Shown here piece after piece: positions 1 through 64,000 of a DNA stretch of 64,000 nucleotides (positions are counted from its first letter, which is position 1; every line of letters starts with the position of its first letter). Made by a program: the position numbers and the translations under genes. This stretch comes from Spirochaetaceae bacterium (lineage in GTDB: Bacteria; Spirochaetota; Spirochaetia; Treponematales; Rectinemataceae). Where the stretch lies: contig JANXYQ010000024.1 of NCBI GenBank assembly GCA_025355995.1, forward strand, positions 1 to 64,000, in the 5' to 3' direction. Under the pieces are notes generated by a model. It was given only the letters and a program-made list of their open reading frames with translations. It was not told where the DNA came from and did no database searches.

Positions 1-1084
1 CGTTCACCAGGCCCTCGATCAAGGCGAAGACCTCATTGACGTTGACCGCCACGAGGAGGCCGAGGGCGAGGTCGATCAGCGCCCCTCCCGCTCCGATGGC
101 CAGGCCGTCGATGATGAAGACGAGCTTGAGATCCTGGGGACTCGCCCCCATGGCCTTCAGCACGGCTATATCCTCCATCCTCTCCGCGACGGCGCGGCGC
201 ATCGAATGGAAGATATTGACCCCGACGACCAGGAATATGAGCCCGATGAGCAGCATCATGACGGTCTTCTCGGTACGCAGCGCGCCGAAGAAGGCTCGAT
301 TGTAATCGCGCCAGCTCTCCACGCTGCCCGCCGCCAGGCCGATTTCCGCGCGCAGCCTCTCGGCTACGGCGCCGTCGGCATATCGATCGCCCAGCTTGAC
401 GCCGTATACATAGTCGCGCGGCCTGCCGGGAGGGAAGACGGAGGCGGCGTACGTCGCCGAATCGGGCATTACCGCCATCCCGAAATCGAAGTCGTAATAG
501 CCCGAGCGGAATAGGCCCTCGATGCGGACCTTAATTGTCCTCACCTCGGCGCCTTCCTCCCCTCCGGCCGATACGACGAGGAGGTCGGCCTCGGAGCCGG
601 GGCCGAGGTCGAGGTATCGGGCGAGCTCGGCGCCCAGGATCATCCCTCCGCCCGGTTTCCAGGCCGAGCCCTTTTCGATGCCGAGCGCCTTCATCATCCC
701 CGGATCCCGTCTGGCCGCGTCGTCGGGCATCGCCCGGAGCAGGAGGGGGAAGGATCGGCCGTCCCGGGAGGAAAGCAGGCATCGCGTCTCGGAAAAAGGC
801 AGGACGCTGATGACGCCGGGATCGGACGAGATGCGAGAGATCAAGCCCTCGTCGGGGCCCGGCACGCCCTCGCCTCCGATGCGCAGGTGAAAGCTGGATA
901 CCTCGAGGATCGAGTCTATGAAGCCGATCTGGAAGCCGTTCATGACGCCCAGCACCACGACGAGGGCGGCGACGCCTATGGCGATGCCCGAGGCTGCGAG
1001 GAGGGATGAGGCCGATCCGCCGCTCTCGCGCCTCGCCGAGAACCAGCGCCTCGAGACGAAACCGATCCATTCGCGCTTGATCAT
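1..1084 (-). CDS. LolC/LolE-type ABC transporter permease, C-terminus cut by window edge
   Basis: Permease subunit of the MacB/FtsX superfamily, of the kind that extracts lipoproteins from the inner membrane for transfer to the outer membrane. An open frame runs from the ATG at 1084 to the window edge with no stop, giving about 361 codons of an expected 400 or so. The N-terminus has a membrane segment at about residues 27-50 ending VVLGVMNGFQ, the hallmark of LolC/E proteins. A long extracytoplasmic region follows, then two membrane segments near 270-295 and 315-345. Between them is the FtsX-type sequence ERMEDIAVLKAMGASPQD. The start overlaps the stop of the preceding lipoprotein gene as TGATG. 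The last membrane segment and the partner ATPase would lie outside the window. Family assignment is firm; LolC versus LolE is not resolved. Confidence 0.85.
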   Translation of the reverse strand, partial: MIKREWIGFVSRRWFSARRESGGSASSLLAASGIAIGVAALVVVLGVMNGFQIGFIDSILEVSSFHLRIGGEGVPGPDEGLISRISSDPGVISVLPFSETRCLLSSRDGRSFPLLLRAMPDDAARRDPGMMKALGIEKGSAWKPGGGMILGAELARYLDLGPGSEADLLVVSAGGEEGAEVRTIKVRIEGLFRSGYYDFDFGMAVMPDSATYAASVFPPGRPRDYVYGVKLGDRYADGAVAERLRAEIGLAAGSVESWRDYNRAFFGALRTEKTVMMLLIGLIFLVVGVNIFHSMRRAVAERMEDIAVLKAMGASPQDLKLVFIIDGLAIGAGGALIDLALGLLVAVNVNEVFALIEGLVN

Positions 1085-2034
1085 CAATAGTCCCTCGTCC
1101 TTACCGAGCTTCCGTCTGCGAAGAATTCGTCCTTGACCTTCCGCCCGCCGCGATAGGTCGCCTTTACGAAAACGATGCCGTCCTCGTAAAGGGATTCGAC
1201 GCGGCCTCCTTCGATATAATCGACGGTCAGGAGCAGCTCCCCGTCTTTTCGGGTCTCTTCCCGCGCGAGTTTGCCGTCCTCTCCGTACTCGTAGGTCTTC
1301 GAGGAGCGGTGCCCTCCGCGGGAGCCGAGCTCCTCGACGACCCGGTCGGAGCCGTCGTAGCGATATTCGGTCACCGCCTTGATCCCCTTCGCCGGCGTAT
1401 CCTCGCGAGACGATATCCTGCCCTTCTCGTCGTAGGCGAGCTCGGAGGAAAGCCCGGATGCCATGTCCAAGGTGCTGACCGAGGCGAGACCGCCCCCCTC
1501 GCCGTAATCCCGTTTCTCCGAGTAGACGACCGCCCCGCCTTTCATCCTCTGGACGATGGTCGTCCTGCCCTCGTCGTCGTAGCCGAGCACCGTGGTGTCC
1601 GCGGCCTCGCTGGGCCCGGGGCTCGTTATCCAGGAACCCTGGGGGGCTCCCCGGTCAGCGATCATCCCGATCGACCCTTCGCCGAGGCTCCCTTCGGAAT
1701 CGACCCCGAGGAGCCTGCCGTTCCGATCGTAGCGATATTCCATGGACCCCGAGGGGGAGCCCGAAGCGTCCTTCGCTTCGACCCGCGCTACCCTGTCGCC
1801 GTCGCGGACATAGGTCCTCGTCTCGGACGGCAGGGACCCGGCGTCGAAGAACCTTTCCGAGAGTATGGCCCCGCGCGCGTCGTAGGAGCGTTCCTCGGCC
1901 AAGGCCTCCCCGCGGTATACGAGCTCCTTGAAGCCCTTGGAATCGCGGATAGTCTCGGTTCTATCCTGGCAGGCCACCTGCCCCGCGAGGGCCAGCAGGC
2001 CGATCGCGGCGATAATCAGGGAGCTTCCCCTCAA
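1084..2034 (-). CDS. YD/RHS-like repeat lipoprotein
   Basis: 316-residue exported protein of unknown function. An N-terminal hydrophobic segment (residues 5-20) ends in GQVAC, a relaxed spirochaetal-type lipobox, so the mature protein is probably lipidated at Cys22. The rest consists of short repeats of the YD/RHS type: YRYDRNGRL, GYDDEGRT, AYDEKGRI, YRYDGSDR and YEYGEDGKL. Such repeats build extended beta sheets. The start is TTG at 2034, which overlaps the ftsY stop as TTGA and has a GGGAA stretch just upstream, so translation is likely coupled to ftsY. It sits between ftsY and a LolC/E permease, a context of membrane targeting and lipoprotein export, but no direct role can be read from the sequence. 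Confidence 0.7.
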   Translation of the reverse strand: MRGSSLIIAAIGLLALAGQVACQDRTETIRDSKGFKELVYRGEALAEERSYDARGAILSERFFDAGSLPSETRTYVRDGDRVARVEAKDASGSPSGSMEYRYDRNGRLLGVDSEGSLGEGSIGMIADRGAPQGSWITSPGPSEAADTTVLGYDDEGRTTIVQRMKGGAVVYSEKRDYGEGGGLASVSTLDMASGLSSELAYDEKGRISSREDTPAKGIKAVTEYRYDGSDRVVEELGSRGGHRSSKTYEYGEDGKLAREETRKDGELLLTVDYIEGGRVESLYEDGIVFVKATYRGGRKVKDEFFADGSSVRTRDY

Positions 2035-2903
2035 TTCCCTATCCCGATAAATTCGTCGAGGAAGGTATCGAGCACGAAGGGCGAAATGTCGCCGTAGCCC
2101 TCCCCGGTGCCGACGAAGGCGGTCGGGAGCCCGAGCTCCTTCGCGAGACGGATCGCCATCCCGCCCTTGGCGGAGGAATCGTGCTTCGTCAGCACGAGGC
2201 CGTCTATCTTCACGGCTTGAGAGAAGGTCTCGGCCTGCTTGAGGCCGTTTTGGCCGGTAGTGGAGTCGATCACGAGGAGGCGGCGGTAATCGGCTCCCTC
2301 CGCCCGCGCCGCGACTACCTTGTCTATCTTGCCGAGCTCCTTCACGAGGTCCGCCCTCGTATGCATCCGCCCAGCGGTGTCGGCAAGGACGAGGCCCGCC
2401 CCCTCGGCCTTAGCCGCGTCGATGGCGTCCCAGAGGACCGCCCCCGGATCGGAGCCCGGCTTCTGGGCGACGACGCGGATGCCGAGCCTCTGCCCGTGGA
2501 TCTTGAGCTGGTCAATGGCCGCCGCGCGGAACGTGTCACCCGCCGCGAGGATGACACCCGACGCGTGGCCCTGCCTGCGAAAATAGTCCGCCAGCTTGGC
2601 GCAGGTCGTCGTCTTGCCAACGCCGTTCACGCCCAGCACGAGGAAAACGCTCAAGGCACCGTCTCGAGGCAGTATCCGCGCCTCCTTGCCGTAGCCGCCC
2701 AGTATGGCCTTGAGCTCGAGCTTGACCGAGACCGGATCGGATAACCCCTTCGACCTGCACCTCGCCTTCAGCTCGTCGGAGACGGAGAACGCGAGGGAGG
2801 CTCCGAGGTCGCCCTCGACCAGGAGGTCGGCCAGCTCCTCGTAAAGGGTCTCGTCCACCGACCCGAGGCGAAACAAGTTCCTGATCCGATCCGCGAAACT
2901 CAT
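2031..2903 (-). CDS. ftsY: signal recognition particle receptor FtsY
   Basis: 290-residue SRP GTPase that receives ribosome-nascent chain-SRP complexes at the inner membrane. It has the short N domain without the long acidic A domain of the E. coli protein. The G domain is complete: P-loop GVNGVGKTT at 91-99, DTFRAAA at 123-129, DTAGR at 175-179, TKHD at 239-242 and the closing GTGEG. The G4 element is usually TKLD; here Leu is His, while the guanine-contacting Asp is kept. The start ATG at 2903 has a TTAGGAGC Shine-Dalgarno. The gene follows a PEGA protein by 21 nt and overlaps the next lipoprotein start. Confidence 0.95.
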
Positions 2904-2924
2904 GATCGATGCGCTCCTAAGATA

Positions 2925-4388
2925 TTAATGCGCGGCGCCCAGATACTTGACGAGCCGGACGACCATCACCGTCGCGGCAGCCGCCAGCGCTGTCGCCGAG
3001 GCGGCCAGCGCGGCGATCGACGCGTCGCGCGAAACGGATATCGGGAGGGTGGGAGAGCGCGAGAAGGCCTCGTCGTAGCCGCTATACGCTCCCCAGCTCA
3101 GCGTCGTCGCCGGTATGCAAAGGACGAACCAGCCCAGGGACTTGTAGAAACGGTCCTTAGCGGCGCCTATCCTTCCCGAGGGCCCCAGTCCATCCGCGGG
3201 AAGGAGCCGGATGCCGATCTCGGAATCCCCCGAGGCGGGCAGGACGAAATTCTCGGTCTCGCGGCCGGCCGCGGAGGCGCTTACGATCCCTCTGCTGCCG
3301 TCGAGACCGATAACTGCGGGAGCTTTGCCGATGGGCATCGAATCGAGGCTGATCATCGCCTCGGGCGGGTCGGTGGCGATGCGCGCCGTCCCCGTGGAGA
3401 GCGGCTCGAGCTCCAGGTCCAGCGATTTCCTGTCCCCAAGGGAGACTTCGAGGTCGAGGGTCCGAGGCGAGAAGCCCGAGGCGACGGCTTCGAGTCTCAG
3501 GCTAGCGTCGCTGTACGAATAGATTACCGGCGAAACTCCCGACAAGAGCTCGCCGTTCACCCTGAGCTCGGCTGAAGCCGGGCTTAAATTCAGGTCGACG
3601 CGGGCGAATTCCCTTCCCGCGACCCAGCGCTCGAGGCGATCCGCCAGATCCGCGGCCAGCGGCGCGGGATCGTCGACGGAGCAGAAGGTTTTCCAGGCGA
3701 AGACCTCGCGCTCGAGCGCGGCGTCGAAACCCTTGACGGAGACGATCGCGTAGCCGGCCCTCAGCGAGATCGTCCCCGCTACAACGAAATCCACTCCCGC
3801 GGCCTTCGCCGCTTGATAGAGCCCCTTGGAGGAGGACGCATCCAATAGCTGTCCCATGGCGTGCCCATCCCAGAGCCTCGATGGGCGGTCTGAGGATGGC
3901 GGGCTGGCGCCGACCTTTCCGTCGACGACTTCGGCCAATTTCTTTGTCGCCGTCGCTATCTGAAGGTCCGCGGCGCCAAGCGCGTCCTTCCGCGCATCCG
4001 CGTCCAGGCTGGGATCGAAAAAGCGCGCCGCCCTCGCGTCGAGCTTCGAGGCCAGGTCCGCGCCCGAGAGGAAGCGTTGGCGGATCGTCTCTCGCCTCGC
4101 TATCTCCTCCGCGGCCGCATCCGGCGTGTGCCTCGTCGGCAGGGCCTTCAAGTCGGCGGCTATCAGCCTCGGCAGTATCTCGCTCAGCGTCGTAGGCTGA
4201 TCCTCCGCCTGAGCGAGGCCGAATCTCGCGAGGCCCAGGGTCCAGTCCGCGGAAGCTACCGGGGCCGTCGGGGGCGAGGCCGGCGTAGCAGCGGGAACGG
4301 CGGCGGTCGTCTGCGCGGGAAGGCCGAGCGCCGCCGCCGAGAGAAGGACGGCGGCAATGATCGCCGGCTGTCGCATCGTCGCGCTCAC
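2925..4388 (-). CDS. PEGA-domain envelope protein with C-terminal membrane segment
   Basis: 487-residue exported protein. It has a signal peptide (about residues 8-25, ending ALGLPAQ), an alpha-helical N-terminal half, then two consecutive PEGA domains (about 240-400). The second PEGA domain contains TARIATDPPEAMISLDSMPI. Two hydrophobic stretches follow, near 415-435 and 455-480, the last ending in basic VRLVKYLG. PEGA domains are surface or periplasmic beta modules common in spirochaetes. The N-terminal half includes FVVAGTISLRAGYAIVSVKGFD, reminiscent of periplasmic proteins that assemble variable lists of components, but no enzyme motif is visible. The start taken is GTG at 4388 behind AGGAAAGG; an ATG at 4376 is possible. 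It lies 6 nt after prfB and 21 nt before ftsY, so it is probably cotranscribed. Function unknown. Confidence 0.75.
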   Translation of the reverse strand: MSATMRQPAIIAAVLLSAAALGLPAQTTAAVPAATPASPPTAPVASADWTLGLARFGLAQAEDQPTTLSEILPRLIAADLKALPTRHTPDAAAEEIARRETIRQRFLSGADLASKLDARAARFFDPSLDADARKDALGAADLQIATATKKLAEVVDGKVGASPPSSDRPSRLWDGHAMGQLLDASSSKGLYQAAKAAGVDFVVAGTISLRAGYAIVSVKGFDAALEREVFAWKTFCSVDDPAPLAADLADRLERWVAGREFARVDLNLSPASAELRVNGELLSGVSPVIYSYSDASLRLEAVASGFSPRTLDLEVSLGDRKSLDLELEPLSTGTARIATDPPEAMISLDSMPIGKAPAVIGLDGSRGIVSASAAGRETENFVLPASGDSEIGIRLLPADGLGPSGRIGAAKDRFYKSLGWFVLCIPATTLSWGAYSGYDEAFSRSPTLPISVSRDASIAALAASATALAAAATVMVVRLVKYLGAAH

Positions 4389-4394
4389 CCTTTC

Positions 4395-5541
4395 CTAAAG
4401 GTCCTCGTCCTCTGCCTCGTCTGAGCTATCGGAGCCGGCGGCGCCGCCCTGCCACTTCCAGCGCATGTAGTTCTCGATGAACGGATCGATGTCCCCGTCC
4501 ATTACGGCCTGGACGTTCCCGACCGCGAACTTGTTGCGGTGGTCCTTGACCATCGTATACGGCTGGAACACATAGGATCGGATCTGCGAGCCCCAGGCGA
4601 TTTCCTTCTTCTCGGCCGCATACTTGGAATTCTCTTTTTCCTTCTCGAGCCTGTAGTGCTCGTAGAGCCGCGATTTAAGGACGCTCATCGCGACGTCCTT
4701 GTTCTTATATTGGCTGCGCTCGTTCTGGCAGGTGACGACGATACCGGTCGGCAAGTGCGTCATCCGCACGGCCGAATCGGTCTTGTTGACTTTCTGCCCG
4801 CCCGCGCCGCCCGCGCGATAGGTGTCGATCCGCAGATCCTCGGGACGGATATCCAGCTCGATTGAATCGTCGAGAACTGGGAAAATATAGACGGAGGCAA
4901 AGGAGGTATGGCGCCGCGCGTTCGAGTCGAAGGGGGAAATCCGAACGAGTCGGTGCACACCGGACTCGCCCTTGAGGTAGCCGTAGGCGTAATCGCCTTC
5001 TATCTCGAGCGTGGCCGACTTTATGCCGCCCTCCACCTCGAGTAGGTCGATGACCTCGGCCTTGAATTTCCTTCGTTCCGCCCAGCGCGTATACATGCGA
5101 AGGAGCATATAGGCCCAGTCGCAGGCCTCGGTGCCGCCGGTGCCGGCATGGATCGTAAGGAAGGAGGCGGAGCGATCGGCCTCGCCGGATAGCAGCTCGA
5201 GGATCGAAGCCTTGTCGAAGCGGTCCGTGATATCCTTGAAGGAGGCTCGGATATCCGACTCCATGGACTCGTCGCCCTCGTCCTTGGCCATCCTGAGCAC
5301 GTCGTCGAGCGCCTCCGAGTCGGCCTTGAGCCGCGTCCAGGTCTCGAGCCTGTCGCGCAGCTGCTTGATCTCGGTCATTATTTTGCCAGCACGCGCCCCG
5401 TCGTTCCAGAAGCCCGGCGCGGCGGTCAATCCTTCTTTTTCGATTATCCTCTTGTCTATCGCCGCGGCGTCAAAGACGCCCCCAGATGTCGAGGATTTCC
5501 CCGCGAAGCGAGGCAACGGGAGTCGCGATGTCGTCGAGCAT
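4395..5541 (-). CDS. prfB: peptide chain release factor 2, expressed by programmed +1 frameshift
   Basis: RF2 terminates translation at UGA and UAA. The coding region is in two frames. ATG at 5541 follows GGAGG and opens 23 codons (beginning MLDDIATPVASL) that end in CTT followed by an in-frame TGA at 5472-5470. A +1 slip on CTT resumes at GAC and runs to 4395, giving a 381-residue product. The anticodon-mimic SPF lies at 202-204 and the catalytic GGQ at 247-249. The C-terminus carries an unusual acidic tail (DSSDEAEDEDL). An uninterrupted frame from 5597 also reaches the body of the protein, but it lacks RF2-like N-terminal sequence and a Shine-Dalgarno, so it is not preferred. First gene of the run that continues into ftsY. 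Confidence 0.95.
5469..5483 (-). promoter_or_regulatory. RF2 autoregulatory +1 frameshift site
   Basis: On the minus strand the run reads GGGGG CGT CTT TGA C. It holds a Shine-Dalgarno-like G-run three bases before the slippery CTT codon, an in-frame UGA, and C as the following base. This is the classical RF2 frameshift signal: when RF2 is scarce the ribosome pauses at UGA, slips +1 to GAC and makes RF2. The sequence and spacing match the well-studied E. coli site, with CGT in place of TAT. Confidence 0.93.
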
Positions 5542-5603
5542 TGGATCCTCCGGGGTAGTACGCCCTTAAATTCGCGGGGCTGTACGCGACTAGTCATGCT
5601 TTG

Positions 5604-5617
5604 GGTCGCGCGCGACC
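5604..5617. other. 14-bp perfect palindrome between the Cas2-like gene and prfB
   Basis: GGTCGCGCGCGACC lies two bases beyond the Cas2-like stop codon. On the plus strand it is followed by TTTTATTC, but on the minus strand, which carries the flanking genes, there is no U-run. It could be a weak terminator hairpin or a protein-binding palindrome. Nothing else recognisable lies in 5542-5619 apart from the prfB Shine-Dalgarno. Confidence 0.35.
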
Positions 5618-5619
5618 TT

Positions 5620-5910
5620 TTATTCTTTTGGTCGCGAGGGGTCTCGGACGATGATCCTGCGCCACTTGTTGTCCTTGAGGACGGTCATGGCCAGGGTCCC
5701 CTCGACCGGGAACTGGTAAAGGCGGACCGTGTCGTAGGAATCGGTCAGCTTGTCGATGTCGCGCTTGAGGGCGGCGAGCAGCTTCTCCGAGATGGATGAG
5801 CATTCGAAGCACGCTTTCTGCACGCGCTCGAAACCGTACTGGGGCAGCAGGTTGTAAAGCGCGGCCCGCGAGTCTTCGTTTCCCATATCGCAGACCACGG
5901 ACACGAACAT
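5620..5910 (-). CDS. orphan Cas2-like (Cas2/VapD-fold) protein
   Basis: 96-residue protein matching the Cas2 pattern: an N-terminal beta strand ending in an Asp (MFVSVVCD, Asp8), then YGFERVQKACFEC, where Cas2 has GLxRVQxSVFE, then a helix, then DSYDTVRLYQFPVE, where Cas2 has DSVRIYxL. Cas2 forms the dimeric core of the CRISPR spacer integrase; relatives such as VapD are small ribonucleases. No cas1, other cas gene or repeat array occurs in the window, so a CRISPR role is not supported locally. A promoter (5945-5917) places the start 6 nt after the -10 box, without Shine-Dalgarno. The fold assignment is by motif recognition; activity is unknown. Confidence 0.65.
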   Translation of the reverse strand: MFVSVVCDMGNEDSRAALYNLLPQYGFERVQKACFECSSISEKLLAALKRDIDKLTDSYDTVRLYQFPVEGTLAMTVLKDNKWRRIIVRDPSRPKE

Positions 5911-5916
5911 GGGCCT

Positions 5917-5945
5917 ATGGTATCGGAAAAAGCATGAGCCGTCAA
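5917..5945 (-). promoter_or_regulatory. promoter of the Cas2-like gene, leaderless type
   Basis: Minus-strand TTGACG (5945-5940), 17-nt spacer, TACCAT (5922-5917), then 6 nt to the ATG at 5910. There is no Shine-Dalgarno, so the transcript would begin at or next to the start codon. Confidence 0.55.
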
Positions 5946-6009
5946 TTCGAGGCCTGTTAAGGCGAAATCCTCCTGGAACTGAGGCAGGAAATCCGATAAT
6001 AATACCAAT

Positions 6010-7362
6010 ATGAAGATTCGGAAGCCACGCGCCACGCTCGCCCTGATCGCATGCCTCGGCATCGCTGCCGCCTCGGCCCAGACCCAGGGGTCGAATAGCG
6101 TCTTCTCTCCCTTTCCCTCGCGGCTACGGGCGGCGGTCAAGGACAATCTAGTCATCCTCACGTGGACGGATTCTCCCGACCTGAAGGGGAGGTATGTGGT
6201 CTACCGCTCGAGCGCAGCGCCTAGCTCAGACAACCTAGCCTCTGCGGCGAGGCTGGGGGAAGTAGCCTCCGGCGCGCAAACCTATACGGATACGCCTCCG
6301 GATTCCAAGCCCTATTACTATGCCGTCCTAGCCCTCGCCGACGACGCGTCGCCGTATCAAGTCTTTATCCCGGCCAAGAACACGACGACGATCGGCATTT
6401 CAGTCGCGCAAGCCAACCCGGCGAAAGCCTCCCCTCCCGCGGCTGAAGCCTCCGCCCCTTCTGCGACTTCAGCCTCCCCCCCTAGCGCCCCAGCGGCGCC
6501 TGTCTCAAAAACGCCGGCCGCAGCGGCATCGCCGACGGCTCAGGCCTTCGTATCCGGCCTCACGGCCAAGGTGAAGGGCGACGCAATAGTCCTGAGCTAC
6601 CGGGCTTCTCCGAAATCGCGGCTCGTGCTCTACCGGGGATCGATGCCTTTATCGGAGGCGGCGGATCTCCTGGACGCGACCCTCATAGCGGCCTTTACGG
6701 ACAAGGACGGCAGCTTTGCGGACTTTCCCGTGCCCGGGGTGGATTATTACTACGCGATACTCGGGGAGGAGGACTTGAAGGCCGGCCGTATAAGCCTGGC
6801 AGCCGGGGCAAATTCCTTGACGGGTCCCGTCCAGGTCCGCGCGGCGGCGATCTCCGCGGGCTTCGCCGAGACTCCCCCGGCTTCGAGGACCCCGCCCCTG
6901 CCCTACTTCCTCATGGAGGACGGGTCTGCCGGAGGCGGGCAACCCCTTCCCCAGGACGAGGGCCCGCCGCCCTCCCGGCCCGTGAGCCCTGAAACCGAGA
7001 AAGCGATCTCCGCACTTTTAGCCAAGGCGCCCCACATCAACCTGGCGATGCCGACCACGACGATCCTGCCCGAGGAGCTCGCCGCTCCCTCGGGCGGGGA
7101 GGACTATGCCCTGTCCCTCATCGTCGCGGACAGGATCGCCGCGAAGGACTGGGTCGGAGCCTCCGACCAGCTTCGAAAATACTTGTCGCTTAATCGCGGG
7201 CCGAGAGCCTCGGCCCGGGCCCATTTCTACCTGGGCGAGGCCCTGGCGTTCAAGGGCTCGGGCCGCGAGGCTTTCTTCGAGTTCCTGTCGGCGAGGGACT
7301 TTTATCCCCTCGCCGCCAAGCCTTGGATCGAGTACGTCCTCTCGAAGCTCCAGGAGGGATAG
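6010..7362 (+). CDS. secreted protein with two fibronectin-III-like modules and TPR-like tail
   Basis: 450-residue exported protein of unknown function. It has a signal peptide cleaved near SAQTQ (residues 22-25). Two fibronectin-III-like modules follow: one at about 35-135 with VILTWTDSPDLKGRYVVYRS, the other at about 185-285 with IVLSYRASPKSRLVLYRGS. They are joined by an Ala/Pro/Ser-rich linker (about 138-180). The C-terminal region (about 370-450) looks like one or two TPR helices pairs (DQLRKYLSLNRGPRASARAH). The paralogous style of the modules recalls the FecR-like protein at 54-57 kb. The ATG has no Shine-Dalgarno but follows AATAAT (5998-6003) by 6 nt, so a leaderless message is possible. 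The gene is divergent from the Cas2-like gene. Confidence 0.7.
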   Translation: MKIRKPRATLALIACLGIAAASAQTQGSNSVFSPFPSRLRAAVKDNLVILTWTDSPDLKGRYVVYRSSAAPSSDNLASAARLGEVASGAQTYTDTPPDSKPYYYAVLALADDASPYQVFIPAKNTTTIGISVAQANPAKASPPAAEASAPSATSASPPSAPAAPVSKTPAAAASPTAQAFVSGLTAKVKGDAIVLSYRASPKSRLVLYRGSMPLSEAADLLDATLIAAFTDKDGSFADFPVPGVDYYYAILGEEDLKAGRISLAAGANSLTGPVQVRAAAISAGFAETPPASRTPPLPYFLMEDGSAGGGQPLPQDEGPPPSRPVSPETEKAISALLAKAPHINLAMPTTTILPEELAAPSGGEDYALSLIVADRIAAKDWVGASDQLRKYLSLNRGPRASARAHFYLGEALAFKGSGREAFFEFLSARDFYPLAAKPWIEYVLSKLQEG

Positions 7363-7378
7363 GCCTCAGGCTCGCCGA

Positions 7379-8407
7379 TCATCGGGAAAAGCGATAGACG
7401 GTCTCGTGCGCCCAGATCTCTCCCGGAAGGAGCCGCGCCGTAGGGAATGACGGCCGATTGGGAGAGTCCGGGAAGAGCTCGGTCTCGAGGCAGAAACCCG
7501 CGTGCTTGTCGTATACCGAGCCCCGCTTGCCGGCGAAACCCGCCAAGAAATTGCCGGAATAAAGCTGTACACCTGGCAGCGTGGTAGCGGCGGTCATTCG
7601 CCTGCCCGTGATCGGGTCCCTTACGTCTGCGAAATCCCGAAGCCCGGGCTCGTAACGATCGAGCACGAAGCAATGGTCGTAGCCCCCCGCCTCGACGATA
7701 TCCTTCCCGATCTTCTTCGGCGTCCTGAAATCGAAGGGGCCGCCCGCCACAGCGATCGGCTCGCCGGATGGAATCAGGCCTTGGCCCACCGGGATGTATT
7801 TCGAGCAGGCCAGGGAGAGCTCGTGGTCGAGAATGGTCCCGCTCCCCTCTCCTCGAAGGTTGAAATACGCGTGGTTCGTCAGGTTTACTACCGTCTCGGC
7901 GCTCGTCCTCGCCTCGTAGGAAATCGATAAGGCCCCGTCCCCGCCGAGGGCGAAGGTCACGGTGACGTCCAGTTTCCCAGGATAGCCTTCCTCCCCGTCC
8001 GGGCTCGTCCGCGAAAAGCGGAGGGCAGGGCCCTTCGGGCCGTCGGACGGCTCGGACTTCCAGACGAAGGTGTTGAAGCCCTTGCGGCCGCCGTGAAGGT
8101 GATTGACGCCGTCGTTAGCCGCGAGGGGATATTCCCTGCCGCCGAGGGAGAAGCGGCTTCCCCCTATCCTGTTGGCGAAGCGTCCAACGGTTACGCCGAA
8201 GAATGGATGCTTCGCGGCGTAGCCTCCGAGCGTCGAGCAGCCGAGCAGGACGTCATCGGCGCCGCCCCTCCCATCGGGGAGGAGTATGGACACGAGGGTA
8301 GCGCCGTAGTCGCTGAAGGTCGCCGTGATCTCGCCGGACTTGATTATGAAGAGGGACGCCTCCTCGCCGCCGGCCAGAAGGCCGAAGTTCTTCTTCTCTA
8401 TGGACAT
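7379..8407 (-). CDS. galM: aldose 1-epimerase (galactose mutarotase)
   Basis: 342-residue cytoplasmic enzyme that interconverts alpha and beta anomers of aldoses, feeding galactose or glucose catabolism. Family motifs are present: GRFANRI near 75-81, NHLHGGRKGF near 102-111, the catalytic acid His179 in NLTNHAYFNL, and the catalytic base Glu308 in LETELFPDSPN. The start is ATG at 8407 with AGGAG 7 nt upstream; the frame is open further upstream, but that stretch runs into the SDR gene and lacks family sequence. It lies 14 nt behind the SDR gene on the same strand. It is convergent with the fibronectin-like gene, with only 16 nt between stops. Confidence 0.95.
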   Translation of the reverse strand: MSIEKKNFGLLAGGEEASLFIIKSGEITATFSDYGATLVSILLPDGRGGADDVLLGCSTLGGYAAKHPFFGVTVGRFANRIGGSRFSLGGREYPLAANDGVNHLHGGRKGFNTFVWKSEPSDGPKGPALRFSRTSPDGEEGYPGKLDVTVTFALGGDGALSISYEARTSAETVVNLTNHAYFNLRGEGSGTILDHELSLACSKYIPVGQGLIPSGEPIAVAGGPFDFRTPKKIGKDIVEAGGYDHCFVLDRYEPGLRDFADVRDPITGRRMTAATTLPGVQLYSGNFLAGFAGKRGSVYDKHAGFCLETELFPDSPNRPSFPTARLLPGEIWAHETVYRFSR

Positions 8408-8421
8408 GTTCCGCTCCTTTG

Positions 8422-9249
8422 CTAGGCTATTCTGTAGTATCTGCGCACGAGCCGCTCGAAGGCGCGTGCGGGAAGCCATCGTCGCGAGAAGGCTAGCATT
8501 CGGCGAGGGAGTCCTCCCGCGGTCCTCCGCAAGGGCAGGCGCCTCGCCGCCAAGGCGGCGTAGATGGCCCGCGCGGCCAGCAGCGGCTCGGTGCCGTTCG
8601 CCTCGTCCCTCGATAGAACGCCGAGCGTCGCCTCGAGCCGAGCCCTGTAGTGGCTGGATTCGTTGGCGCCCGCCGCGAGGAGCCGCCTTTGGCCGAAGGC
8701 CGTACGGAACGATCCGATCCCGATAACACCGACCTCGATTCCGAAGGAGGCGACCTCCGCCCGGAGGCTTTCCGCCATGCCCTCGATGGCGTGATAGCTC
8801 GCCGAGTAATAGCCCTGGAAGGGTGTGGCGACTACGCCCTCGAGGGCCCCCACTATGAGGATGCGGCCCCTGCCGGCCTCGCGCATCCCGGGCAGGAAGG
8901 CCTTGATGGTCCGCAGTGTCCCGAAAAAATCGAGGTTCATGACAGCCTGGGCTTCTTCAAGGCTTCCGTCTTCGACCGACCCGACGAAACCCGAGCCGGC
9001 GCAGCATATCAGGGAATCGACCTTCCCCTCCGCGGCATAGATCTTTTCGCAGGCTTTATGGGCGGAGGCCCCGTCGGCCAGATCGAGGGGGAGCATTTCG
9101 AAGAATTCGTCGGCCTTGCGCGAATAGGCGGCCGGGTTGCGGCAGGTCCCATAAACCCGATTGCCCTTCTTCGCGAGGAAGGTCGCGCAGGCGTTGCCTA
9201 TGCCGCTGGACGCGCCTGTCACCACAACGACGCACTCGCGATTCTCCAT
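8422..9249 (-). CDS. short-chain dehydrogenase-like protein lacking catalytic Ser and Lys
   Basis: 275-residue Rossmann protein of the classical SDR family. The NAD(P)-binding TGASSGIG is at 11-18, and CCAG stands in the usual NNAG position near 82-85. The active site is altered. The motif normally YSASK reads YSASY (148-152), so the Lys is Tyr. The position of the catalytic Ser, 13 residues before Tyr148, is Ala135 (VGALEG). The Tyr is kept. Normal redox catalysis is therefore doubtful; it may bind nucleotide as a regulator or use altered chemistry. A basic tail (RRWLPARAFERLVRRYYRIA) could associate with membrane. ATG at 9249 follows AAAGGAG. Likely cotranscribed with galM. Confidence 0.85.
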   Translation of the reverse strand: MENRECVVVVTGASSGIGNACATFLAKKGNRVYGTCRNPAAYSRKADEFFEMLPLDLADGASAHKACEKIYAAEGKVDSLICCAGSGFVGSVEDGSLEEAQAVMNLDFFGTLRTIKAFLPGMREAGRGRILIVGALEGVVATPFQGYYSASYHAIEGMAESLRAEVASFGIEVGVIGIGSFRTAFGQRRLLAAGANESSHYRARLEATLGVLSRDEANGTEPLLAARAIYAALAARRLPLRRTAGGLPRRMLAFSRRWLPARAFERLVRRYYRIA

Positions 9250-9310
9250 GGGCGGGCTCCTTTGACCCGGCATCCTACTGCGAATAACACATCCGGGCAA
9301 GGTCGTTCGC

Positions 9311-9340
9311 TTGACAGAGTCGGGAGCCGCGGGTTATACG
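9311..9340 (+). promoter_or_regulatory. bioYMN promoter, leaderless type
   Basis: Perfect -35 TTGACA (9311-9316), 18-nt spacer, TATACG (9335-9340). The bioY ATG begins 5 nt later with no Shine-Dalgarno between, so transcription should start at about the first base of the gene. No BirA-type operator is evident around it. Confidence 0.65.
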
Positions 9341-9345
9341 GGCGA

Positions 9346-9909
9346 ATGAAGTCGTCACAACGAGGAATTCCGGCCGGCGCCGCTCTCGCGAGCCTGTTCG
9401 CCGCCCTATGCTGCGCGGGCGCCTATATCTCCATTCCCTTGCCGATCGGGCCGGTCCCCCTCACCCTCACCAACCTCTTCGCCGTTACGGGCGGGCTCCT
9501 CCTCGGGCCCCTATGGGGTCCACTCGCCTGCCTCGCCTACATCGCGATAGGCGCCCTCGGTTTCCCCGTATTTTCGGGCGGCCGGGGGGGGCTCGCCCAC
9601 CTGGCAGGACCCACCGGCGGCTACTTGGTCGGCTACGCGGTCGCTGCCCTCGCCTCGGGCTTGCTGGCGCGAAAAAGGGGCGCTCTCGCCTCGGCCCTCG
9701 GATCCGCCATCGGTTTCGCGACTATCCTCGCCCTCGGCGCGGTAGGGCTGAAAGTCCTCAATGACATTCCCTGGGGCAAGGCCATTGCGGCGGGAGTCCT
9801 GCCCTTCCTTCCCGGGGACGCCATCAAGGCCGCCCTCGCCGCCGTCCTATGCCGCCGCCTCGGCCCCTTCGTCGATTCATTGACCGGAGCGCGTGATGGC
9901 TCCGCCTGA
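9346..9909 (+). CDS. bioY: biotin ECF transporter S component BioY
   Basis: 187-residue integral membrane protein that binds biotin for energy-coupled uptake. It shows the BioY family signatures PLPIGPVPLTLTNLFAV near the N-terminus, GLLLGPLWG, and PVFSGGRGGLAHLAGPTGGYLVGY in the middle, spread over about six membrane segments. The start is ATG at 9346, directly after a strong promoter. The 3' end overlaps bioM by 14 nt. Together with the next two genes it makes a complete bioYMN transporter. Confidence 0.95.
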   Translation: MKSSQRGIPAGAALASLFAALCCAGAYISIPLPIGPVPLTLTNLFAVTGGLLLGPLWGPLACLAYIAIGALGFPVFSGGRGGLAHLAGPTGGYLVGYAVAALASGLLARKRGALASALGSAIGFATILALGAVGLKVLNDIPWGKAIAAGVLPFLPGDAIKAALAAVLCRRLGPFVDSLTGARDGSA

Positions 9910-10663
9910 TGCGGCCGTAATTAGGGCTAAGTCCCTCGGGCACCGCTTCGCCGATGGCGCCTGGGCTTTCCGCGGCCTGAACTTCAGCGTGTCGCCCGGC
10001 GAGATTACGGTCCTCGCGGGCCGCAACGGGGCGGGTAAGACCTTCCTCGCCAAGCACCTGGCGGGGCTCCTCGAGCCGACCGAGGGATCGGTCCTCGTCG
10101 AAGGGCGGGCCATGAAGGATATCGAAGGTAGTCGGGCCTGCCTCGTCGGCTACGTCTTCCAGGACGCCCGCCTGCAGACGGTCGGTGAGACCGTCCTCGA
10201 CGACGCACTCTTCGGTCCGACCAACCTCGGGCAGGCGCCCGCGGACTGCCTTTCGAGGGCGCGTTCCGCCCTGCTCGCCTGCGGTCTAGCCGATCGCGAG
10301 GAGAGCTTCGTCCATCGCCTTTCTGGCGGGGAGCTCAGGCGGCTCGCCATCGCCGGCGTCCTCGCGATGAGGCCCAAGGCGATAATATTGGACGAACCCT
10401 TCGTCAATCTGGATATGGGAGGAGTCAAGGCCGTCTCGACGATCTGCCTCGAAATCGCCAGAGAAGGCCTTGCGGTCCTCATCGTCACCCATGAGATCGA
10501 GAAGGCTCTCGGCTTGGCCAATAGCTTCGCCGTCATGGATTCGGGCAGGATCGTCCTTTCTGGCGAGCCTTCGGCGGTACTCGCGGCCGGCGTCGAGTCC
10601 TACGGCCTCCGCGACCCCTTCCGCTCCCCGCAGCGGGTCGAGGATCTCTCATGGCTCGACTAG
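9896..10663 (+). CDS. bioM: biotin ECF transporter ATPase BioM
   Basis: 255-residue ABC ATPase of the CbiO/EcfA type that powers biotin uptake. Walker A GRNGAGKT is at 42-49, the Q-loop is in GYVFQDARLQ, the signature is LSGGELRRLAIAGVLAMRP, and Walker B is IILDEPFVNLD, followed by a switch His in IVTHE. ATG at 9896 lies within the end of bioY (a GTG codon directly precedes it). The stop overlaps the start of bioN by 13 nt, indicating translational coupling of all three subunits. Confidence 0.94.
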   Translation: MAPPDAAVIRAKSLGHRFADGAWAFRGLNFSVSPGEITVLAGRNGAGKTFLAKHLAGLLEPTEGSVLVEGRAMKDIEGSRACLVGYVFQDARLQTVGETVLDDALFGPTNLGQAPADCLSRARSALLACGLADREESFVHRLSGGELRRLAIAGVLAMRPKAIILDEPFVNLDMGGVKAVSTICLEIAREGLAVLIVTHEIEKALGLANSFAVMDSGRIVLSGEPSAVLAAGVESYGLRDPFRSPQRVEDLSWLD

Positions 10664-11361
10664 GCCCGGTGTCTTCGCTCGATCCGTCCTGCAGGCTAAT
10701 CTGCCTCGCCCTCGCATCCTCGTCCCTCATTTTTTCAGGCGCGCCCCTCTCCGCCCTCCTCTCGCTCTGCTTCCTCATACTTCTATTCATGGAGGGACAA
10801 AGGCCGGCCGCCATTATCAAGGACACGGCCTTCGTCGCCGCTCTCACCCTCTTCATCCTCGCGCTGCGCTTCTTCGGAACCCGCGGGGCCCTCGGCGACA
10901 GCCTCGCCATACTCGGAGACACGGGGGAATATGGCCTCAGGCTGCTCGCGGCCTTCTTGGCCGGAAGGCTCTTTTACCTTTCCACGACGAGCCCGCAGCT
11001 GCGTGACGCCGCGACGCGCCTGGCTCGACGGATGCCCCTGCTCGGGCGGACCGACATCGGCTTGGGGCTGGCCCTCATACTCGGCCTCGTTCCCGTGATC
11101 TTCGACGAGTGGGCCTCGTCCCTCGAGGCTGCCCGGTCCAGAGGGATGCCGCGAAGGCCGGGCCTATCCATGCAGGCCCTCTTCGTGGCGGCTTTTTTGC
11201 GCAGGCTCATGCTGAGGTCGGTGGCGACGCCTGAAGCCTTGTTCGCCAGAGGCTGGTCGAGGGAACGGGGCCTCCCCCCATCGACGTGGAGGGCTCGGGA
11301 TAGCCTCGCCGCGCTGGCCTGTCTAAGCCTGTTCCTCGGGGTCCTGCTTCTTCCTGTATAG
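10651..11361 (+). CDS. bioN: biotin ECF transporter transmembrane (T) component BioN
   Basis: 236-residue membrane coupling subunit of the ECF type (CbiQ/BioN). It has about five hydrophobic segments and the two short Ala-Arg-Gly coupling signatures facing the ATPase: EAARSRGMPRR near 162-172 and LFARGWSRER near 194-203. It completes the bioYMN operon. Its 3' end converges with the cytidylate-kinase-like gene, with 15 nt between stops. Confidence 0.92.
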   Translation: MARLGPVSSLDPSCRLICLALASSSLIFSGAPLSALLSLCFLILLFMEGQRPAAIIKDTAFVAALTLFILALRFFGTRGALGDSLAILGDTGEYGLRLLAAFLAGRLFYLSTTSPQLRDAATRLARRMPLLGRTDIGLGLALILGLVPVIFDEWASSLEAARSRGMPRRPGLSMQALFVAAFLRRLMLRSVATPEALFARGWSRERGLPPSTWRARDSLAALACLSLFLGVLLLPV

Positions 11362-11376
11362 CATTGTATACGAAAC

Positions 11377-11946
11377 TTACTTTAATTTGTTGCCGCAGCT
11401 AGCTTTCGCGAGGGCTTTCTCGCGCGCCTCGAACGCCAGCGCAACGATCCGTACGATCGCATCGGGCTTCCAAAGCTCTGTATTGATAACTAGATCGGCG
11501 TCCGAGAGGTCGTCGTTATCGATTCCGTATATCTTGAGATAGCGTTCGTGGTCGCTCTCGTCCCGCTCTTTCGTGAAGGCCAGCTTATCCGCCAAGTCGG
11601 CGCCTTCGCGCTCGTGTATTCTCCCTGCCCGCACCTCGAGGCTGCTGGCCAGGTAGACGCGCAGGGTCGCGTCGGGCAGGAGCCAGATGGCCAGCCTCGA
11701 GCCGATCACGCAATCGCCCTCGTGCGCGAGCTCTACCTGCTTCGCGTCGAGTTCCCTGTCGTAGGAATAATCCGGCTCCTCGTTCGCGAGCCGAAGCATC
11801 TCCTCGAAGGAGATTCCCTTGTCGGTCGCCATCGTGCGGAAGGTATAGTTTATGAGCCGCACTCCCAGGCGCTCCGAGAGGAGCTTGCTCACGGTCGAGT
11901 TGCCGCAGCCGCTCTTGCCGGAGATCGCTACGATGCGCGGAGCCAT
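11377..11946 (-). CDS. cytidylate-kinase-like P-loop protein with Asn in place of the Walker A Lys
   Basis: 189-residue protein resembling the AAA_33/cytidylate kinase 2 group of NMP kinases. The phosphate-binding loop reads GKSGCGNST (residues 10-18), so the Lys that normally precedes Ser/Thr is Asn, while a Lys occurs early in the loop. Other NMP-kinase-like elements remain, for example DCVIGSRLAIWLL, YLASSLEVRAGRI and the mobile-lid KERDESDHERYLKIYG. I recall this Asn variant from spirochaetal relatives, so it may be a family trait; whether it phosphorylates CMP is open. The ATG at 11946 has GAAGGAG upstream. It is the last gene of the minus-strand run, 10 nt after yicC. Confidence 0.75.
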   Translation of the reverse strand: MAPRIVAISGKSGCGNSTVSKLLSERLGVRLINYTFRTMATDKGISFEEMLRLANEEPDYSYDRELDAKQVELAHEGDCVIGSRLAIWLLPDATLRVYLASSLEVRAGRIHEREGADLADKLAFTKERDESDHERYLKIYGIDNDDLSDADLVINTELWKPDAIVRIVALAFEAREKALAKASCGNKLK

Positions 11947-11956
11947 GTGCTCTCCT

Positions 11957-12826
11957 TCATTCGATATTCCGGAGCTGCTCCCGGATGTTCTCGAGGGCGT
12001 CCTTGAGCTCTACCACCGTCCGGCTTACGGCGAGCAGCATGCTCTTGGAGCCGATCGTGTTGACCTCGCGGTTGATCTCCTGGCAGAGGAAGTCGAGCTT
12101 CTTGCCGGGAGAGCCCTCGGACTCCATTATAGCCGAGAAGGACTCGATGTGCGCCGCGAGTCGCGAGAGTTCCTCGTTTATCGTGTACTTCATGAGGGCG
12201 GAGGCGATCTCAGCGAGGACCCGCCCCTCGTCGACCGCGTCGCCCATGACGTCCTTGAACTTCGACCCCAGCTGCGTCCTGATGGTGCTGTCCATCTCGG
12301 GAACCTTCTCCCTGATGAGGAGGACGGAGGCGGTCACCCTCGCGAGCTGGGACTCGATGTCGGCGCGGGCCGAGGCGCCCTCGAGGAGCCTGGAAGACTC
12401 GTAATCCGCGAAGCAGGCATCGAGCTCGGGAAGCACGCGGGACCAGAGGGCCTCGTCGTCGACCTCGCGGTCGAAGGAAACGACGCCCTCGAAGCCGAGG
12501 ATCGAGCCTAGGCTCACCGGCTCCTCGATGCCGCAGGCCTCGGCGATCCGACCGAGGACGGCGGCGACCGCCATGGCCGCGCCTATGTCCGCGTTGGCCT
12601 CGACCGGGGCGTCGAACTCGCGGACCCTGAGCCAGGCCTCGACCTTGCCGTGCACGATCCGTTCGGAGAGGTAGGAGCGAATGCGCGGCTCGAGCTTGGC
12701 GAGGTAGGGAGGGAGGGATACCGAGAGGTCGAGATAGCGGTTGTTGTAGGATTTAATCTCGAGGCTGCCCCGAAAGCCCTGTTGGGCGATATCGCGGTGC
12801 GAATAGCCGGTCATGCTTTTGATCAT
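11957..12826 (-). CDS. yicC: YicC-family endoribonuclease
   Basis: 289-residue protein of the YicC family, shown in other bacteria to be an endoribonuclease acting on RNA such as small regulators. Both family ends are intact: N-terminal MIKSMTGYSHRD, then EIKSYNNRYLDLSVSLP, and C-terminal CQEINREVNTIGSKS followed by LENIREQLRNIE. The start is the ATG at 12826, which overlaps the murC stop as ATGA. An upstream open stretch to 12880 lies inside murC and is not family-like. Confidence 0.92.
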   Translation of the reverse strand: MIKSMTGYSHRDIAQQGFRGSLEIKSYNNRYLDLSVSLPPYLAKLEPRIRSYLSERIVHGKVEAWLRVREFDAPVEANADIGAAMAVAAVLGRIAEACGIEEPVSLGSILGFEGVVSFDREVDDEALWSRVLPELDACFADYESSRLLEGASARADIESQLARVTASVLLIREKVPEMDSTIRTQLGSKFKDVMGDAVDEGRVLAEIASALMKYTINEELSRLAAHIESFSAIMESEGSPGKKLDFLCQEINREVNTIGSKSMLLAVSRTVVELKDALENIREQLRNIE

Positions 12827-14322
12827 CGGCCGGTCCCCCCGGAGGCGAAGAGCGCGAGAAGCGCCTCGCCGAGCTTCCAATTATCGCCGGCCCCCATCGT
12901 GAGAAAGAGGTCCCCGCTCTTGAGCCTCGTCGCCAGGTCGCCCTGGCCCTCGAGGACGCCCTCGTAGAAATGGCTGGGCCTGGAGGGCTTGCGTACTCGG
13001 GCCGCGTCGAAAAGGCTCCTGCCGCTGACGCTCGGGTCGGGAGCCTCGCGCGCGGACGCGTATATGCCGTGCATGACGATGGCGTCGGCTTCGTCGAGGC
13101 TCGCCGCGAATTCGCCGAAGAGCGCCTTCGTCCGCGAATAGGTGTGGGACATGAAATCCACGACGAGCCGGCGCCCGGGCCAGAATTCCTTGATGCCGCG
13201 GATCGTGTCGCGTATCGCCGTCGGATGGTGCCCGTAATCGTCCATGAAAAGGACGCCCCCGGCCTCGCCGAGGATTTCTGAGCGGCGTTTGGACCCGGAG
13301 AAGCGAGCGAGGGCGGCGCGGGCGGCCTCGAGCTCCGTCGCGCCGGGCAGGGCCGGGGCGGGTCCCGTCGCTCCCCTCTCCTTTTCGAGGATCGAGAAGG
13401 AGAGGGCGAGGGCCGCGCAGGCGTCGAGGGCGATATGCCTCCCCGGCACGCGAAGGCTGAACTCGGAATCGAGGCTGGCCAGGCGGAAGCGGGCTTCCCC
13501 GTCCCCGGCCCGGTAATCGACCAGGCGGTACCTCCCGCCGGCCGATTCTCCGTAAGGCGTGAGGGCGATATCCGGGCGCTCGACCGCGATGTCGCGGGCG
13601 GCCGAGGATGCGCCCCGATCGTCGGCGCAAAAAATCAGTTCCCCGCCCTTCGGCAAGAGACGGATATAGTCGAGGAAGGCGGAGTAGATATCGGCATAGG
13701 CAGGGAAGAAGTCCTGATGGTCGCTCTCGATGCTCGTGAGCACGATACGCGAGGGCCGGAAGGACAGGAAGTGGCGCCTGTACTCGCAGGTCTCGGCTAC
13801 GAAGTAGCGGTCGCCTCGAATGAGGGTCGAGCGGTTCCCGAAGCTCGAGACGGAGGAGCCCGCCAATACGGTCGCTGGCAAGCCGAGGGCCGCGATGACG
13901 CTGCCGGCGAGGGCGGTAGTGGTAGTCTTCCCGTGCACGCCGGCGATGCCCGACGAGTCGGAGCGTAGGGAGAGGGCGCCGAGGGCCTCCGGGTAATTCA
14001 TGACCGGCAGGCCCCGGCGCGCCGCCTCGAGGAGCTGCGGGTTGCTCTCGCGGTCGTAGGCTGCGGAATGGATCACTAGCCGGGTGCCGTCGCCCAGCCG
14101 GGAGGAGTCGAAGCCAACGCTCATTTCGACGCCTAGGGCCTCGAGTATCGCGTCCGTGTAGAAGACGTCCGCGACGTCGCTTCCCGAGAGCCGCGCCCCG
14201 CGGTCGGATAGGATTTCCGCGAGGGCGGCCATGCCCGTGCCCTTCGCCCCCACCAGGTGTATGGCAAGTCCCTCGAGCGATTCGGGGAGGCTCGGGGCCG
14301 GCGGCGCGTTCACGGCTCCCAT
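12823..14322 (-). CDS. murC: UDP-N-acetylmuramate-L-alanine ligase MurC
   Basis: 499-residue Mur ligase that adds L-Ala to UDP-MurNAc in the cytoplasm, the first step of stem-peptide synthesis. The N-terminal nucleotide-fold motif GAKGTGM is at 25-31, the ATP loop GVHGKTTTT at 128-136, the carboxylate-binding ETCEYRRHFL and ESDHQDFF follow, then the DDYGHHPTAI signature of MurC/Mpl, and near the end TMGAGDNWKLGEAL. The start ATG at 14322 overlaps the stop of the GH57-like gene as TGATG. MurC rather than Mpl is preferred from length and the GAGD ending, though Mpl cannot be excluded by eye. Confidence 0.88.
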   Translation of the reverse strand: MGAVNAPPAPSLPESLEGLAIHLVGAKGTGMAALAEILSDRGARLSGSDVADVFYTDAILEALGVEMSVGFDSSRLGDGTRLVIHSAAYDRESNPQLLEAARRGLPVMNYPEALGALSLRSDSSGIAGVHGKTTTTALAGSVIAALGLPATVLAGSSVSSFGNRSTLIRGDRYFVAETCEYRRHFLSFRPSRIVLTSIESDHQDFFPAYADIYSAFLDYIRLLPKGGELIFCADDRGASSAARDIAVERPDIALTPYGESAGGRYRLVDYRAGDGEARFRLASLDSEFSLRVPGRHIALDACAALALSFSILEKERGATGPAPALPGATELEAARAALARFSGSKRRSEILGEAGGVLFMDDYGHHPTAIRDTIRGIKEFWPGRRLVVDFMSHTYSRTKALFGEFAASLDEADAIVMHGIYASAREAPDPSVSGRSLFDAARVRKPSRPSHFYEGVLEGQGDLATRLKSGDLFLTMGAGDNWKLGEALLALFASGGTGR

Positions 14323-16235
14323 CAGGTCCGCAATTCGAGGGTTATCGACAGCCTCCTGCCGGAATCGGCGGGGATGTCGAGGTCCCAGCCGAGGACGAGG
14401 CCGCAGCCTTGGTACCATGAGGCCGAGGAGGCGCCGCTTCCCTCGGACAGGACCGGGGAGTGGGAGAGGGAGAAGGGGAGATCGGAGCGTATCTCGATCT
14501 TCTCGTCCTTGGCGAGGTTATGGAGCTTGAGTCCGTTCAGATCGGACTCGACGCATTTGCGGCCGGTCTCGAGGGCTATCTCCTCCCGCGCCCGGATGCC
14601 CGCGAGGGCCACGGCATCCGCGGAGAAGCCGGCGGCGAGATTGAACTCGACGCCCAGTCGAAGCGCGATCGGAACCGATTCCTTGTTCGAGATCTCGTAG
14701 TCCACCGTAAGCCCTCCCTTCCGGAAGGAGTAGGTCTTCTTGAGGGAGAGGGAGCGATTCTTGCCGCCGAGCTCCGCCGTCCCCTCGCGGAACAAGGACG
14801 CCACGCTCGCCGGGCGCTCGGCCTCGACGAGGGCGTAGCGCGCGTCGGAGAAGCCGCCCTTGTCGGCGCCGAAGCCGCCTTTCTCGGAAATGCGGTCGCG
14901 GAAGCAGAGTCGCCTGGGGAGGTCCGAGCGGCAGTCCATGACGTTGACGTAGTTGGTCCTCGTCTTGAAGGAATCGAGCTCGGAGAGACAGGCGCCGCGG
15001 AGCTGCACGTAGGCGTTCAGGTCGGCGCCCTGGTACATGATCTCCTTGGCGCCGTCGAAATCCATATCCGCGGAGATGATGCCGGGCGAGAAGGAGCCGC
15101 GCTGCCTCGTGATCTTCTCGGACTCGATCAGTGCGGAGTAGGCCGCCGCCCTTACGGGCAGCCGGGCGATGCCTCCGTCGGGCCCGCGCCAATAGGCGCC
15201 GCCGCACTGCCCCCTCCAGAGCTCTTCCTGCGCCGTCTTCTTGCGGGACTTGTCTCCCCGCAGCTGGCCGACGAGTATGCGCACGTAATGCATCTTGGCG
15301 TAGAGGGCGAGGCTCTCCTCGTGCCGTAGGAGCAGGCGGCGAGGGCTGCCGGCCAAGTCGGGAGCCGACTCCTTGGGCTTATGGTGGGACTCGGGCATGC
15401 TGCGCTCCATGAGGAGGGAAGAGGCGCAGCCCGGGAAGTAGGCCCTGCCGAAATCCCGCGCGCCCTTAAGATAGCGGGATGGCGTCGTGGTCTCGAACTG
15501 CAGGCCCTCGCGCTGGAGCGCCGCGAAGGACCTCTCGAAGAAGACGTCGGGCGACTCGAGCTTGGACGCGGCCCAAAGGGCCTTCGCGGACTCACCCGGG
15601 AAAAGCAGGGTATACAGCCGCTGCTCGCCGACGCGCGAGACGAGGCTCGAGAGGGCCTCGGTGATGGGCAACGGCGAGGGGAGGCTCTCGAGCGCGTCGA
15701 AGACCGGGAAGACGACGAGGCTCCGCCCCTGATCCTCGGTCATCACTGGAGAGCCGAGCTCCTTCGGTGCCGCGCCCGCGATGCGGAAATGCTTTTCAGT
15801 GAGGAAAGTGTAGTCGAAGCCGCAGGCTTGGAGCGAGGACGCGAGGCTCGGCTCCCACGCATAGTCGGTGAGCCAGCAGCCTCGCGGACGCTTGCTGAAG
15901 GTCCGCCTGATATGGGTAGTGAGTAGCTCGACTTGCCCGAGGCGGTCGGGGCCCGGAATGAGGGGGAATATCGGGGCAAAGTACCCACCCCCGAGCAGCT
16001 CGATCTGCTTGCGAAGGACCATTTCCTTCAAGAGCATCAGGAATTCGGGATGCCTCGATTCGAGCCAGCGCAGGACCGTGCCGGAATAGTGCAGGACGGC
16101 GGCGATATCCGCGAATCGATACAGCACCGAGAGGAAGGGGCGCCAGCAGACCTGGTAAGTCTCCTCGAACGCCGGTTCTTCCGTGCCCTCGGGCATGAGA
16201 TTATAGGCGCCGATTATGACATTACTTCTTTGCAT
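14322..16235 (-). CDS. GH57-like (4-alpha-glucanotransferase family) protein with altered catalytic residues
   Basis: 637-residue protein with the GH57 barrel followed by the beta domains found in 4-alpha-glucanotransferases (from about residue 300, with FNLAAGFSAD typical of the last domain). In this family the nucleophile is the Glu of a WLTE motif and the acid/base is an Asp (Glu123 and Asp214 in the Thermococcus litoralis enzyme, from memory). Here the first motif reads WLTDYAWEP (121-129, Asp in place of Glu), and the second region reads LLFPGESAKALW (211-221, Gly where Asp is expected). The enzyme is thus predicted to be inactive or to have altered chemistry; substrate binding or regulation is possible. 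The ATG at 16235 has GAGGATGA upstream. Sits 38 nt behind rnfB and overlaps murC. Confidence 0.78.
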   Translation of the reverse strand: MQRSNVIIGAYNLMPEGTEEPAFEETYQVCWRPFLSVLYRFADIAAVLHYSGTVLRWLESRHPEFLMLLKEMVLRKQIELLGGGYFAPIFPLIPGPDRLGQVELLTTHIRRTFSKRPRGCWLTDYAWEPSLASSLQACGFDYTFLTEKHFRIAGAAPKELGSPVMTEDQGRSLVVFPVFDALESLPSPLPITEALSSLVSRVGEQRLYTLLFPGESAKALWAASKLESPDVFFERSFAALQREGLQFETTTPSRYLKGARDFGRAYFPGCASSLLMERSMPESHHKPKESAPDLAGSPRRLLLRHEESLALYAKMHYVRILVGQLRGDKSRKKTAQEELWRGQCGGAYWRGPDGGIARLPVRAAAYSALIESEKITRQRGSFSPGIISADMDFDGAKEIMYQGADLNAYVQLRGACLSELDSFKTRTNYVNVMDCRSDLPRRLCFRDRISEKGGFGADKGGFSDARYALVEAERPASVASLFREGTAELGGKNRSLSLKKTYSFRKGGLTVDYEISNKESVPIALRLGVEFNLAAGFSADAVALAGIRAREEIALETGRKCVESDLNGLKLHNLAKDEKIEIRSDLPFSLSHSPVLSEGSGASSASWYQGCGLVLGWDLDIPADSGRRLSITLELRT

Positions 16236-16273
16236 TCAACGATCATCCTCGGGTGTACGAGGGCGAGTATATA

Positions 16274-17116
16274 CTAGCGCTCGTTCTTGCGGAAAGGGGA
16301 ACGGCGTTTTTTTTCGGAGCCCGCCAGCGCGATCGTCCCGTTCGGGCATCGTTCCGCGATGTCGGCCCACAGCCCTCCGGAAGCCTCCGGATTCTCCCTC
16401 GCGAGGGAGCCGGAGAGGGAGAATTCGGAGCGTCCCGATAGCCGCGCGCACTCGCCACAGGCGTCGCAGGCCGCCGAGCATTCGGCTAGCCTATCCTCCC
16501 TCGCCGTCGCGGACGCGCAGGCGACGTACCAGGCCTGCTCCCTCGGCACGAGCGATATGACGCCCGTCGGGCACATCCTCGCGCACTCGCCGCAACCCGT
16601 GCAGATCGCGGGGTCGACGTAGGCGAGGCCGGAGGAGACGCGGATCGCGCCGAGGCCGCAGGCCGCTGCGCAGGAACCGAGGCCGACGCAGCCTTCCTTG
16701 CAGCGCTTGGGGCCGCCGTCGAGCTCCACCGCAGACCGGCAATCGTCGCGGCCGTCGTAGGAGAAGGCCGTGGCCGCGACGCCGACCCTGCCGCCGCAGC
16801 GCACTACAGCGCGAAAGGCGGTCCCGCGCGCGTCGCCCGCCCGCTCGGACAGGACGCCGCGCAGCAGCGATTCGAGGCGGGAGCCGCCGGGAGGGCAGAG
16901 GGCCGGATCGGCGCCCTCGCCGTCGACCGCGCCCGCGTAGGCCCGGCAATCGCCGTAGCCGCAGAGGCCACAATCGTAGCCGGGCAGCATCGAGTCGATT
17001 CGCAGGGTTTCGGGATCGGCCTTTTTCCGCTTTTTCCATGCCGAGTAGAGGAAGGAGGTGCCGAAGGACGACGCGATCGCCGCGAGGAGCACTATCGCGA
17101 GATCGAGCCAGATCAT
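16274..17116 (-). CDS. rnfB: Rnf complex iron-sulfur subunit RnfB
   Basis: 280-residue electron-entry subunit of the Rnf ferredoxin:NAD oxidoreductase. It has an N-terminal membrane anchor (residues 3-25) and a Fes domain near 44-75 with DCGLCGYGDC and a later Cys. Clusters follow at CKEGCVGLGSCAAAC and CTGCGECARMCP. A further incomplete-looking set, CSAACDACGEC plus ERCPNG, closes the protein, as in clostridial-type RnfB with extra clusters. Last gene of the rnfCDGEAB order, 4 nt after rnfA. A C-terminal basic tail ends KKRRSPFRKNER. Confidence 0.94.
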   Translation of the reverse strand: MIWLDLAIVLLAAIASSFGTSFLYSAWKKRKKADPETLRIDSMLPGYDCGLCGYGDCRAYAGAVDGEGADPALCPPGGSRLESLLRGVLSERAGDARGTAFRAVVRCGGRVGVAATAFSYDGRDDCRSAVELDGGPKRCKEGCVGLGSCAAACGLGAIRVSSGLAYVDPAICTGCGECARMCPTGVISLVPREQAWYVACASATAREDRLAECSAACDACGECARLSGRSEFSLSGSLARENPEASGGLWADIAERCPNGTIALAGSEKKRRSPFRKNER

Positions 17117-17120
17117 GGTT

Positions 17121-17711
17121 TCACACCGCCACTCCGCTGACGAAGGCCGCGTCCACGCCCATCAGGGCGAGGGCCATGAGTCCCGCGGAGATGAGCATGG
17201 CGGGGGCGCCTTTGAAGGGATGGGGGAGCTCGCTGAGCTCGAGCCTCTCCCGTATGGATTCTAGGAGCACGGTAGCCATCCAATAGCCGAGCCCGGAGGC
17301 GGCGCTAGCCGCGAGGGCCTCGGGGAGGGCGTAGCCCCCGTTCGAGGAGATGAGGGCGATCCCGAAGACGAGGCTGCCTACGAGGAGGTCGTCGGCGTTC
17401 GCGCCTATCCTCAGGAGGAGGCCGTCGCCCGCGTTGGAAGCCGCCCTCGCGACGAACTTCAGGAGAGGGACGGCGAGCAGCGCGAAAAAAAGGATATCCA
17501 GGGATCCGAGGCCGAGGGGCGAGAGCAGGAGCGAATGCACCGTCCAGAGGAAGGCCGAGGCCAGGAGGTTCACGCAGGCGAGGGCCAGGGCCGAGGCGAA
17601 CTGGCCGCTCTGGCCACGGACCCGCCCCTGCCCGGGAAGGGAGCCGAGCCCGTATGCCAGGAGGGCGTTGGAGGCGAAAACGGAGGTGACGACGATTCCG
17701 AGGTAGCTCAG
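17121..17711 (-). CDS. rnfA: Rnf complex membrane subunit RnfA, probable CTG start
   Basis: 196-residue integral membrane subunit of Rnf with six predicted membrane segments. The N-terminus (SYLGIVVTSVFASNALL) aligns with the start of RnfA proteins, which begin M-S-Y-x-x-I. No ATG, GTG or TTG exists at that point. The codon there is CTG (17711-17709), preceded by GGAAGGAG at good spacing and overlapping the rnfE stop as CTGA. The frame stays open for 750 nt upstream, but that region is antisense-like Arg/Pro-rich sequence over rnfE. Central hallmark sequences include SSNGGYALPEAL. The gene is 4 nt from rnfB. Confidence 0.9.
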   Translation of the reverse strand: MSYLGIVVTSVFASNALLAYGLGSLPGQGRVRGQSGQFASALALACVNLLASAFLWTVHSLLLSPLGLGSLDILFFALLAVPLLKFVARAASNAGDGLLLRIGANADDLLVGSLVFGIALISSNGGYALPEALAASAASGLGYWMATVLLESIRERLELSELPHPFKGAPAMLISAGLMALALMGVDAAFVSGVAV

Positions 17712-18325
17712 GGTTGGCTCCTTCCGCGCGCGCGGACCATGCCGCGGTAGGCGGCGACGAGGAAGCCGAGGAGGATGAAGCCGCCGGCCGGGGAGACGAG
17801 CATCCGCGCGGGCGCGAAATCGACGAGCTCGAGGCGCGCGGGCGAGATCCCGGGAGTGGGCAGGGTCAGAGTACCGAGGCCTAGGATCTCCCGGAATCCG
17901 CCGACGAATGCCGCGGTGAGCAGGAACATGAGCGCCTCGAGGGCGACCTGGGCGAAGCGGGAGCTGCCGTCCGGGCCGAGGCCCTCGGGAGTCGAGCTGC
18001 GGCGAAGGGTGGAGAGGCTGAGGCCGCTCACCGCGAGGAGGGGCAGGTAGATCCATAGCCCCGCCGCGATGGGGGGCGAGTACGCGCGCGCGCAGGAGGC
18101 GTAGGCCAAGGCGGCCGCCGCCGAGAGGGCTATCGTGGCTGGAGCCTGCAGGCGATCCGCGATGATCGCTCGGGTGGCCGGCACCACCGCTCCTAGCAGC
18201 AAGGCGCAGAGAGCGGCGCCGAGGCCGTAGACTATTCCCTCGGCCAGGCTCCTCGAGGCGGCTACGAGAGGGCAGATCCCGACCAGCCCCGCGAAGATCG
18301 GATTCGGCACGAATCGTTCTCTCAT
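17708..18325 (-). CDS. rnfE: Rnf complex membrane subunit RnfE
   Basis: 205-residue membrane subunit, paralogous to RnfA, with six hydrophobic segments. The N-terminus MRERFVPNPIFAGLVGICPL matches RnfE, where NP-x-x-x-LGLCP is conserved. The centre has the conserved EALMFLLTAAFVGGFREILG. The start ATG at 18325 overlaps the rnfG stop as ATGA. RnfA and RnfE are thought to hold an iron-sulfur centre between them; the ICPL Cys is present here. Confidence 0.93.
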   Translation of the reverse strand: MRERFVPNPIFAGLVGICPLVAASRSLAEGIVYGLGAALCALLLGAVVPATRAIIADRLQAPATIALSAAAALAYASCARAYSPPIAAGLWIYLPLLAVSGLSLSTLRRSSTPEGLGPDGSSRFAQVALEALMFLLTAAFVGGFREILGLGTLTLPTPGISPARLELVDFAPARMLVSPAGGFILLGFLVAAYRGMVRARGRSQP

Positions 18326-18780
18326 GATTTGGGCTCCGTCCCGCTCTTGGCCATGTAACGCGCCTGCGCCGACGCGCGGGCCAGGACCTCGTCGACGTCG
18401 GGGAAGTCGAGGGCGAGGTTCTTGGGGTCCTGCGACAGCCGAGAGGCGCAACTCCCAAGGAAGCGCAGATCCATCACCTCGCCCCTGGGCGTGAAACGCG
18501 CCGCTATCAAGGCGCTGCCCGCGGCCGATCGAAGCGTTATGACCGCGGCGTATGCGGGGCCGGAATCGGCCTGTATCAGGTAGAAGCGGCCGAAGGTGGG
18601 ATCGTCCGAGCGGCCGGCGAGGGCGATGGACGCTCCCGCCGGCGCGAGTGCGGCTCGCTCCTCGGCCGCGACGCGCGAGTCCGCGAAGAACGAGACTACC
18701 CCGACCACGAGGGCGAGGAGACCAAGGGCCGAGGCGACGGCGAGGTTCTCGATTATCCTCTCGCGCTTATCGAGCGCCAT
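18322..18780 (-). CDS. rnfG: short RnfG-like subunit without the FMN-attachment motif
   Basis: 152-residue protein in the rnfG position. It has one N-terminal membrane segment (about 15-33) and a small extracytoplasmic domain. Usual RnfG is about 190-220 residues and carries FMN covalently on the last Thr of an S/T-GAT motif preceded by Asp. Here the corresponding stretch reads FPDVDEVLARASAQARY (about 125-141), with no Ser-Gly-Ala-Thr, and the protein ends soon after. Either the FMN site has been lost or the subunit plays a structural part. The ATG at 18780 overlaps rnfD by 14 nt. Identity rests mainly on gene order and topology. Confidence 0.72.
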   Translation of the reverse strand: MALDKRERIIENLAVASALGLLALVVGVVSFFADSRVAAEERAALAPAGASIALAGRSDDPTFGRFYLIQADSGPAYAAVITLRSAAGSALIAARFTPRGEVMDLRFLGSCASRLSQDPKNLALDFPDVDEVLARASAQARYMAKSGTEPKS

Positions 18781-19903
18781 TGGCGTTCCCTCCCCGCGCC
18801 GTTCCGGCCGAAGCCTTGGCGGCTCGGCGCCGAGTTGCGGCCGTATCGAGCCTCGCGATGGCCGGCACCGCGCAGTTCATCATGATTACCGCGAAGGCGC
18901 TTCCCTCGGCGGAGGCCCCGAAGGTCCGCAGGAGGAAGACCAGGGAGCCGGTTCCCGCCCCGAATATCAGCATCCCGGCCCTCGACGAGGGTGAGGTAAC
19001 GGGATCGGGCGCCATGAAGAACGTCACGAGCAGGAAGGACCCGCTCAGGACGGAGAAGAGCACGTCCCCGGCGAAGAAGCCGTTACCGAGGGAGAGTCCT
19101 CCGAAAGCCCAGGTCAATAGAGCGAAGGACCCGATTATGGAGGCTGGGACTTCCCAGCGGATTACCCTGCGCGAGAGGAGGATCACCGAGGCCGCGAGGA
19201 TGAGAATGGCGGATAGCTCGCCCAGGGCTCCGGCCTTGTTGCCGAGGAGGAGATCGATATAGCCGCCGGGCAGGTCAGCCCCGAGGGGGGAGAAGATGCC
19301 TCGGTTGAGGGCTTCGGTGACCGAGGCGTCGATGCCGCTGGCCCTCATGCCGCCCGCGACTAGGATATCCATGTTGCTGGAGCCCGCGATGGCGGCCGCC
19401 GCGTGGGAGCGGGCGAAACCGAGGGGAGTCGCGCCGCTGATGCCTGCGAGGCCTGCCAGGTGATGGGGCGTAGCCCACGCGCGCATCTGGGCCGGCCAAT
19501 TGACTAGCGAGAAGGCTATTCCCGCCAGGGCCGGGTTCATCCAGTTCGAGCCGAGGCCGCCGAAAGCGCCTTTGACTACGGACACCGCGAAGAGGGAGGC
19601 GGCCGCGGGGATAAGGGGCGAAATGCCCGGAGGCATAGCCATGCCGACGAGGAGGCCGGTCAGGAAGGCGGAGCCGTCCCAGAGCGTGAAGCGTCGCATG
19701 AGGGCGCCGGCGCAAGCCTCCCCGACCAGGGCGCCGCCGACGGATGCGGCGACGACGATGGCGGCGGTAAAGCCGAAGCAATATATCCCCCAGCCGAGCG
19801 CCGGCAGGAGCGCGGCCGCCGTGCCCCATATCAGCGAGGCGCTCGTCCTCTTTTTGAAGGCGTAGGGCGCATCGCCGATGGAGAGGTTTTTCGCGCGCCT
19901 CAT
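18767..19903 (-). CDS. rnfD: Rnf complex membrane subunit RnfD (covalent FMN)
   Basis: 378-residue membrane subunit related to NqrB. It has about nine hydrophobic segments. The covalent FMN site SGATPLG is intact at 156-162 (Thr159), inside the family context GISGATPLGFARS. DGSAFLTGLLVGMAMPPG and the C-terminal DPVTSPSS are also RnfD/NqrB hallmarks. The chosen ATG at 19903 has GGGGAGG upstream and overlaps the rnfC stop as ATGA; the upstream open stretch lies over rnfC. Confidence 0.95.
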   Translation of the reverse strand: MRRAKNLSIGDAPYAFKKRTSASLIWGTAAALLPALGWGIYCFGFTAAIVVAASVGGALVGEACAGALMRRFTLWDGSAFLTGLLVGMAMPPGISPLIPAAASLFAVSVVKGAFGGLGSNWMNPALAGIAFSLVNWPAQMRAWATPHHLAGLAGISGATPLGFARSHAAAAIAGSSNMDILVAGGMRASGIDASVTEALNRGIFSPLGADLPGGYIDLLLGNKAGALGELSAILILAASVILLSRRVIRWEVPASIIGSFALLTWAFGGLSLGNGFFAGDVLFSVLSGSFLLVTFFMAPDPVTSPSSRAGMLIFGAGTGSLVFLLRTFGASAEGSAFAVIMMNCAVPAIARLDTAATRRRAAKASAGTARGGNANGAR

Positions 19904-21192
19904 CGAGGGGCCTCCCCTAGCGAATGCGATTCCGCGGCGAAGGAGGCTACGAGGGGCACGCGGGATGGGCATACGTAGCCGCAGGCGCCGCACACCGTGC
20001 AGTAGCCGAGCCCCAGCTCGAGGGCGCGCAGCCTGAGTCCCCGCTTGACCAGCCGGAATAGGATATCGGGATCGAGGCGTTCGGGGCAGACCTCGGCGCA
20101 GCGCCCGCACCGGATGCAGGGCGATCTCAGCAGCGAGCCAACTTCCTCAGAATCCAGCGCGATCACGGCCGAAGTCGTTTTAGTTATCGGCGCGTCCAGA
20201 TCGTGCACGGAATGCCCTCGCAGGACGCCTCCGAGGACCAATCTCGCAGGGGGCCCGAGGAATCCGCCGCATTCCTCGATCAGGTCGCCGATGGGAGTGC
20301 CGATCCGCACCTTGAGCACGGCGGGCCGCTTGAGCGCTCCGCCGCTCACGGAGACGTAGCGCTCGACCATCGGCCGGGCCAGAACGATGGCCTCGTAGGC
20401 CGCGAAGACGGTGGAGGGCCTCAAGATTACTGCGTCGTCCGGGGAGAATTTCCTCGAGCCGTCGACCGCCTCCAGGAGCTGCCTGGGCATATCCTGCGGG
20501 TACCTCGCCTCGAGGCGCACGAGCTCGACATCCGGGCCGTCGTCCGAGGGAGGGGGCAGGGAGGAGTCCTCGGACCTGGTCGTCGCTATCACCGTCCTCT
20601 TCGGGGAGAGGATCTTCCGGATGATCGATATCCCTTCCATAAGCTCGGGGCTCTTGTCCGCGAGGAGATGGGCTTCCGCGCGCAGGTAGGGCTCGCACTC
20701 GACCGCGTTGATGATGAGGATGCCCGTTTCCTGGCGTTCGCTGAGGAGGTCGAAGAGAGGCAGTCCAGGGGCCTCGGTATCGACGACGCCCCGATCGCGC
20801 AGCGTGGACAGGATCTCGTTGCGGCCCATGCTCTTCCATAGGTAGCGCTCGCCCCTGCGGCCTAGGCGATCGAAGGCTCCTTCCAGGGCCACGACGACGG
20901 CCTCGGCCCGTCCTCCCTCCGGAAGCGGTGAGATCCGTATGTCGCGCACGACCCCGGGCACGGATGAATGCACGTTAGCCGAAAAAGGCCCGTCGGCCCT
21001 TCCGATGACCATCCCCTCCCTGACGTATTCGCCGCGCCTGACGACGCAACGGGCCTGCTTGCCGGAGTGCTGCTTGAGGAGGATGACGGCGCCGTTGGGG
21101 AGAAAGGCGTTCTGGGCCGGGCCTCGCTGCTCCCAGTCGAAATCGCCTTCTACCCGGATCCCGCCGTGCCGGAACGTTCGTGAAGGTCTCAT
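19900..21192 (-). CDS. rnfC: Rnf complex NADH-linked subunit RnfC
   Basis: 430-residue peripheral subunit that handles NAD(H) and FMN in the Rnf ion pump. The N-terminus (TFRHGGIRVEGD) matches RnfC/NqrF-type starts such as F-x-GGIHP. NAVECEPYLRAEAHLL near 180-195 is the RnfC signature. Two ferredoxin-like clusters close the protein: CIRCGRCAEVCP and CTVCGACGYVCP. The ATG at 21192 overlaps the preceding membrane protein as ATGA. First of the six canonical rnf genes. Confidence 0.95.
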   Translation of the reverse strand: MRPSRTFRHGGIRVEGDFDWEQRGPAQNAFLPNGAVILLKQHSGKQARCVVRRGEYVREGMVIGRADGPFSANVHSSVPGVVRDIRISPLPEGGRAEAVVVALEGAFDRLGRRGERYLWKSMGRNEILSTLRDRGVVDTEAPGLPLFDLLSERQETGILIINAVECEPYLRAEAHLLADKSPELMEGISIIRKILSPKRTVIATTRSEDSSLPPPSDDGPDVELVRLEARYPQDMPRQLLEAVDGSRKFSPDDAVILRPSTVFAAYEAIVLARPMVERYVSVSGGALKRPAVLKVRIGTPIGDLIEECGGFLGPPARLVLGGVLRGHSVHDLDAPITKTTSAVIALDSEEVGSLLRSPCIRCGRCAEVCPERLDPDILFRLVKRGLRLRALELGLGYCTVCGACGYVCPSRVPLVASFAAESHSLGEAPR

Positions 21193-22793
21193 GCTTCCTG
21201 CCGTAGTTCGCCGGGTACGGCGCTCCTGGCGAAGGGAGCGCTGAAGAGTATTCTTCCGATAGGCGGAACCAAGAGGAATATATACAGCAGGGATTCGATC
21301 GGCGCAAGCGGTCGCTCGCCTCCACTCCCTCCCGAGCCGAGCCTGCCCACCGTCGCGGCGCCTTGTCGCAGCAGCATTCCCTCGATGCTGAGCTGGGGCA
21401 CGGCGGCGTAGGCCGCGCGAGCCCAATCGTCGGTGAAAGCGACGCCCGGGGCATCGGCGGCGCCGCTCCCGGCCTCGGGCAGGCGAGCGGCCGAGAAGGG
21501 GTCGGTACGGCCCTCCCCTACCCTCATATAGGGAAGGGCCTCTTGCGTAGCCCTATGCTCGAGGTACGAGGCTAGGCTCGGTAGTCGATCGCCGCCCTCC
21601 GAAGGAGCTCGCTGACGGGCCTCCGAGAGCAGGGGACGGAGGCTGCCGCGAATCGACTCGGGGCTAGGAAAGGCGAGGTCCGAGGGCGCGGCCTGCGCGA
21701 TCGAAGGGGAGAACAGGCGAAAAAGGCCCCAGGCGACCACCGCCCCGCACGCGAGAGTGGCTCTCGAGATCGCTGCTTTGGACAGCGCGGATCGCGAGGA
21801 ACGGCTCCTCCTGGCGATCGGCATCGGCGTAAATCGCCGTCGGGCGTCCTTGCCCGAGGAGATGAGGGCATAGCCCGAAATTCCCGCGATGGAGCCGAGG
21901 GAGGCCAGGGCGAGCGATGGAAGCGACGCGATATTCGCGCACGAGGCCAGGATGGCGGCGAAGGGCAGGGCGAGAGCGGGGGGGGGTTGCAGGGAGAGGG
22001 AGCGCAGGGCGTTCCGCATCCCGCCGCCGCGTAAATATTCCTCCAGGGGCATTTCGAGCGCTTCCGCGGCATCTGCTAGGGCTATCCCCCAAAGAGAGCT
22101 AAGCACGGCCGCAGTGAGTCCTCCCCTCCCCAAGGCCAGCCAGGGCAGGCAGAGCGCCACGCGGAAAGCGACCGTGTCGATGCCTCGCCACCTGGGAAGG
22201 CTCGAGACACGGCCGCTGGCAAGGCAAGCCGCCAGGATGAGCGCAACTGCTGCTAACCAGAAGAGCCCGTCTCCGCCATCTGCCCCTGCGGAGGCAGTGG
22301 CTTCGGGCAATCTATATCGCCCCGCATAGGCGGACAGCCCCCGCTCGAGTTCGCGCTCCGATACGGCCCCGGGTCCGAGGAAGGATGACTCTTTCGCGTA
22401 ATATGCCCGGTATGCCACCCCGCCGACTCGGGCCTGGAACCACAGGCCGAGCCGCTGGATGTAGGCATCGAACCTCGGATCTCCCGGGATCAGGCGAGCC
22501 TTCGCGGCTGAGAGCGTCATCGTCTCGAGGCCGCCCCAATTGGAGACCAGGACGGGCTCGCTCGATTCGGAGAGGAGGCCCTTGACGCCGGCCTTGGCGA
22601 GGCTTTCTAGCACCTCGGCCTCGGGGATCGCGGCTTCCACGAGGAAGGCGCGGTACCCGATCCACTGCGATCGGGCGCTGCCCCGCGGAAGCGTCCGAAG
22701 TGCTAGGATGCCGAGGGCCAGGGCGGCGAGAAGCAGGAACGCCCCGGCCGCGACCCTCCTGTTCCTCCCCGACATAGCTGGGCCTGCGGGCAT
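21189..22793 (-). CDS. unknown membrane protein heading the rnf genes
   Basis: 534-residue protein I do not recognise. It has an N-terminal membrane segment (about 14-32), then a soluble domain of about 140 residues that includes SQWIGYRAFLVEAAIPEAEV and WFQARVGGVAYRAYYAKESSF. A block of about five hydrophobic segments follows (about 175-370), then a Ser/Pro-rich soluble stretch with YLEHRATQEALPYMRVGEG. A last membrane segment lies near 505-525. ATG at 22793 follows GAGG; an ATG at 22775 is possible. It starts 9 nt after the yuiD-like gene, and its stop overlaps rnfC as ATGA, so its synthesis is tied to the Rnf complex. It may be an Rnf assembly or accessory factor (inference from position only). 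Confidence 0.7.
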   Translation of the reverse strand: MPAGPAMSGRNRRVAAGAFLLLAALALGILALRTLPRGSARSQWIGYRAFLVEAAIPEAEVLESLAKAGVKGLLSESSEPVLVSNWGGLETMTLSAAKARLIPGDPRFDAYIQRLGLWFQARVGGVAYRAYYAKESSFLGPGAVSERELERGLSAYAGRYRLPEATASAGADGGDGLFWLAAVALILAACLASGRVSSLPRWRGIDTVAFRVALCLPWLALGRGGLTAAVLSSLWGIALADAAEALEMPLEEYLRGGGMRNALRSLSLQPPPALALPFAAILASCANIASLPSLALASLGSIAGISGYALISSGKDARRRFTPMPIARRSRSSRSALSKAAISRATLACGAVVAWGLFRLFSPSIAQAAPSDLAFPSPESIRGSLRPLLSEARQRAPSEGGDRLPSLASYLEHRATQEALPYMRVGEGRTDPFSAARLPEAGSGAADAPGVAFTDDWARAAYAAVPQLSIEGMLLRQGAATVGRLGSGGSGGERPLAPIESLLYIFLLVPPIGRILFSAPFARSAVPGELRQEA

Positions 22794-22802
22794 CTATTCG
22801 CC

Positions 22803-23282
22803 TCAAAGGGTGCAGAAAGCGAGGGCGATGAAGAAACCGAGGAGGCTCCCGATGATGACTTCCGCGGGGTTGTGCCCATGGACTTCCTTGACAGGCCGAT
22901 AAGGAATCGTGAAGCGGGAATTCAGGTCCTTGCCGAGCTGGTTCAGCGTCCTGGCTTGGATCCCCGCGGCCCGCCGGACGCCCATGGCGTCGCGGATCAC
23001 CACGAGGGCGAAGAACGCCGCGAGGATGAAGACGCTGGTATCGATGCCCTCCTGGAAGGCGATAGCCGTCGCTATGGAAACCGCCAAGGCGCTGTGGCTC
23101 GAAGGCATGCCGCCGGTTTTCCAGAAGAAGGTGACGAGGACGTCTCGGAAATTGCTGGCCTTGGAGCGGAAGATATTGACGACGGCTTTGAGGAACTGCG
23201 CAGTCAGGAGACTGAAGATGGCCGAGAGGAAAATCGGATTGGAAAATAAATCCGTCCCCTCGGGACTGGCTGCGACGCTCAC
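22803..23282 (-). CDS. divergent PAP2 family (YuiD/DUF212) membrane protein
   Basis: 159-residue membrane protein of the divergent PAP2 family. Conserved blocks are KTGGMPSSHSA (near 55-65), VIRDAMGVRRAAG and EVHGHNPAEVIIG, which correspond to the phosphatase motifs of acid phosphatase/VPO-related membrane enzymes. The substrate is unknown, probably a lipid phosphate. The start is GTG at 23282, 6 nt after a -10-like GAAACT and without Shine-Dalgarno, so it is probably leaderless. As the first gene of the 12-gene minus-strand run it may lend its promoter to the rnf genes. Confidence 0.88.
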   Translation of the reverse strand: MSVAASPEGTDLFSNPIFLSAIFSLLTAQFLKAVVNIFRSKASNFRDVLVTFFWKTGGMPSSHSALAVSIATAIAFQEGIDTSVFILAAFFALVVIRDAMGVRRAAGIQARTLNQLGKDLNSRFTIPYRPVKEVHGHNPAEVIIGSLLGFFIALAFCTL

Positions 23283-23288
23283 CGTTTC

Positions 23289-23317
23289 AGTTTCCCCGGT
23301 ACGGCGGACCTTGTCAA
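23289..23317 (-). promoter_or_regulatory. promoter of the yuiD-rnf run, leaderless type
   Basis: Minus-strand TTGACA (23317-23312), 17-nt spacer, GAAACT (23294-23289), 6 nt to the GTG at 23282. The -35 is perfect and the -10 weak. It lies back to back with the pseudouridine synthase promoter. Confidence 0.5.
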
Positions 23318-23329
23318 GGCGAGGAAGTC

Positions 23330-23358
23330 TTGACCCTCGGGCATGGGGCGCGTAGATT
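23330..23358 (+). promoter_or_regulatory. promoter of the pseudouridine synthase gene, leaderless type
   Basis: TTGACC (23330-23335), 17-nt spacer, TAGATT (23353-23358), 7 nt to the ATG at 23366, with no Shine-Dalgarno. The TTG at 23330 could be read as an upstream start, but it is the -35 box. Confidence 0.6.
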
Positions 23359-23365
23359 CGAGACC

Positions 23366-24346
23366 ATGAAAATCACCCCCGTCGAGCGCGAGCTGATAGC
23401 CGGACCCGACGACGCGGGAAGGCGGCTGGACAAGGTGCTGCGCGCGATATTGAGCGAAAACCCGCTATCGGAGATATACGCCGCCCTCCGGAAGGGCAGG
23501 ATCAAGCTGAACGGGGTCAAGGCGTCGCCCGAGACGCGCGTCGCCGCGGGCGACAGGATCCTCGTCGCCGGATTCCCTGGACTCGGCTCCTCCGAGCCCG
23601 CCCCCTCGGCGGCCAGGGAGGACCTGGCCAGCCTAGCCGATATGCTGATACTCGCCACCGAACACCTAATCTTCATCGACAAGCCGAGGGGCCTTCTTTC
23701 GCAGGGCTCGGACGCCCTGGAAGGAAGGATACGACAAGCCCTCGCCGGCCGGACTGCCGCTTCGCTCTCCTTCGTGCCCGGGCCCCTGCACAGGCTCGAC
23801 CGGAACACGACGGGCGTGCTCGCCTTCCCGCGGAGCGCCGAGGGCGCGCGGGCCTTCACGTCCATGATGCGCGAGCGGAGGATAATCAAGCGCTACCTCG
23901 CCCTCATCGATGGGGATGCGGCAGGTCCCGAAGCATGGCGCGACCGCATCGTCAGGGATTCAGCCGCTATGACGAGCTCGGTCTCTCCCGAAGGAGACGA
24001 GGCCTTCGCGGAGATGAGGCCCCTGCTCCGGGGCTCCGGCCGCAGCCTCGTCCTGGTCGTGCTGCATTCTGGGCTCACCCACCAAATTCGGGTCCAAGCC
24101 TCCTCCAGGGGCCTGCCCCTCTCGGGCGACGCGAAATACGGCGGCTCCCCCCTTCCCGGAGGCTACATCCTTCACGCGCTGTCACTGGAATTCCCCGAAC
24201 CGCCCTTCCCCGACCTTCCGGGGCTGGTGACCGCTCCCCTGCCCGGGCCCGCGCGCGCCAGGCTCGCCTCCATTTTCGGCCCGGAGGCGCTGGTCGAGGC
24301 GCTGGGCGAGAAGTTAACCGAGCCCAACTCTCCCACGGGCGAGTAG
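23366..24346 (+). CDS. RluA-family 23S rRNA pseudouridine synthase
   Basis: 326-residue RNA-modifying enzyme converting uridine to pseudouridine, probably in 23S rRNA. It has an N-terminal S4 RNA-binding domain (about 14-70, with LRKGRIKLNG) and the catalytic signature HRLDRNTTG at 142-150, with Asp145 as nucleophile. It shows the family's HSGLTHQIRVQASSRGLPLSGDAKYGG near the C-terminal third. The S4 domain favours an RluC/RluD-like role. The ATG at 23366 is preferred to the in-frame TTG at 23330, which forms the -35 box. Confidence 0.92.
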   Translation: MKITPVERELIAGPDDAGRRLDKVLRAILSENPLSEIYAALRKGRIKLNGVKASPETRVAAGDRILVAGFPGLGSSEPAPSAAREDLASLADMLILATEHLIFIDKPRGLLSQGSDALEGRIRQALAGRTAASLSFVPGPLHRLDRNTTGVLAFPRSAEGARAFTSMMRERRIIKRYLALIDGDAAGPEAWRDRIVRDSAAMTSSVSPEGDEAFAEMRPLLRGSGRSLVLVVLHSGLTHQIRVQASSRGLPLSGDAKYGGSPLPGGYILHALSLEFPEPPFPDLPGLVTAPLPGPARARLASIFGPEALVEALGEKLTEPNSPTGE

Positions 24347-24413
24347 TCCGGAATGGCCGCGGTAGTTCTTTTTTGCCCGCACATGAACTATTATTGATTG
24401 ATCGGAGGCGCTT

Positions 24414-25409
24414 ATGGGAGACAGCCAAGACATGCGGAGCGTGAACAGGAAATTGCCCGGGAAAGTGACACCGGCGCTAGTCCTGCTCGGCTTCGCCGCG
24501 ATAGCGGTACTAATAATATTCTCGACCAGCTTCATCGTCGTGGACCAGACCGAGAGGGCGGTGATCACCACCTTCGGCAAGTTCACGAAAGTGGCCCAGC
24601 CGGGGCTGGCCTTCAAATGGCCCTTCGGCGTCCAGAAGGCCTATCACGTCAAGACCGAGGTGGTGCAGACCGAGCAATTCGGCTTTCGCACCGACAAAGC
24701 AGGCATCGTGACGCAGTATTCCCCCAAGGAATACCCCGAGGAATCGACGATGCTCACGGGCGACCTCAACATCATCAGCGTCGAATGGATCATCCAATAT
24801 AAGATCACCGACCCCAAGGCCTGGCTCTTCAACGTCAGCGACAAGCAGAAGACGATCCGGGACATTTCCCAGTCGGTCGTCAACCTACTCGTCGGCGACA
24901 GGACCATCCTCGGCGTCATCGGGCCCGAGCGGACCGCGATCCAGGAATCGGCCGTACAGATGATGAACGCCAAGTTCACGGAGTTCGGCCTGGGCATCAG
25001 CGTGACCCAGGTCCAGCTCCAGAACATCGTACCCCCCAAGGGCGTCCAGGATGCCTTCGAGGACGTCAACAAGGCCATCCAGGACATGAACCGCCTCGTG
25101 AACGAGGGCAAGGAAGCCTACAACACCGAGATCCCCAAGGCCCAGGGACAGGCCGAACAGCAGGTCGAGGTCGCCATGGGCTATGCCTCCGAGCGCGTCA
25201 ACGAGGCCAAGGGCGACGTCGCCCGCTTCGACTCGGTCTACTCCGAGTATCGCAAGGCTCCGGAGGTAACCAGGCAACGGCTCTACTACGAGATGGTCGA
25301 GGATGTATTCAAGGGCGAGAAGAACGTGGAGCTCATCGACAAGCGCTTCACCAATTTCCTCCCGCTGAAGAATCTCGACTCCTCCGTCACGAAGGGGGCA
25401 GCCCAATGA
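24414..25409 (+). CDS. hflK: HflK, SPFH-domain modulator of FtsH
   Basis: 331-residue membrane protein that, with HflC, forms the large cage around the FtsH protease and regulates membrane protein turnover. It has a membrane segment at about 19-42, then an SPFH/band-7 domain beginning FIVVDQTERAVITTFGKF, and a coiled-coil region (EGKEAYNTEIPKAQGQAEQQ). The ATG is preceded by CGGAGG. The stop overlaps the hflC start as ATGA. Confidence 0.94.
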   Translation: MGDSQDMRSVNRKLPGKVTPALVLLGFAAIAVLIIFSTSFIVVDQTERAVITTFGKFTKVAQPGLAFKWPFGVQKAYHVKTEVVQTEQFGFRTDKAGIVTQYSPKEYPEESTMLTGDLNIISVEWIIQYKITDPKAWLFNVSDKQKTIRDISQSVVNLLVGDRTILGVIGPERTAIQESAVQMMNAKFTEFGLGISVTQVQLQNIVPPKGVQDAFEDVNKAIQDMNRLVNEGKEAYNTEIPKAQGQAEQQVEVAMGYASERVNEAKGDVARFDSVYSEYRKAPEVTRQRLYYEMVEDVFKGEKNVELIDKRFTNFLPLKNLDSSVTKGAAQ

Positions 25410-26386
25410 AGCGCTTCTACCTGATCGCCGGCATCGTCGTCGCCGCCATCATCCTCGTCCTCGTCATCGGGCCCTTCTACATCGTGAACGAGGGCGAGCA
25501 GGCCCTCGTGGTGCGCTTCGGCCAGATCATCGGCACCCAGAAATCGGCGGGCCTGAAGCTGAGGTCCCCGTTCATTGATGTCGTCGTCAAATACCCCAAG
25601 CAGGTAATGCCCTGGGACGGCGAGCCTCAGCGGATCCAGACCAAGGAAAACCAGTTCATCTGGGTGGATACGACCGCAAGGTGGAGGATCTCGGACCCGG
25701 TCAAGTTCTACGAGTCCATCGGCACACTGGAGAGCGCATACGGCAAGCTGGGCGACGTCCTCGACAGCGCTGTGCGGACGATAATCGCCGAGAGCTTCCT
25801 CCGCGAGGCGGTTCGCGACTCCAACCGGATCCTCTCGAACGACGTCAAGGAGACCTTCCAGACCGGCGACGCCGCCGGCTCCGAGGCCTTGGCCAATCTG
25901 ACCCAGAGCAAGATTTCCTACGAGAAGATCGACAAGGGCAGGAGCGTCCTCTTCTCCGAGATGCTCACCTCCGTCAAGCCGATAGTGCCGCAGTACGGCA
26001 TCGAGGTCATCGACGTCATCCCTCGCCAGATCAAATACTCCGACGAGCTCACCGAGAGCGTCTTCAACCGCATGATCAAGGAGCGAAACCAGATCGCCCA
26101 GGCCTTCCGGAGCTACGGCGAGGGCCAGAAAGCCACTATCCTCGGAAAGCTCGAGAACGACAAGCGACGCATCCTCTCCGAGGCCTATACGACGGCCGAG
26201 ACCACGAAGGGCAAGGCGGACGCGACCGCGGCCAAGATCTACTCCGACTCCTACGGCAAGGATCCGTCCTTCTACGACTATTGGAGGGCAATCGAGTCCT
26301 ACCGCCAGACCCTGCCCAATTTCACGAAGACCCTGTCTACCGATATGGACTACTTCAAGTACCTGTACGGGACGAAAGGGCGCTAG
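25406..26386 (+). CDS. hflC: HflC, SPFH-domain modulator of FtsH
   Basis: 326-residue partner of HflK. It has an N-terminal membrane segment (about 5-27), an SPFH domain starting YIVNEGEQALVVRFGQI, the HflC-typical MPWDGEPQRIQTKENQFIWV, and a C-terminal coiled coil (FRSYGEGQKATILGKLENDK). Translationally coupled to hflK. A long perfect hairpin follows 6 nt after the stop. Confidence 0.94.
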   Translation: MKRFYLIAGIVVAAIILVLVIGPFYIVNEGEQALVVRFGQIIGTQKSAGLKLRSPFIDVVVKYPKQVMPWDGEPQRIQTKENQFIWVDTTARWRISDPVKFYESIGTLESAYGKLGDVLDSAVRTIIAESFLREAVRDSNRILSNDVKETFQTGDAAGSEALANLTQSKISYEKIDKGRSVLFSEMLTSVKPIVPQYGIEVIDVIPRQIKYSDELTESVFNRMIKERNQIAQAFRSYGEGQKATILGKLENDKRRILSEAYTTAETTKGKADATAAKIYSDSYGKDPSFYDYWRAIESYRQTLPNFTKTLSTDMDYFKYLYGTKGR

Positions 26387-26392
26387 GAAAGC

Positions 26393-26423
26393 CCGAGGGA
26401 ACGGCCCGTGGCCGTTCCCTCGG
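26393..26423 (+). terminator. hairpin terminator after hflKC
   Basis: A perfect 14-bp inverted repeat, CCGAGGGAACGGCC (26393-26406) and its complement (26410-26423), around a 3-nt loop. No T-run follows on either strand, so termination may need help, but its place between convergent genes fits a terminator. Confidence 0.65.
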
Positions 26424-26449
26424 CTATCTCGGCGAGCCCGACGACAAAA

Positions 26450-27129
26450 TCAACCGAGCGATAGCAATTCCGCCTCCGCGCGCCAGGCGCCGTCCGCGCC
26501 CCACTCGAGGCGGGCGAGGGCGCAGCGACCGGACTGCAGCGGGCCGGGGTTGAGCACGAGAGTCTTCCCGGAAAAAGCGGCACAGGGCGATTCGTGTATG
26601 TGACCGCTCATCACAGGGGCAGGCCTATCCGGTCCAGCGCGCCTCGAAGGGCGGGAGAGCCGACGTCGACGCCTTTCCTGCGCTCCGCCCCCGAACCTTT
26701 GGGCGGAGCGTGGGTGAGGACGATGAGCGGACGGGAGGAGCCCTCCCCTTCGCAAGCTTCCAGGGCGAGGGCCAGGGCTTCGCTCGATTCGCCATCGGAT
26801 CGCTCGTAGGGAGTCATCACCGACCTTCGGGGGCTGCCACCGGCGCCGATTATCATTGCCCCGGCTGCCGCGACGAGCCGGCCGTCCGCCGAGATCCTCC
26901 TATCCTCCAGCACCGCCCTCGCGCCGCTCTTGCCGCAATTGCCCGGGACGAGGGCGATCTTTCCCTCCGCTCCCTCGAGCAGGGCGAGCAGCTTTCTGGC
27001 TTCCTGCGCGCCGCCGAAGTCGATGTGGTCCCCGGCCGCGAGGACCAGGTCCGCCTCTGCCGCCATCGCCGGGACTCTGGCGAGGGCGGAGGCCGGTCCG
27101 TGGAGGTCGGCGATCGCGAGGATGAGCAT
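26450..27129 (-). pseudogene. metallophosphoesterase (calcineurin-like), interrupted by a frameshift
   Basis: The first frame, from ATG 27129, has DLHG (near 8-11), AAGDHIDFGG, VPGNCG and LTHAPPKGS, the metal-ligand motifs of small YfcE/MJ0936-like phosphodiesterases. It stops at 26611, before the last motif. The missing end, SGHIHES followed by KTLVLNPGPL, lies in the next frame and continues to 26450. Adding one C to the CCCC run (plus-strand GGGG near 26615-26618) would join the two parts in a natural way. This is a real frameshift mutation or a sequence error. A perfect TATAAT (27141-27136) lies 6 nt before the ATG, so the gene looks leaderless. Confidence 0.75.
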
Positions 27130-27135
27130 GAGCTT

Positions 27136-27141
27136 ATTATA
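27136..27141 (-). promoter_or_regulatory. -10 box of the phosphoesterase gene
   Basis: Consensus TATAAT on the minus strand, 6 nt before the ATG at 27129, with no Shine-Dalgarno between. No good -35 at 17-18 nt. Confidence 0.45.
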
Positions 27142-27197
27142 CGACGCGCGGCGTTGACCGTCCTGCGGTCCGCCGCTACTATCGGCATGGAGGAAGC

Positions 27198-27665
27198 GTG
27201 CGCCAAATAAAGAATCCCTTCGCGAACCAGCCCGGCTACGGCTGCTTCGGCTGCTCGCCCCAGAACGAGCAGGGCCTCAGGATGAGCTTCGCCGAGGAAG
27301 GCGAGGAGGTAGTCTGCGCCTGGGCGCCCGAGCAGCGCTTCGCGGGCTATGGCGGGATACTCCACGGAGGCATCCAGGCTACCCTTCACGACGAGATCGC
27401 CTCGTGGCTCGTCTTCGTGAAACTCTCGACCGCCGGCTTCACGGAGAGGCTAGAGATAGACTACCGCAGCCCCGTCCGGATCGACGCAGGTCCCCTCGTC
27501 CTGCGCTCTCGCCTCGACCGACTCGAGGGCAACAAGGCTTATATAAAAACGAGCCTTTTCGACGGCAAGGGCAAGCTCGGATCCGAGTCCCTCGCCGTCT
27601 ATTTCACGCTGCCCCAGCATATAGCGCGCAAGCGGATGGCCTTTCCCGAGGAAGGGGCTTTTTAG
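27198..27665 (+). CDS. hotdog-fold thioesterase (PaaI-like)
   Basis: 155-residue hotdog enzyme, probably hydrolysing acyl-CoA or acyl-ACP thioesters. The N-terminal CFGCSPQNEQGLRM matches the CxxCGxxNPxGLxL start of one 4HBT subgroup. The central ILHGGIQATLHDE contains the HGG and acidic residues of the active site, and RLEIDYRSPVRI completes the fold. The start is GTG at 27198 with GGAGGAA 3-8 nt upstream. It converges with the lipoprotein gene. Confidence 0.85.
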   Translation: MRQIKNPFANQPGYGCFGCSPQNEQGLRMSFAEEGEEVVCAWAPEQRFAGYGGILHGGIQATLHDEIASWLVFVKLSTAGFTERLEIDYRSPVRIDAGPLVLRSRLDRLEGNKAYIKTSLFDGKGKLGSESLAVYFTLPQHIARKRMAFPEEGAF

Positions 27666-27684
27666 CTTAGGTGGAGGCGACTCC

Positions 27685-29184
27685 CTATTTGAAGGCCATC
27701 ACGATCGTCCTGGTTACGGTCGGAGGAGGCGCTATATAGCCGCTCTGGATCGATATGTAGGGCATTCCATCGTTTGGGGCGATGGCGATTTGGATAAAGC
27801 TCGGCCAGACCGAATCCGTAAAGAGATTGGGGCCCCCGACGAAATCCCAGCTCACGCCATTGAATCGCATAACGTTGACGCTATAGACGTCGGGTCCAGT
27901 GGCGATATGGCGCGTATAGGCGAGATAAAGGCTGTCCGAGGAGAGGGGCGCCTTCGAGACAGCGAGCGAGGTCAGCTGGACATCGCTGCCCGAGGTCGAA
28001 CCCGCGCCGCCGAGATCCCCCCAGTTAGTGCCGTCGAATTTCCACACGCATGCCAAGTAGGCGCCGTCCTGGAAGCCGAGATAGGGTGAACCCGAGGAAT
28101 CGAAGGCGAGAGAGGTATAATTCGATTAACCGCCATTGAAACCTTCCGAACCGACGAAATTCCACGAGGATCCGTCATAGCTCATGACCGAGGCCTTATA
28201 CCCGAAATAATCGTCACGGAAGCCTAAATAAGGCTTGCCGGAGGGAGCAATCGCGAGCGAGAGGTAGCTAACCGCGCCGGGTGAAAAGCCGGAGGCAGAT
28301 CCGACGGTTACCCAGCTCGGGGAAAAGAATTTCTTCACTACGGCCTTGCTGAGGATAGTATCGAAATAGCCAACATAGGGAATATCGCCTGGATCGAGGG
28401 CGATGCTGGGCAGGTCCGCGGCATTATTAGAGAAGCCAGGGACTCCAAGTTGATTCCAGGTACCAGTAAAATCGAACGCGGAAATCTTCCCGCCGTTCGA
28501 GCCATCGTAAAAGGCGATATAGGGCTGGCTGCCCGAGCTCATCGCCAAGGAAGTATTCAGGACCGATATCGACGCGAATCCGTGTACGACTCCGAGGTAG
28601 GACCAGTCCGCGCCGTTCAGATACATTACGCAGGGCACGTTAGTGCCGGCATCGGCGAAGCCGATGTAGGGCGTACCGTCGGCAGCTATCGCCAACGAGG
28701 GCGTCGTAATGTCCCCCCCGGTGAAATTGGAGCTGCCCACGAGGACCCAGGAACGTACGTGGAAGCTGGACTGAGAGGCCGAGGAGGGATTCATCCCCGT
28801 CTTCGTTGCGGCGGCTTTTATGGTAATAGTCTGGCCGGCGTGGATGGTCAAAGCGCCGGCGATATACAGGGAGGAGCCGCTTGTCGGTGCGCCCGTGGGC
28901 GAAATCGGGTCGCTGCCGTCCGCGGTGTAGTAGATCTTCGCGAGGGGAGTCGCGCTGGTTATCGCGACGCCCTGGTCGCTGTCGTAGCTTCCGGGCGCTG
29001 GGCTGATCAGCGGCGTCGCGACAGTATCGAACGGCGTCGTGGGAGTAGTAGGTGTTGTCGCAGTCAGGCTTGTGCCGTTCTTGAGTCCTAGGGCTATCTT
29101 CTCGTCGTATACCGGCGTATAGCACGAGGCGAGAGACAGCGTCGCAAAGAATGCGAGGCAGCCACGGGCTGGGACTCTCACCAA
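27685..29184 (-). pseudogene. CHB_HEX and propeller-repeat lipoprotein split by an in-frame TAA
   Basis: A continuous 500-codon frame with a single TAA at 28128-28126. N-terminal lipobox SLASC gives a lipoprotein. A chitobiase C-terminal-like domain follows (about 60-140, with KIYYTADGSDPISPTG), then about seven repeats of the form S-L/I-A-x(4-6)-P-Y-x-G-F-x-D, for example SLAIAPSGKPYLGFRD. The TAA falls within the fifth repeat (FNGG, stop, SNYTSLAFDSSGSPYLGFQD), and the rest of the protein is intact downstream. CAA to TAA by one transition would explain it. Read from TTG 29184 or GTG 29181. Base use here is slightly less GC-rich than in neighbours. Function unknown; probably surface exposed. 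Confidence 0.72.
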
Positions 29185-29246
29185 TCTACCATCACCTGCA
29201 TAAATATATCATGAAAAACGCAATGTCGCGTAAATCGATCATGAAT

Positions 29247-30461
29247 TTACCCAACCGGAATTTTACGGATCGCTCTCCCCTCTTCGTCGATCGCGAAGGC
29301 GCTGCCCTCGCCTCCCATTCCGCGGGCGGGACCGTAGCCCGCCTCGAATTCCTCCGGCGTGAGCCTTTGCCCCTCGAAGCGGGGGAAGAGGCTCCAATGC
29401 AGCGCATTCTCCGGACCGTGCGGCATTCCATCCGAGCCGAAGAGCAGGTCCGCCCCCGGTACGAAGCCCGCCTCGTCGATGAGCATCCTGAACGGATCGT
29501 TTTCGGCGAGATGCCGCGGTATCAGCCGATCCGCGTAATCGACCGAGTCGGCGTTGAAATTGGGTTGGACCGAGAGGGCGATGCCGGCCTCTTTGCAGCC
29601 CCGCGCCTGGCTAGCCGATATGAATTGGACGTGCTCGAGCCGGACGGCCGGGAATTCCACACCGTCGCGCGCGAGACCCTCCAGGCAGCGAAGGACCTGG
29701 CCGATCGCCTCGTGACCGATCGCATGGGCGGAGAGACAGGCGCCGAATAGGGCGATCTCGGATAGCAGGGCCGAAAGCTCCGCGTCGGAATACAGCAGGG
29801 CTCCCTCGGCGCCATCCAGGAAGGCGGCATCCAGGGCCGCGCTCCTCGCGCCGATAGCCCCGTCGAGGAAGATCTTCACGCCCTCGCATCTATCCCGCGA
29901 ATGGGTGGACAGGCCTCGATAGACCTCGGGAGTCGCCCAGGGCTTTATCCGTCCCGCGTATGCAGAGGCGGATACGACCGAAAGGGCATCCTCACCGGCG
30001 ATCGTCATGTCCTCGAGGGAGCCGATGCCCAGGACTTCCATCCTTTCCATGAAGGTCGTCAACTTCTCCGCGTCCAGTCCGGCCACGCGGCTGTAGAACA
30101 CGAAGAGCCTCGGCAGGTTCCGCTCTCCCCAGGCGGGATCGGCGGCCTTCTCGGCGAATTCGGGCCAGAGCTCGCGCACGAAGGGCAGGGCGGAGGGAGA
30201 AAGTGCGTAGCCGTGCAAGCTGGCGTTGACGACTAGGGCCGGCGGCAGGCCCGCGAGCTCGGGCGGTCCGAGGGGCAACCGATCCGTCCTCCAGCCCTTG
30301 ACCAGGCTGAGCCTGTCCCTGGGAAGGCCCGCGAGGAGCCGCATCGCCGCTGCGCCTGAGAGATTCGATAAATCCTGTAATCCCTCGAAAGAGGCGTAGA
30401 GGCTAACGTGCGAATGATGGTCGTGGAGGAAGGGGAAGCGGAGTATCCTCTCGTAGCTCAT
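29247..30461 (-). CDS. amidohydrolase-family (YtcJ-like) metal-dependent hydrolase
   Basis: 404-residue amidohydrolase of the Amidohydro_3 kind. Metal-site motifs are HDHHSH near 14-19, KIFLDGAIGARSAA near 210-223, where a modified Lys is common in the superfamily, SAHAIGHEA, RLEHVQF, and GSDGMPHGP near the end. The N-terminal beta sandwich seen in many members is short or absent. The substrate is not evident. The ATG at 30461 overlaps the U32 peptidase stop as ATGA. The 62 nt upstream of the next lipoprotein gene hold an AT-rich stretch only. Confidence 0.8.
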   Translation of the reverse strand: MSYERILRFPFLHDHHSHVSLYASFEGLQDLSNLSGAAAMRLLAGLPRDRLSLVKGWRTDRLPLGPPELAGLPPALVVNASLHGYALSPSALPFVRELWPEFAEKAADPAWGERNLPRLFVFYSRVAGLDAEKLTTFMERMEVLGIGSLEDMTIAGEDALSVVSASAYAGRIKPWATPEVYRGLSTHSRDRCEGVKIFLDGAIGARSAALDAAFLDGAEGALLYSDAELSALLSEIALFGACLSAHAIGHEAIGQVLRCLEGLARDGVEFPAVRLEHVQFISASQARGCKEAGIALSVQPNFNADSVDYADRLIPRHLAENDPFRMLIDEAGFVPGADLLFGSDGMPHGPENALHWSLFPRFEGQRLTPEEFEAGYGPARGMGGEGSAFAIDEEGRAIRKIPVG

Positions 30462-32776
30462 GGCTTCGCCGAGCCCTGGATCCGGAAGAGCGTCGTCACG
30501 CAGTCCTCGACGAGAACCCGATAGCGCCTGCCGCGGTCGAACAGGAGGCTCGAATGCTTCCTGCTGCAGGCCTCGGGGCAGGCTCCCTTGAGGACATTAT
30601 GCTTGAGGAAACAGCCGAGGCTCTGGAATAGCGGCGGCTCGAAGCCCAGCCCGACGGGGGCGAGGGGGGCATCTCCCTCCCCCGAGGCCTCGAGCTCCAG
30701 GTAGCGATAGGCGAACTCGATGCCGGGAAGGAGCGCGGAGAGGCTCGCATAGGCGAAATCGTTGGCGACGTAGAGATTGATGTCCAGGAAGAAGGACAGA
30801 CGCGAGTCGAGCGCGGCCGGGGATATGGAGCGGAGCTCCCTCGCGATCGCGAAATGATGGAGGGCGCCCAGGCCGACGGCGAGTGACTCTCCCGCCTCGA
30901 GCGCCTCCTCCGCGCGCCTCTTCGCGAGCTCGGCGTAGGCTTCACGACCCAGAACAAGAGGCGCGAGGGGCAGCCAGGAGCGGCCTCCCCAGGAGGGCAG
31001 GGCCGACCCGCGCGCCAGGTCTCGCGGGCCAGCGAAGGGAAGGCCGGAGGGCAGGCCCTCGCGTGGGAAGACGAGGGCCGCGCGCGGAGGGGCCTCGGCG
31101 ACGGGGCTCTTGGGCGCGCCTATCGATCTGGTCGGCGAAAGGGAATCGAGGGCGTAGGCGAGCTCGGCGCCGGCTAGTATGTCGGCGGCCCGGGAGTAGA
31201 TCCTGTTCTTCTCGCGCTTGAGGGCTGACGGCGGGATGAACAGGTCGGCGAGGGCTTGTTCATCGGTTTCGGCTACTAGGCGGAAATCGGCCTCGCCCGA
31301 TTCGCCGAATACCTCGAGGGCCCGCGCGAGGCCCCCGGGATTCTTGGCCTTGTCCAGCGGGATGGGCCCTCCCGATTCTATCCTGGCCGCGCCGCCCATC
31401 GCCCCCGCTCTCCCGCCGAAGCCCGGCAGGGTGAGATCCGCGACCAGGCCCGAGGCCGAGAAATACAGCTTGAGGGGCAGCTCTTCCCTCGCGCCTTCGT
31501 ACTCCTCCCGGCTCGGGATCCTGCGGTCGAGATCGCGCGAGGAGATGCGGCGCAGCTGGTCCCCGGCGCGCAGCTGCGCTTCAACGCGCGGCTCGACGCC
31601 GACACGCTTCTCCGCCTCGGCCAGCAGCTCGACCCGCGATCCCGCCTTCGCTCGGAATAGCTCGCGGCCGGTGCGCGCGTCGCGGAGCTCGAGTACGGGG
31701 AATCTTAGGGGGCGGGAGGGGTCGCCGCCCTCGAAGCCGAGGAGGCCGTCGCGGAGGCCCAGCGGGCCGTCCAAGTCCACGACGAGGCGGCCGCCCTGGT
31801 TCGAGACTATGCGGCCCGCCGAGACGCCGAGGTGCCCGGGGTAGGCGGAGTCTATCAAGTCGGCGCCGCCCCTCTCGGATATCCAGGCCTCGGTGGGCGA
31901 GCGGGCGAAGGCGATCCTGCTCGCCTCGCGCCTTGCCGCCAGCTCCTCCTCGCCGGGACCGCGGCCGTCTAGGCCGTCCAGGAGGCCGCGATAGAGCGAT
32001 GCCACGGCGAAGCAGTATTCGGGCGACTTCATCCGCCCTTCGATCTTGAAACTCGAGATCCCGGCGGCGGCGAGCTCGCCCAGTCTCTCGCCGAGGTCGA
32101 GGTCGCGGCAGGAGAACCAGTAGCCCGTGCGGCCGGACATCGCCCCTCCCTCCGCCGAATAATACGATCGGCAGAGCTGGGCGCACTCGCCCCTGTTGCC
32201 GGAGCGCCCGAGCACGAGCCCGGAGGCTAGGCAGAGGCCCGAGAATGAATAGCACAGGGCGCCGTGCACGAAAGCCTCGTATTCGAGGCCGGGTTCCTCA
32301 TCGCGGAGCCGGGCCATCTCCGCGATGCTCGTCTCGCGGGGCAAGACGATGCGCGAGGCGCCGAGCTCCCGCGCGATCCTGGCGCCCTCGCTTCCCTGGA
32401 CGGCCGCCTGCGTCGACGCATGGATAGCGATGCCGGGGTGCCTGTCCCTGACGAGCCTCGCGAGTCCCCAGTCCTGGACGATGACCGCGTCGGGAGGGAA
32501 GCGCCCGAGGAAGGCGAGGAGGGTCGCGGCGCCCTCGAGCTCGTCCTGGAGGATGATCGTATTCAAGGCGGCGTAGAGCCTGACGCCCCTGTCGCGCGCG
32601 AGGCGGTACAGTTTCCTGTACTCCGTACGGTCGAAGTTCTTGGCCTGCTTGCGGGCGGAGAAGTCCGCGAAGCCTAAATAAAGCGCGTCGGCGCCGCCCT
32701 CGATGGCGGCGATGGCGGAATCGAAGCCACCGGCGGGTAGGAGGAGCTCTGGTAAAGTCCGGGGATTTGCCACCAA
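30458..32776 (-). CDS. peptidase U32 family protein (RlhA/TrhP-like RNA hydroxylation)
   Basis: 772-residue U32 protein. Some members (RlhA, TrhP) hydroxylate 23S rRNA or tRNA uridines; the family was first described as a collagenase. The N-terminal barrel starts LPELLLPAGGFDSAIAAIEGGADALYLG. The signature EAFVHGALCYSFSGLCLASG (170-189) leads into RSGNRGECAQLCR, with its cluster of Cys. A second U32-like portion lies in the C-terminal half, including FLKHNVLKGACPEACSRKH. TTG at 32776 or GTG at 32773, both behind GAGG. Length and Cys pattern fit the long RlhA-like group. Confidence 0.85.
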   Translation of the reverse strand: MVANPRTLPELLLPAGGFDSAIAAIEGGADALYLGFADFSARKQAKNFDRTEYRKLYRLARDRGVRLYAALNTIILQDELEGAATLLAFLGRFPPDAVIVQDWGLARLVRDRHPGIAIHASTQAAVQGSEGARIARELGASRIVLPRETSIAEMARLRDEEPGLEYEAFVHGALCYSFSGLCLASGLVLGRSGNRGECAQLCRSYYSAEGGAMSGRTGYWFSCRDLDLGERLGELAAAGISSFKIEGRMKSPEYCFAVASLYRGLLDGLDGRGPGEEELAARREASRIAFARSPTEAWISERGGADLIDSAYPGHLGVSAGRIVSNQGGRLVVDLDGPLGLRDGLLGFEGGDPSRPLRFPVLELRDARTGRELFRAKAGSRVELLAEAEKRVGVEPRVEAQLRAGDQLRRISSRDLDRRIPSREEYEGAREELPLKLYFSASGLVADLTLPGFGGRAGAMGGAARIESGGPIPLDKAKNPGGLARALEVFGESGEADFRLVAETDEQALADLFIPPSALKREKNRIYSRAADILAGAELAYALDSLSPTRSIGAPKSPVAEAPPRAALVFPREGLPSGLPFAGPRDLARGSALPSWGGRSWLPLAPLVLGREAYAELAKRRAEEALEAGESLAVGLGALHHFAIARELRSISPAALDSRLSFFLDINLYVANDFAYASLSALLPGIEFAYRYLELEASGEGDAPLAPVGLGFEPPLFQSLGCFLKHNVLKGACPEACSRKHSSLLFDRGRRYRVLVEDCVTTLFRIQGSAKP

Positions 32777-32816
32777 TCCTCGATATCACTTCCGGGCCCG
32801 AGCGTCTAGCCGCGGC

Positions 32817-34052
32817 TCACGGGGAAAGCCGCCTTTCCCCTTCGAGGGAGCGGGGCCTCGTGAGGTCCTGGCTGGCCTCGAGCGTGCCGAGGTAGCCGCC
32901 GTCCGGGCCGCGGATGGCGCGGTATTCGATGCGCACGAAGCGGCCTCCCGTCTCGAGCCAAAATTCCTCGTAGTCGCGCTCTCCCCGCCTGAAGGCCTCG
33001 ATGATACCCAAGACCCTGTCCACGCTCTTCGGAGGGTGGCAGTTGCGCACATCGCGTCCGATGATGGAGGGAGAGCGGGGGAAGACGCGCTCTGGCCCGT
33101 TCGAGAAATAGGCGACCCTATCGTCCGCGCCGACGAAGGTCAGGTCGACGGGGAGGGCTTTCAGCACGAGGTCCACGATGCGCGGATCGAGGCTGCCGGA
33201 GTCCAGCTCGAGCGCGGTAGGGTTGCCCGAGGCAGCTGCTCCGGCAGCGGCCGGAAGGAGGCTCGCGGCCGCGCCCTCCCCCGCGGAGGCGTCGAGCGAG
33301 GCTATGTCGCCTGCACCCAAGAAGCAGAAGCCCACGACGCGCGACTCGAAATACAGCGACCTTCGCTCCTCGGCCCTGAGCAGGGGGGCGACTACCGGGA
33401 AGAGCAGCCTCTCCTCGCGGAAGACGAGGGCATGGGCGTCGAAGAAAAGGCCGCCCAGGAGGATGACCAGTTCCTTCCCGTCGGGGGCCTCCGTCTCCAG
33501 CAGCTCGGAGAGCCGCCCCAGGGAGGCGCGCACGTCGTCGTGGAGGGCCCACATGAGGGATATGCAACGATAGCTCGGATATCTAGCCTCGAAATAGGGG
33601 AATAGGACGTTCTCCTTCTTTTTGTAATGCAGGTCTATTGCGGCGAGGGATCTTATCGAGAGGCGAAGCTTTTCGCGCAGCTCGTGCCGTGGACCCGATC
33701 CGGGCGAAAGGCCCGCGACGAGGGGCTTTGCCGCGTCCAACTCTCGCAGGAAAGCGGCGTTCTCGAGGACCAGGGACTCGAAAAAAGGATCTTCAGGCTC
33801 GAAACGGATTCGGCCGAGGGGCCGCGAGACGAGATTGATCAGGCGCGAGACCGCGCCTTTGAGCGAGCCCGGGTCGAGCCCCTCCGAGACCAGGGTATGG
33901 ACCGCGTGGACGATGTCGCCCGGCTCGACCCGGTCCAGGGCTGCGGCCGCTCTTTCGATCTCGCCTCGCTCCAACGGGCGGGTAGCGAGGGTCCGGCCGA
34001 GATCGGCGAGGATGGAGGGCAGGAGGGGATCGCGGGAATCAATCGTATCCAT
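32817..34052 (-). CDS. DUF438/hemerythrin/PAS-domain protein
   Basis: 411-residue cytoplasmic sensor-like protein. It has an N-terminal DUF438-type helical segment (about 20-100), a hemerythrin-like HHE domain (about 105-225, with DLHYKKKENVLFPYFE and LHDDVRASLGRL, and REERLLFPV), and a C-terminal PAS domain (about 290-400, VDLTFVGADDRVAYFS, GRDVRNCHPPKS). The hemerythrin part may bind di-iron and sense oxygen or nitric oxide; this is known for related proteins and inferred here. TATACT ends 6 nt before the ATG and no Shine-Dalgarno is present. Confidence 0.85.
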   Translation of the reverse strand: MDTIDSRDPLLPSILADLGRTLATRPLERGEIERAAAALDRVEPGDIVHAVHTLVSEGLDPGSLKGAVSRLINLVSRPLGRIRFEPEDPFFESLVLENAAFLRELDAAKPLVAGLSPGSGPRHELREKLRLSIRSLAAIDLHYKKKENVLFPYFEARYPSYRCISLMWALHDDVRASLGRLSELLETEAPDGKELVILLGGLFFDAHALVFREERLLFPVVAPLLRAEERRSLYFESRVVGFCFLGAGDIASLDASAGEGAAASLLPAAAGAAASGNPTALELDSGSLDPRIVDLVLKALPVDLTFVGADDRVAYFSNGPERVFPRSPSIIGRDVRNCHPPKSVDRVLGIIEAFRRGERDYEEFWLETGGRFVRIEYRAIRGPDGGYLGTLEASQDLTRPRSLEGERRLSP

Positions 34053-34058
34053 CGCTCG

Positions 34059-34064
34059 AGTATA
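34059..34064 (-). promoter_or_regulatory. -10 box of the DUF438/PAS gene
   Basis: TATACT on the minus strand, 6 nt before the ATG at 34052. No clear -35. Leaderless arrangement. Confidence 0.4.
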
Positions 34065-34088
34065 ACGGAAAACTCGACCCTGCTCCCC

Positions 34089-34118
34089 TTGAATACGCTG
34101 CCCTTTCAGGGGAATAAT
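34089..34118 (+). promoter_or_regulatory. promoter of the ABC-F gene, near-leaderless
   Basis: TTGAAT (34089-34094), 18-nt spacer, AATAAT (34113-34118), 8 nt to the GTG at 34127. Confidence 0.4.
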
Positions 34119-34126
34119 GCGTCACC

Positions 34127-35761
<1,635 letters not shown>

Positions 35762-35782
35762 GGCGGCGAGTAGCCCTCCGTC

Positions 35783-35811
35783 TTGACTCCGCATCCGCCG
35801 GAGCCTATGCT
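35783..35811 (+). promoter_or_regulatory. promoter of the nucleoside transporter operon
   Basis: TTGACT (35783-35788), 17-nt spacer, TATGCT (35806-35811). The leader to the ATG at 35861 is about 43 nt and carries a GGAGG Shine-Dalgarno (35848-35852), so this unit is not leaderless. Confidence 0.6.
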
Positions 35812-35860
35812 TTCGAGGCGCGCCCGCGTGCGCGCGAATCGTTTATCGGAGGTATCCCGG

Positions 35861-36943
35861 ATGAAGAAAGCACTCGTAGCGGCTCTCGTCCTTTCGCTCT
35901 TCTCGGTAGTAGCGGCCGTGGCGGCCGATCCCACCGTCAGGCTCCTCACCGACGTCTCCGGCGTCGACGACAAGTCCTTCAACGCCGCCGCCTGGCGCGG
36001 CATCCTGCAGTTCTACGGCGACACGCTCGATAAGCAGTCCAAGAAAGGCTCGGCCTATGACGTCGTCACCGCCCAGACCCAGGACATGTACATCCCTAAC
36101 ATCAAGCAGGTCTCCGACGAGAAGTACGGCCTCATCATCACGACCGGCTTCACCTTCGCCGACGCCCTCGGCGAGGTAGCCCCCAAGTACCCGGCCCAGA
36201 AATACCTCATCGTCGACGTCGACTGGGTCAACTTCCCCAACGTTATGCAGGCGACCTTCACCGAGCACGAGGGATCGTACCTGGTCGGCGTCGCCGCGGC
36301 CCTCAAGGCCAAGGCCGACGGCATCAAGGATCCGAAATTCGGCTTCATCGGCGGCATCCCCGGCGCCGTGATCACCAAATTCGAGGTCGGCTACGCGATG
36401 GGCGTCCTCTCGGTGCTCCCCAAGGCCAAGATCGTCGACTACTACGCCAACGACTGGGCCAAGCCCGAGCTCGCCAAGACCCAGGCCAAGAACTGGTACG
36501 ACTCCGGCGTGTACTGCATCTTCTCCGCCGCGGGCTTCACCGGCTCCGGCACTATCGCCCAGGCCAAGGAGTACCGCGCGGCCGGCAAGAACGTATGGGC
36601 CATCGGCGTCGACTCCGACCAGTACGAGGACGGGATCTACGACGCGGCCAAGACCAAGTCCGCCGTCCTCACATCGATGATCAAGCGCGTCGAGTCCGCC
36701 ACCCTCTACGCCCTCAAGGCCGTCAAGGACGGGACCTTCAAGGGCGGCGTCGTGGTCTTCGACACGAAGTCCGACGGCATCGCCTTCTCCGACAAGAACG
36801 CGGCGCTCGGCAAGGACATCGTCGCCAAGGTCAACGCGGTCAAGAAGGACATAGTCTCCGGCAAGACCAAGGTCTATGCCAAGTACGCCGACGCCAAGGC
36901 GGCCAAGGCCGTCCCCTCGGACCTGCAAGCCAAGGACGACTAA
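35861..36943 (+). CDS. BMP-family nucleoside-binding protein (PnrA/Med-like)
   Basis: 360-residue periplasmic substrate-binding protein. Family motifs: LLTDVSGVDDKSFNAAAWRG near the N-terminus, ITTGFTFADAL, FIGGIPGAVITKFEVGYAMG and GVDSDQYEDG. Characterised relatives (PnrA of Treponema pallidum, BMP proteins of Borrelia) bind purine nucleosides. The signal peptide (MKKALVAALVLSLFSVVAAVAA) has no lipobox Cys, unlike the lipoproteins common in this family, so the protein is probably free in the periplasm. The ATG at 35861 follows GGAGG. Codon use is strongly biased (AAG, GCC, ATC), suggesting high expression. First gene of the uptake and salvage operon. Confidence 0.93.
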   Translation: MKKALVAALVLSLFSVVAAVAADPTVRLLTDVSGVDDKSFNAAAWRGILQFYGDTLDKQSKKGSAYDVVTAQTQDMYIPNIKQVSDEKYGLIITTGFTFADALGEVAPKYPAQKYLIVDVDWVNFPNVMQATFTEHEGSYLVGVAAALKAKADGIKDPKFGFIGGIPGAVITKFEVGYAMGVLSVLPKAKIVDYYANDWAKPELAKTQAKNWYDSGVYCIFSAAGFTGSGTIAQAKEYRAAGKNVWAIGVDSDQYEDGIYDAAKTKSAVLTSMIKRVESATLYALKAVKDGTFKGGVVVFDTKSDGIAFSDKNAALGKDIVAKVNAVKKDIVSGKTKVYAKYADAKAAKAVPSDLQAKDD

Positions 36944-36953
36944 GGCTCCGGGG

Positions 36954-38492
36954 ATGGATATGGGCGATAAAAACGCGATCGAGCTGCTCGGGATCACCAA
37001 GGTGTTCCCGGGAGTGATCGCCAACGACGATATAACGCTCCGCGTCAGGGAGAACGAGATACACGCCCTCCTCGGCGAGAACGGAGCGGGCAAGTCGACG
37101 CTCATGTCCATCCTCTTCGGGCTCTACGACCCGGATGCCGGCACCATCCTCATCCGAGGCAAGGAAGCCCGCATCCGCGACCCGAACGACGCCAACGCGC
37201 TCGGGATCGGCATGGTCCATCAGCATTTCAAGCTCGTGCGCAACTATTCTGTCACCGAGAACGTCATCCTCGGCATCGAGCCCCGTACGAAGTCGGGCAA
37301 CGTGGACACCGCGCGGGCCGAGCGGCGCGTACAGGAGATATCGGCCCTTTATGGCCTGCAGGTGGACCCCCACGTGCGCGTAGAGTCGATAACCGTCGGC
37401 ATGCAGCAGCGGGTCGAGATACTGAAGACCCTCTACAGGAACGCCGACATCCTCATCTTCGACGAGCCTACCGCGGTGCTCACTCCCCAGGAAGTCGACG
37501 AGCTGATGTCCATCCTCAAGCGCCTCAAGGCCGAGGGTAAGACCATCGTCCTCATCACCCACAAGCTCCGCGAGATCAAGGAGGCGGCGGACCGCTGTAC
37601 CGTGCTCCGCCGCGGCAGGCTGGTCGGCACCGTCGACGTGGCGTCCACGAGCGAGGAGCTCATGGCCGAGATGATGGTGGGGCGGGCGGTCAAATTCCGG
37701 ATCGACAAGGCCGAGGCCAAGCCCGGCGCCATAGTCCTCAAGATCGAGGGCCTCACGGTCCGAGGCTCGAAGGGCCACGATGCGGTGCGGGGCCTCGACC
37801 TCGAGGTGCGGGCGGGCGAGATCGTCGGCATCGCCGGCGTCGACGGCAACGGCCAGGCGGAGCTCATCGAGGCGATCACCGGCCTGACCAAGCCGAGCTC
37901 CGGGCGCGTCCTCCTCAAGGGCAAGGACGTCACCGATTCCAGCATCAGGGAACGCATACGCTGGGGCATAGGCCACGTCCCCGAGGACAGGCACAAGAAC
38001 GGCCTCGTGCTCAAATTCCGGCTCGACGAGAACCTCGTCATGAAGACCTTTGACCGAGAGCCCTATTCCGGCTTCGCCGGCCTCCTCGACTTCCGCGCTA
38101 TCTCCGCCCACGCCGACGCCCTCATCGGGCAGTTCGACATAAGGGCGGGCGAGGGCTCGGCCACCAAGTGCGGCTCCATGTCCGGGGGCAACCAGCAGAA
38201 GGCCATCATCGCCAGGGAGATAGACCTATCTCCCGAGCTCCTCGTCGTCGCCCAGCCCACCCGGGGACTGGACGTCGGCGCCATAGAATACATTCACGAG
38301 CGCATCGTCGCGGAGCGGGACAAGGGCAGGGCCGTCCTCCTCGTCTCCTTCGAGCTCGACGAGATCATGGCGCTTTGCGACCGCATCGCCGCCATCTCCA
38401 AGGGCGAGATCGTGGGCGTGGTCGAGGCGCGGGACGCGGACGAGCGCGAGATCGGCGCCATGATGGCGGGCCTGAAGGGGAAGACCGGCTGA
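36954..38492 (+). CDS. nucleoside ABC importer ATPase, two fused ATP-binding domains
   Basis: 512-residue double ATPase of the YufO/NupO (RbsA-like) type. Domain 1 has Walker A GENGAGKST and the family phrase MVHQHFKLVRNYSVTENVILG. Domain 2 has the degenerate P-loop GVDGNGQAEL and CGSMSGGNQQKAIIAREI, then GLDVGAIEYIHERI. The missing Lys in the second P-loop is normal for this family. The start is ATG 36954, or 36960. It follows the binding protein by 10 nt, and its stop overlaps the first permease as TGATG. Confidence 0.93.
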   Translation: MDMGDKNAIELLGITKVFPGVIANDDITLRVRENEIHALLGENGAGKSTLMSILFGLYDPDAGTILIRGKEARIRDPNDANALGIGMVHQHFKLVRNYSVTENVILGIEPRTKSGNVDTARAERRVQEISALYGLQVDPHVRVESITVGMQQRVEILKTLYRNADILIFDEPTAVLTPQEVDELMSILKRLKAEGKTIVLITHKLREIKEAADRCTVLRRGRLVGTVDVASTSEELMAEMMVGRAVKFRIDKAEAKPGAIVLKIEGLTVRGSKGHDAVRGLDLEVRAGEIVGIAGVDGNGQAELIEAITGLTKPSSGRVLLKGKDVTDSSIRERIRWGIGHVPEDRHKNGLVLKFRLDENLVMKTFDREPYSGFAGLLDFRAISAHADALIGQFDIRAGEGSATKCGSMSGGNQQKAIIAREIDLSPELLVVAQPTRGLDVGAIEYIHERIVAERDKGRAVLLVSFELDEIMALCDRIAAISKGEIVGVVEARDADEREIGAMMAGLKGKTG

Positions 38493-39619
38493 TGGATATA
38501 AAGCGCCGCGCGCTCGTGGACAGGCTAGCCTCCTCCAACGCCGCCATGTCCGTCCTCGTGGTCCTACTGGGCTTCCTCGTGGGCACGATCCTGGTGCTCG
38601 CCGTGGGGCGGGATCCCGCGAATATGTACCGGGCGATCATACAGGTAGTAAGCGGCTTCGACCTCGCGAGGGGCACTTGGAACGCGCGGTATATCGGCGA
38701 ATGGCTGGTGGCCTCGGTGCCGCTCATACTCTGTGGCCTATCGATGGCCTTCGCCGCGAGGGCCGGCCTCTTCAACATAGGGGCGGAGGGGCAGTATATA
38801 GTCGGCCTGACGGTCGCACAGTTCGCGTCCTTCTACCTCCCCTCCGTTCCGGTATTCCACTGGGCGGCCGCGGTGGTCCTCGGCATGCTCGCCGCCGCCG
38901 GGTGGGGCGGGGTAGTAGGCTTCCTCAAGGCGAAGTACGCCGTCTCCGAGGTGGTCGCGACCATCATGATGAACTACATCGCCCTCTACGTCTCGCGTTA
39001 CGCGACTCAATTGATCCCAGGCACGAATACCTACAAGACGCCGAGCTTCCCCGCGACTGCCAGGCTCTCCAACTCATGGCTGGAATCGGTCACGAACGGA
39101 TCGCGCCTCAATACCGGGCTCTTCCTCGCCCTGGCCGCGGTCCTCCTCTTCTGGTTCGTGATGGAGAAGACCAGGACCGGATTCGCCCTGCGCGCGACGG
39201 GATTCAACAAGGACGCGGCCCGCTGCAGCGGAATAAACGTCCAGCGCAGCCTCACGCTGTCCATGGCGATCTCGGGCGCCTTCGCCGGGCTCGCGGGCTG
39301 CATCGTCGCTCTAGGCTCGTTCGGCTACGGCCGCGTCCTCGCCGGCCTCGACGGCTACGGCTTCAACGGGATCGCCGTCGCTCTCGTCGGCAACAGCACT
39401 GCGATCGGGACCTTGCTGGCCGGCCTGCTCTTCGGCATGCTCCAATCCGCCCAGCCCCTCATGCAGTCCAGGCAGATCCCGAAGGAAGTGACCTACATCA
39501 TATCGGGCCTCGTCGTCGTGTTCATCTCGCTGCGCTCCGGCATCGGGCTCCTCCTCGAGGCTCGCTCCAAGGAGCAGGCCAAGTCGGCCGCGAGGAAGGG
39601 AGAGCTCCGCGATGAATAG
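38492..39619 (+). CDS. nucleoside ABC importer permease 1 (YufP/NupP-like)
   Basis: 375-residue inner-membrane permease with about ten hydrophobic segments. The BPD_transp_2 motifs GLFNIGAEGQYIVG and GFNGIAVALVGNSTAIG are present. The ATG overlaps the ATPase stop; the stop overlaps the second permease by 8 nt. The C-terminal tail (RSKEQAKSAARKGELRDE) is charged. Confidence 0.92.
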   Translation: MDIKRRALVDRLASSNAAMSVLVVLLGFLVGTILVLAVGRDPANMYRAIIQVVSGFDLARGTWNARYIGEWLVASVPLILCGLSMAFAARAGLFNIGAEGQYIVGLTVAQFASFYLPSVPVFHWAAAVVLGMLAAAGWGGVVGFLKAKYAVSEVVATIMMNYIALYVSRYATQLIPGTNTYKTPSFPATARLSNSWLESVTNGSRLNTGLFLALAAVLLFWFVMEKTRTGFALRATGFNKDAARCSGINVQRSLTLSMAISGAFAGLAGCIVALGSFGYGRVLAGLDGYGFNGIAVALVGNSTAIGTLLAGLLFGMLQSAQPLMQSRQIPKEVTYIISGLVVVFISLRSGIGLLLEARSKEQAKSAARKGELRDE

Positions 39620-40517
39620 CATGCTCGGACTCGTCCCCTCGATACTGATGATGGCCTCCCCCATCCTAATCTGCGCCCTCGGCGGGATGATCTCCGAGCG
39701 CTCGGGAGTGGTCAACATCGCGCTCGAGGGACTCATGGGCTTCGGCGCCTTCGCCGCCGCCACGGCGAACGTCCTCCTGGAGGCCAGCCTGCCCGGCTGG
39801 TCCGTCTGGATCTCCCTTGCGATGGCCGCCGCGGTCGGGGCCCTCGTCTCCCTCGTCCACGCCTTCGCCTCGATAAGCCTCAACGCGGACCAGGTAGTTT
39901 CGGGCACGGGCATCAACCTCCTCGCGAACGGCGTTACGGTATTCCTCTGCCAGATCATCTTCCACCACGAGCGCACGAACTCCTTCCGCCAGGGTATGGT
40001 CGCGGGACCCGGCGGCATCTACCCGACGGCCTACATCGCCCTCCTCCTCCTCGTCGCGGTCTGGTACGTGCTGTACAGGAAGCCCGTGGGCCTGCGCCTC
40101 CGCGCTTGCGGGGAGAACCCCCAGGCCGCGGCGTCCGCGGGCATCGACGTGCGCCGAATGCGATACAGGGCTGTCTTCGTCTCGGGCGCCCTCGGCGGGC
40201 TCGCGGGCGGCTGCCTCGTCCTCACGCAGACCATCGAGTACAAGGAGAACATGATCAACGGAGCGGGCTTCATCGCCCTGGCCGCCGTGTCCTTCGGCCG
40301 ATGGATTCCCAAGGGCGTCGCGGGAGCCGCCTGCCTCTTCGGCGCGGCGGTCGCCTTCTCGATCTACGTCGTCAACATACCCTCGCTCAGGGTGCTTCCT
40401 CCCGAGTTCTTCAGCGTGCTGCCCTACGTCATAACGCTCGTCACGTTGGTCCTATTCTCGGGCAAGGACTACGCTCCCCGTGCGGCGGGACAGCCCTACG
40501 AGAAAGGCGCGAGCTGA
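39612..40517 (+). CDS. nucleoside ABC importer permease 2 (YufQ/NupQ-like)
   Basis: 301-residue partner permease. Motifs: SERSGVVNIALEGLMGFGAF, SLNADQVVSGTGINLLANG and GAGFIALAAVSFGRWIPKG. It forms the heterodimeric channel with the preceding gene. The distance to deoD is 13 nt, which fits a single transcript. Confidence 0.92.
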   Translation: MNSMLGLVPSILMMASPILICALGGMISERSGVVNIALEGLMGFGAFAAATANVLLEASLPGWSVWISLAMAAAVGALVSLVHAFASISLNADQVVSGTGINLLANGVTVFLCQIIFHHERTNSFRQGMVAGPGGIYPTAYIALLLLVAVWYVLYRKPVGLRLRACGENPQAAASAGIDVRRMRYRAVFVSGALGGLAGGCLVLTQTIEYKENMINGAGFIALAAVSFGRWIPKGVAGAACLFGAAVAFSIYVVNIPSLRVLPPEFFSVLPYVITLVTLVLFSGKDYAPRAAGQPYEKGAS

Positions 40518-40530
40518 CAAGGATGGAGAG

Positions 40531-41277
40531 ATGAGCGTGAACCACGACCTTGACTCCTATCGCAACGGCACCCCCCACAATACGGCCAAGCCCGGGGACA
40601 TAGCGCCCTACGTGCTCATGCCGGGCGACCCGCTGCGGGCCAAGCATCTCGCACAAACACGCCTCGAGCGGGTGAGTCAATTCACCGAGGTGCGCAACGT
40701 GCTGGGCTACACCGGAGAGTACAAGGGCAAGCGGCTCTCGGTGATGGCCTCGGGGATGGGCGGCCCTTCGGTCGGCATCTACTCGTACGAGCTGTTCGCC
40801 TTCTACGGGGTCGAGGCCATCGTAAGGATAGGTACCTGCGGAGGCCTGACCGCCGCGCTCGAGGTAGGCGACCTGGCCTTCGCGATGACCTCCAGCACCG
40901 ACTCCAATTACGCCCACCAATACGAGCTCCACGGCAGCTTCTCTCCCTGCGCGGATTTCGGCCTCCTCGAGCGGGGCGTCGCCATCGCCCGGGAGCGCGG
41001 CTACCGCCATTGGGTCGGGAGCGCCTTCTGCTCGGACGTCTTCTCGCTCTATAGCGCCCTCGGCCCCGACGAGGGCTGGAAGAAATGGGCCAGGATGGGC
41101 TGCGCGGCCACGGACATGGAGAGCTTCGCCCTCTATTGCAACGCCGCGTATCTCCGCAAGAAGGCGCTCGCGATGTTCACCTGTTCCGACTCCAACGTCT
41201 CGCGAGAGGAAATGAGCCCGACGGAGCGACAGACCGCCATGGACCACATGTTCGACGTCGCGCTCGAGCTGGCTTAG
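40531..41277 (+). CDS. deoD: purine nucleoside phosphorylase, DeoD type
   Basis: 248-residue cytoplasmic enzyme cleaving purine (deoxy)nucleosides with phosphate to base and (deoxy)ribose 1-phosphate. Motifs: VLMPGDPLRAKHLA, GMGGPSVGIYSYEL, IVRIGTCGGL, then TDMESFALY and FTCSDSN with the catalytic Asp (usually VSDH). ATG at 40531 follows GGATGGAGAG. Placed directly after the nucleoside importer, it would process the imported nucleosides. Confidence 0.94.
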   Translation: MSVNHDLDSYRNGTPHNTAKPGDIAPYVLMPGDPLRAKHLAQTRLERVSQFTEVRNVLGYTGEYKGKRLSVMASGMGGPSVGIYSYELFAFYGVEAIVRIGTCGGLTAALEVGDLAFAMTSSTDSNYAHQYELHGSFSPCADFGLLERGVAIARERGYRHWVGSAFCSDVFSLYSALGPDEGWKKWARMGCAATDMESFALYCNAAYLRKKALAMFTCSDSNVSREEMSPTERQTAMDHMFDVALELA

Positions 41278-41937
41278 GTGGCCCCGCGCGGCCAGTCGCC
41301 GGGCGAGGAGCTCCCGGCGGGAGCGAGGGCCTTCCTCCGCTTAATGGACGATCGTTACGCCTGCAAGCTCTTCGATCCGTCCAAGGTCGTCCCGCGGGCC
41401 CTCGTCGATTACCTGATCGAGTGCATCCGCCTCTCGCCGAGCTCCTTCGGCCTCGAGCACAGCCGCGTCATCGCCGCCGTCGAGCCGGGGATCAGGGCCG
41501 CCCTCGCCCGCTCGAGCGGCGGCCAGGATCCCGTAGCCACGGCTCCTCTGGTCCTCGTGCTCCTCGCCCCCAGGGCCGGAGCCTACGCGCCGGATTCCGA
41601 TTTCGTCCGCGCTCGAGCCGAGCGCTTCCCCGGAGGCCTGCCGGCATTCGAGGCCGACTACGAGGGATACTACGAGTTACTGCGCCGCGAGGGCAGGCTC
41701 GAGCATTGGGCGCGGGCCCAGTCCTACATCGCCCTCGCCAACGCCATGACCGGCGCCGCGGCGGCGGGCCTCGACTCCTGCGCGATAGAGGGCTTTGCGG
41801 AGACGGAGGCCCTAGCCGCCCTCGACCTCGATCCGACCGAGTGGATGGCCTGCGTCATGGCCGCCTTCGGTTATCGCGCCGAGGCGAGGCGCGGTCGTTT
41901 CCGGCTAACGGCCGACGAGATGTCGGAGCTCCGGTAA
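41278..41937 (+). CDS. nitroreductase-family flavoprotein
   Basis: 219-residue FMN enzyme of the NfsB/YfkO kind. Typical features: DRYACKLFDPSK (FMN phosphate contact), RLSPSSFGLEHSRVI, ARAQSYIALANAMTGAAAAGLDSCAIEGF, and VMAAFGYRAE near the end. The GTG start directly abuts the deoD stop (no intergenic base), so coupling is likely. A start at ATG 41344 would remove non-conserved residues. The link with nucleoside salvage is unclear. Confidence 0.83.
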   Translation: MAPRGQSPGEELPAGARAFLRLMDDRYACKLFDPSKVVPRALVDYLIECIRLSPSSFGLEHSRVIAAVEPGIRAALARSSGGQDPVATAPLVLVLLAPRAGAYAPDSDFVRARAERFPGGLPAFEADYEGYYELLRREGRLEHWARAQSYIALANAMTGAAAAGLDSCAIEGFAETEALAALDLDPTEWMACVMAAFGYRAEARRGRFRLTADEMSELR

Positions 41938-41945
41938 GCCCGCCG

Positions 41946-42317
41946 CTACCGCTCCGAATCAGGCTCCGACAGCTTCTTGCATGCCTTTTCCCAGGTAGCC
42001 GCGCAGCTCTCGAAGTATACCTTGTTCGTTCCGTAGGAGGCCTTGGCGAGGGAGCGCGCCTTTTTCGCCGCGCGCTCGGCCATCGACTTGCCAGCGGAAA
42101 AGGTGGGATCGCGTATGCTCTCGATGGGGACCAAGCCGGTCAGCGCCTTTACCGGCACCCCCGTCTTCTTGAAGACGAGGTAGGCGAACAGCTCGGCGCA
42201 GGTACGGACCTTGCGCTCGTACTCGGCCCTGCCGGACGGCGAGTATTGCAGGTACTGGTGCTCCCTCAGGAGCATTTGTATGCCGCCGAGCTCCGCCGCG
42301 AACTCGCTCCTGTCCAT
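41946..42317 (-). CDS. hypothetical protein
   Basis: 123-residue, mainly helical protein with no signal peptide or membrane segment. I do not recognise a family. The C-terminal half is basic (SMAERAAKKARSLAKASYG). It begins one base after the tyrS stop on the same strand, so it is probably translated from the tyrS message. It converges with the nitroreductase gene. Confidence 0.6.
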   Translation of the reverse strand: MDRSEFAAELGGIQMLLREHQYLQYSPSGRAEYERKVRTCAELFAYLVFKKTGVPVKALTGLVPIESIRDPTFSAGKSMAERAAKKARSLAKASYGTNKVYFESCAATWEKACKKLSEPDSER

Positions 42318-42318
42318 C

Positions 42319-43566
42319 CTACTTGGCTAGTATCCTGAATACACGCTTCTTGCCCGCGCGCAGCACGAGGGCCCCGTCGGCGTCTAGCCACGACGCGTCG
42401 ATGACGGATTTCTCGTCCTCGACCTTCCTGTCGTTGACGACGGCCCCTCCCTGCTGGACGAGCCTGCGCGCCTCGCTCTTGGAGCTCGCCAAGCCGGCGA
42501 GCACGAAGAGGTCCAGCGCCCCGATGCCGGCCGCGATATCGGCGCGGGGAAGGGCCTTGGAGGGGATCAAGTCCTTGTCCGCCCCGGCCGCCGCCGTTCC
42601 GGAGCCGCCGAAGGCGGCTTTCGCGGCGGCCAGGGCCTTGTCCGCCTCCTCCCTGCCGTGGATGAGGGCGGTGACCTCCCAGGCGAGCCGGGCCTTGGAC
42701 TCGTTGAGGGCGGCATCGCTCTTGGCCGCGAGCTCGCGGCACTCGGCGGTCGGGAGGAAGGTGAACATGAGGAGGAAGCGCTCCACGTCTGAATCCGCGA
42801 CGTTGCGCCAATATTGGAAGAAGTCGTAGGGACTCACCATGGCGGGATCCAGGAAAAGCGCGCCCTTCTCGGTCTTGCCCATCTTCTTGCCGTCGCTCGT
42901 CATCACGAGCGGGAAGGTAAGGCCGAAGCACTCGGCGCCCTCGACCCTGCGGATGAGCTCGATGCCCGCGACGATATTGCCCCACTGGTCGTCGCCTCCG
43001 ATCTGGAGGCGGCAGCCGTAGCGCTTGTAGAGCTGAAGGTAGTCGAAGCTCTGCAACAGCTGGTAGTTGAACTCGATGAAGGATAGCCCCGTCTCCAGCC
43101 TCATCTTGTAAGCCTCGAAGGAGAGCATCCGGTTCACGGAGAAGTGCCTGCCGATATCCCTGAGGAAGTCGATGTAGTTGAGGTCTGCGAGCCAATCCTT
43201 GTTGTTCGCCGAATAGAGGGTTGCGCCGTCGAATTTGAGGAAATTGTCGATCTGGGCGAGGAAGAGCTTAGTATTTGCGTCGATCTCCTCGTAGGAGATG
43301 ATCTGCCTCATAGAAGACTTGCCCGACGGATCGCCGATGCGTGCGGTTCCGCCCCCCATGAGCACTATGCCGTGATGTCCAGACTCGTGCAGGTGACGGA
43401 TGGCGAAATAGGGAACCATATGGCCGATGTGTAGGGAGGGCCCCGTCGGATCGCAGCCTTCATAAAAGGTGATCGGGCTCTCGTCCATCGCCTTCGACAG
43501 GCCTTCGATATCGGTGCATTGCTGGATGAAACCGCGTTCCTGTAGCCTCGCTAAGCCTGCGTTCAT
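42319..43566 (-). CDS. tyrS: tyrosyl-tRNA synthetase
   Basis: 415-residue class I synthetase. Motifs: CDPTGPSLHIGHMVP (HIGH at 46-49), MGGGTARIGDPSGK, QIGGDDQWGN, and KMGKT in the KMSKS position. An S4-like RNA-binding domain ends the protein (LASSKSEARRLVQQGGAVVN). Length and motifs fit the bacterial TyrRS. A GGAGG lies just before the ATG at 43566. Followed immediately by the hypothetical gene. Confidence 0.95.
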   Translation of the reverse strand: MNAGLARLQERGFIQQCTDIEGLSKAMDESPITFYEGCDPTGPSLHIGHMVPYFAIRHLHESGHHGIVLMGGGTARIGDPSGKSSMRQIISYEEIDANTKLFLAQIDNFLKFDGATLYSANNKDWLADLNYIDFLRDIGRHFSVNRMLSFEAYKMRLETGLSFIEFNYQLLQSFDYLQLYKRYGCRLQIGGDDQWGNIVAGIELIRRVEGAECFGLTFPLVMTSDGKKMGKTEKGALFLDPAMVSPYDFFQYWRNVADSDVERFLLMFTFLPTAECRELAAKSDAALNESKARLAWEVTALIHGREEADKALAAAKAAFGGSGTAAAGADKDLIPSKALPRADIAAGIGALDLFVLAGLASSKSEARRLVQQGGAVVNDRKVEDEKSVIDASWLDADGALVLRAGKKRVFRILAK

Positions 43567-43664
43567 GCTTCCTCCGAATCGTCGGCATTATACCCGCGCC
43601 GCCCCCGAGCCTCAAGCCCGCGCGATTTCGCCGATTCCTGACCGCTCGGACGCGCGGGCTCAAC

Positions 43665-43693
43665 TTGACAGGCCCCTAAGGGCGGTATAGATT
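43665..43693 (+). promoter_or_regulatory. promoter of the dedA operon
   Basis: TTGACA (43665-43670), 17-nt spacer, TAGATT (43688-43693). The predicted start near 43700 leaves a 50-nt leader with a GGAGG before the TTG start at 43751. Confidence 0.6.
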
Positions 43694-43750
43694 CAAACAC
43701 CTTTTAGGGGAAATAGCCGTAAAACATTGCCCCATTCGCGGAGGGCGCGA

Positions 43751-44422
43751 TTGAACTCCTTGCTATCCGTGCTTCCCGGCTTCGTGACTCAAAACCCCCT
43801 CCCCTACGCGTTCTTCTTCTTGCTGCTTTTCGGCTTCATGCTGCCGATCTGCGAGGAGATCGCGGTCGCGCTCGTCGGGGTCACGATGCACGCAACCGAT
43901 ACTTCCTTCCTGCTCGCGGTAGCCGTGGCCCTGACCTCCATTCTCATCCAGGACACCGGGTACTTCATGATCGCTCGCGTCTTCGGCCCCAAGATCATCC
44001 GCCACAAGCTATTCGCGCGGTTCATCAAGCCCAAGAGCATAGACGACGGCGAGCGGTATTTCCTCAGGCGGGGCCATTTTATAGTCTTCTCGACTCGCTT
44101 CGTAGTGGGTCTGCGCGCCCCGGTCATCATGGGCGCGGGCTTCCTCAGGATGCCCTGGTCGCGCTTCATGCTCTACGATTTCTTCGCCGCCTCGATAATG
44201 ACGCCGGCCTGGCTCTTCGTCGGCTTCATGCTCGGCGCCCAGTTCGACAAGGAGGTCGGCCTGTTGACCAAGATCTTCACCTTCGTAGGCCCCGTGGCCA
44301 TCGTCGTAGGGGCCATCCTCATCTATAGGAGCGTGAAGGCGGATAAGGCCAAGGTCGACGCGGAGGCGAAGGCCGAGGCGAGCCCGGGGGCCGTTGGAGC
44401 GGAAAAGGCGGACAAGGCGTGA
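43751..44422 (+). CDS. DedA-family membrane protein
   Basis: 223-residue membrane protein of the DedA/VTT superfamily, whose members include undecaprenyl-phosphate and phospholipid flippases. Hallmarks: FMLPICEEIAVAL (acidic membrane motif), FGPKIIRHKLFARF, and the FSTRFVVGLRAPVIMGAGFLRM region, corresponding to F-x-R-F-x-P-x-x-R. The C-terminus is an Ala/Lys/Glu-rich tail (about 195-223). The start chosen is TTG at 43751, with GGAGG 6 nt upstream; a TTG at 43727 has no such site. The stop overlaps the next gene as GTGA. Confidence 0.88.
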   Translation: MNSLLSVLPGFVTQNPLPYAFFFLLLFGFMLPICEEIAVALVGVTMHATDTSFLLAVAVALTSILIQDTGYFMIARVFGPKIIRHKLFARFIKPKSIDDGERYFLRRGHFIVFSTRFVVGLRAPVIMGAGFLRMPWSRFMLYDFFAASIMTPAWLFVGFMLGAQFDKEVGLLTKIFTFVGPVAIVVGAILIYRSVKADKAKVDAEAKAEASPGAVGAEKADKA

Positions 44423-45492
44423 TAGAGCGATATTCGGATCCCGATAGGCCCAAGAACTATTCTTACAAATGCGATAATAACGGCCTCTTCGACAAATACG
44501 TCATGGGGCGCGTCTGCCGAATCGCCATCAGGCTCGTCCCGGAGCGCGCCTCCGCCAACGCGGTGAGCCTCCTCGGCAGCGCTTTCGCTTGGCTCGCCTT
44601 CATAGTCCTCGCAGGGTTCCCCTTCGGGCCGCTCTCATCGTTCGCGCCCCGCCATCCCTGGGTCTTCGGCCTCCTCGGACTCTTCATCATCGCCTATCAG
44701 ACCCTCGACTCGCTGGACGGGATTCAGGCTCGCAGGACGGGGAACTCGGGCCCGCTCGGTGAGTTCGTCGACCACTGGTGCGACTCCCTCAACGCCTTCA
44801 TGATCCCCCTCGGCATCGCCCTCGCCTTCCCTTCCATTCCACCGGTCCTCGCGGCGCTCAGCGTCTTCCTCTTCGCCCTCGCCGACTGGCTCTGCGGCAG
44901 GTCGGTCCTCGAGCGCGGCGTCGTGGAGTTCGGCCCCGTGAGCACCGAAGAGGGCCTCTGCATCATCTACCTGTTCTTCATCTCCGCGTGGGCCCTCGGC
45001 TACGATTTCTGGGCCATGCCTTCGAGCCTCCTCGGCTTCCCGCCGGTCTGGATAGCCTTCGCGATAGTGCCCCTCGCCTACCTGGGCGCAGCGCTGACCG
45101 AGCTCTTCCGCTGCAAAGGCGTCTTCAAGGGCCTCGCGATCGAGATTGCCACCCTCCTGCCCATGCTCGCGTGGATCGTCCTCGACCTTCCGCGCGACGG
45201 ACAGCGCGCGCTGCTCGTCGGAGGGCTCGTCCTCGGCGGCGCCGGTACCCGCTTCGCGGGCGATGTCCTGCGCGAGAGGCTAGTCGGGCTTTCCCGCGTC
45301 GTATTCTACGCCGATTTCATCGTGGTCGACGCGATCCTCCTCGCATCCATCGCCGTGCCCGCCCTCCCCGCCTGGGGGCCTCTAGCCTCGGCAGTCGCCT
45401 GTCTCGCCTGGATAGCCTTCGCTCTCGCATCGCAGTTCGGCGGCATGCTCGCCCGCGTGAGGACGGTCCTCGGGACCAGGCTCTTCGAATGA
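44419..45492 (+). CDS. CDP-alcohol phosphotransferase (choline/ethanolamine phosphotransferase-like)
   Basis: 357-residue membrane enzyme with about ten hydrophobic segments. The catalytic signature is complete within DSLDGIQARRTGNSGPLGEF and the following VDHWCDSLN, matching DGxxARxxxxxxxxGxxxDxxxD. Its size, N-terminal YKCDNNGLFDKYVMG and topology resemble eukaryotic choline/ethanolamine phosphotransferases rather than short bacterial PgsA/PssA. Treponema denticola uses such an enzyme (Cpt) with LicCA to make phosphatidylcholine; a similar role is inferred. GTG start overlapping dedA. Confidence 0.85.
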   Translation: MIERYSDPDRPKNYSYKCDNNGLFDKYVMGRVCRIAIRLVPERASANAVSLLGSAFAWLAFIVLAGFPFGPLSSFAPRHPWVFGLLGLFIIAYQTLDSLDGIQARRTGNSGPLGEFVDHWCDSLNAFMIPLGIALAFPSIPPVLAALSVFLFALADWLCGRSVLERGVVEFGPVSTEEGLCIIYLFFISAWALGYDFWAMPSSLLGFPPVWIAFAIVPLAYLGAALTELFRCKGVFKGLAIEIATLLPMLAWIVLDLPRDGQRALLVGGLVLGGAGTRFAGDVLRERLVGLSRVVFYADFIVVDAILLASIAVPALPAWGPLASAVACLAWIAFALASQFGGMLARVRTVLGTRLFE

Positions 45493-45520
45493 CTCACTAC
45501 TTATCTCTATGGAGGGTGCG

Positions 45521-46537
45521 ATGAAGCGATTCGCCTGTGCAGTATCGATCCTGGCGCTTTTCGCCACTACCGCCGCCGCCGAGGGCGGCAGGGGGCGGAC
45601 GAGCCTCGAGATTCAAGCCGATTATGGCTTTCCCAACCACGAGTCGCTAGGCGCCAACGACGGCCTCGCGCCGATCGTGTACGGCATCTCCAAAGGGGCC
45701 TCGACCCTCGAGCGTGACGTCGGCTCTGCGATAGGGAGCCCCGAGGCCAAGGCCATCGTCGCCTACGAGCTTGTATTCCCCGCCCTTGTCGGCGGCGGAG
45801 CCCTCACGAAGGACAACAATCTCGCTATCGAATTCTCGGGCAGCGTCTCCCCCGTCTCGATGAACGCGGACGCCAAGGCGACGCTCACTCCGATAGCCTT
45901 CCTGAAATTCGCCATGGGAGCCGGCCTGGGCTCGGGCTGGAGGCTCGCGGCCATGGACGCCACCGGGCTAGGCATCAACGACGCCGCGGCGGGAGTCGAG
46001 GCGCAGGACTTCGGCGGTATCGTATACCGCGCCTGGGCCAGCGGCACTTTCCAATTCGATCTCGCCGCGCTGATGCCGGGAGACTGGAACCATGTCGTAA
46101 TCGTCGCCTCGCCGCAAATACAGTATCAAGCCTACTCTACGGCCTCGGACTCCCAGGCCTGGGTCTGGGAAGCCGACAAGGGAATGAATTTCAACGGCCT
46201 CAAGCTCACCGGCAATTACCTGATCGGTTACCAGATGCCGATCGCTCTCGATATGGTCGGCTTCCTTCTGCAACCCGAGGGCTGGCTCGGCTCGGTCCGC
46301 GGCATGTCGACGAAGGCGAGCGGCGGATGGGGCTCGGACTTCACCTACCTCACCTTCGGACCGCTCTTGGACTTCAAGATCAACGACAGGTCCACGATAG
46401 CCGTGCTGCCGCAGTTCAAGACGGGAATCAAGTGGAGCGACGCGACTACGAGGTCGATCTACTTCGGCGACCGCGTCATGGAAGACTCGTATGCATACTT
46501 CTATCGCCTGGCTTTTGATTATAGCCTTAAATTATAA
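45521..46537 (+). CDS. outer-membrane beta-barrel-like protein
   Basis: 338-residue exported protein with a signal peptide cleaved near AAAEGG (residue 20). The mature part is rich in alternating hydrophobic strands and ends in AYFYRLAFDYSLKL, the type of final strand seen in outer-membrane barrels. I do not recognise a named family. ATG at 45521; the upstream ATGGAGG is its Shine-Dalgarno. After the stop (46538-46567) lies an imperfect hairpin, TAGGCGC (46552-46558) with GCGCCTA (46570-46576), without a T-run. Confidence 0.65.
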   Translation: MKRFACAVSILALFATTAAAEGGRGRTSLEIQADYGFPNHESLGANDGLAPIVYGISKGASTLERDVGSAIGSPEAKAIVAYELVFPALVGGGALTKDNNLAIEFSGSVSPVSMNADAKATLTPIAFLKFAMGAGLGSGWRLAAMDATGLGINDAAAGVEAQDFGGIVYRAWASGTFQFDLAALMPGDWNHVVIVASPQIQYQAYSTASDSQAWVWEADKGMNFNGLKLTGNYLIGYQMPIALDMVGFLLQPEGWLGSVRGMSTKASGGWGSDFTYLTFGPLLDFKINDRSTIAVLPQFKTGIKWSDATTRSIYFGDRVMEDSYAYFYRLAFDYSLKL

Positions 46538-46567
46538 GGATATTCTGCGGTTAGGCGCGAAATTCGC

Positions 46568-46597
46568 TTGCGCCTAGCGGCTTTGCGGTATTATAGT
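46568..46597 (+). promoter_or_regulatory. promoter of the HU gene
   Basis: TTGCGC (46568-46573), 18-nt spacer, TATAGT (46592-46597). The leader to the start is about 20 nt and includes AAGGAG. The -35 overlaps the right arm of the inverted repeat at 46552-46576. Confidence 0.5.
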
Positions 46598-46623
46598 AGA
46601 CAAAACTTTCCAAGGAGATGTCG

Positions 46624-46941
46624 ATGGCTACAGCGAAAGAAACGGCCCCCAAGGCAATCACGAAGGCTCAGATCATCGCCCAGCTCGCGGAGAAAAACGC
46701 GCTCACCAAGAAGCAGGTAGCGGCCTTCCTCGAGTCCTTCGTCGAGCTCGCCTATCGCGAGACCAAGAAGAACAAAAAGTTCGCCATCCCCGGCCTCGGG
46801 ATCCTCAAGCTCAACAAGCGTAAGGCGCGGCTCGGCCGCAACCCCGCCACCGGCGAGCAGATCAAGATTCCCGCCAAGACCGCGGTCAAGCTCACCGTCT
46901 CCAAGGCCTGCAAAGACGCCATCCTGGGCGCTTCGAAATAG
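46624..46941 (+). CDS. HU-family DNA-binding protein
   Basis: 105-residue histone-like protein. The core fits HU/IHF: AQIIAQLAEKNALTKKQVAAFL, then IPGLGILKLNKRKARLGRNP, the beta-arm sequence R-N-P-x-T-G, and VSKACKDAIL at the end. An N-terminal extension (MATAKETAPKAITK) precedes the HU domain. The ATG at 46624 is preferred to that at 46618 because AAGGAG abuts the latter directly. A strong terminator follows, so the gene is probably a single, highly expressed unit. Confidence 0.92.
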   Translation: MATAKETAPKAITKAQIIAQLAEKNALTKKQVAAFLESFVELAYRETKKNKKFAIPGLGILKLNKRKARLGRNPATGEQIKIPAKTAVKLTVSKACKDAILGASK

Positions 46942-46949
46942 CTGCGAAT

Positions 46950-46978
46950 GAGGCGCCCGAAAGGGCGCCTCCGTTTTT
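46950..46978 (+). terminator. intrinsic terminator of the HU gene
   Basis: GAGGCGCCC, loop GAAA, GGGCGCCTC (46950-46971), then CG and TTTTT. A textbook Rho-independent terminator. Confidence 0.93.
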
Positions 46979-46996
46979 CTTCCGCTCCTTCGGCAC

Positions 46997-47026
46997 TTGA
47001 TGCGGGCCGCCCTCGGCGGCTAACAT
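46997..47026 (+). promoter_or_regulatory. promoter of the TtcA-like gene, leaderless type
   Basis: TTGATG (46997-47002), 18-nt spacer, TAACAT (47021-47026), 7 nt to the GTG at 47034. No Shine-Dalgarno. Confidence 0.5.
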
Positions 47027-47033
47027 CCTCGAA

Positions 47034-47750
47034 GTGAAAGACGCGGAAGCGCAGTTGGCGAAGCTCGTAGAAGTCGCCCTAAGACGCTATGAGATGATCG
47101 AGGAAGGCGACAGGATACTCGTCGCCGTGTCCGGCGGCAAGGACTCTACGAGCCTGGCCTACGACCTTGCCATGAAGCGACGTTGGTGGCCGGAGAAGTA
47201 CGAGCTCCGAGCCATCCACATAGCCACAGACTTCTGCTCCTGCTGCAAAAAATCGGCCCTATTCGACTTGCTGGAGTCCTGGGGCATAGAGACCGTATCC
47301 GTCGACGTGCCGGTGATCGGGCGCCTAAAGCCGGGCCGAAGCATGAACTGCTACTGGTGCTCGACCCAGAGGCGAACCGAGCTCATCCGCTACGCGATGG
47401 CCGAGGGCTTCAACAAAATCGCCCTGGGACACCACCTGGACGACATCGTCGAGACCCTGATGATGAACATGCTATACAAGGGACAGTTCTCCGCGATGCT
47501 GCCCACCCTCCGCTACAAGAAATACCCGATATCCATCATCCGCCCCCTCGCCCTCTGCGAGGAACGGCAGGTCATCGCCTTCGCCGAGGCGAAGGGTTTC
47601 CGCTCAGCGGCCTGCACCTGCCCCTACGGACGAGACTCCAAGCGCCGCGAGGTCCGCGAGCGCATAGCCGGGCTCTCGGGCGGCTCAAGCCAACTCAAGC
47701 GCAATCTCTTCGATTCGATGTCGAACGTGAATGAGGAATACCTGCCTTAG
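47034..47750 (+). CDS. TtcA-family tRNA thiolation protein
   Basis: 238-residue PP-loop ATPase of the TtcA family, which makes 2-thiocytidine in tRNA using an iron-sulfur cluster. It has SGGKDS (near 32-37), two Cys in SMNCYWCSTQRR, GHHLDDIVETLMMNM, and further Cys in CTCPYGRDSKRREVR. An additional CSCCKK lies near 69-74. The GTG start follows a promoter by 7 nt without Shine-Dalgarno. Confidence 0.85.
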   Translation: MKDAEAQLAKLVEVALRRYEMIEEGDRILVAVSGGKDSTSLAYDLAMKRRWWPEKYELRAIHIATDFCSCCKKSALFDLLESWGIETVSVDVPVIGRLKPGRSMNCYWCSTQRRTELIRYAMAEGFNKIALGHHLDDIVETLMMNMLYKGQFSAMLPTLRYKKYPISIIRPLALCEERQVIAFAEAKGFRSAACTCPYGRDSKRREVRERIAGLSGGSSQLKRNLFDSMSNVNEEYLP

Positions 47751-47765
47751 CGAGAGGAGAGAATC

Positions 47766-48872
47766 ATGGATGAAAAAGTGACCTGGTGGGCCTTCGACGA
47801 AGTCGAGTCCTTCATGCGATCGGGATTCGAGGCGATCGGCGTGCCCAGCGAGGAAGCCGCCGTCTGCGCTGACGTCCTCGTTTCGGCTGACAAGCGCGGC
47901 GTGGATTCCCACGGCGTCGGGCGTTTCAAGCCCATCTACCTCGACAGGATCTGGGCGGGCACGCAAAAGCCCGCCACCGAATTCGAGATAGTTCGGGAGA
48001 CCCCCACGACCGCCGTAATAGACGGGCACAACGGCATGGGCCACTACATAGCCAGGCGGGCGATGCAGATGGCGGTCGATAAAGCCGAAAAGAACGGCCT
48101 CGGGATGACGGTAGTCCGCAATTCGACCCATTACGGGGCGGCCTTCTACTATTCGCGAATGGCGGTCGAGCGGGGCATGATCGGCTTCACCGGCACGAGC
48201 GCCAGGCCTTCCATAGCTCCGACCTGGGGAGTAGAGCCCATGCTCGGCACCAATCCCCTCACCTGGGGCATGCCCTCGGACGAGGACTTTCCGTTTATGC
48301 TCGATTGCGCGACGAGCACGACACAGCGAGGCAAGATCGAGCTCTACGATCGCCTCGGCAAGGATCTGCCCGACGGCTGGGTCATAGGCCAGGACGGAGA
48401 GTACCGCCACGACACGCACCAGGTGCTCGTGGACCTTACCAAGGACAAGGCCGCGCTCACACCCCTCGGCGGCCTCGGCGAGGCATTCTCGGGATATAAG
48501 GGCTACGGTTACTCGATGGTCTGCGAGATCCTTTCCTCGGCCCTGTCGCAGGCCAACTTCATGAAGGCGCTGATAGGCGTCGACGCCGCCGGCAAGCCCT
48601 CTTCCATCGAGTTGGGCCACTTCTTCATGGCGATGAAAGTCGAGGCCTTCGTCGAGCTGGATACCTTCAAGAAGCAGGTAGGCGAGATCTGCCGCCAGCT
48701 GAGGGCGTCCAAGAAAGCGCCGGGAGCGACCAGGATCTATACCCCCGGCGAGAAGGAGCATGAGGTCTGGCTATACCGCAAGGACAAAGGCGTGCCCTTC
48801 AATGACCCGCTCAAGGCCTCGTTCACGGCGGTCAAGGAAAAACTCGGGCTGAAGGCCGACCTGCCTTTCTAG
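47766..48872 (+). CDS. Ldh-family (malate/L-lactate dehydrogenase type 2) oxidoreductase
   Basis: 368-residue NAD(P)-dependent dehydrogenase of the MDH2/YlbC/AllD family, unrelated in fold to classical malate dehydrogenase. Motifs: SADKRGVDSHGVGRF (proposed catalytic His), NSTHYGAAFYYSRMA, GTNPLTWGMP and DCATSTTQRGKIELY, and GYKGYGYSMVCEILSS. The substrate may be malate, lactate, ureidoglycolate or another 2-hydroxyacid; not decidable here. A GAGGAGAG Shine-Dalgarno precedes the ATG. Confidence 0.9.
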   Translation: MDEKVTWWAFDEVESFMRSGFEAIGVPSEEAAVCADVLVSADKRGVDSHGVGRFKPIYLDRIWAGTQKPATEFEIVRETPTTAVIDGHNGMGHYIARRAMQMAVDKAEKNGLGMTVVRNSTHYGAAFYYSRMAVERGMIGFTGTSARPSIAPTWGVEPMLGTNPLTWGMPSDEDFPFMLDCATSTTQRGKIELYDRLGKDLPDGWVIGQDGEYRHDTHQVLVDLTKDKAALTPLGGLGEAFSGYKGYGYSMVCEILSSALSQANFMKALIGVDAAGKPSSIELGHFFMAMKVEAFVELDTFKKQVGEICRQLRASKKAPGATRIYTPGEKEHEVWLYRKDKGVPFNDPLKASFTAVKEKLGLKADLPF

Positions 48873-48901
48873 GGCGACCGGGATGTTTGGGCCCCCTTGA
48901 T

Positions 48902-48936
48902 GCGGCGCAGGCCGCCGCTAGGGGGCGCCCCCTAGC
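48902..48936 (+). other. paired hairpins in the gap 48873-49143
   Basis: GCGGCG and CGCCGC form a 6-bp stem (48902-48918). A perfect 20-nt palindrome, GCTAGGGGGC followed by its complement, fills 48917-48936; the two share two bases and are mutually exclusive. No T-run follows. The rest of the gap (48940-49143) holds no gene; 49040-49120 is AT-rich (TATAGTG, GGTATAAGAATACC) and probably carries the promoter of the following lipoprotein gene. Confidence 0.5.
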
Positions 48937-49143
48937 CTGGAATCGAAGCCCTGCCAGCCTTCCCCTGCCAATCCTCATGCACGCACAACCTTGCCACGTT
49001 CCCCTCCGCGCGATAGGGCAGAACCCGCATCGCTAGATAAAGTACATGTAATATCTTAGTTTCTTTGGTTTCTCTGGATAGCTTCGGTATAGTGTAATAA
49101 AATAACGCTGGTATAAGAATACCGGTTTCCTGCAAGGTGATCG

Positions 49144-50466
49144 ATGCATAGTCGCTGTTCCGGCCCAAGGACGAGGATACGCCTCCTTTTCGCAATAATC
49201 ACGCTCCTCTCCTCCTGCAGTCCCGCTCTCAAGCAGGCTGACCTCGGCGAATTCGTAGAGACAGGACTCACGATGGTGAGCGTCAGATCCTGCTCGTGGG
49301 AGGCGGGCGGGCGCGCCGCGACTCGTATCCCCTCGGGAACGCCCGTCGTAGGGACTATTGCGATGGTCAATCCCAAGGCCTTCGATATCGACTACTCCTT
49401 GAGCTGGGACCAGGACTCTTCATATTTCTCCGCCCTCCCGCCAGCCTCCCCCGCGCCTCTCGGAAAAAAGGATCTTTCCATCGGCTTCGGCCTCCTCGCA
49501 TCAGCCGAGCACAGGATCTTCACGTTCACCCTCGGGAAGTACGTGGCATCGATCAACAAGACCTACCCTAACGAGGAATTCTCCTTCGTCTGCGACAGCC
49601 CGCCCGATCCGCCCCCCTTCCTCGTAGCGGTCGCGGATTCGTCGCAAAAGGCCATCCTCGGCATACTCCTCCCCGTCGGGAGCATCGACGATGACCTCGA
49701 TAAGGCGGAAATCACCTGGACCAAGGCCGGCGCGGCCAACTCGAGCACCGCGACCTTCGCGCTAGCCTCGCTCAAGGCAGCTCCGTACCCCAATCCTTTT
49801 ACCGGAAGCTTCGACTGCTATTTCCAGCCGCCGATGATCGCTGCGGGCTCGGCCTATACTTTCTCGGTGACGCTCATAGACTCGGCGGGCCAACGCTCGA
49901 GCGCAGTCAGCAGCGACAGCGTCGCGAATGCCTTCGTCCTGGCGTATGACGCGAACGGGGCGATCGGGACGGTACCCGACGGCGGCTCGCACGCCTTCGA
50001 CGAGATCGTGACCGTGGCAGGCCAGGGCGGTCTCGCCCTCGGCGCGGCGGTTTTCGGGGGCTGGAACACCAGTGCCGACGGACTAGGCGCAGCCTACGCT
50101 GCCGGCTCATCGCTCCGCATGCCCGCGGCCGCCGTCACCCTGTACGCGCAGTGGCTTGGAGCCATTGCGGTGGTCATCGACCTAGGCACCCAAGGCCTGA
50201 GCTTCAGCCCGAGCGCGCTGACCGTCGTCCAAGGGAACCCTATCTCCCTAAGCTGCGCCAATTCGGCCTTAAGGTCGGCTGGAAGCGGCTGGAAATGGTA
50301 CATGGACGGGACGGACCTCGGGCAGAGCACGGGAACCTTCTACTGCGCGACCGACTCGAACTCCATAGGCCAGCACGTGATCAGCTGCTTCGTCAGCTAC
50401 CTCGGCATAACGTATTCGGGCAGCCTCCGGGTGACGGTCTCGGACGGGGGAACGGTAGGGCCATGA
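49144..50466 (+). CDS. lipoprotein with an InlB B-repeat domain
   Basis: 440-residue probable lipoprotein: hydrophobic LLFAIITLLSSC with Cys25 as lipobox. The middle contains Ig-like beta regions. Near 255-345 is a Listeria/Bacteroides (InlB B) repeat: AYDANGAIGTVPDGG, then AVFGGWNTSADGLGAAYAAG and YAQW. A last Ig-like domain ends the protein (GSGWKWYMDGTDLGQSTG). The repeat is common in surface proteins. The start ATG has AAGGTGA upstream. The stop overlaps the next gene as ATGA, making a two-lipoprotein operon. Confidence 0.75.
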   Translation: MHSRCSGPRTRIRLLFAIITLLSSCSPALKQADLGEFVETGLTMVSVRSCSWEAGGRAATRIPSGTPVVGTIAMVNPKAFDIDYSLSWDQDSSYFSALPPASPAPLGKKDLSIGFGLLASAEHRIFTFTLGKYVASINKTYPNEEFSFVCDSPPDPPPFLVAVADSSQKAILGILLPVGSIDDDLDKAEITWTKAGAANSSTATFALASLKAAPYPNPFTGSFDCYFQPPMIAAGSAYTFSVTLIDSAGQRSSAVSSDSVANAFVLAYDANGAIGTVPDGGSHAFDEIVTVAGQGGLALGAAVFGGWNTSADGLGAAYAAGSSLRMPAAAVTLYAQWLGAIAVVIDLGTQGLSFSPSALTVVQGNPISLSCANSALRSAGSGWKWYMDGTDLGQSTGTFYCATDSNSIGQHVISCFVSYLGITYSGSLRVTVSDGGTVGP

Positions 50467-52514
50467 AGAGATCCAGCTCCATACGGCGATCCGCGGCGAT
50501 CGCGCTCGGCGTCGCCTTCCTTCTCGCCGCCTGCAGGAATCCGCTCCTGCGGACGGCACCGACCGCCTCGGTCACGATCGTCGTGCCCTCGCCCGGCAAG
50601 TCGAGATCACTCGTACCGAGCTTCTCGAATATCGCGAATTACGGCTGGAGCGCGAGCGGCCCCGGCGGGGCTTCGCAAGCGAAGCCCGCGGCCCCGGGTG
50701 GCAGCGCTACCTTCTCCGACCTCACTCCGGGCTCCTGGACCTTCGGCGCGATAGCCTACGACTCCTCGGGGCATGCCCTCGGCTCGGGAAGCGCCGCCGC
50801 GACCATCGCATCCGGAAGCAACGCGAGCATCTCCATCCGCATCACGATGAACGGGGCCGGCTCCGGCTCGGGAAACCTCGACATAACCGTCGTCTGGCCC
50901 AGCGACGTCGATATTCTCACCGCCGCCATCTCCAACGGCAGCCTGAACCCCATCAGTGTCGTGCCAGGCTCGCCGACGAACCAGGCCGAGATCACGAACG
51001 CCGCGCCTCTCTCCGCTGGACCGCACACCCTCACGCTGAATTTCTTCCGAGGCGCGAATCCCGCGGGCAGCTTCGCGGAGTCGGTAAATGTCTTCGACGG
51101 CCTCACTACCGACCATTGGATCGACTCCGACGGTACTGCCCAGCCCGCATGGACCATCGGCTCCGCGGAACTCCTCGACGCGGGCTGCTCCCTAGCCTCC
51201 CTGCTGATATCGCCCGCGAACGGATATTCCTTCAGCCCGGCGACCACCGCCTACGACCTCTCCATATCGCAACCTGGTTATTTCACCTTCACGCCCACGG
51301 CCTCGCTGGAGGGCCAGCGGATCCAATACTCGTGGAACGCGGGAGCCGCAGTCGACCTGATTTCGGGCACCGCCCAGGGCATTTCCTTCGCGCCTGGCGT
51401 TAACGACCTCGCCGTCGTAGTCTGGGCTCCCGACCGGAGCAGCAAGAAAACCTACAATCTGGCGGTCAGGGCCCACACCCTGAGCTACCTTCCGAACGGC
51501 GCGGCTGGGAGCCCGGCCGCGTTTACGAGCGTTTTCACCGGGGGCTCGGTCGCTCTGGGCGCAAATTCCGGGAATTGGGCAAGCCCCGGCTATTCCTTCG
51601 CTGGATGGAATACCCAAGCCGACGGCTTAGGGGGGCATTACGCCGCGGGCGGCATTTTCTATATGCCCGCGGTGGACTTCTCGCTCTACGCCGAATGGAT
51701 CCCGAGCGCCCTCGCGCTTATCCTGGACTCCATCCACAACGGCGGAACAATAGCCCTCCCGAGCATGCTCCTTAGCGCGAGCCAGCTCGCGATGGTCAAG
51801 GCAGCTCTCCTCGGCGCGGTCGCGCCGGTGAACCTCGACCTGAGCGCCCTGGTTAACAGCTTCCTCCCTTCGTTCGCCTTCTCGGGCTGCTCCATGCTCG
51901 CGGGCATCACGCTGCCTCCCGCGCTGATGACCATCGGGTCCGGCTGCTTCGCCGATTGCACGGGCCTCGGCAATCTCGCCATCCCGGATGCCGTGACAAC
52001 GCTCGGCGACGGCTTCGTCTCCAATTGCTCGAACCTCCAGACCCTCTACCTCGGCGCGAGCGTCGGGACCATAGGCAACGACACCTTCGCCGGGGCCCTC
52101 CCTGCACTGACGGCGATCAACGTGAGCGCGAGCAGCTCGACCTTGATAGACGACGGCGGAGTCCTGTACAGCACCGTATCGAACACCCTGGAAAAGTATC
52201 CCCCCAACCGCCCCGGCTCGAGCTACACGGCCCTGGCCTTGAGCAACCTGAATACAGAGAACAACTCCGTCCTAGGTTGCTCCAACTTGGCCTTGATCAT
52301 CTTCCCCGCTCACGTGGCGCAGATCTTCAACTATTCCTTCGACGGCTCGGTGCCGACGATCAGGTTCCTCAATTCGACCCCTCCGGTCTTCGTGGCGCCG
52401 GCGGCTTTCAGCTACTCGATCCCGCCGCCCATGATCCAGGTACCGGCGGGTACGACCGCCGCCTACGCGGCGGCCTTGGGACTAGACCCTTCGTTTATCT
52501 CGGTATACCCCTGA
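50463..52514 (+). CDS. lipoprotein with InlB B-repeat and BspA-type leucine-rich repeats
   Basis: 683-residue lipoprotein (lipobox FLLAAC, Cys at about residue 21). Domain order: beta-rich N-terminal region (about 25-240); a cadherin-like segment near 240-340 (ISPANGYSFSPATTAYDLSI); an InlB B-repeat near 345-415 (YSFAGWNTQADGLGGHYAAG); then BspA-type LRRs near 455-650, for example CSMLAGITLPPALMTIGSGC, IPDAVTTLGDGFVSNC and LYLGASVGTIGNDTFAG. BspA-like LRR proteins of Treponema and Tannerella are adhesins; a similar role is inferred. ATG at 50463 overlaps the previous stop. Confidence 0.8.
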   Translation: MKRSSSIRRSAAIALGVAFLLAACRNPLLRTAPTASVTIVVPSPGKSRSLVPSFSNIANYGWSASGPGGASQAKPAAPGGSATFSDLTPGSWTFGAIAYDSSGHALGSGSAAATIASGSNASISIRITMNGAGSGSGNLDITVVWPSDVDILTAAISNGSLNPISVVPGSPTNQAEITNAAPLSAGPHTLTLNFFRGANPAGSFAESVNVFDGLTTDHWIDSDGTAQPAWTIGSAELLDAGCSLASLLISPANGYSFSPATTAYDLSISQPGYFTFTPTASLEGQRIQYSWNAGAAVDLISGTAQGISFAPGVNDLAVVVWAPDRSSKKTYNLAVRAHTLSYLPNGAAGSPAAFTSVFTGGSVALGANSGNWASPGYSFAGWNTQADGLGGHYAAGGIFYMPAVDFSLYAEWIPSALALILDSIHNGGTIALPSMLLSASQLAMVKAALLGAVAPVNLDLSALVNSFLPSFAFSGCSMLAGITLPPALMTIGSGCFADCTGLGNLAIPDAVTTLGDGFVSNCSNLQTLYLGASVGTIGNDTFAGALPALTAINVSASSSTLIDDGGVLYSTVSNTLEKYPPNRPGSSYTALALSNLNTENNSVLGCSNLALIIFPAHVAQIFNYSFDGSVPTIRFLNSTPPVFVAPAAFSYSIPPPMIQVPAGTTAAYAAALGLDPSFISVYP

Positions 52515-52555
52515 TCGAGCGGCGACTCCACAATCCGGCGCGAGGAGAGAGAAGC

Positions 52556-54406
52556 ATGGCAAGGAGCGAGGCGAGAAGGCGAAAAGTTAAATACCCCCTC
52601 GTCGTAAAATTGATAGGCATCATCTCGATCATCGTCGTCGTCTCGATGGCGGCGATCACCGGGCTCTCCTCCTACTTCTTCTCGGAGGATACGAGGGCGC
52701 GCGCGGAGGAGAACAACCTGACCTTGAGCCAGGTCCTCTCCTCGCAGGTCAGCGGCAAGGTGCAGGCCCTCCTCTCGAGCGCCCTCTCGCTCTTCGACGT
52801 GATCCGTGAGAGCGCGGGCAACAGGGCCCTCGAGAAATCCACGGTGGCCAACTACTTCGACCGCAACGCCTCCGTAGCCTATATCTCGGTCCCGGGCCAG
52901 AAGGAGATAGCTAACGACAAATTCTTCGCGGCCAACGAGCTATCCCCCGACGCCCTCGCGCCCTTCCTCAAGTCCAAGGCCGACCTCGTGGAGAGAGCGC
53001 GCGCGGGCGAAACCCTGGTGTGCAACGCGAGCCCCTCGGTGGGCATACCCGCCGCCGCCTTATTCTTTCCTTATAAGGATCTCGGCACCAAGAACGCGAT
53101 GGTGCTGGTCTTCTCCACGGAGGAGCTGCAAGCCATAGTCCAGACCGAATCGACCGCCTTGAGCTATGTAGTGGGCTACGACGGCAGCCTCATCGTCCAT
53201 CCCGACTTCGAGCTCGTGAAGATGGGCGTGAACTACGGCGACAAGGAGCTGGTCCGGCGCCTGCTTTCGAGCCCTTCCGACAACCTGCAGATCCGCTATC
53301 GCAACACCGACGGGCGCGAGTATCTCGGCGCCTTCCGCAAGCTCGGCGTAGGCGCCCTCGCCGTGACGAGCAGCACGCCCACCGACATAGTCTACAAGGC
53401 TGCCCTCGACGTCATGCGCCGCAACCTATACCTGACCGGCATAGTGCTCCTCTTCTCGGTGCTGGCCGTATGGTTCTTCTCCAAGACGGTCTCGAGGCCG
53501 GTTCTGCGCCTCGTCGAGGCCTCGAGCCTGATAGAGGCGGGCCAGTTCGAGCTCGATATGGCAAACGATACCCACGACGAGCTGGGCCTCCTGACCGAGA
53601 GCTTCGTCCACATGGGCAGGGGCCTTCGCGAGCGGGAGCGGGCCAAGGATACGCTGGGAAAGTTCGTCAACAAGGAGATCGCCGAACAGGCCCTGAAGGG
53701 CGAGCTCAAGCTCGGCGGAACGCGGAAGACGGCTACGATCTTCTTCGCCGACATCCGCTCCTTCACCGCCATCTCCGAGCGACTCTCCCCAGAAGCGGTC
53801 GTCGAGTTCCTGAACGCCTACATGACGAGCATGGTCGCCTGCATCGAGAAGACCGGTGGCTTCGTGAACAAGTTCATCGGGGACGCGATCATGGGGGTCT
53901 GGGGGGCACCGCTCTCCGCGGGCAGCCCCCGCGACGACGCGCTGGCCGCCGTCAAGGCGATGATCCTGATGCGTTATGCGCTCCTGGAGTTTAATAAAGG
54001 CCGAGGAGGCGAGGAACTGCCCCTGATCCGCAACGGCTCGGGCGTGAACACCGGGCCCTGCATCGCCGGCCAGATCGGCTCGATGCAGCGGATGGAGTAC
54101 ACGGTCATCGGCGACGCCGTCAACCTCGCGAGCCGCATCGAGGCCCTCAACAAGCCCTTCGGTACGGACATCCTCGTCTCCGAGGACACCTACGCCCTGC
54201 TCAAGGACAAGCTCGTCGTCCAGGCGATGCCCGCCATCACGGTGAAGGGTAAGACCGCGCCCCTCGTCATCTACGCGGTCATAAAGTTGAAGGGCGAGGA
54301 CGGCCCGGATACCCTGGATGAGCTGCGCGCCCTCCTCGGCATCGAAGCCCCGGCGGCGGTCGACGTCGACAAGGAAGAGCAGAAGTATGCGATTGTCGGG
54401 AAGTGA
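52556..54406 (+). CDS. membrane sensor class III adenylate/guanylate cyclase
   Basis: 616-residue receptor cyclase. Membrane segment 1 at about 16-38, a periplasmic Cache-like domain (about 40-275), segment 2 at about 283-305, a HAMP linker (SRPVLRLVEASSLIEAGQF), and a class III cyclase domain (about 385-570). The two metal-binding Asp occur in FFADIRSFTAISE and KFIGDAIMGVWG. The Lys before IGD and TVIGDAVNLASRIEALN suggest ATP as substrate. Product presumably cAMP. ATG at 52556 follows GAGGAGAG. The 3' end overlaps the FecR-like gene by 20 nt. Confidence 0.9.
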   Translation: MARSEARRRKVKYPLVVKLIGIISIIVVVSMAAITGLSSYFFSEDTRARAEENNLTLSQVLSSQVSGKVQALLSSALSLFDVIRESAGNRALEKSTVANYFDRNASVAYISVPGQKEIANDKFFAANELSPDALAPFLKSKADLVERARAGETLVCNASPSVGIPAAALFFPYKDLGTKNAMVLVFSTEELQAIVQTESTALSYVVGYDGSLIVHPDFELVKMGVNYGDKELVRRLLSSPSDNLQIRYRNTDGREYLGAFRKLGVGALAVTSSTPTDIVYKAALDVMRRNLYLTGIVLLFSVLAVWFFSKTVSRPVLRLVEASSLIEAGQFELDMANDTHDELGLLTESFVHMGRGLRERERAKDTLGKFVNKEIAEQALKGELKLGGTRKTATIFFADIRSFTAISERLSPEAVVEFLNAYMTSMVACIEKTGGFVNKFIGDAIMGVWGAPLSAGSPRDDALAAVKAMILMRYALLEFNKGRGGEELPLIRNGSGVNTGPCIAGQIGSMQRMEYTVIGDAVNLASRIEALNKPFGTDILVSEDTYALLKDKLVVQAMPAITVKGKTAPLVIYAVIKLKGEDGPDTLDELRALLGIEAPAAVDVDKEEQKYAIVGK

Positions 54407-57182
54407 CGCCGCCGTCTCCGCCGCCGTCCTCCTCGGCGTCTGCGCCCTCTTCTATTTCTTCGCACAGGACCTGAACTCCACGAGCGCGAGGACGGGCGAG
54501 AAGACCCTGGGAACGGTGGTCTTCAAGAAGCTCTCCGCCACGCGCAAGGCCCCGAGCGGCCTCGGCTGGGAACGGATGCGCAACGATGGCCCGGTCTATC
54601 AGGCGGACACCTTGCGCACCGCGGGATTCTCCGAGGCTGCCGTATATTTCGACGACGGCACGAGCCTCGACCTCCTGGAGAACTCCATGCTCAAGCTCGA
54701 TTTCGGCGGGGCGACCCGCAACCTCGAGTTCCTCTCCGGAGAGATCAGCGTCGGCAGCGAACGGAGCTCCAGCACCTACTCGATCTCCTCCTCCGCGGGC
54801 AGGATCGATGTAGGCAAGGACTCGAAGGCGACCTTCAGCCGAGGAGCCGACTCCCTGAGCGTAGAGGTGAGCCGGGGCAGCGCCAGCCTCGTCAGGTCGG
54901 ACGGCTCTTCGCAGCCGATCGCGAAGAACCAGGAGTTCGCGGTCGACCTGAGGAGCGGGGTGGCGAGCCTCGTCCGCAGGCCCATAGTCCCCCTCGTACC
55001 CGAGCGCAACGCCAGGCTCCTCGCCCTGGGAGAGGGACCGGCCGAGCTCGAGTTCTCCTGGCAAGCCGAGGAGGGCGCGTCGGCCTCCTATACCCTTGAA
55101 GTGGCCTCCGCCAAGAGCTTCGCCTCTCCTTCGCTATCGATCAAGAGCCCGACGACGCGGGCGCGAGCCGAGTTCACCGCCGCCTCGGGCCCCGCCCACG
55201 GGACGACCCTCGGCGAGGGCAGCTGGTATTGGAGAGTCCGCGACGACTCGGGTAGGGTATCTCCCACGAGGAAATTCAGCTTGACGCGATCTCTGCCGCC
55301 TCGTCCCGCCTTCCCCCCCGAGGGCCAGGAATATTCCTACCGCAGGGTCAAGCCCGATATCCGCTTCGCGTGGACGAGCATGGACGCCGCGAGCGCCTAC
55401 CTCTTCGAGCTCGACGCTGATCCGACCTTCCCGAAGCCGGCGGTCAAGTCCAGGACGACGACCGCCAATCTCTCGGTGGAGGGCCTCGGCGATGGAACCT
55501 GGTACTGGAGGGTCACGCCCGTCCAGGCCTTCGAGCTGCTCGGCGCCGCGGCGAGACCTCTCGTCCGGAGCTTCATCGTCCGTAAGAGCCCAAAGATGGC
55601 CGCCCCGGCCGCCGTGACGCCCTTCGAGGGCTCGCTCTACCAGGTCCAGGACATCGACGGGAAGGGCCTCGCCTTCGCCTGGATGCCCGAGCCGGAGGCG
55701 GTCTCCTACGAGCTCATCGTCTCCGCCTCGAGCGACTTCTCCGCTCCCCTCGCTAGCATCGCCGCGAAGCAGCCCTACCTCCGCCTCGCCGGGACCGCCT
55801 GCGCGGCGATCAAGAAGCCGGGCGAGTATTATTGGGGACTGCGCTGGATCGATCGCGAAGGCAACATCTCTCCCGCTAGCCGCGCGCGGATCCTGCGCGG
55901 AGTGGATGGCTCCATCGCGATCCGGCCCTCCTTCCCCCCCGAGGGCTATCGCATTGCCGACTCCCTCGCCGCGAACGCCCGCTTCGCCTGGAAATCGAAC
56001 GTGCCCGCGCGCACCGTATTCCAGGTCGCGAAAGACGCGCCGTTCAAGGATATCGCCTACCAGGAGACTGTGAATGCCGAGACCCTGATAGGCAGGGCTT
56101 GGCCTAGCGGTACGTATTATTGGAGGCTGCGCACCTATAACACGGACGGCTCGGTCTTCCTCGACACGAAGCCGAGGAGCTTCGAGGTAGTGGATCCTTT
56201 CGAGGGACCGCCCCTACTTAAGCCTAGCCCGGGGAGCACCTTCTATCTTCGCGAGCACGACGGCCAGGAGCTCTCGTGGAAGGGGATAGAGCGGGCGGAT
56301 TACTACTCGATAAAGCTCTACTCCGCCGCAGACGCCTACTCGGCGCCCATCATGGAGAAGGGCTTCCTCGCGGGCACGCAGGTGGATTTCGCCCTCGGCG
56401 ACCTGCCGAGCGGCAGCTATAAATTGAGCGTCCAGGGCTTCGCCCTCGCCGCCGAAGGCACGACGCGGATTATCGGCTATATCGGCGACAGCTACTTCAC
56501 CTACAAGCGCATCTCCTACATTAGGCTCGGGAAGCCTGCGGACAAAACCGCGATACCCGGCCTGACGATGCGCAGGACTGGCGCGTCATTCGGCTACAAG
56601 GCCGAGAACCTACCGGATAGGGCGGAACTGATCGTCTCCGCCGACGCTAGGGGAAATGAGGTGGTCGCCCGAAGTCCCGACAGGAGCGGAAGCGCTACCG
56701 TCAGGCGACTCCCCCCTGGTAATTACTTCTGGACCTTCAAGGGCGAGCTGGCGGGCTTCGACATTTCCGCCAAGGAGAGCTACTCCTTCAGCGTCATGCC
56801 GATCCCTCCCCTGCCGCCGGCCGAGATCCTCAGCCCGCCGATGGGCTTCGGCTTCGGTCCAGCCGAGCTCCGCTCCCAGCGCTCCATCGTCCTCTCCTGG
56901 AAGCCCGTCGAGGGCGCCACGCACTACTCCCTGCTTCTCTACGCCTCGGGCAAGGCAGAGCCCCTGGTCGAGCGAGACAGGCTCCAGGGGACGAGCTTCG
57001 CGATCACGGACCTCTCCCTCCTCGACAGGGGCGACTTCAGCTGGCGTGTCGAGGCCTTCTCCTTCGACGGCGAGGGAAAGCTCGAGCAGTCGGGCCTCGA
57101 CTCTCGAGCCTCGTTCTCCATCCAGCTCCCGGCGGTCAAGCAGGCCCAGTCGAGCCCGGACGATAAATTCTATGGGCGTTAG
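54387..57182 (+). CDS. large FecR-domain protein with repeated fibronectin-like modules
   Basis: 931-residue protein with an N-terminal membrane segment (about 8-28), a FecR-like domain (about 55-195: VYQADTLRTAGFSEAAVYFD, YSISSSAGRIDVGKDSKATF), and about seven modules resembling fibronectin-III, each with a F-x-W start and YYWRLR or YWRV end. FecR domains relay or hold envelope signals. The short start overlaps the cyclase gene and is embedded in its end; ATG 54387 places the membrane segment correctly. The stop overlaps the next gene by 11 nt. Confidence 0.8.
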   Translation: MRLSGSDAAVSAAVLLGVCALFYFFAQDLNSTSARTGEKTLGTVVFKKLSATRKAPSGLGWERMRNDGPVYQADTLRTAGFSEAAVYFDDGTSLDLLENSMLKLDFGGATRNLEFLSGEISVGSERSSSTYSISSSAGRIDVGKDSKATFSRGADSLSVEVSRGSASLVRSDGSSQPIAKNQEFAVDLRSGVASLVRRPIVPLVPERNARLLALGEGPAELEFSWQAEEGASASYTLEVASAKSFASPSLSIKSPTTRARAEFTAASGPAHGTTLGEGSWYWRVRDDSGRVSPTRKFSLTRSLPPRPAFPPEGQEYSYRRVKPDIRFAWTSMDAASAYLFELDADPTFPKPAVKSRTTTANLSVEGLGDGTWYWRVTPVQAFELLGAAARPLVRSFIVRKSPKMAAPAAVTPFEGSLYQVQDIDGKGLAFAWMPEPEAVSYELIVSASSDFSAPLASIAAKQPYLRLAGTACAAIKKPGEYYWGLRWIDREGNISPASRARILRGVDGSIAIRPSFPPEGYRIADSLAANARFAWKSNVPARTVFQVAKDAPFKDIAYQETVNAETLIGRAWPSGTYYWRLRTYNTDGSVFLDTKPRSFEVVDPFEGPPLLKPSPGSTFYLREHDGQELSWKGIERADYYSIKLYSAADAYSAPIMEKGFLAGTQVDFALGDLPSGSYKLSVQGFALAAEGTTRIIGYIGDSYFTYKRISYIRLGKPADKTAIPGLTMRRTGASFGYKAENLPDRAELIVSADARGNEVVARSPDRSGSATVRRLPPGNYFWTFKGELAGFDISAKESYSFSVMPIPPLPPAEILSPPMGFGFGPAELRSQRSIVLSWKPVEGATHYSLLLYASGKAEPLVERDRLQGTSFAITDLSLLDRGDFSWRVEAFSFDGEGKLEQSGLDSRASFSIQLPAVKQAQSSPDDKFYGR

Positions 57183-58371
57183 CCGCAACGCCGCGCTGGC
57201 GGCCGCCCTCGCCTGTCTTCTCCTGCCCAGCGCGGCCCTCCGCGCCCAGGAAACGGGAAGCGCGGCTGCGGAGCCGCCATGGACCGCTCCGCAGCCGGCG
57301 AGCTACTTCCATGACCTCGGCCCGGACGGCGAGCCTGTATTCACCCAGGTGCTCCATTGGGAAGCCGATCCCAACGCCCTCGAGTACGAGGTCGTGGTAA
57401 GGGACGGCTCGGGCGAGGAACTGCTCCGCGAGAGGACCTCAGCGGCGAGGCAGGAGGCGCGGCTGGTTCCCGGTTTTTACGAATATAAAATCGTCACCTT
57501 CAATCTCCTCGGGAAGGCTGAGGCCGAGACCGGCTGGCTGCCCCTCGAAGTCATCCGCGCCGAGCAGCCCTCGATCGTATCGATCAGCCCAAAGGTGATC
57601 TATATGGACGCCCTCGACGGCAGGGTCGCGATCTCGGGCTCGAAGCTCCAGCCCGGCGGGCGGATCAGCCTGAATGGCATCGGCCTCGGGGGAAAGAACT
57701 TCGCCGGCAACGAGGTCTCGAGGAGGGGCGCCGAGGAGGCGTTGGTAGCCTTCCCCGACGAGGCCTATCAGCCGGGGCTCTACTCGATCACCGTGGAGAA
57801 CCCGGGCGGCCTCTCGGCGAGCCTGCCTGATGCCCTGAGGATACGCTTCCAGCGCCCCGTGGACCTCTTGGTCTCTGTAGGTTATTCGCCTTTCCTCGAC
57901 CTCTACGACGAGTGGCTGACGGCTAATTGGCCGGGTATCTTCAATCCCCTCGGCTTGGACGCCGGCCTGGATCTCTTCTTCGTCAAGGCTTCCTGGGGCT
58001 TCGTGGGCCTCGAGGCCGCGGCCCAGGCGCGACGGATGACCGGCGGCGAGGCCAACGCCGTAATCACCAGCGACTATCTGCTCGCGGGATTGAGCGCCCT
58101 GTATAAATACCGATTTACCCGGCGCGTGCACGCCCTCCTTCGCCTGGGCGGCGGCCTCGCGCTAAGCAGGCACGGCTTCGACTACGACGGCTTCGCGGGA
58201 CCGAAGCTGGAAAGCGCAGATCCCTTCGCCAGGGCGGGCTTCGCCGTCCAGCTCTTCACCACGTTCAAGCTCTTCGCGGAGCTGGGCCTCGATTGGTCTA
58301 GCGTCTTCCTCCTCAGCCACCAGGATGGAGGAATAACGCCTTCGCTGAGGGTCGGCTACCTCGTCTACTAG
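57172..58371 (+). CDS. outer-membrane-like protein of the cyclase-FecR operon
   Basis: 399-residue exported protein. Signal peptide (about 1-25, ending LRAQ). Then a fibronectin-like module near 50-115 (LHWEADPNALEYEVVVRDGS), an IPT/TIG-like module near 120-205 (PSIVSISPKVIYMDALDG), and a C-terminal half of amphipathic strands ending SLRVGYLVY, as in outer-membrane barrels. The ATG lies inside the end of the FecR-like gene. The stop shares CTAG with the convergent hydrolase stop. Together the three genes look like an envelope-spanning sensor chain (inference). Confidence 0.75.
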   Translation: MGVSRNAALAAALACLLLPSAALRAQETGSAAAEPPWTAPQPASYFHDLGPDGEPVFTQVLHWEADPNALEYEVVVRDGSGEELLRERTSAARQEARLVPGFYEYKIVTFNLLGKAEAETGWLPLEVIRAEQPSIVSISPKVIYMDALDGRVAISGSKLQPGGRISLNGIGLGGKNFAGNEVSRRGAEEALVAFPDEAYQPGLYSITVENPGGLSASLPDALRIRFQRPVDLLVSVGYSPFLDLYDEWLTANWPGIFNPLGLDAGLDLFFVKASWGFVGLEAAAQARRMTGGEANAVITSDYLLAGLSALYKYRFTRRVHALLRLGGGLALSRHGFDYDGFAGPKLESADPFARAGFAVQLFTTFKLFAELGLDWSSVFLLSHQDGGITPSLRVGYLVY

Positions 58372-59168
58372 GGCTTGGCCATCCAGCCCGTTACGAGGGC
58401 AGAAGCCTCGGCGGCGCGCTCGTCGAAGGGGAAGAGATGTCCGGCGCCCGCGAGAACCTTGGACTCGAAGGAAGCGGCTCCCCTCGCCCTCTGCTCGACG
58501 TAGCGAGCGACGGAGGCCGGGACTGTCTCGTCGGCGCCGCCGGCGAGCAGCAGGACCCTCGAGTGCAGGCGCGCGAGGTCCTTCCGGGCTTCCTTCAGTA
58601 TGCGCCTCAGCTGAGCCACGCCCGCGACGAGGTCGTCCGCCCAATAATCCGCAAAAAGCTGCCTACGCACCGGATCGGTCTCGCTTTCGGGAAGCGGCCG
58701 TTTTTTTTTCAGGACTGGCGTAAAGACCGCCACGAGGGGTGAGAGGGCCACGGCCGCATTGTGGAAGGTAAAGGCCGGCGCGAGGAGCACGAGCCTCGGC
58801 GCGTTAAAAGTCACGGCGACTATGGTAGCGATTAGGCCTCCCATGGAGTGCCCGAGGACGTGGACGCTCTCGTAGTCCGCCCGGAGGTCGAGGTAGGAGT
58901 CGATCGCCCTTCGCACCCAATCCTCGGCGCCCGTCGCCATGAAATCCGCGCGATCCGTGCCATGGCCGGGGTATCGCGGCGCGAGAACAGCGTAGCCCGC
59001 CTCCGCGAGCGAGGCGCCCACGATGGACAGCTCGCGCGGGATCCCCGTGAAGCCGTGCAGGAGGAGCACGGCTTCCTTGGCGCCGGCCGGGTCCGTTCGG
59101 AAGGGTCGAGCCTCGGGCACGAGTCGGGTTATTGCCTTGGTCTGGAAAAGGCGATCAAGCTTCGACAT
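58368..59168 (-). CDS. alpha/beta hydrolase (esterase/monoglyceride lipase-like)
   Basis: 266-residue serine hydrolase. The oxyanion segment LLLHGFTGIP, the nucleophile GHSMGG (Ser near 101), Asp in AGGADETVP and His in GAGHLFPFDE form a complete triad. This matches bacterial carboxylesterase/monoglyceride lipases of the Est30 kind. ATG at 59168 has AAGGAGAG upstream; an ATG further upstream lacks one. Its stop overlaps the outer-membrane gene stop. Confidence 0.9.
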   Translation of the reverse strand: MSKLDRLFQTKAITRLVPEARPFRTDPAGAKEAVLLLHGFTGIPRELSIVGASLAEAGYAVLAPRYPGHGTDRADFMATGAEDWVRRAIDSYLDLRADYESVHVLGHSMGGLIATIVAVTFNAPRLVLLAPAFTFHNAAVALSPLVAVFTPVLKKKRPLPESETDPVRRQLFADYWADDLVAGVAQLRRILKEARKDLARLHSRVLLLAGGADETVPASVARYVEQRARGAASFESKVLAGAGHLFPFDERAAEASALVTGWMAKP

Positions 59169-59237
59169 ACTTCTCTCCTTGGTATGCACCGGTTCCGCTG
59201 TCACAACGATACCTCATCGGCGGCGGCGGTGGAAGTG

Positions 59238-59522
59238 TCACGCCGATTCTTTGCCAGCCTTGCCACCGTAGAGGATCTTCCGAATGCCGCCGGGCGAGAG
59301 CCCGTAGTCGTCAGCGAGGTCGTCGATGCGGCGCCCCCCCGCCTTGGCCGCGCGGATGGCCGCGTTCCGCTTGTCGAAGGTATCGCGCGCTCCGGCGCGC
59401 GCACCCCAGCCCAGGCGCTTTTCGCCCTGGCGAGGAATGTATACTAGGGAGCCTTGGACATAGGACTGAACCGCTCGGAGCAGCTCCGGGGGCAGGAGTT
59501 CGTCAGCGTTCTGGTAGGACAT
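59238..59522 (-). CDS. CD3324-family helix-turn-helix protein
   Basis: 94-residue small DNA-binding-like protein. MSYQNADELLPPELLRAVQSY, then VYIPRQGEKRLGWGARAGAR and DDLADDYGLSPGGIRKIL, match the CD3324 family (related to the Mor activator HTH). The start is ATG 59522, with AGGAAAGG upstream, which gives the usual family N-terminus; ATG 59552 adds ten non-conserved residues. Confidence 0.82.
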   Translation of the reverse strand: MSYQNADELLPPELLRAVQSYVQGSLVYIPRQGEKRLGWGARAGARDTFDKRNAAIRAAKAGGRRIDDLADDYGLSPGGIRKILYGGKAGKESA

Positions 59523-59605
59523 GCCTTTCCTCTTGGGATGCCGAGGTGACATCCGCTCGAGGCTCGCGGCAGGAATTCGCTCTAGCTGCTAATTCGCCAT
59601 CGAGG

Positions 59606-59653
59606 TCAAGCGGCGCCTTGGTTGAGCGTTCGATCAATGGTTGCAGTCATCAT
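59606..59653 (-). CDS. possible 15-codon small ORF with strong Shine-Dalgarno
   Basis: MMTATIDRTLNQGAA, preceded on the minus strand by GAGGAGG at 7 nt. It lies about 80 nt upstream of the CD3324 gene. It may be a leader peptide or a remnant; nothing resembling it is known to me. Confidence 0.3.
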   Translation of the reverse strand: MMTATIDRTLNQGAA

Positions 59654-59830
59654 TGGGCGCCTCCTCGAAGAATTGGATGATCGATAGTGCCATGAATTCG
59701 CGGTTCATGTAAACGGAGAGAATTGCTAAACAAAATCTATCGCTTTCCCACAGGCTTAGGAAGGGCTATATTTCGCTTCGTCGGCAAATCGCTGCGATCC
59801 GCTCCCCGCGAGCGGAAAAGGAGGCGCGAG

Positions 59831-59866
59831 ATGGATGATTACTCGACGAGGACTAGCGCCCAGTAA
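59831..59866 (+). CDS. 11-codon small ORF in a terminator-closed unit
   Basis: MDDYSTRTSAQ, preceded by AAGGAGG at 6 nt, one of the best Shine-Dalgarno sites in the window. The stop lies in a hairpin whose stem is AGCGCCC (59855-59861) with GGGCGCT (59884-59890), enclosing a smaller GAAG/CTTC stem. Upstream is a further hairpin, CCGCTC with GAGCGG (about 59799-59815). Ends at the terminator 59929-59959. It resembles a leader peptide with attenuator, but no gene follows on this strand. A weak promoter, TTTCCC-N17-TATATT (59744-59772), lies in front. The remaining gap (59553-59743, 59867-59928) shows nothing more. Confidence 0.4.
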   Translation: MDDYSTRTSAQ

Positions 59867-59928
59867 GGAAGCGGTTTCTTCAAGGGCGCTCAGGCCCCCT
59901 AAAAAAGGCGTTGCTCGCGCGATGCCTC

Positions 59929-59959
59929 CCGGTCGGCCCAATCAGCCGACCGGTTTTTT
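59929..59959 (+). terminator. intrinsic terminator of the small unit
   Basis: CCGGTCGGC (59929-59937), 7-nt loop, GCCGACCGG (59945-59953), TTTTTT. On the plus strand, where no ordinary gene ends. Confidence 0.88.
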
Positions 59960-59983
59960 CCTGCTCCGACGGACAAGCCACGC

Positions 59984-61411
59984 TCAGGCCTTTGCCGCGC
60001 GCAGCGACTCGATCTTCGCGAGGGGCCTACTGATGGAGAATTCGGGGTTACGAGCGATGGCCTCCCCGTAGTCGAGCCACTCGACTGTGTGAGATTCCTC
60101 GCTCGCCGCCTCCCCTCCGGGGCTCGCCGTGAATAGATACCGCGCGTCGTAATGACAGTGAAAGGGAACGCCCTCGCGCTCGGGTATGTCGTGGATATCG
60201 ATATCGAACAGGCCGAGACCGGCCACCGCGTCGGCGACGATGCCCGTCTCCTCTCGCGCCTCCCGCGCAGCCGCCTCGCGGGAGGTCTCCCCTGGCTCGC
60301 AATGGCCGCCAGGCTGCAGCCATTTGTCGAGCTTCACGTGATGGACGAAAAGGATCCGCTCGAAGGCGGGATCGGTAATGAAGGCCGAGCCCGTGACATG
60401 CCCCTCTAGGCAGGATCGGGAGAAGGCATCCTCGCGCGAAGCCACGAATGCGGCGAAGCGATCGACGAGATCCTTCTCGAGCGGATTCGTTATCCGATAC
60501 TCTTCCAACTCCCGAATCAGCAATTCTCTCGGCCTTTGCCTAGACATGGAGATCTGGCTGGCGAGTGGCCGGCGATGATACTCGACCGACCGCTCTGCGA
60601 CGAACCCAACCTTCTTATAGATATGGAAGGCATTCGCGTTGAGGCTGTTCACGTCGAGGACGATCTTCGGGCCGGCTCCGGCGAGCAGTTCAATAATCTC
60701 GGCGAGGAAGGCCTGCCCATAACCCCTGCCACGGAGGGGGGTATCGATCACCAAGGCGTTTATCGAGATATGCGAGGCCTCGAAGGCGAGAGAGCAAGCC
60801 CCGACGAGAACGTCGCCGAGGAAAGCCCCGTATTGCTGCCTAGTCGGAGTAGCGAAAGCCCTCCGCTCGAAGGATTCCGCATCCTCGCGCGAATCGCCCT
60901 CGGCGCACATTAGCAGCTGGATCAATTCCTCGATTCGATCGGCTCCCATGCGTCGGGCTACTATACCTAGCGCGTTTTTCTGCGGAGGAGCCCCTGCATA
61001 GCGCATCGAGTATTCAGTGAAGGCGTAGGCGGCTCCCAGGCGCCCGACTGCCGCCTTGCCCGCGTCGGAGCGTTCGTCGACGACAATCAGCTCGCTCGAA
61101 TATCCGAAAAGGCTCATCTCGCGTTCCGCTTCCCCGAGAAGGAGCTTAAATATCCCGCGACCTCTGCAGCTTGGCCGGATAAGCGCGCAGATCTCGGCCT
61201 CGTCCTTTTCCGGCGCGAAAAGGGAGACGGCGCCGAGGAGACTATCATTCTCATAAGCGAGGAAAAAACTGCGCATGTCGGAAAAGGCATTGAGCGATTT
61301 TTCAAGCTCGAGGGCAGCGAAGCCGTCATGGCTTTCGCAAGCCGTAATTAGGTCAGCGAGATTCCCTGGTTCGCGGCCTGACAGACTTTTTCGAGCGAGG
61401 ATATAAATCAT
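59984..61411 (-). CDS. GNAT-GNAT-NUDIX fusion protein
   Basis: 475-residue protein with three domains. The first GNAT acetyltransferase domain is near 1-140 (IRPSCRGRGIFKLLL as acetyl-CoA loop). The second is near 150-285 (VIDTPLRGRGYGQAFL, LNANAFHIYKKVGFV). The NUDIX domain is near 305-470, with a perfect Nudix box (369-391) fitting GX5EX7REUXEEXGU. The Nudix part resembles MutT-like hydrolases with a VHHVKLDKWLQPGGHCEPGE start. The tandem acetyltransferase plus Nudix order is unusual to me. The substrate is unknown. TATAAG lies 8 nt before the ATG, and AAGGA overlaps it. Confidence 0.85.
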   Translation of the reverse strand: MIYILARKSLSGREPGNLADLITACESHDGFAALELEKSLNAFSDMRSFFLAYENDSLLGAVSLFAPEKDEAEICALIRPSCRGRGIFKLLLGEAEREMSLFGYSSELIVVDERSDAGKAAVGRLGAAYAFTEYSMRYAGAPPQKNALGIVARRMGADRIEELIQLLMCAEGDSREDAESFERRAFATPTRQQYGAFLGDVLVGACSLAFEASHISINALVIDTPLRGRGYGQAFLAEIIELLAGAGPKIVLDVNSLNANAFHIYKKVGFVAERSVEYHRRPLASQISMSRQRPRELLIRELEEYRITNPLEKDLVDRFAAFVASREDAFSRSCLEGHVTGSAFITDPAFERILFVHHVKLDKWLQPGGHCEPGETSREAAAREAREETGIVADAVAGLGLFDIDIHDIPEREGVPFHCHYDARYLFTASPGGEAASEESHTVEWLDYGEAIARNPEFSISRPLAKIESLRAAKA

Positions 61412-61564
61412 GTTGCGTCCTTATAGCGGATATTCGCCTTTTCCCCAGAATAAATTCCGAGTCCGCCCGTCGGGTGTGTAGGCTGGAGAATTCCGGGAAG
61501 GCGACGGCTCCCTTGCGACCAACTCGCATCCGACTCCAATTCAATCGATTGTAACCATTTCCCC

Positions 61565-61593
61565 AAAAAAAGGCGTCCCTCATGGGACGCCTT
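61565..61593 (-). terminator. intrinsic terminator of glyS
   Basis: On the minus strand AAGGCGTCCC, loop ATGA, GGGACGCCTT followed by a run of T (plus-strand A-run 61565-61571). It lies 29 nt after the glyS stop. The gap 61412-61564 between the fusion gene and this terminator holds only promoter-like sequence. Confidence 0.93.
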
Positions 61594-61621
61594 CCGCTTA
61601 ACAGGAATACGCTTTCTCAGA

Positions 61622-62974
61622 TTAGACTCGCACGTAGTCCTTGATCGCTTGCTTAAGGCAAGAATCGAGATCGTCCCGCTTCACCCGGATCTGCTCCATG
61701 CTGTCGCGGAAACGAACCGTCACAGTGCCGTCTTCCTTTGTTTGGTAGTCCACGGTTACGCAAAATGGCGTACCTACCTCATCCTGGCGTCTATAGCGAC
61801 GGCCGATAGCCCCGCCCTGGTCGTAGTCGGTGGCGAACTCCTCTTTCAACCCCTGCCTGATTTCCTGGGCGAGCTCGGAGAGCCCGTCTTTCTTCATGAG
61901 CGGCAGGACTGCCACGGTAATGGGCGCAAGCGCGGGGTGGAAATGGAGGACCGTGCGCCAGTCGTCATCGGTCCCCTTATCGGCCACCTTCTGATCCTCG
62001 TATGCGTCGCAAAGTACCATTAGGAGCTGCCGTGTCAGCCCGGCGCTCGTCTCTACTATGTAGGGTATGAAGCGCTCGTTGCCGTTCTCCTGGTCGATGT
62101 ATTGCAGGTCCTTGCCGGAGAACTGCTGGTGGCGTTTTAGGTCGAAATCGGTCCGGTTGTGCACGCCCTCGAGTTCCTTGAATCCCATGGGGAACTCGTA
62201 CTCAATATCGTAGGCGTCCTTGGCGTAGTGCGCGAGCTCGTCCAGCCCATGCTGGTGCCAGCGTAGCTTGTCCATCCGAACGCCGAGCTTCGCGTAGTAG
62301 GCCCAACGCTGCTCGCGCCAGTAATCGAACCACTTCACGTCCTCGCCTGGCTTCACGAAGTACTGCATCTCCATCTGCTCGAATTCGCAGGTGCGGAAGA
62401 TGAAATTCTTGGTGACGATCTCGTTGCGGAAAGCCTTGCCCACCTGGGCAATGCCGAAGGGGACCTTCATCCGATTGGATTGGACGATATTCTTGTAATT
62501 GACGTAGATACCCTGGGCAGTCTCGGGCCTGAGGTAGAGCATTCCCGAACCGTCATCCACGGGTCCGATATTCGTCTTGAACATGAGGTTGAATTTTCGC
62601 GTCTCCGTGAGCTCCCCTCCGCACTCAGGGCATTCTTTCTTGGCGAGCTTTGCCTGGTCTATCTGGTCGGCGCGGAAACGCTGCTTGCACTTCTTGCAGT
62701 CGACGAGGGGGTCGGTGAAGTTCTCGACGTGGCCCGAAGCCTCCCAGGTCTTGGGATGCATGAGGATGGCGGCGTCGAGCCCGACGATATCGTCGTGGAG
62801 CTGGGTCATCTCCTTCCACCAGAAGCGCTGGATGCGGTTCTTGAGCTCCACGCCCATGGGGCCGTAGTCCCAGGCACCCGATTGTCCGCCGTAAATCTCC
62901 GAGGACTGGAATACGAAACCCCTCCGCTTGGCTAAGGAGACAATTTTTTCCATTGTAATGCTGCTGTCCTGCAT
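61622..62974 (-). CDS. glyS: glycyl-tRNA synthetase, alpha2 (eukaryote/archaeal-like) type
   Basis: 450-residue class II synthetase. Motifs: KRRGFVFQSSEIYGG, a zinc-type CKKCKQRF and CPECGG pair, MLYLRPETAQGIYVNYKN (motif 2 region), FGIAQVGKAFRNEI, FRTCEFEQMEMQYF and the C-terminal anticodon domain. This single-chain dimer type occurs in spirochaetes and some other bacteria, in place of the alpha2beta2 enzyme. The start ATG at 62974 has AGGAG 9 nt upstream; further upstream the frame is open but not family-like. Confidence 0.94.
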   Translation of the reverse strand: MQDSSITMEKIVSLAKRRGFVFQSSEIYGGQSGAWDYGPMGVELKNRIQRFWWKEMTQLHDDIVGLDAAILMHPKTWEASGHVENFTDPLVDCKKCKQRFRADQIDQAKLAKKECPECGGELTETRKFNLMFKTNIGPVDDGSGMLYLRPETAQGIYVNYKNIVQSNRMKVPFGIAQVGKAFRNEIVTKNFIFRTCEFEQMEMQYFVKPGEDVKWFDYWREQRWAYYAKLGVRMDKLRWHQHGLDELAHYAKDAYDIEYEFPMGFKELEGVHNRTDFDLKRHQQFSGKDLQYIDQENGNERFIPYIVETSAGLTRQLLMVLCDAYEDQKVADKGTDDDWRTVLHFHPALAPITVAVLPLMKKDGLSELAQEIRQGLKEEFATDYDQGGAIGRRYRRQDEVGTPFCVTVDYQTKEDGTVTVRFRDSMEQIRVKRDDLDSCLKQAIKDYVRV

Positions 62975-63124
62975 GCTGAAACTCCTGCTGCTCGCGAGCC
63001 CTGATTTCGCCCCGCCGACGGATACGGTAGCGCGCCTTGCGGGGCATTGCGACCTCCCAGCTCGTTGAAGGCGGCGATCGCGTCCCGAAGGTATCCGCAA
63101 TCGATGGCGGATTGATACGACTAT

Positions 63125-63130
63125 ATTATA
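63125..63130 (-). promoter_or_regulatory. -10 box of glyS
   Basis: TATAAT on the minus strand. It predicts a leader of about 145 nt before glyS, which contains a second ATG (63047) behind GGGAGG in another frame. No T-box features (specifier loop, terminator) are visible in it. The -35 is weak. Confidence 0.4.
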
Positions 63131-63330
63131 TCTGGGGATTGAAGGACTAGCGTTCTCCGATTTCGATCTTTCGACACTGAAAATATTAGTCGCCAGTATT
63201 CGACGCCAAAATTCGGATGAAAAGCACCGTGGTTGCAAGGGACTAAATCTTTGCGGCGGAATTCAACAATACGGTCGCCGCATACAGACTACAAGAATCG
63301 CCTCATTGAAGGGCCCGTGGGGGAATCGCC

Positions 63331-63683
63331 GTGTATGTAGGGAAGTGCAAGGAAGGATCCATCAAGCTGGTCGTCGATGGTGGCCATCTGGTTTGGAAAA
63401 TCGCCGCGCGACTCGAGGTGTCCAAGAAATCGCTGGACACATGGATGCCTGACCACAAGGCTCAGCCACGGGTATCCAGGCAGGCTGAGAGCATGACGCC
63501 ATGAAGGCCGAGCTCAAGCATATGACCGAAGAGCGGAGTATTGTGTGAATATCGGCCGCGCATTTTCACCAAAACATCCGAGTACGCTATGCGTTTTTTC
63601 GAACTTATCGAGAAGAGTTCAGCATTTCTACTGAGTATCGGATCCTCTGGGTGCATCGAAGCGGATTTCTAGACTTCCCCTGA
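63331..63683 (+). mobile_element. decayed IS3-family element, orfA and start of orfB
   Basis: Frame 1 (63331-63504) encodes SIKLVVDGGHLVWKIAARLE followed by VSKKSLDTWM, the helix-turn-helix of IS3 OrfA. The coiled-coil end of OrfA (KAELKHMTEERSIV) continues in another frame, is stopped at 63546, and leads into the N-terminus of OrfB (RYAFFRTYREEFSIS, then YRILWVHRSGF). The OrfB match breaks off at about 63668. One frameshift and one nonsense codon show it is dead. The stretch 63241-63330 upstream shows nothing clear. Confidence 0.75.
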
Positions 63684-64000
63684 TTTTGTAGACACTCAAT
63701 ATCCCTATTTTCACCTGCTCGAACTCGGCCGGGCTTAACATTCCCAATACCAAATGGCCACGCCCTAGATTGTAGAACACTTCGATGTATGCAAAAGTAT
63801 CGGCACGAGCCTCATTGAGAGTTGAATACGTTCTGCCCCATATCCCTTCTATTTTCAGGCTTGAGAATAAATATTCGCCGAACGCGTTGTCGTAGCAATT
63901 GCCTCTGCGGCGCACGCTTCGTTCGACATCATGATCTCGACAAAACCGCACTCATGCATCGCTAGTGATTTGAACCCCTTAATCGGACTGGATCTTCCCA
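63669..64000 (-). pseudogene. decayed IS3-family transposase (OrfB C-terminal part)
   Basis: Minus-strand frame with VRRRGNCYDNAFGEYLFSSL and EARADTFAYIEVFYN, then LGMLSPAEFE, the C-terminal part of the DDE integrase of IS3 OrfB (catalytic Glu in the first). Upstream it continues as SD, stop, GVQITSDA, stop, VRFCRDHDVERS, where intact copies read SDRGVQYTS, so two nonsense codons interrupt it. It runs off the window. The inner end, near 63669-63695, has TGTCTACAAAATCAGGGG, of the kind found at IS3-family tips, and abuts the plus-strand remnant. Confidence 0.75.

Follow-up and report, generated by a model that had tools for sequence, protein, structure and literature searches.

FecR-domain proteins and membrane cyclases in other bacteria

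FecR domains acting outside sigma systems, gene clusters that join FecR-domain proteins with cyclases, and outer-membrane barrels that feed cyclases are already known. In the classical FecIRA system, the FecR domain is a periplasmic relay from an outer-membrane protein to an inner effector. In Campylobacterota a cluster codes for a CHASE2 adenylate cyclase, a phosphodiesterase, a FecR-domain outer-membrane protein and a TPR protein (PMC9239204). In Sinorhizobium meliloti, the barrel NsrA is reported upstream of the membrane CHASE2 cyclases CyaD1, CyaD2 and CyaK, which act with Clr (PMC13001267); the FecR-domain protein SMc02177 of this organism is a Clr target and is not needed for signal perception (PMC5498481). 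Finally, the BiofilmReg operon of Burkholderia combines a LysM-FecR protein with a CHASE2 histidine kinase (PMC5192318).

A unit of three genes, here called CYC, FECR and OMP, was analyzed in a spirochaete window, i.e. the whole stretch of 64,000 nucleotides of contig JANXYQ010000024.1. As in the Campylobacterota cluster, for which no sigma factor is named, a membrane cyclase is encoded together with a FecR-domain envelope protein; however, the sensor is of the dCache-HAMP type instead of CHASE2, a barrel gene is present and phosphodiesterase and TPR genes are absent, and FECR is predicted to be an inner-membrane Fn3 rod, whereas the Campylobacterota protein is described as an outer-membrane one. 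The resemblance with NsrA would lie in an outer-membrane beta-barrel feeding membrane cyclases and a CRP-type regulator, but the cyclases are of the CHASE2 type there and no FecR rod is known as a link. The proposed relay role of the FecR domain recalls FecIRA; differently from it, the spirochaete unit has no anti-sigma N-terminus, sigma factor or TonB receptor, and the effector is a cyclase carried by its own membrane protein. The Burkholderia operon also pairs a FecR-domain envelope protein with a non-sigma membrane sensor, and LysM is found in one spirochaete variant as well (locus L083), but its effector is a histidine kinase, its sensor is CHASE2 and it has no barrel gene. An orthologue of OMP, TP0483 of Treponema pallidum, has instead been studied as a fibronectin- and laminin-binding protein. 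The features that appear distinctive of the spirochaete unit are thus the predicted dCache-HAMP cyclase, the Fn3 rod and a dedicated barrel with putative periplasmic Fn3-TIG domains; no description of this triplet was found in a literature search. We propose that the operon probably encodes a trans-envelope receptor, in which OMP and FECR would form a periplasmic bridge controlling the cyclase via its Cache domain.

Organization of the locus

The genome that contains the window is 4.5 Mb long, in 138 contigs, and the named relatives close to it belong to Spirochaetales, Alkalispirochaeta and Treponema. CYC and FECR overlap by 20 bp and FECR and OMP by 11 bp, and the ATG of OMP sits within the final codons of FECR (Table 1). 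The first-pass annotation had described three overlapping genes at 52556-58371, and these coordinates are exact, all the genes being on the forward strand.

Table 1. Genes of the unit (coordinates in the window) and parts of the encoded proteins (residue numbers).
Feature	Coordinates	Strand	Length	Description
CYC	52556-54406	+	616 aa	membrane class III nucleotide cyclase
CYC, TM1	~15-36			transmembrane helix
CYC, sensor	~37-280			dCache-like periplasmic domain
CYC, TM2	~281-303			transmembrane helix
CYC, HAMP	307-359			HAMP domain
CYC, catalytic	391-568			catalytic domain (Guanylate_cyc)
FECR	54387-57182	+	931 aa	inner-membrane-anchored FecR domain and Fn3-like modules
FECR, N-terminus				short, cytoplasmic
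FECR, TM	~9-27			transmembrane helix
FECR, FecR	74-166			FecR domain
FECR, rod	~205-918			seven Fn3-like modules
OMP	57172-58371	+	399 aa	Fn3, Ig/TIG and predicted barrel
OMP, N-terminus	1-25			signal peptide
OMP, Fn3	~50-127			Fn3-like domain
OMP, Ig/TIG	134-225			Ig/TIG-like domain
OMP, barrel	231-398			predicted eight-strand beta-barrel

The unit is preceded on the same strand by two genes (49144-52514, +) for lipoprotein-like products that contain BspA-type LRRs and List_Bact repeats, the distance to CYC being 41 bp. On the other side, an alpha/beta hydrolase gene (58368-59204, -) is convergent with OMP, the two stop ends overlapping by 4 bp. As judged by eye, a fragment resembling the end of an IS3-type transposase (63628-63951, -) lies within a stretch of lower GC near the window end.

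The cyclase

Pfam detects in CYC both HAMP and the Guanylate_cyc domain (1.3e-24), and the nearest solved relative is CyaB from Pseudomonas aeruginosa (3r5g). The class III (IIIb-like) residue set is complete, with two metal Asp, the substrate Lys and Thr and the transition-state Asn and Arg: D399, K439, D443, T516 and R527 do not vary across 24 relatives, and N523 is almost invariant. A Lys/Thr pair at the class IIIb substrate positions favours ATP, and from K439 and T516 the product is most likely cAMP rather than cGMP.

As to the periplasmic part, Cache falls below threshold in the CYC of the window itself, and among the 24 relatives HAMP is matched in all and dCache_1 in 6, the latter being detected also in further relatives; CHASE2 has no match in any of the 24. 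This region is predicted to fold as a mixed alpha/beta domain that opens with a long helix, and Foldseek matches it to models of the chemoreceptor McpB. Taken as predicted, CYC has a dCache-HAMP receptor layout, with a periplasmic double-Cache domain between two transmembrane helices followed by HAMP. The direction of the signal is not fixed by anything in the sequence, and the state of the cyclase might conversely alter FECR and OMP, for instance their surface exposure; but a Cache-TM-HAMP-effector order is that of an outside-in sensor, which makes such inside-out control very improbable.

The FecR-domain protein

The FecR domain of FECR (PF04773) scores 33.7 bits against a Pfam gathering score of 24. 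A W-x-W-type motif recurs seven times after it, at residues 280, 372, 481, 577, 678, 780 and 884, with a spacing of about 100 aa, and relatives of FECR have matches to the Pfam models of Fn3 and of further Ig-like domains. Searches of solved structures with FECR and OMP profiles gave weak Fn3/Ig matches and nothing stronger. The length of FECR is mostly between ~450 and 1650 aa across relatives, and only four W-x-W-type modules are found in the T. pallidum protein; thus, a role as a strict ruler of the periplasm is unsupported.

The presence of a Pfam FecR domain, in a genome that does contain sigma-70-family genes, could point to an anti-sigma or sigma-regulating protein of the classical FecR system. 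However, only about 8 residues precede the membrane helix, so that no cytoplasmic anti-sigma domain is present; no Sigma70_r2 match was found on the contig of the window by domain search; neither a sigma gene nor a TonB receptor adjoins FECR, whose flanks are the lipoproteins and the hydrolase; and the constant neighbour is a cyclase. A classical FecR/sigma system is therefore contradicted by the anatomy and neighbours of FECR, the chance of such a function being close to nil, and the first-pass statement that the chain is not built on sigma factors stands, given the lack of both an anti-sigma N-terminus and a sigma gene beside FECR.

Several variants of the protein were found. At loci L181:5807-9280, L197, L198:7602-10622 and L199 the same cyclase is accompanied by a FECR ending in a PQQ (BamB-like) beta-propeller and PEGA, with no OMP gene. 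At L083:9843-11808 the FECR variant has a LysM end, and the place of OMP is taken by a small barrel-like protein with DUF3575. At L065:5282-7678 the FECR frame reads on into the OMP Fn3 module, and neither the TIG nor the barrel part is present. In a 2.8-Mb single-contig genome (G193), CYC and FECR form one continuous frame of 1596 aa (L193:4201-8991); such a fusion would be possible topologically, but it is a single case that a one-base sequencing error could explain. As judged from the sequences, FECR looks like a constant base, made up of the inner-membrane anchor and the FecR domain, on which the outer part can be exchanged. A C-terminal Y-G motif of FECR was considered as a docking signal and discarded, because the start codon of the following gene (TATGG) falls inside the motif and accounts for most of it; the motif is retained in two FECRs with no following OMP.

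The predicted outer-membrane protein

No Pfam match was obtained for OMP. An AlphaFold model built on a 13-sequence alignment (mean pLDDT 82) shows eight antiparallel strands preceded by two domains, one Fn3-like and one Ig/TIG-like, and the best solved Foldseek matches of the barrel part are OmpA, Ail and OmpX. OMP is thus predicted to be an OmpA/OmpX-type eight-strand barrel, and a putative outer-membrane protein. Both ends of an eight-strand barrel face the periplasm; therefore, in the model the Fn3 and TIG domains of OMP should be periplasmic and point inward, toward FECR.

These results largely agree with the first-pass annotation of the three products. A Cache-HAMP cyclase was right, as indicated by the Pfam matches, by dCache_1 in relatives and by the predicted alpha/beta periplasmic domain; the 931-residue FecR protein with about seven fibronectin-like modules is borne out by Pfam and by the seven motifs; and the barrel-like protein with fibronectin and TIG-like modules is what the AlphaFold model and the Foldseek matches depict. 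That FECR spans the periplasm, as the first-pass annotation claimed, is plausible given its seven modules; its widely variable length, though, lends no support to a fixed span.

Conservation of the unit

FECR was detected in 180 of 393 genomes from the spirochaete phylum. Ninety-nine distinct FECR genes were gathered with their flanks, using a limit of 400 bp for direct neighbours. CYC lies directly upstream of 94 of the 99, in one case as a single fused frame, and OMP directly downstream of 71 of the 92 with enough sequence, counts that are not independent since the sampled genomes are related; in the FECR-anchored sample alone the values are 69/71 and 55/67. Two of the five CYC misses (L060 and L075) have the cyclase just past the limit, and two others (L094 and L096, MAGs labelled Deltaproteobacteria, Bdellovibrionales) have CYC and FECR together with an OMP-like gene, but differently ordered or oriented. 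The OMP start codon falls within the last FECR codons in 53 of 72 pairs, the overlaps being approximate for some loci because gene starts were taken as the first possible; many of the contigs are fragments. In a cyclase-anchored scan of 80 loci, FECR was found beside nearly all the family cyclases with flanking sequence and at none of the 44 other cyclase loci (L097-L140). Finally, all the 108 OMP-positive genomes are also FECR-positive. Co-occurrence of the triplet in relatives, on which the first-pass annotation had made its reading depend, is therefore observed. That the triplet is conserved as a unit, recurring across the phylum far above chance, is well supported; the unit itself, its domain make-up, its membrane anchors and its conservation are apparent from sequence.

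The gene neighbourhoods also indicate that CYC-FECR is the core of the unit, since about a fifth of the loci have no barrel gene. This leads to the main rival of the bridge reading, a two-protein receptor in which the cyclase would sense via Cache, with FECR as an obligate partner in the periplasm or as the subunit that binds the ligand; the barrel would be an accessory for placing FECR or letting the ligand in, and not the source of the signal. Cache domains usually bind small ligands, the CYC-FECR adjacency is nearly universal against 21 of 92 FECRs without OMP, and FECRs with PQQ propeller or LysM ends do without an OMP of this family; however, OMP is never seen without FECR, and a start codon embedded in the preceding gene makes it more than a casual neighbour. 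We regard this alternative as possible, although unlikely.

Structural roles, on the other hand, are frequent for Fn3/Ig rods and OmpA-type barrels, and LysM occurs in one FECR variant, so OMP and FECR might simply tether or space the outer membrane, with the cyclase merely co-transcribed or reporting the spacing as a side role. Such a function would leave unexplained both why no other partner is as constant as the cyclase and why the other five FecR proteins of the genome have no adjoining cyclase, and it appears decidedly improbable.

Co-divergence was also evaluated. In a first run the cyclase sensor and the FecR domain gave a rho of 0.52, against 0.25 for the catalytic domain; after dropping the loci with divergent catalytic domains the values became 0.50 and 0.45, and co-divergence was abandoned as a sign of CYC-FECR contact. 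In paralogue swaps within genomes the native pairs fit better in 8 of 10 cases, the differences being small and the independent genomes few.

Proposed mechanism

In the trans-envelope receptor, for which we infer the contacts among OMP, FECR and CYC as well as signal direction, ligand and product, OMP would be inserted in the outer membrane, its Fn3 and TIG domains projecting into the periplasm. Next to the cyclase, FECR would be held in the inner membrane by its helix, its Fn3-like rod extending outward so that the distal end meets OMP; in relatives devoid of OMP, a reader built into FECR itself, for example a beta-propeller or LysM, may serve instead. Changes in the rod or at the outer membrane would be relayed by the FecR domain to the Cache domain of the dimeric cyclase, and from Cache through HAMP to the catalytic domains, altering the cyclic-nucleotide output, most likely cAMP. 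This output would be read by cyclic-nucleotide-binding proteins encoded elsewhere in the genome.

The receptor reading is drawn from several observations: CYC-FECR-OMP is a conserved unit, with OMP restricted to FECR-positive genomes and FECR missing from the other cyclase loci, and three-gene sets exist also outside spirochaetes in another order; the predicted barrel has N-terminal periplasmic domains and the catalytic residues of the cyclase are conserved; one CYC-FECR fused frame occurs, and the outer end of FECR is swapped for a propeller or LysM while CYC stays; finally, cyclic-nucleotide-binding domains are available, 25 in the genome of the window and 5 in T. pallidum. Against it are the variable length of FECR, the fraction of FECRs with no OMP behind, and the co-divergence test of cyclase sensor and FecR domain, which did not clearly favour it when outliers were left out. 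Moreover, whole-genome domain search found 14 class III cyclases in the genome of the window, where several of the cyclic-nucleotide-binding hits lie in neighbouring pairs, and the operon would be one input of many.

The unit in Treponema pallidum

A single-contig genome of 1,139,633 bp was identified as that of T. pallidum, the syphilis agent, because its OMP orthologue, read from the overlap ATG, is 374 aa long, as published for TP0483, and the gene positions fit the published coordinates of TP0484 and TP0486. By sequence, length and gene position, this orthologue is TP0483. The gene directly upstream (L047:10970-12565, -), which we take to be a p83/100-type antigen, overlaps the cyclase gene by 4 bp; it was rejected as a fourth operon member since no homologue is found at any other locus collected. 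By domain search this genome has a single class III cyclase and a single FecR domain, both in the operon; no CYTH (class IV) cyclase was found, the cyclase search covering classes III and IV.

TP0483 is reported to bind fibronectin and laminin, and its outer-membrane location is disputed (PMC10118025). The peptide 316-333, which blocks fibronectin binding, aligns with residues 340-361 of the OMP of the window, a loop and strand after predicted strand 5, a position compatible with surface exposure in the model. In the literature search no link of TP0483 to a cyclase and no mention of TP0485 were found, and, among the papers on T. pallidum, TP0484 appeared solely in a table of sequenced regions. 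The CRP homologue TP0262 is known to bind tpr promoters (PMC7864442).

Thus T. pallidum has five cyclic-nucleotide-binding hits and a CRP homologue against one class III cyclase, located in an operon with TP0483, whose function as adhesin and outer-membrane protein is contested; this link is the most useful result of the analysis. As a speculative extension, to which we attach a rather low probability, the triplet might be a general spirochaete outer-membrane-to-cyclase receptor and, in T. pallidum, the sole cAMP route; TP0483 would be its outer-membrane input and not a simple adhesin, with contact with the host matrix transmitted through the FecR rod and the cyclase to TP0262. Since free-living spirochaetes share the gene unit, the TP0483 family may originally have served in signalling and not in host adhesion. 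The unit would represent a possible route coupling the outer surface of spirochaetes to cytoplasmic control without sigma/TonB systems.
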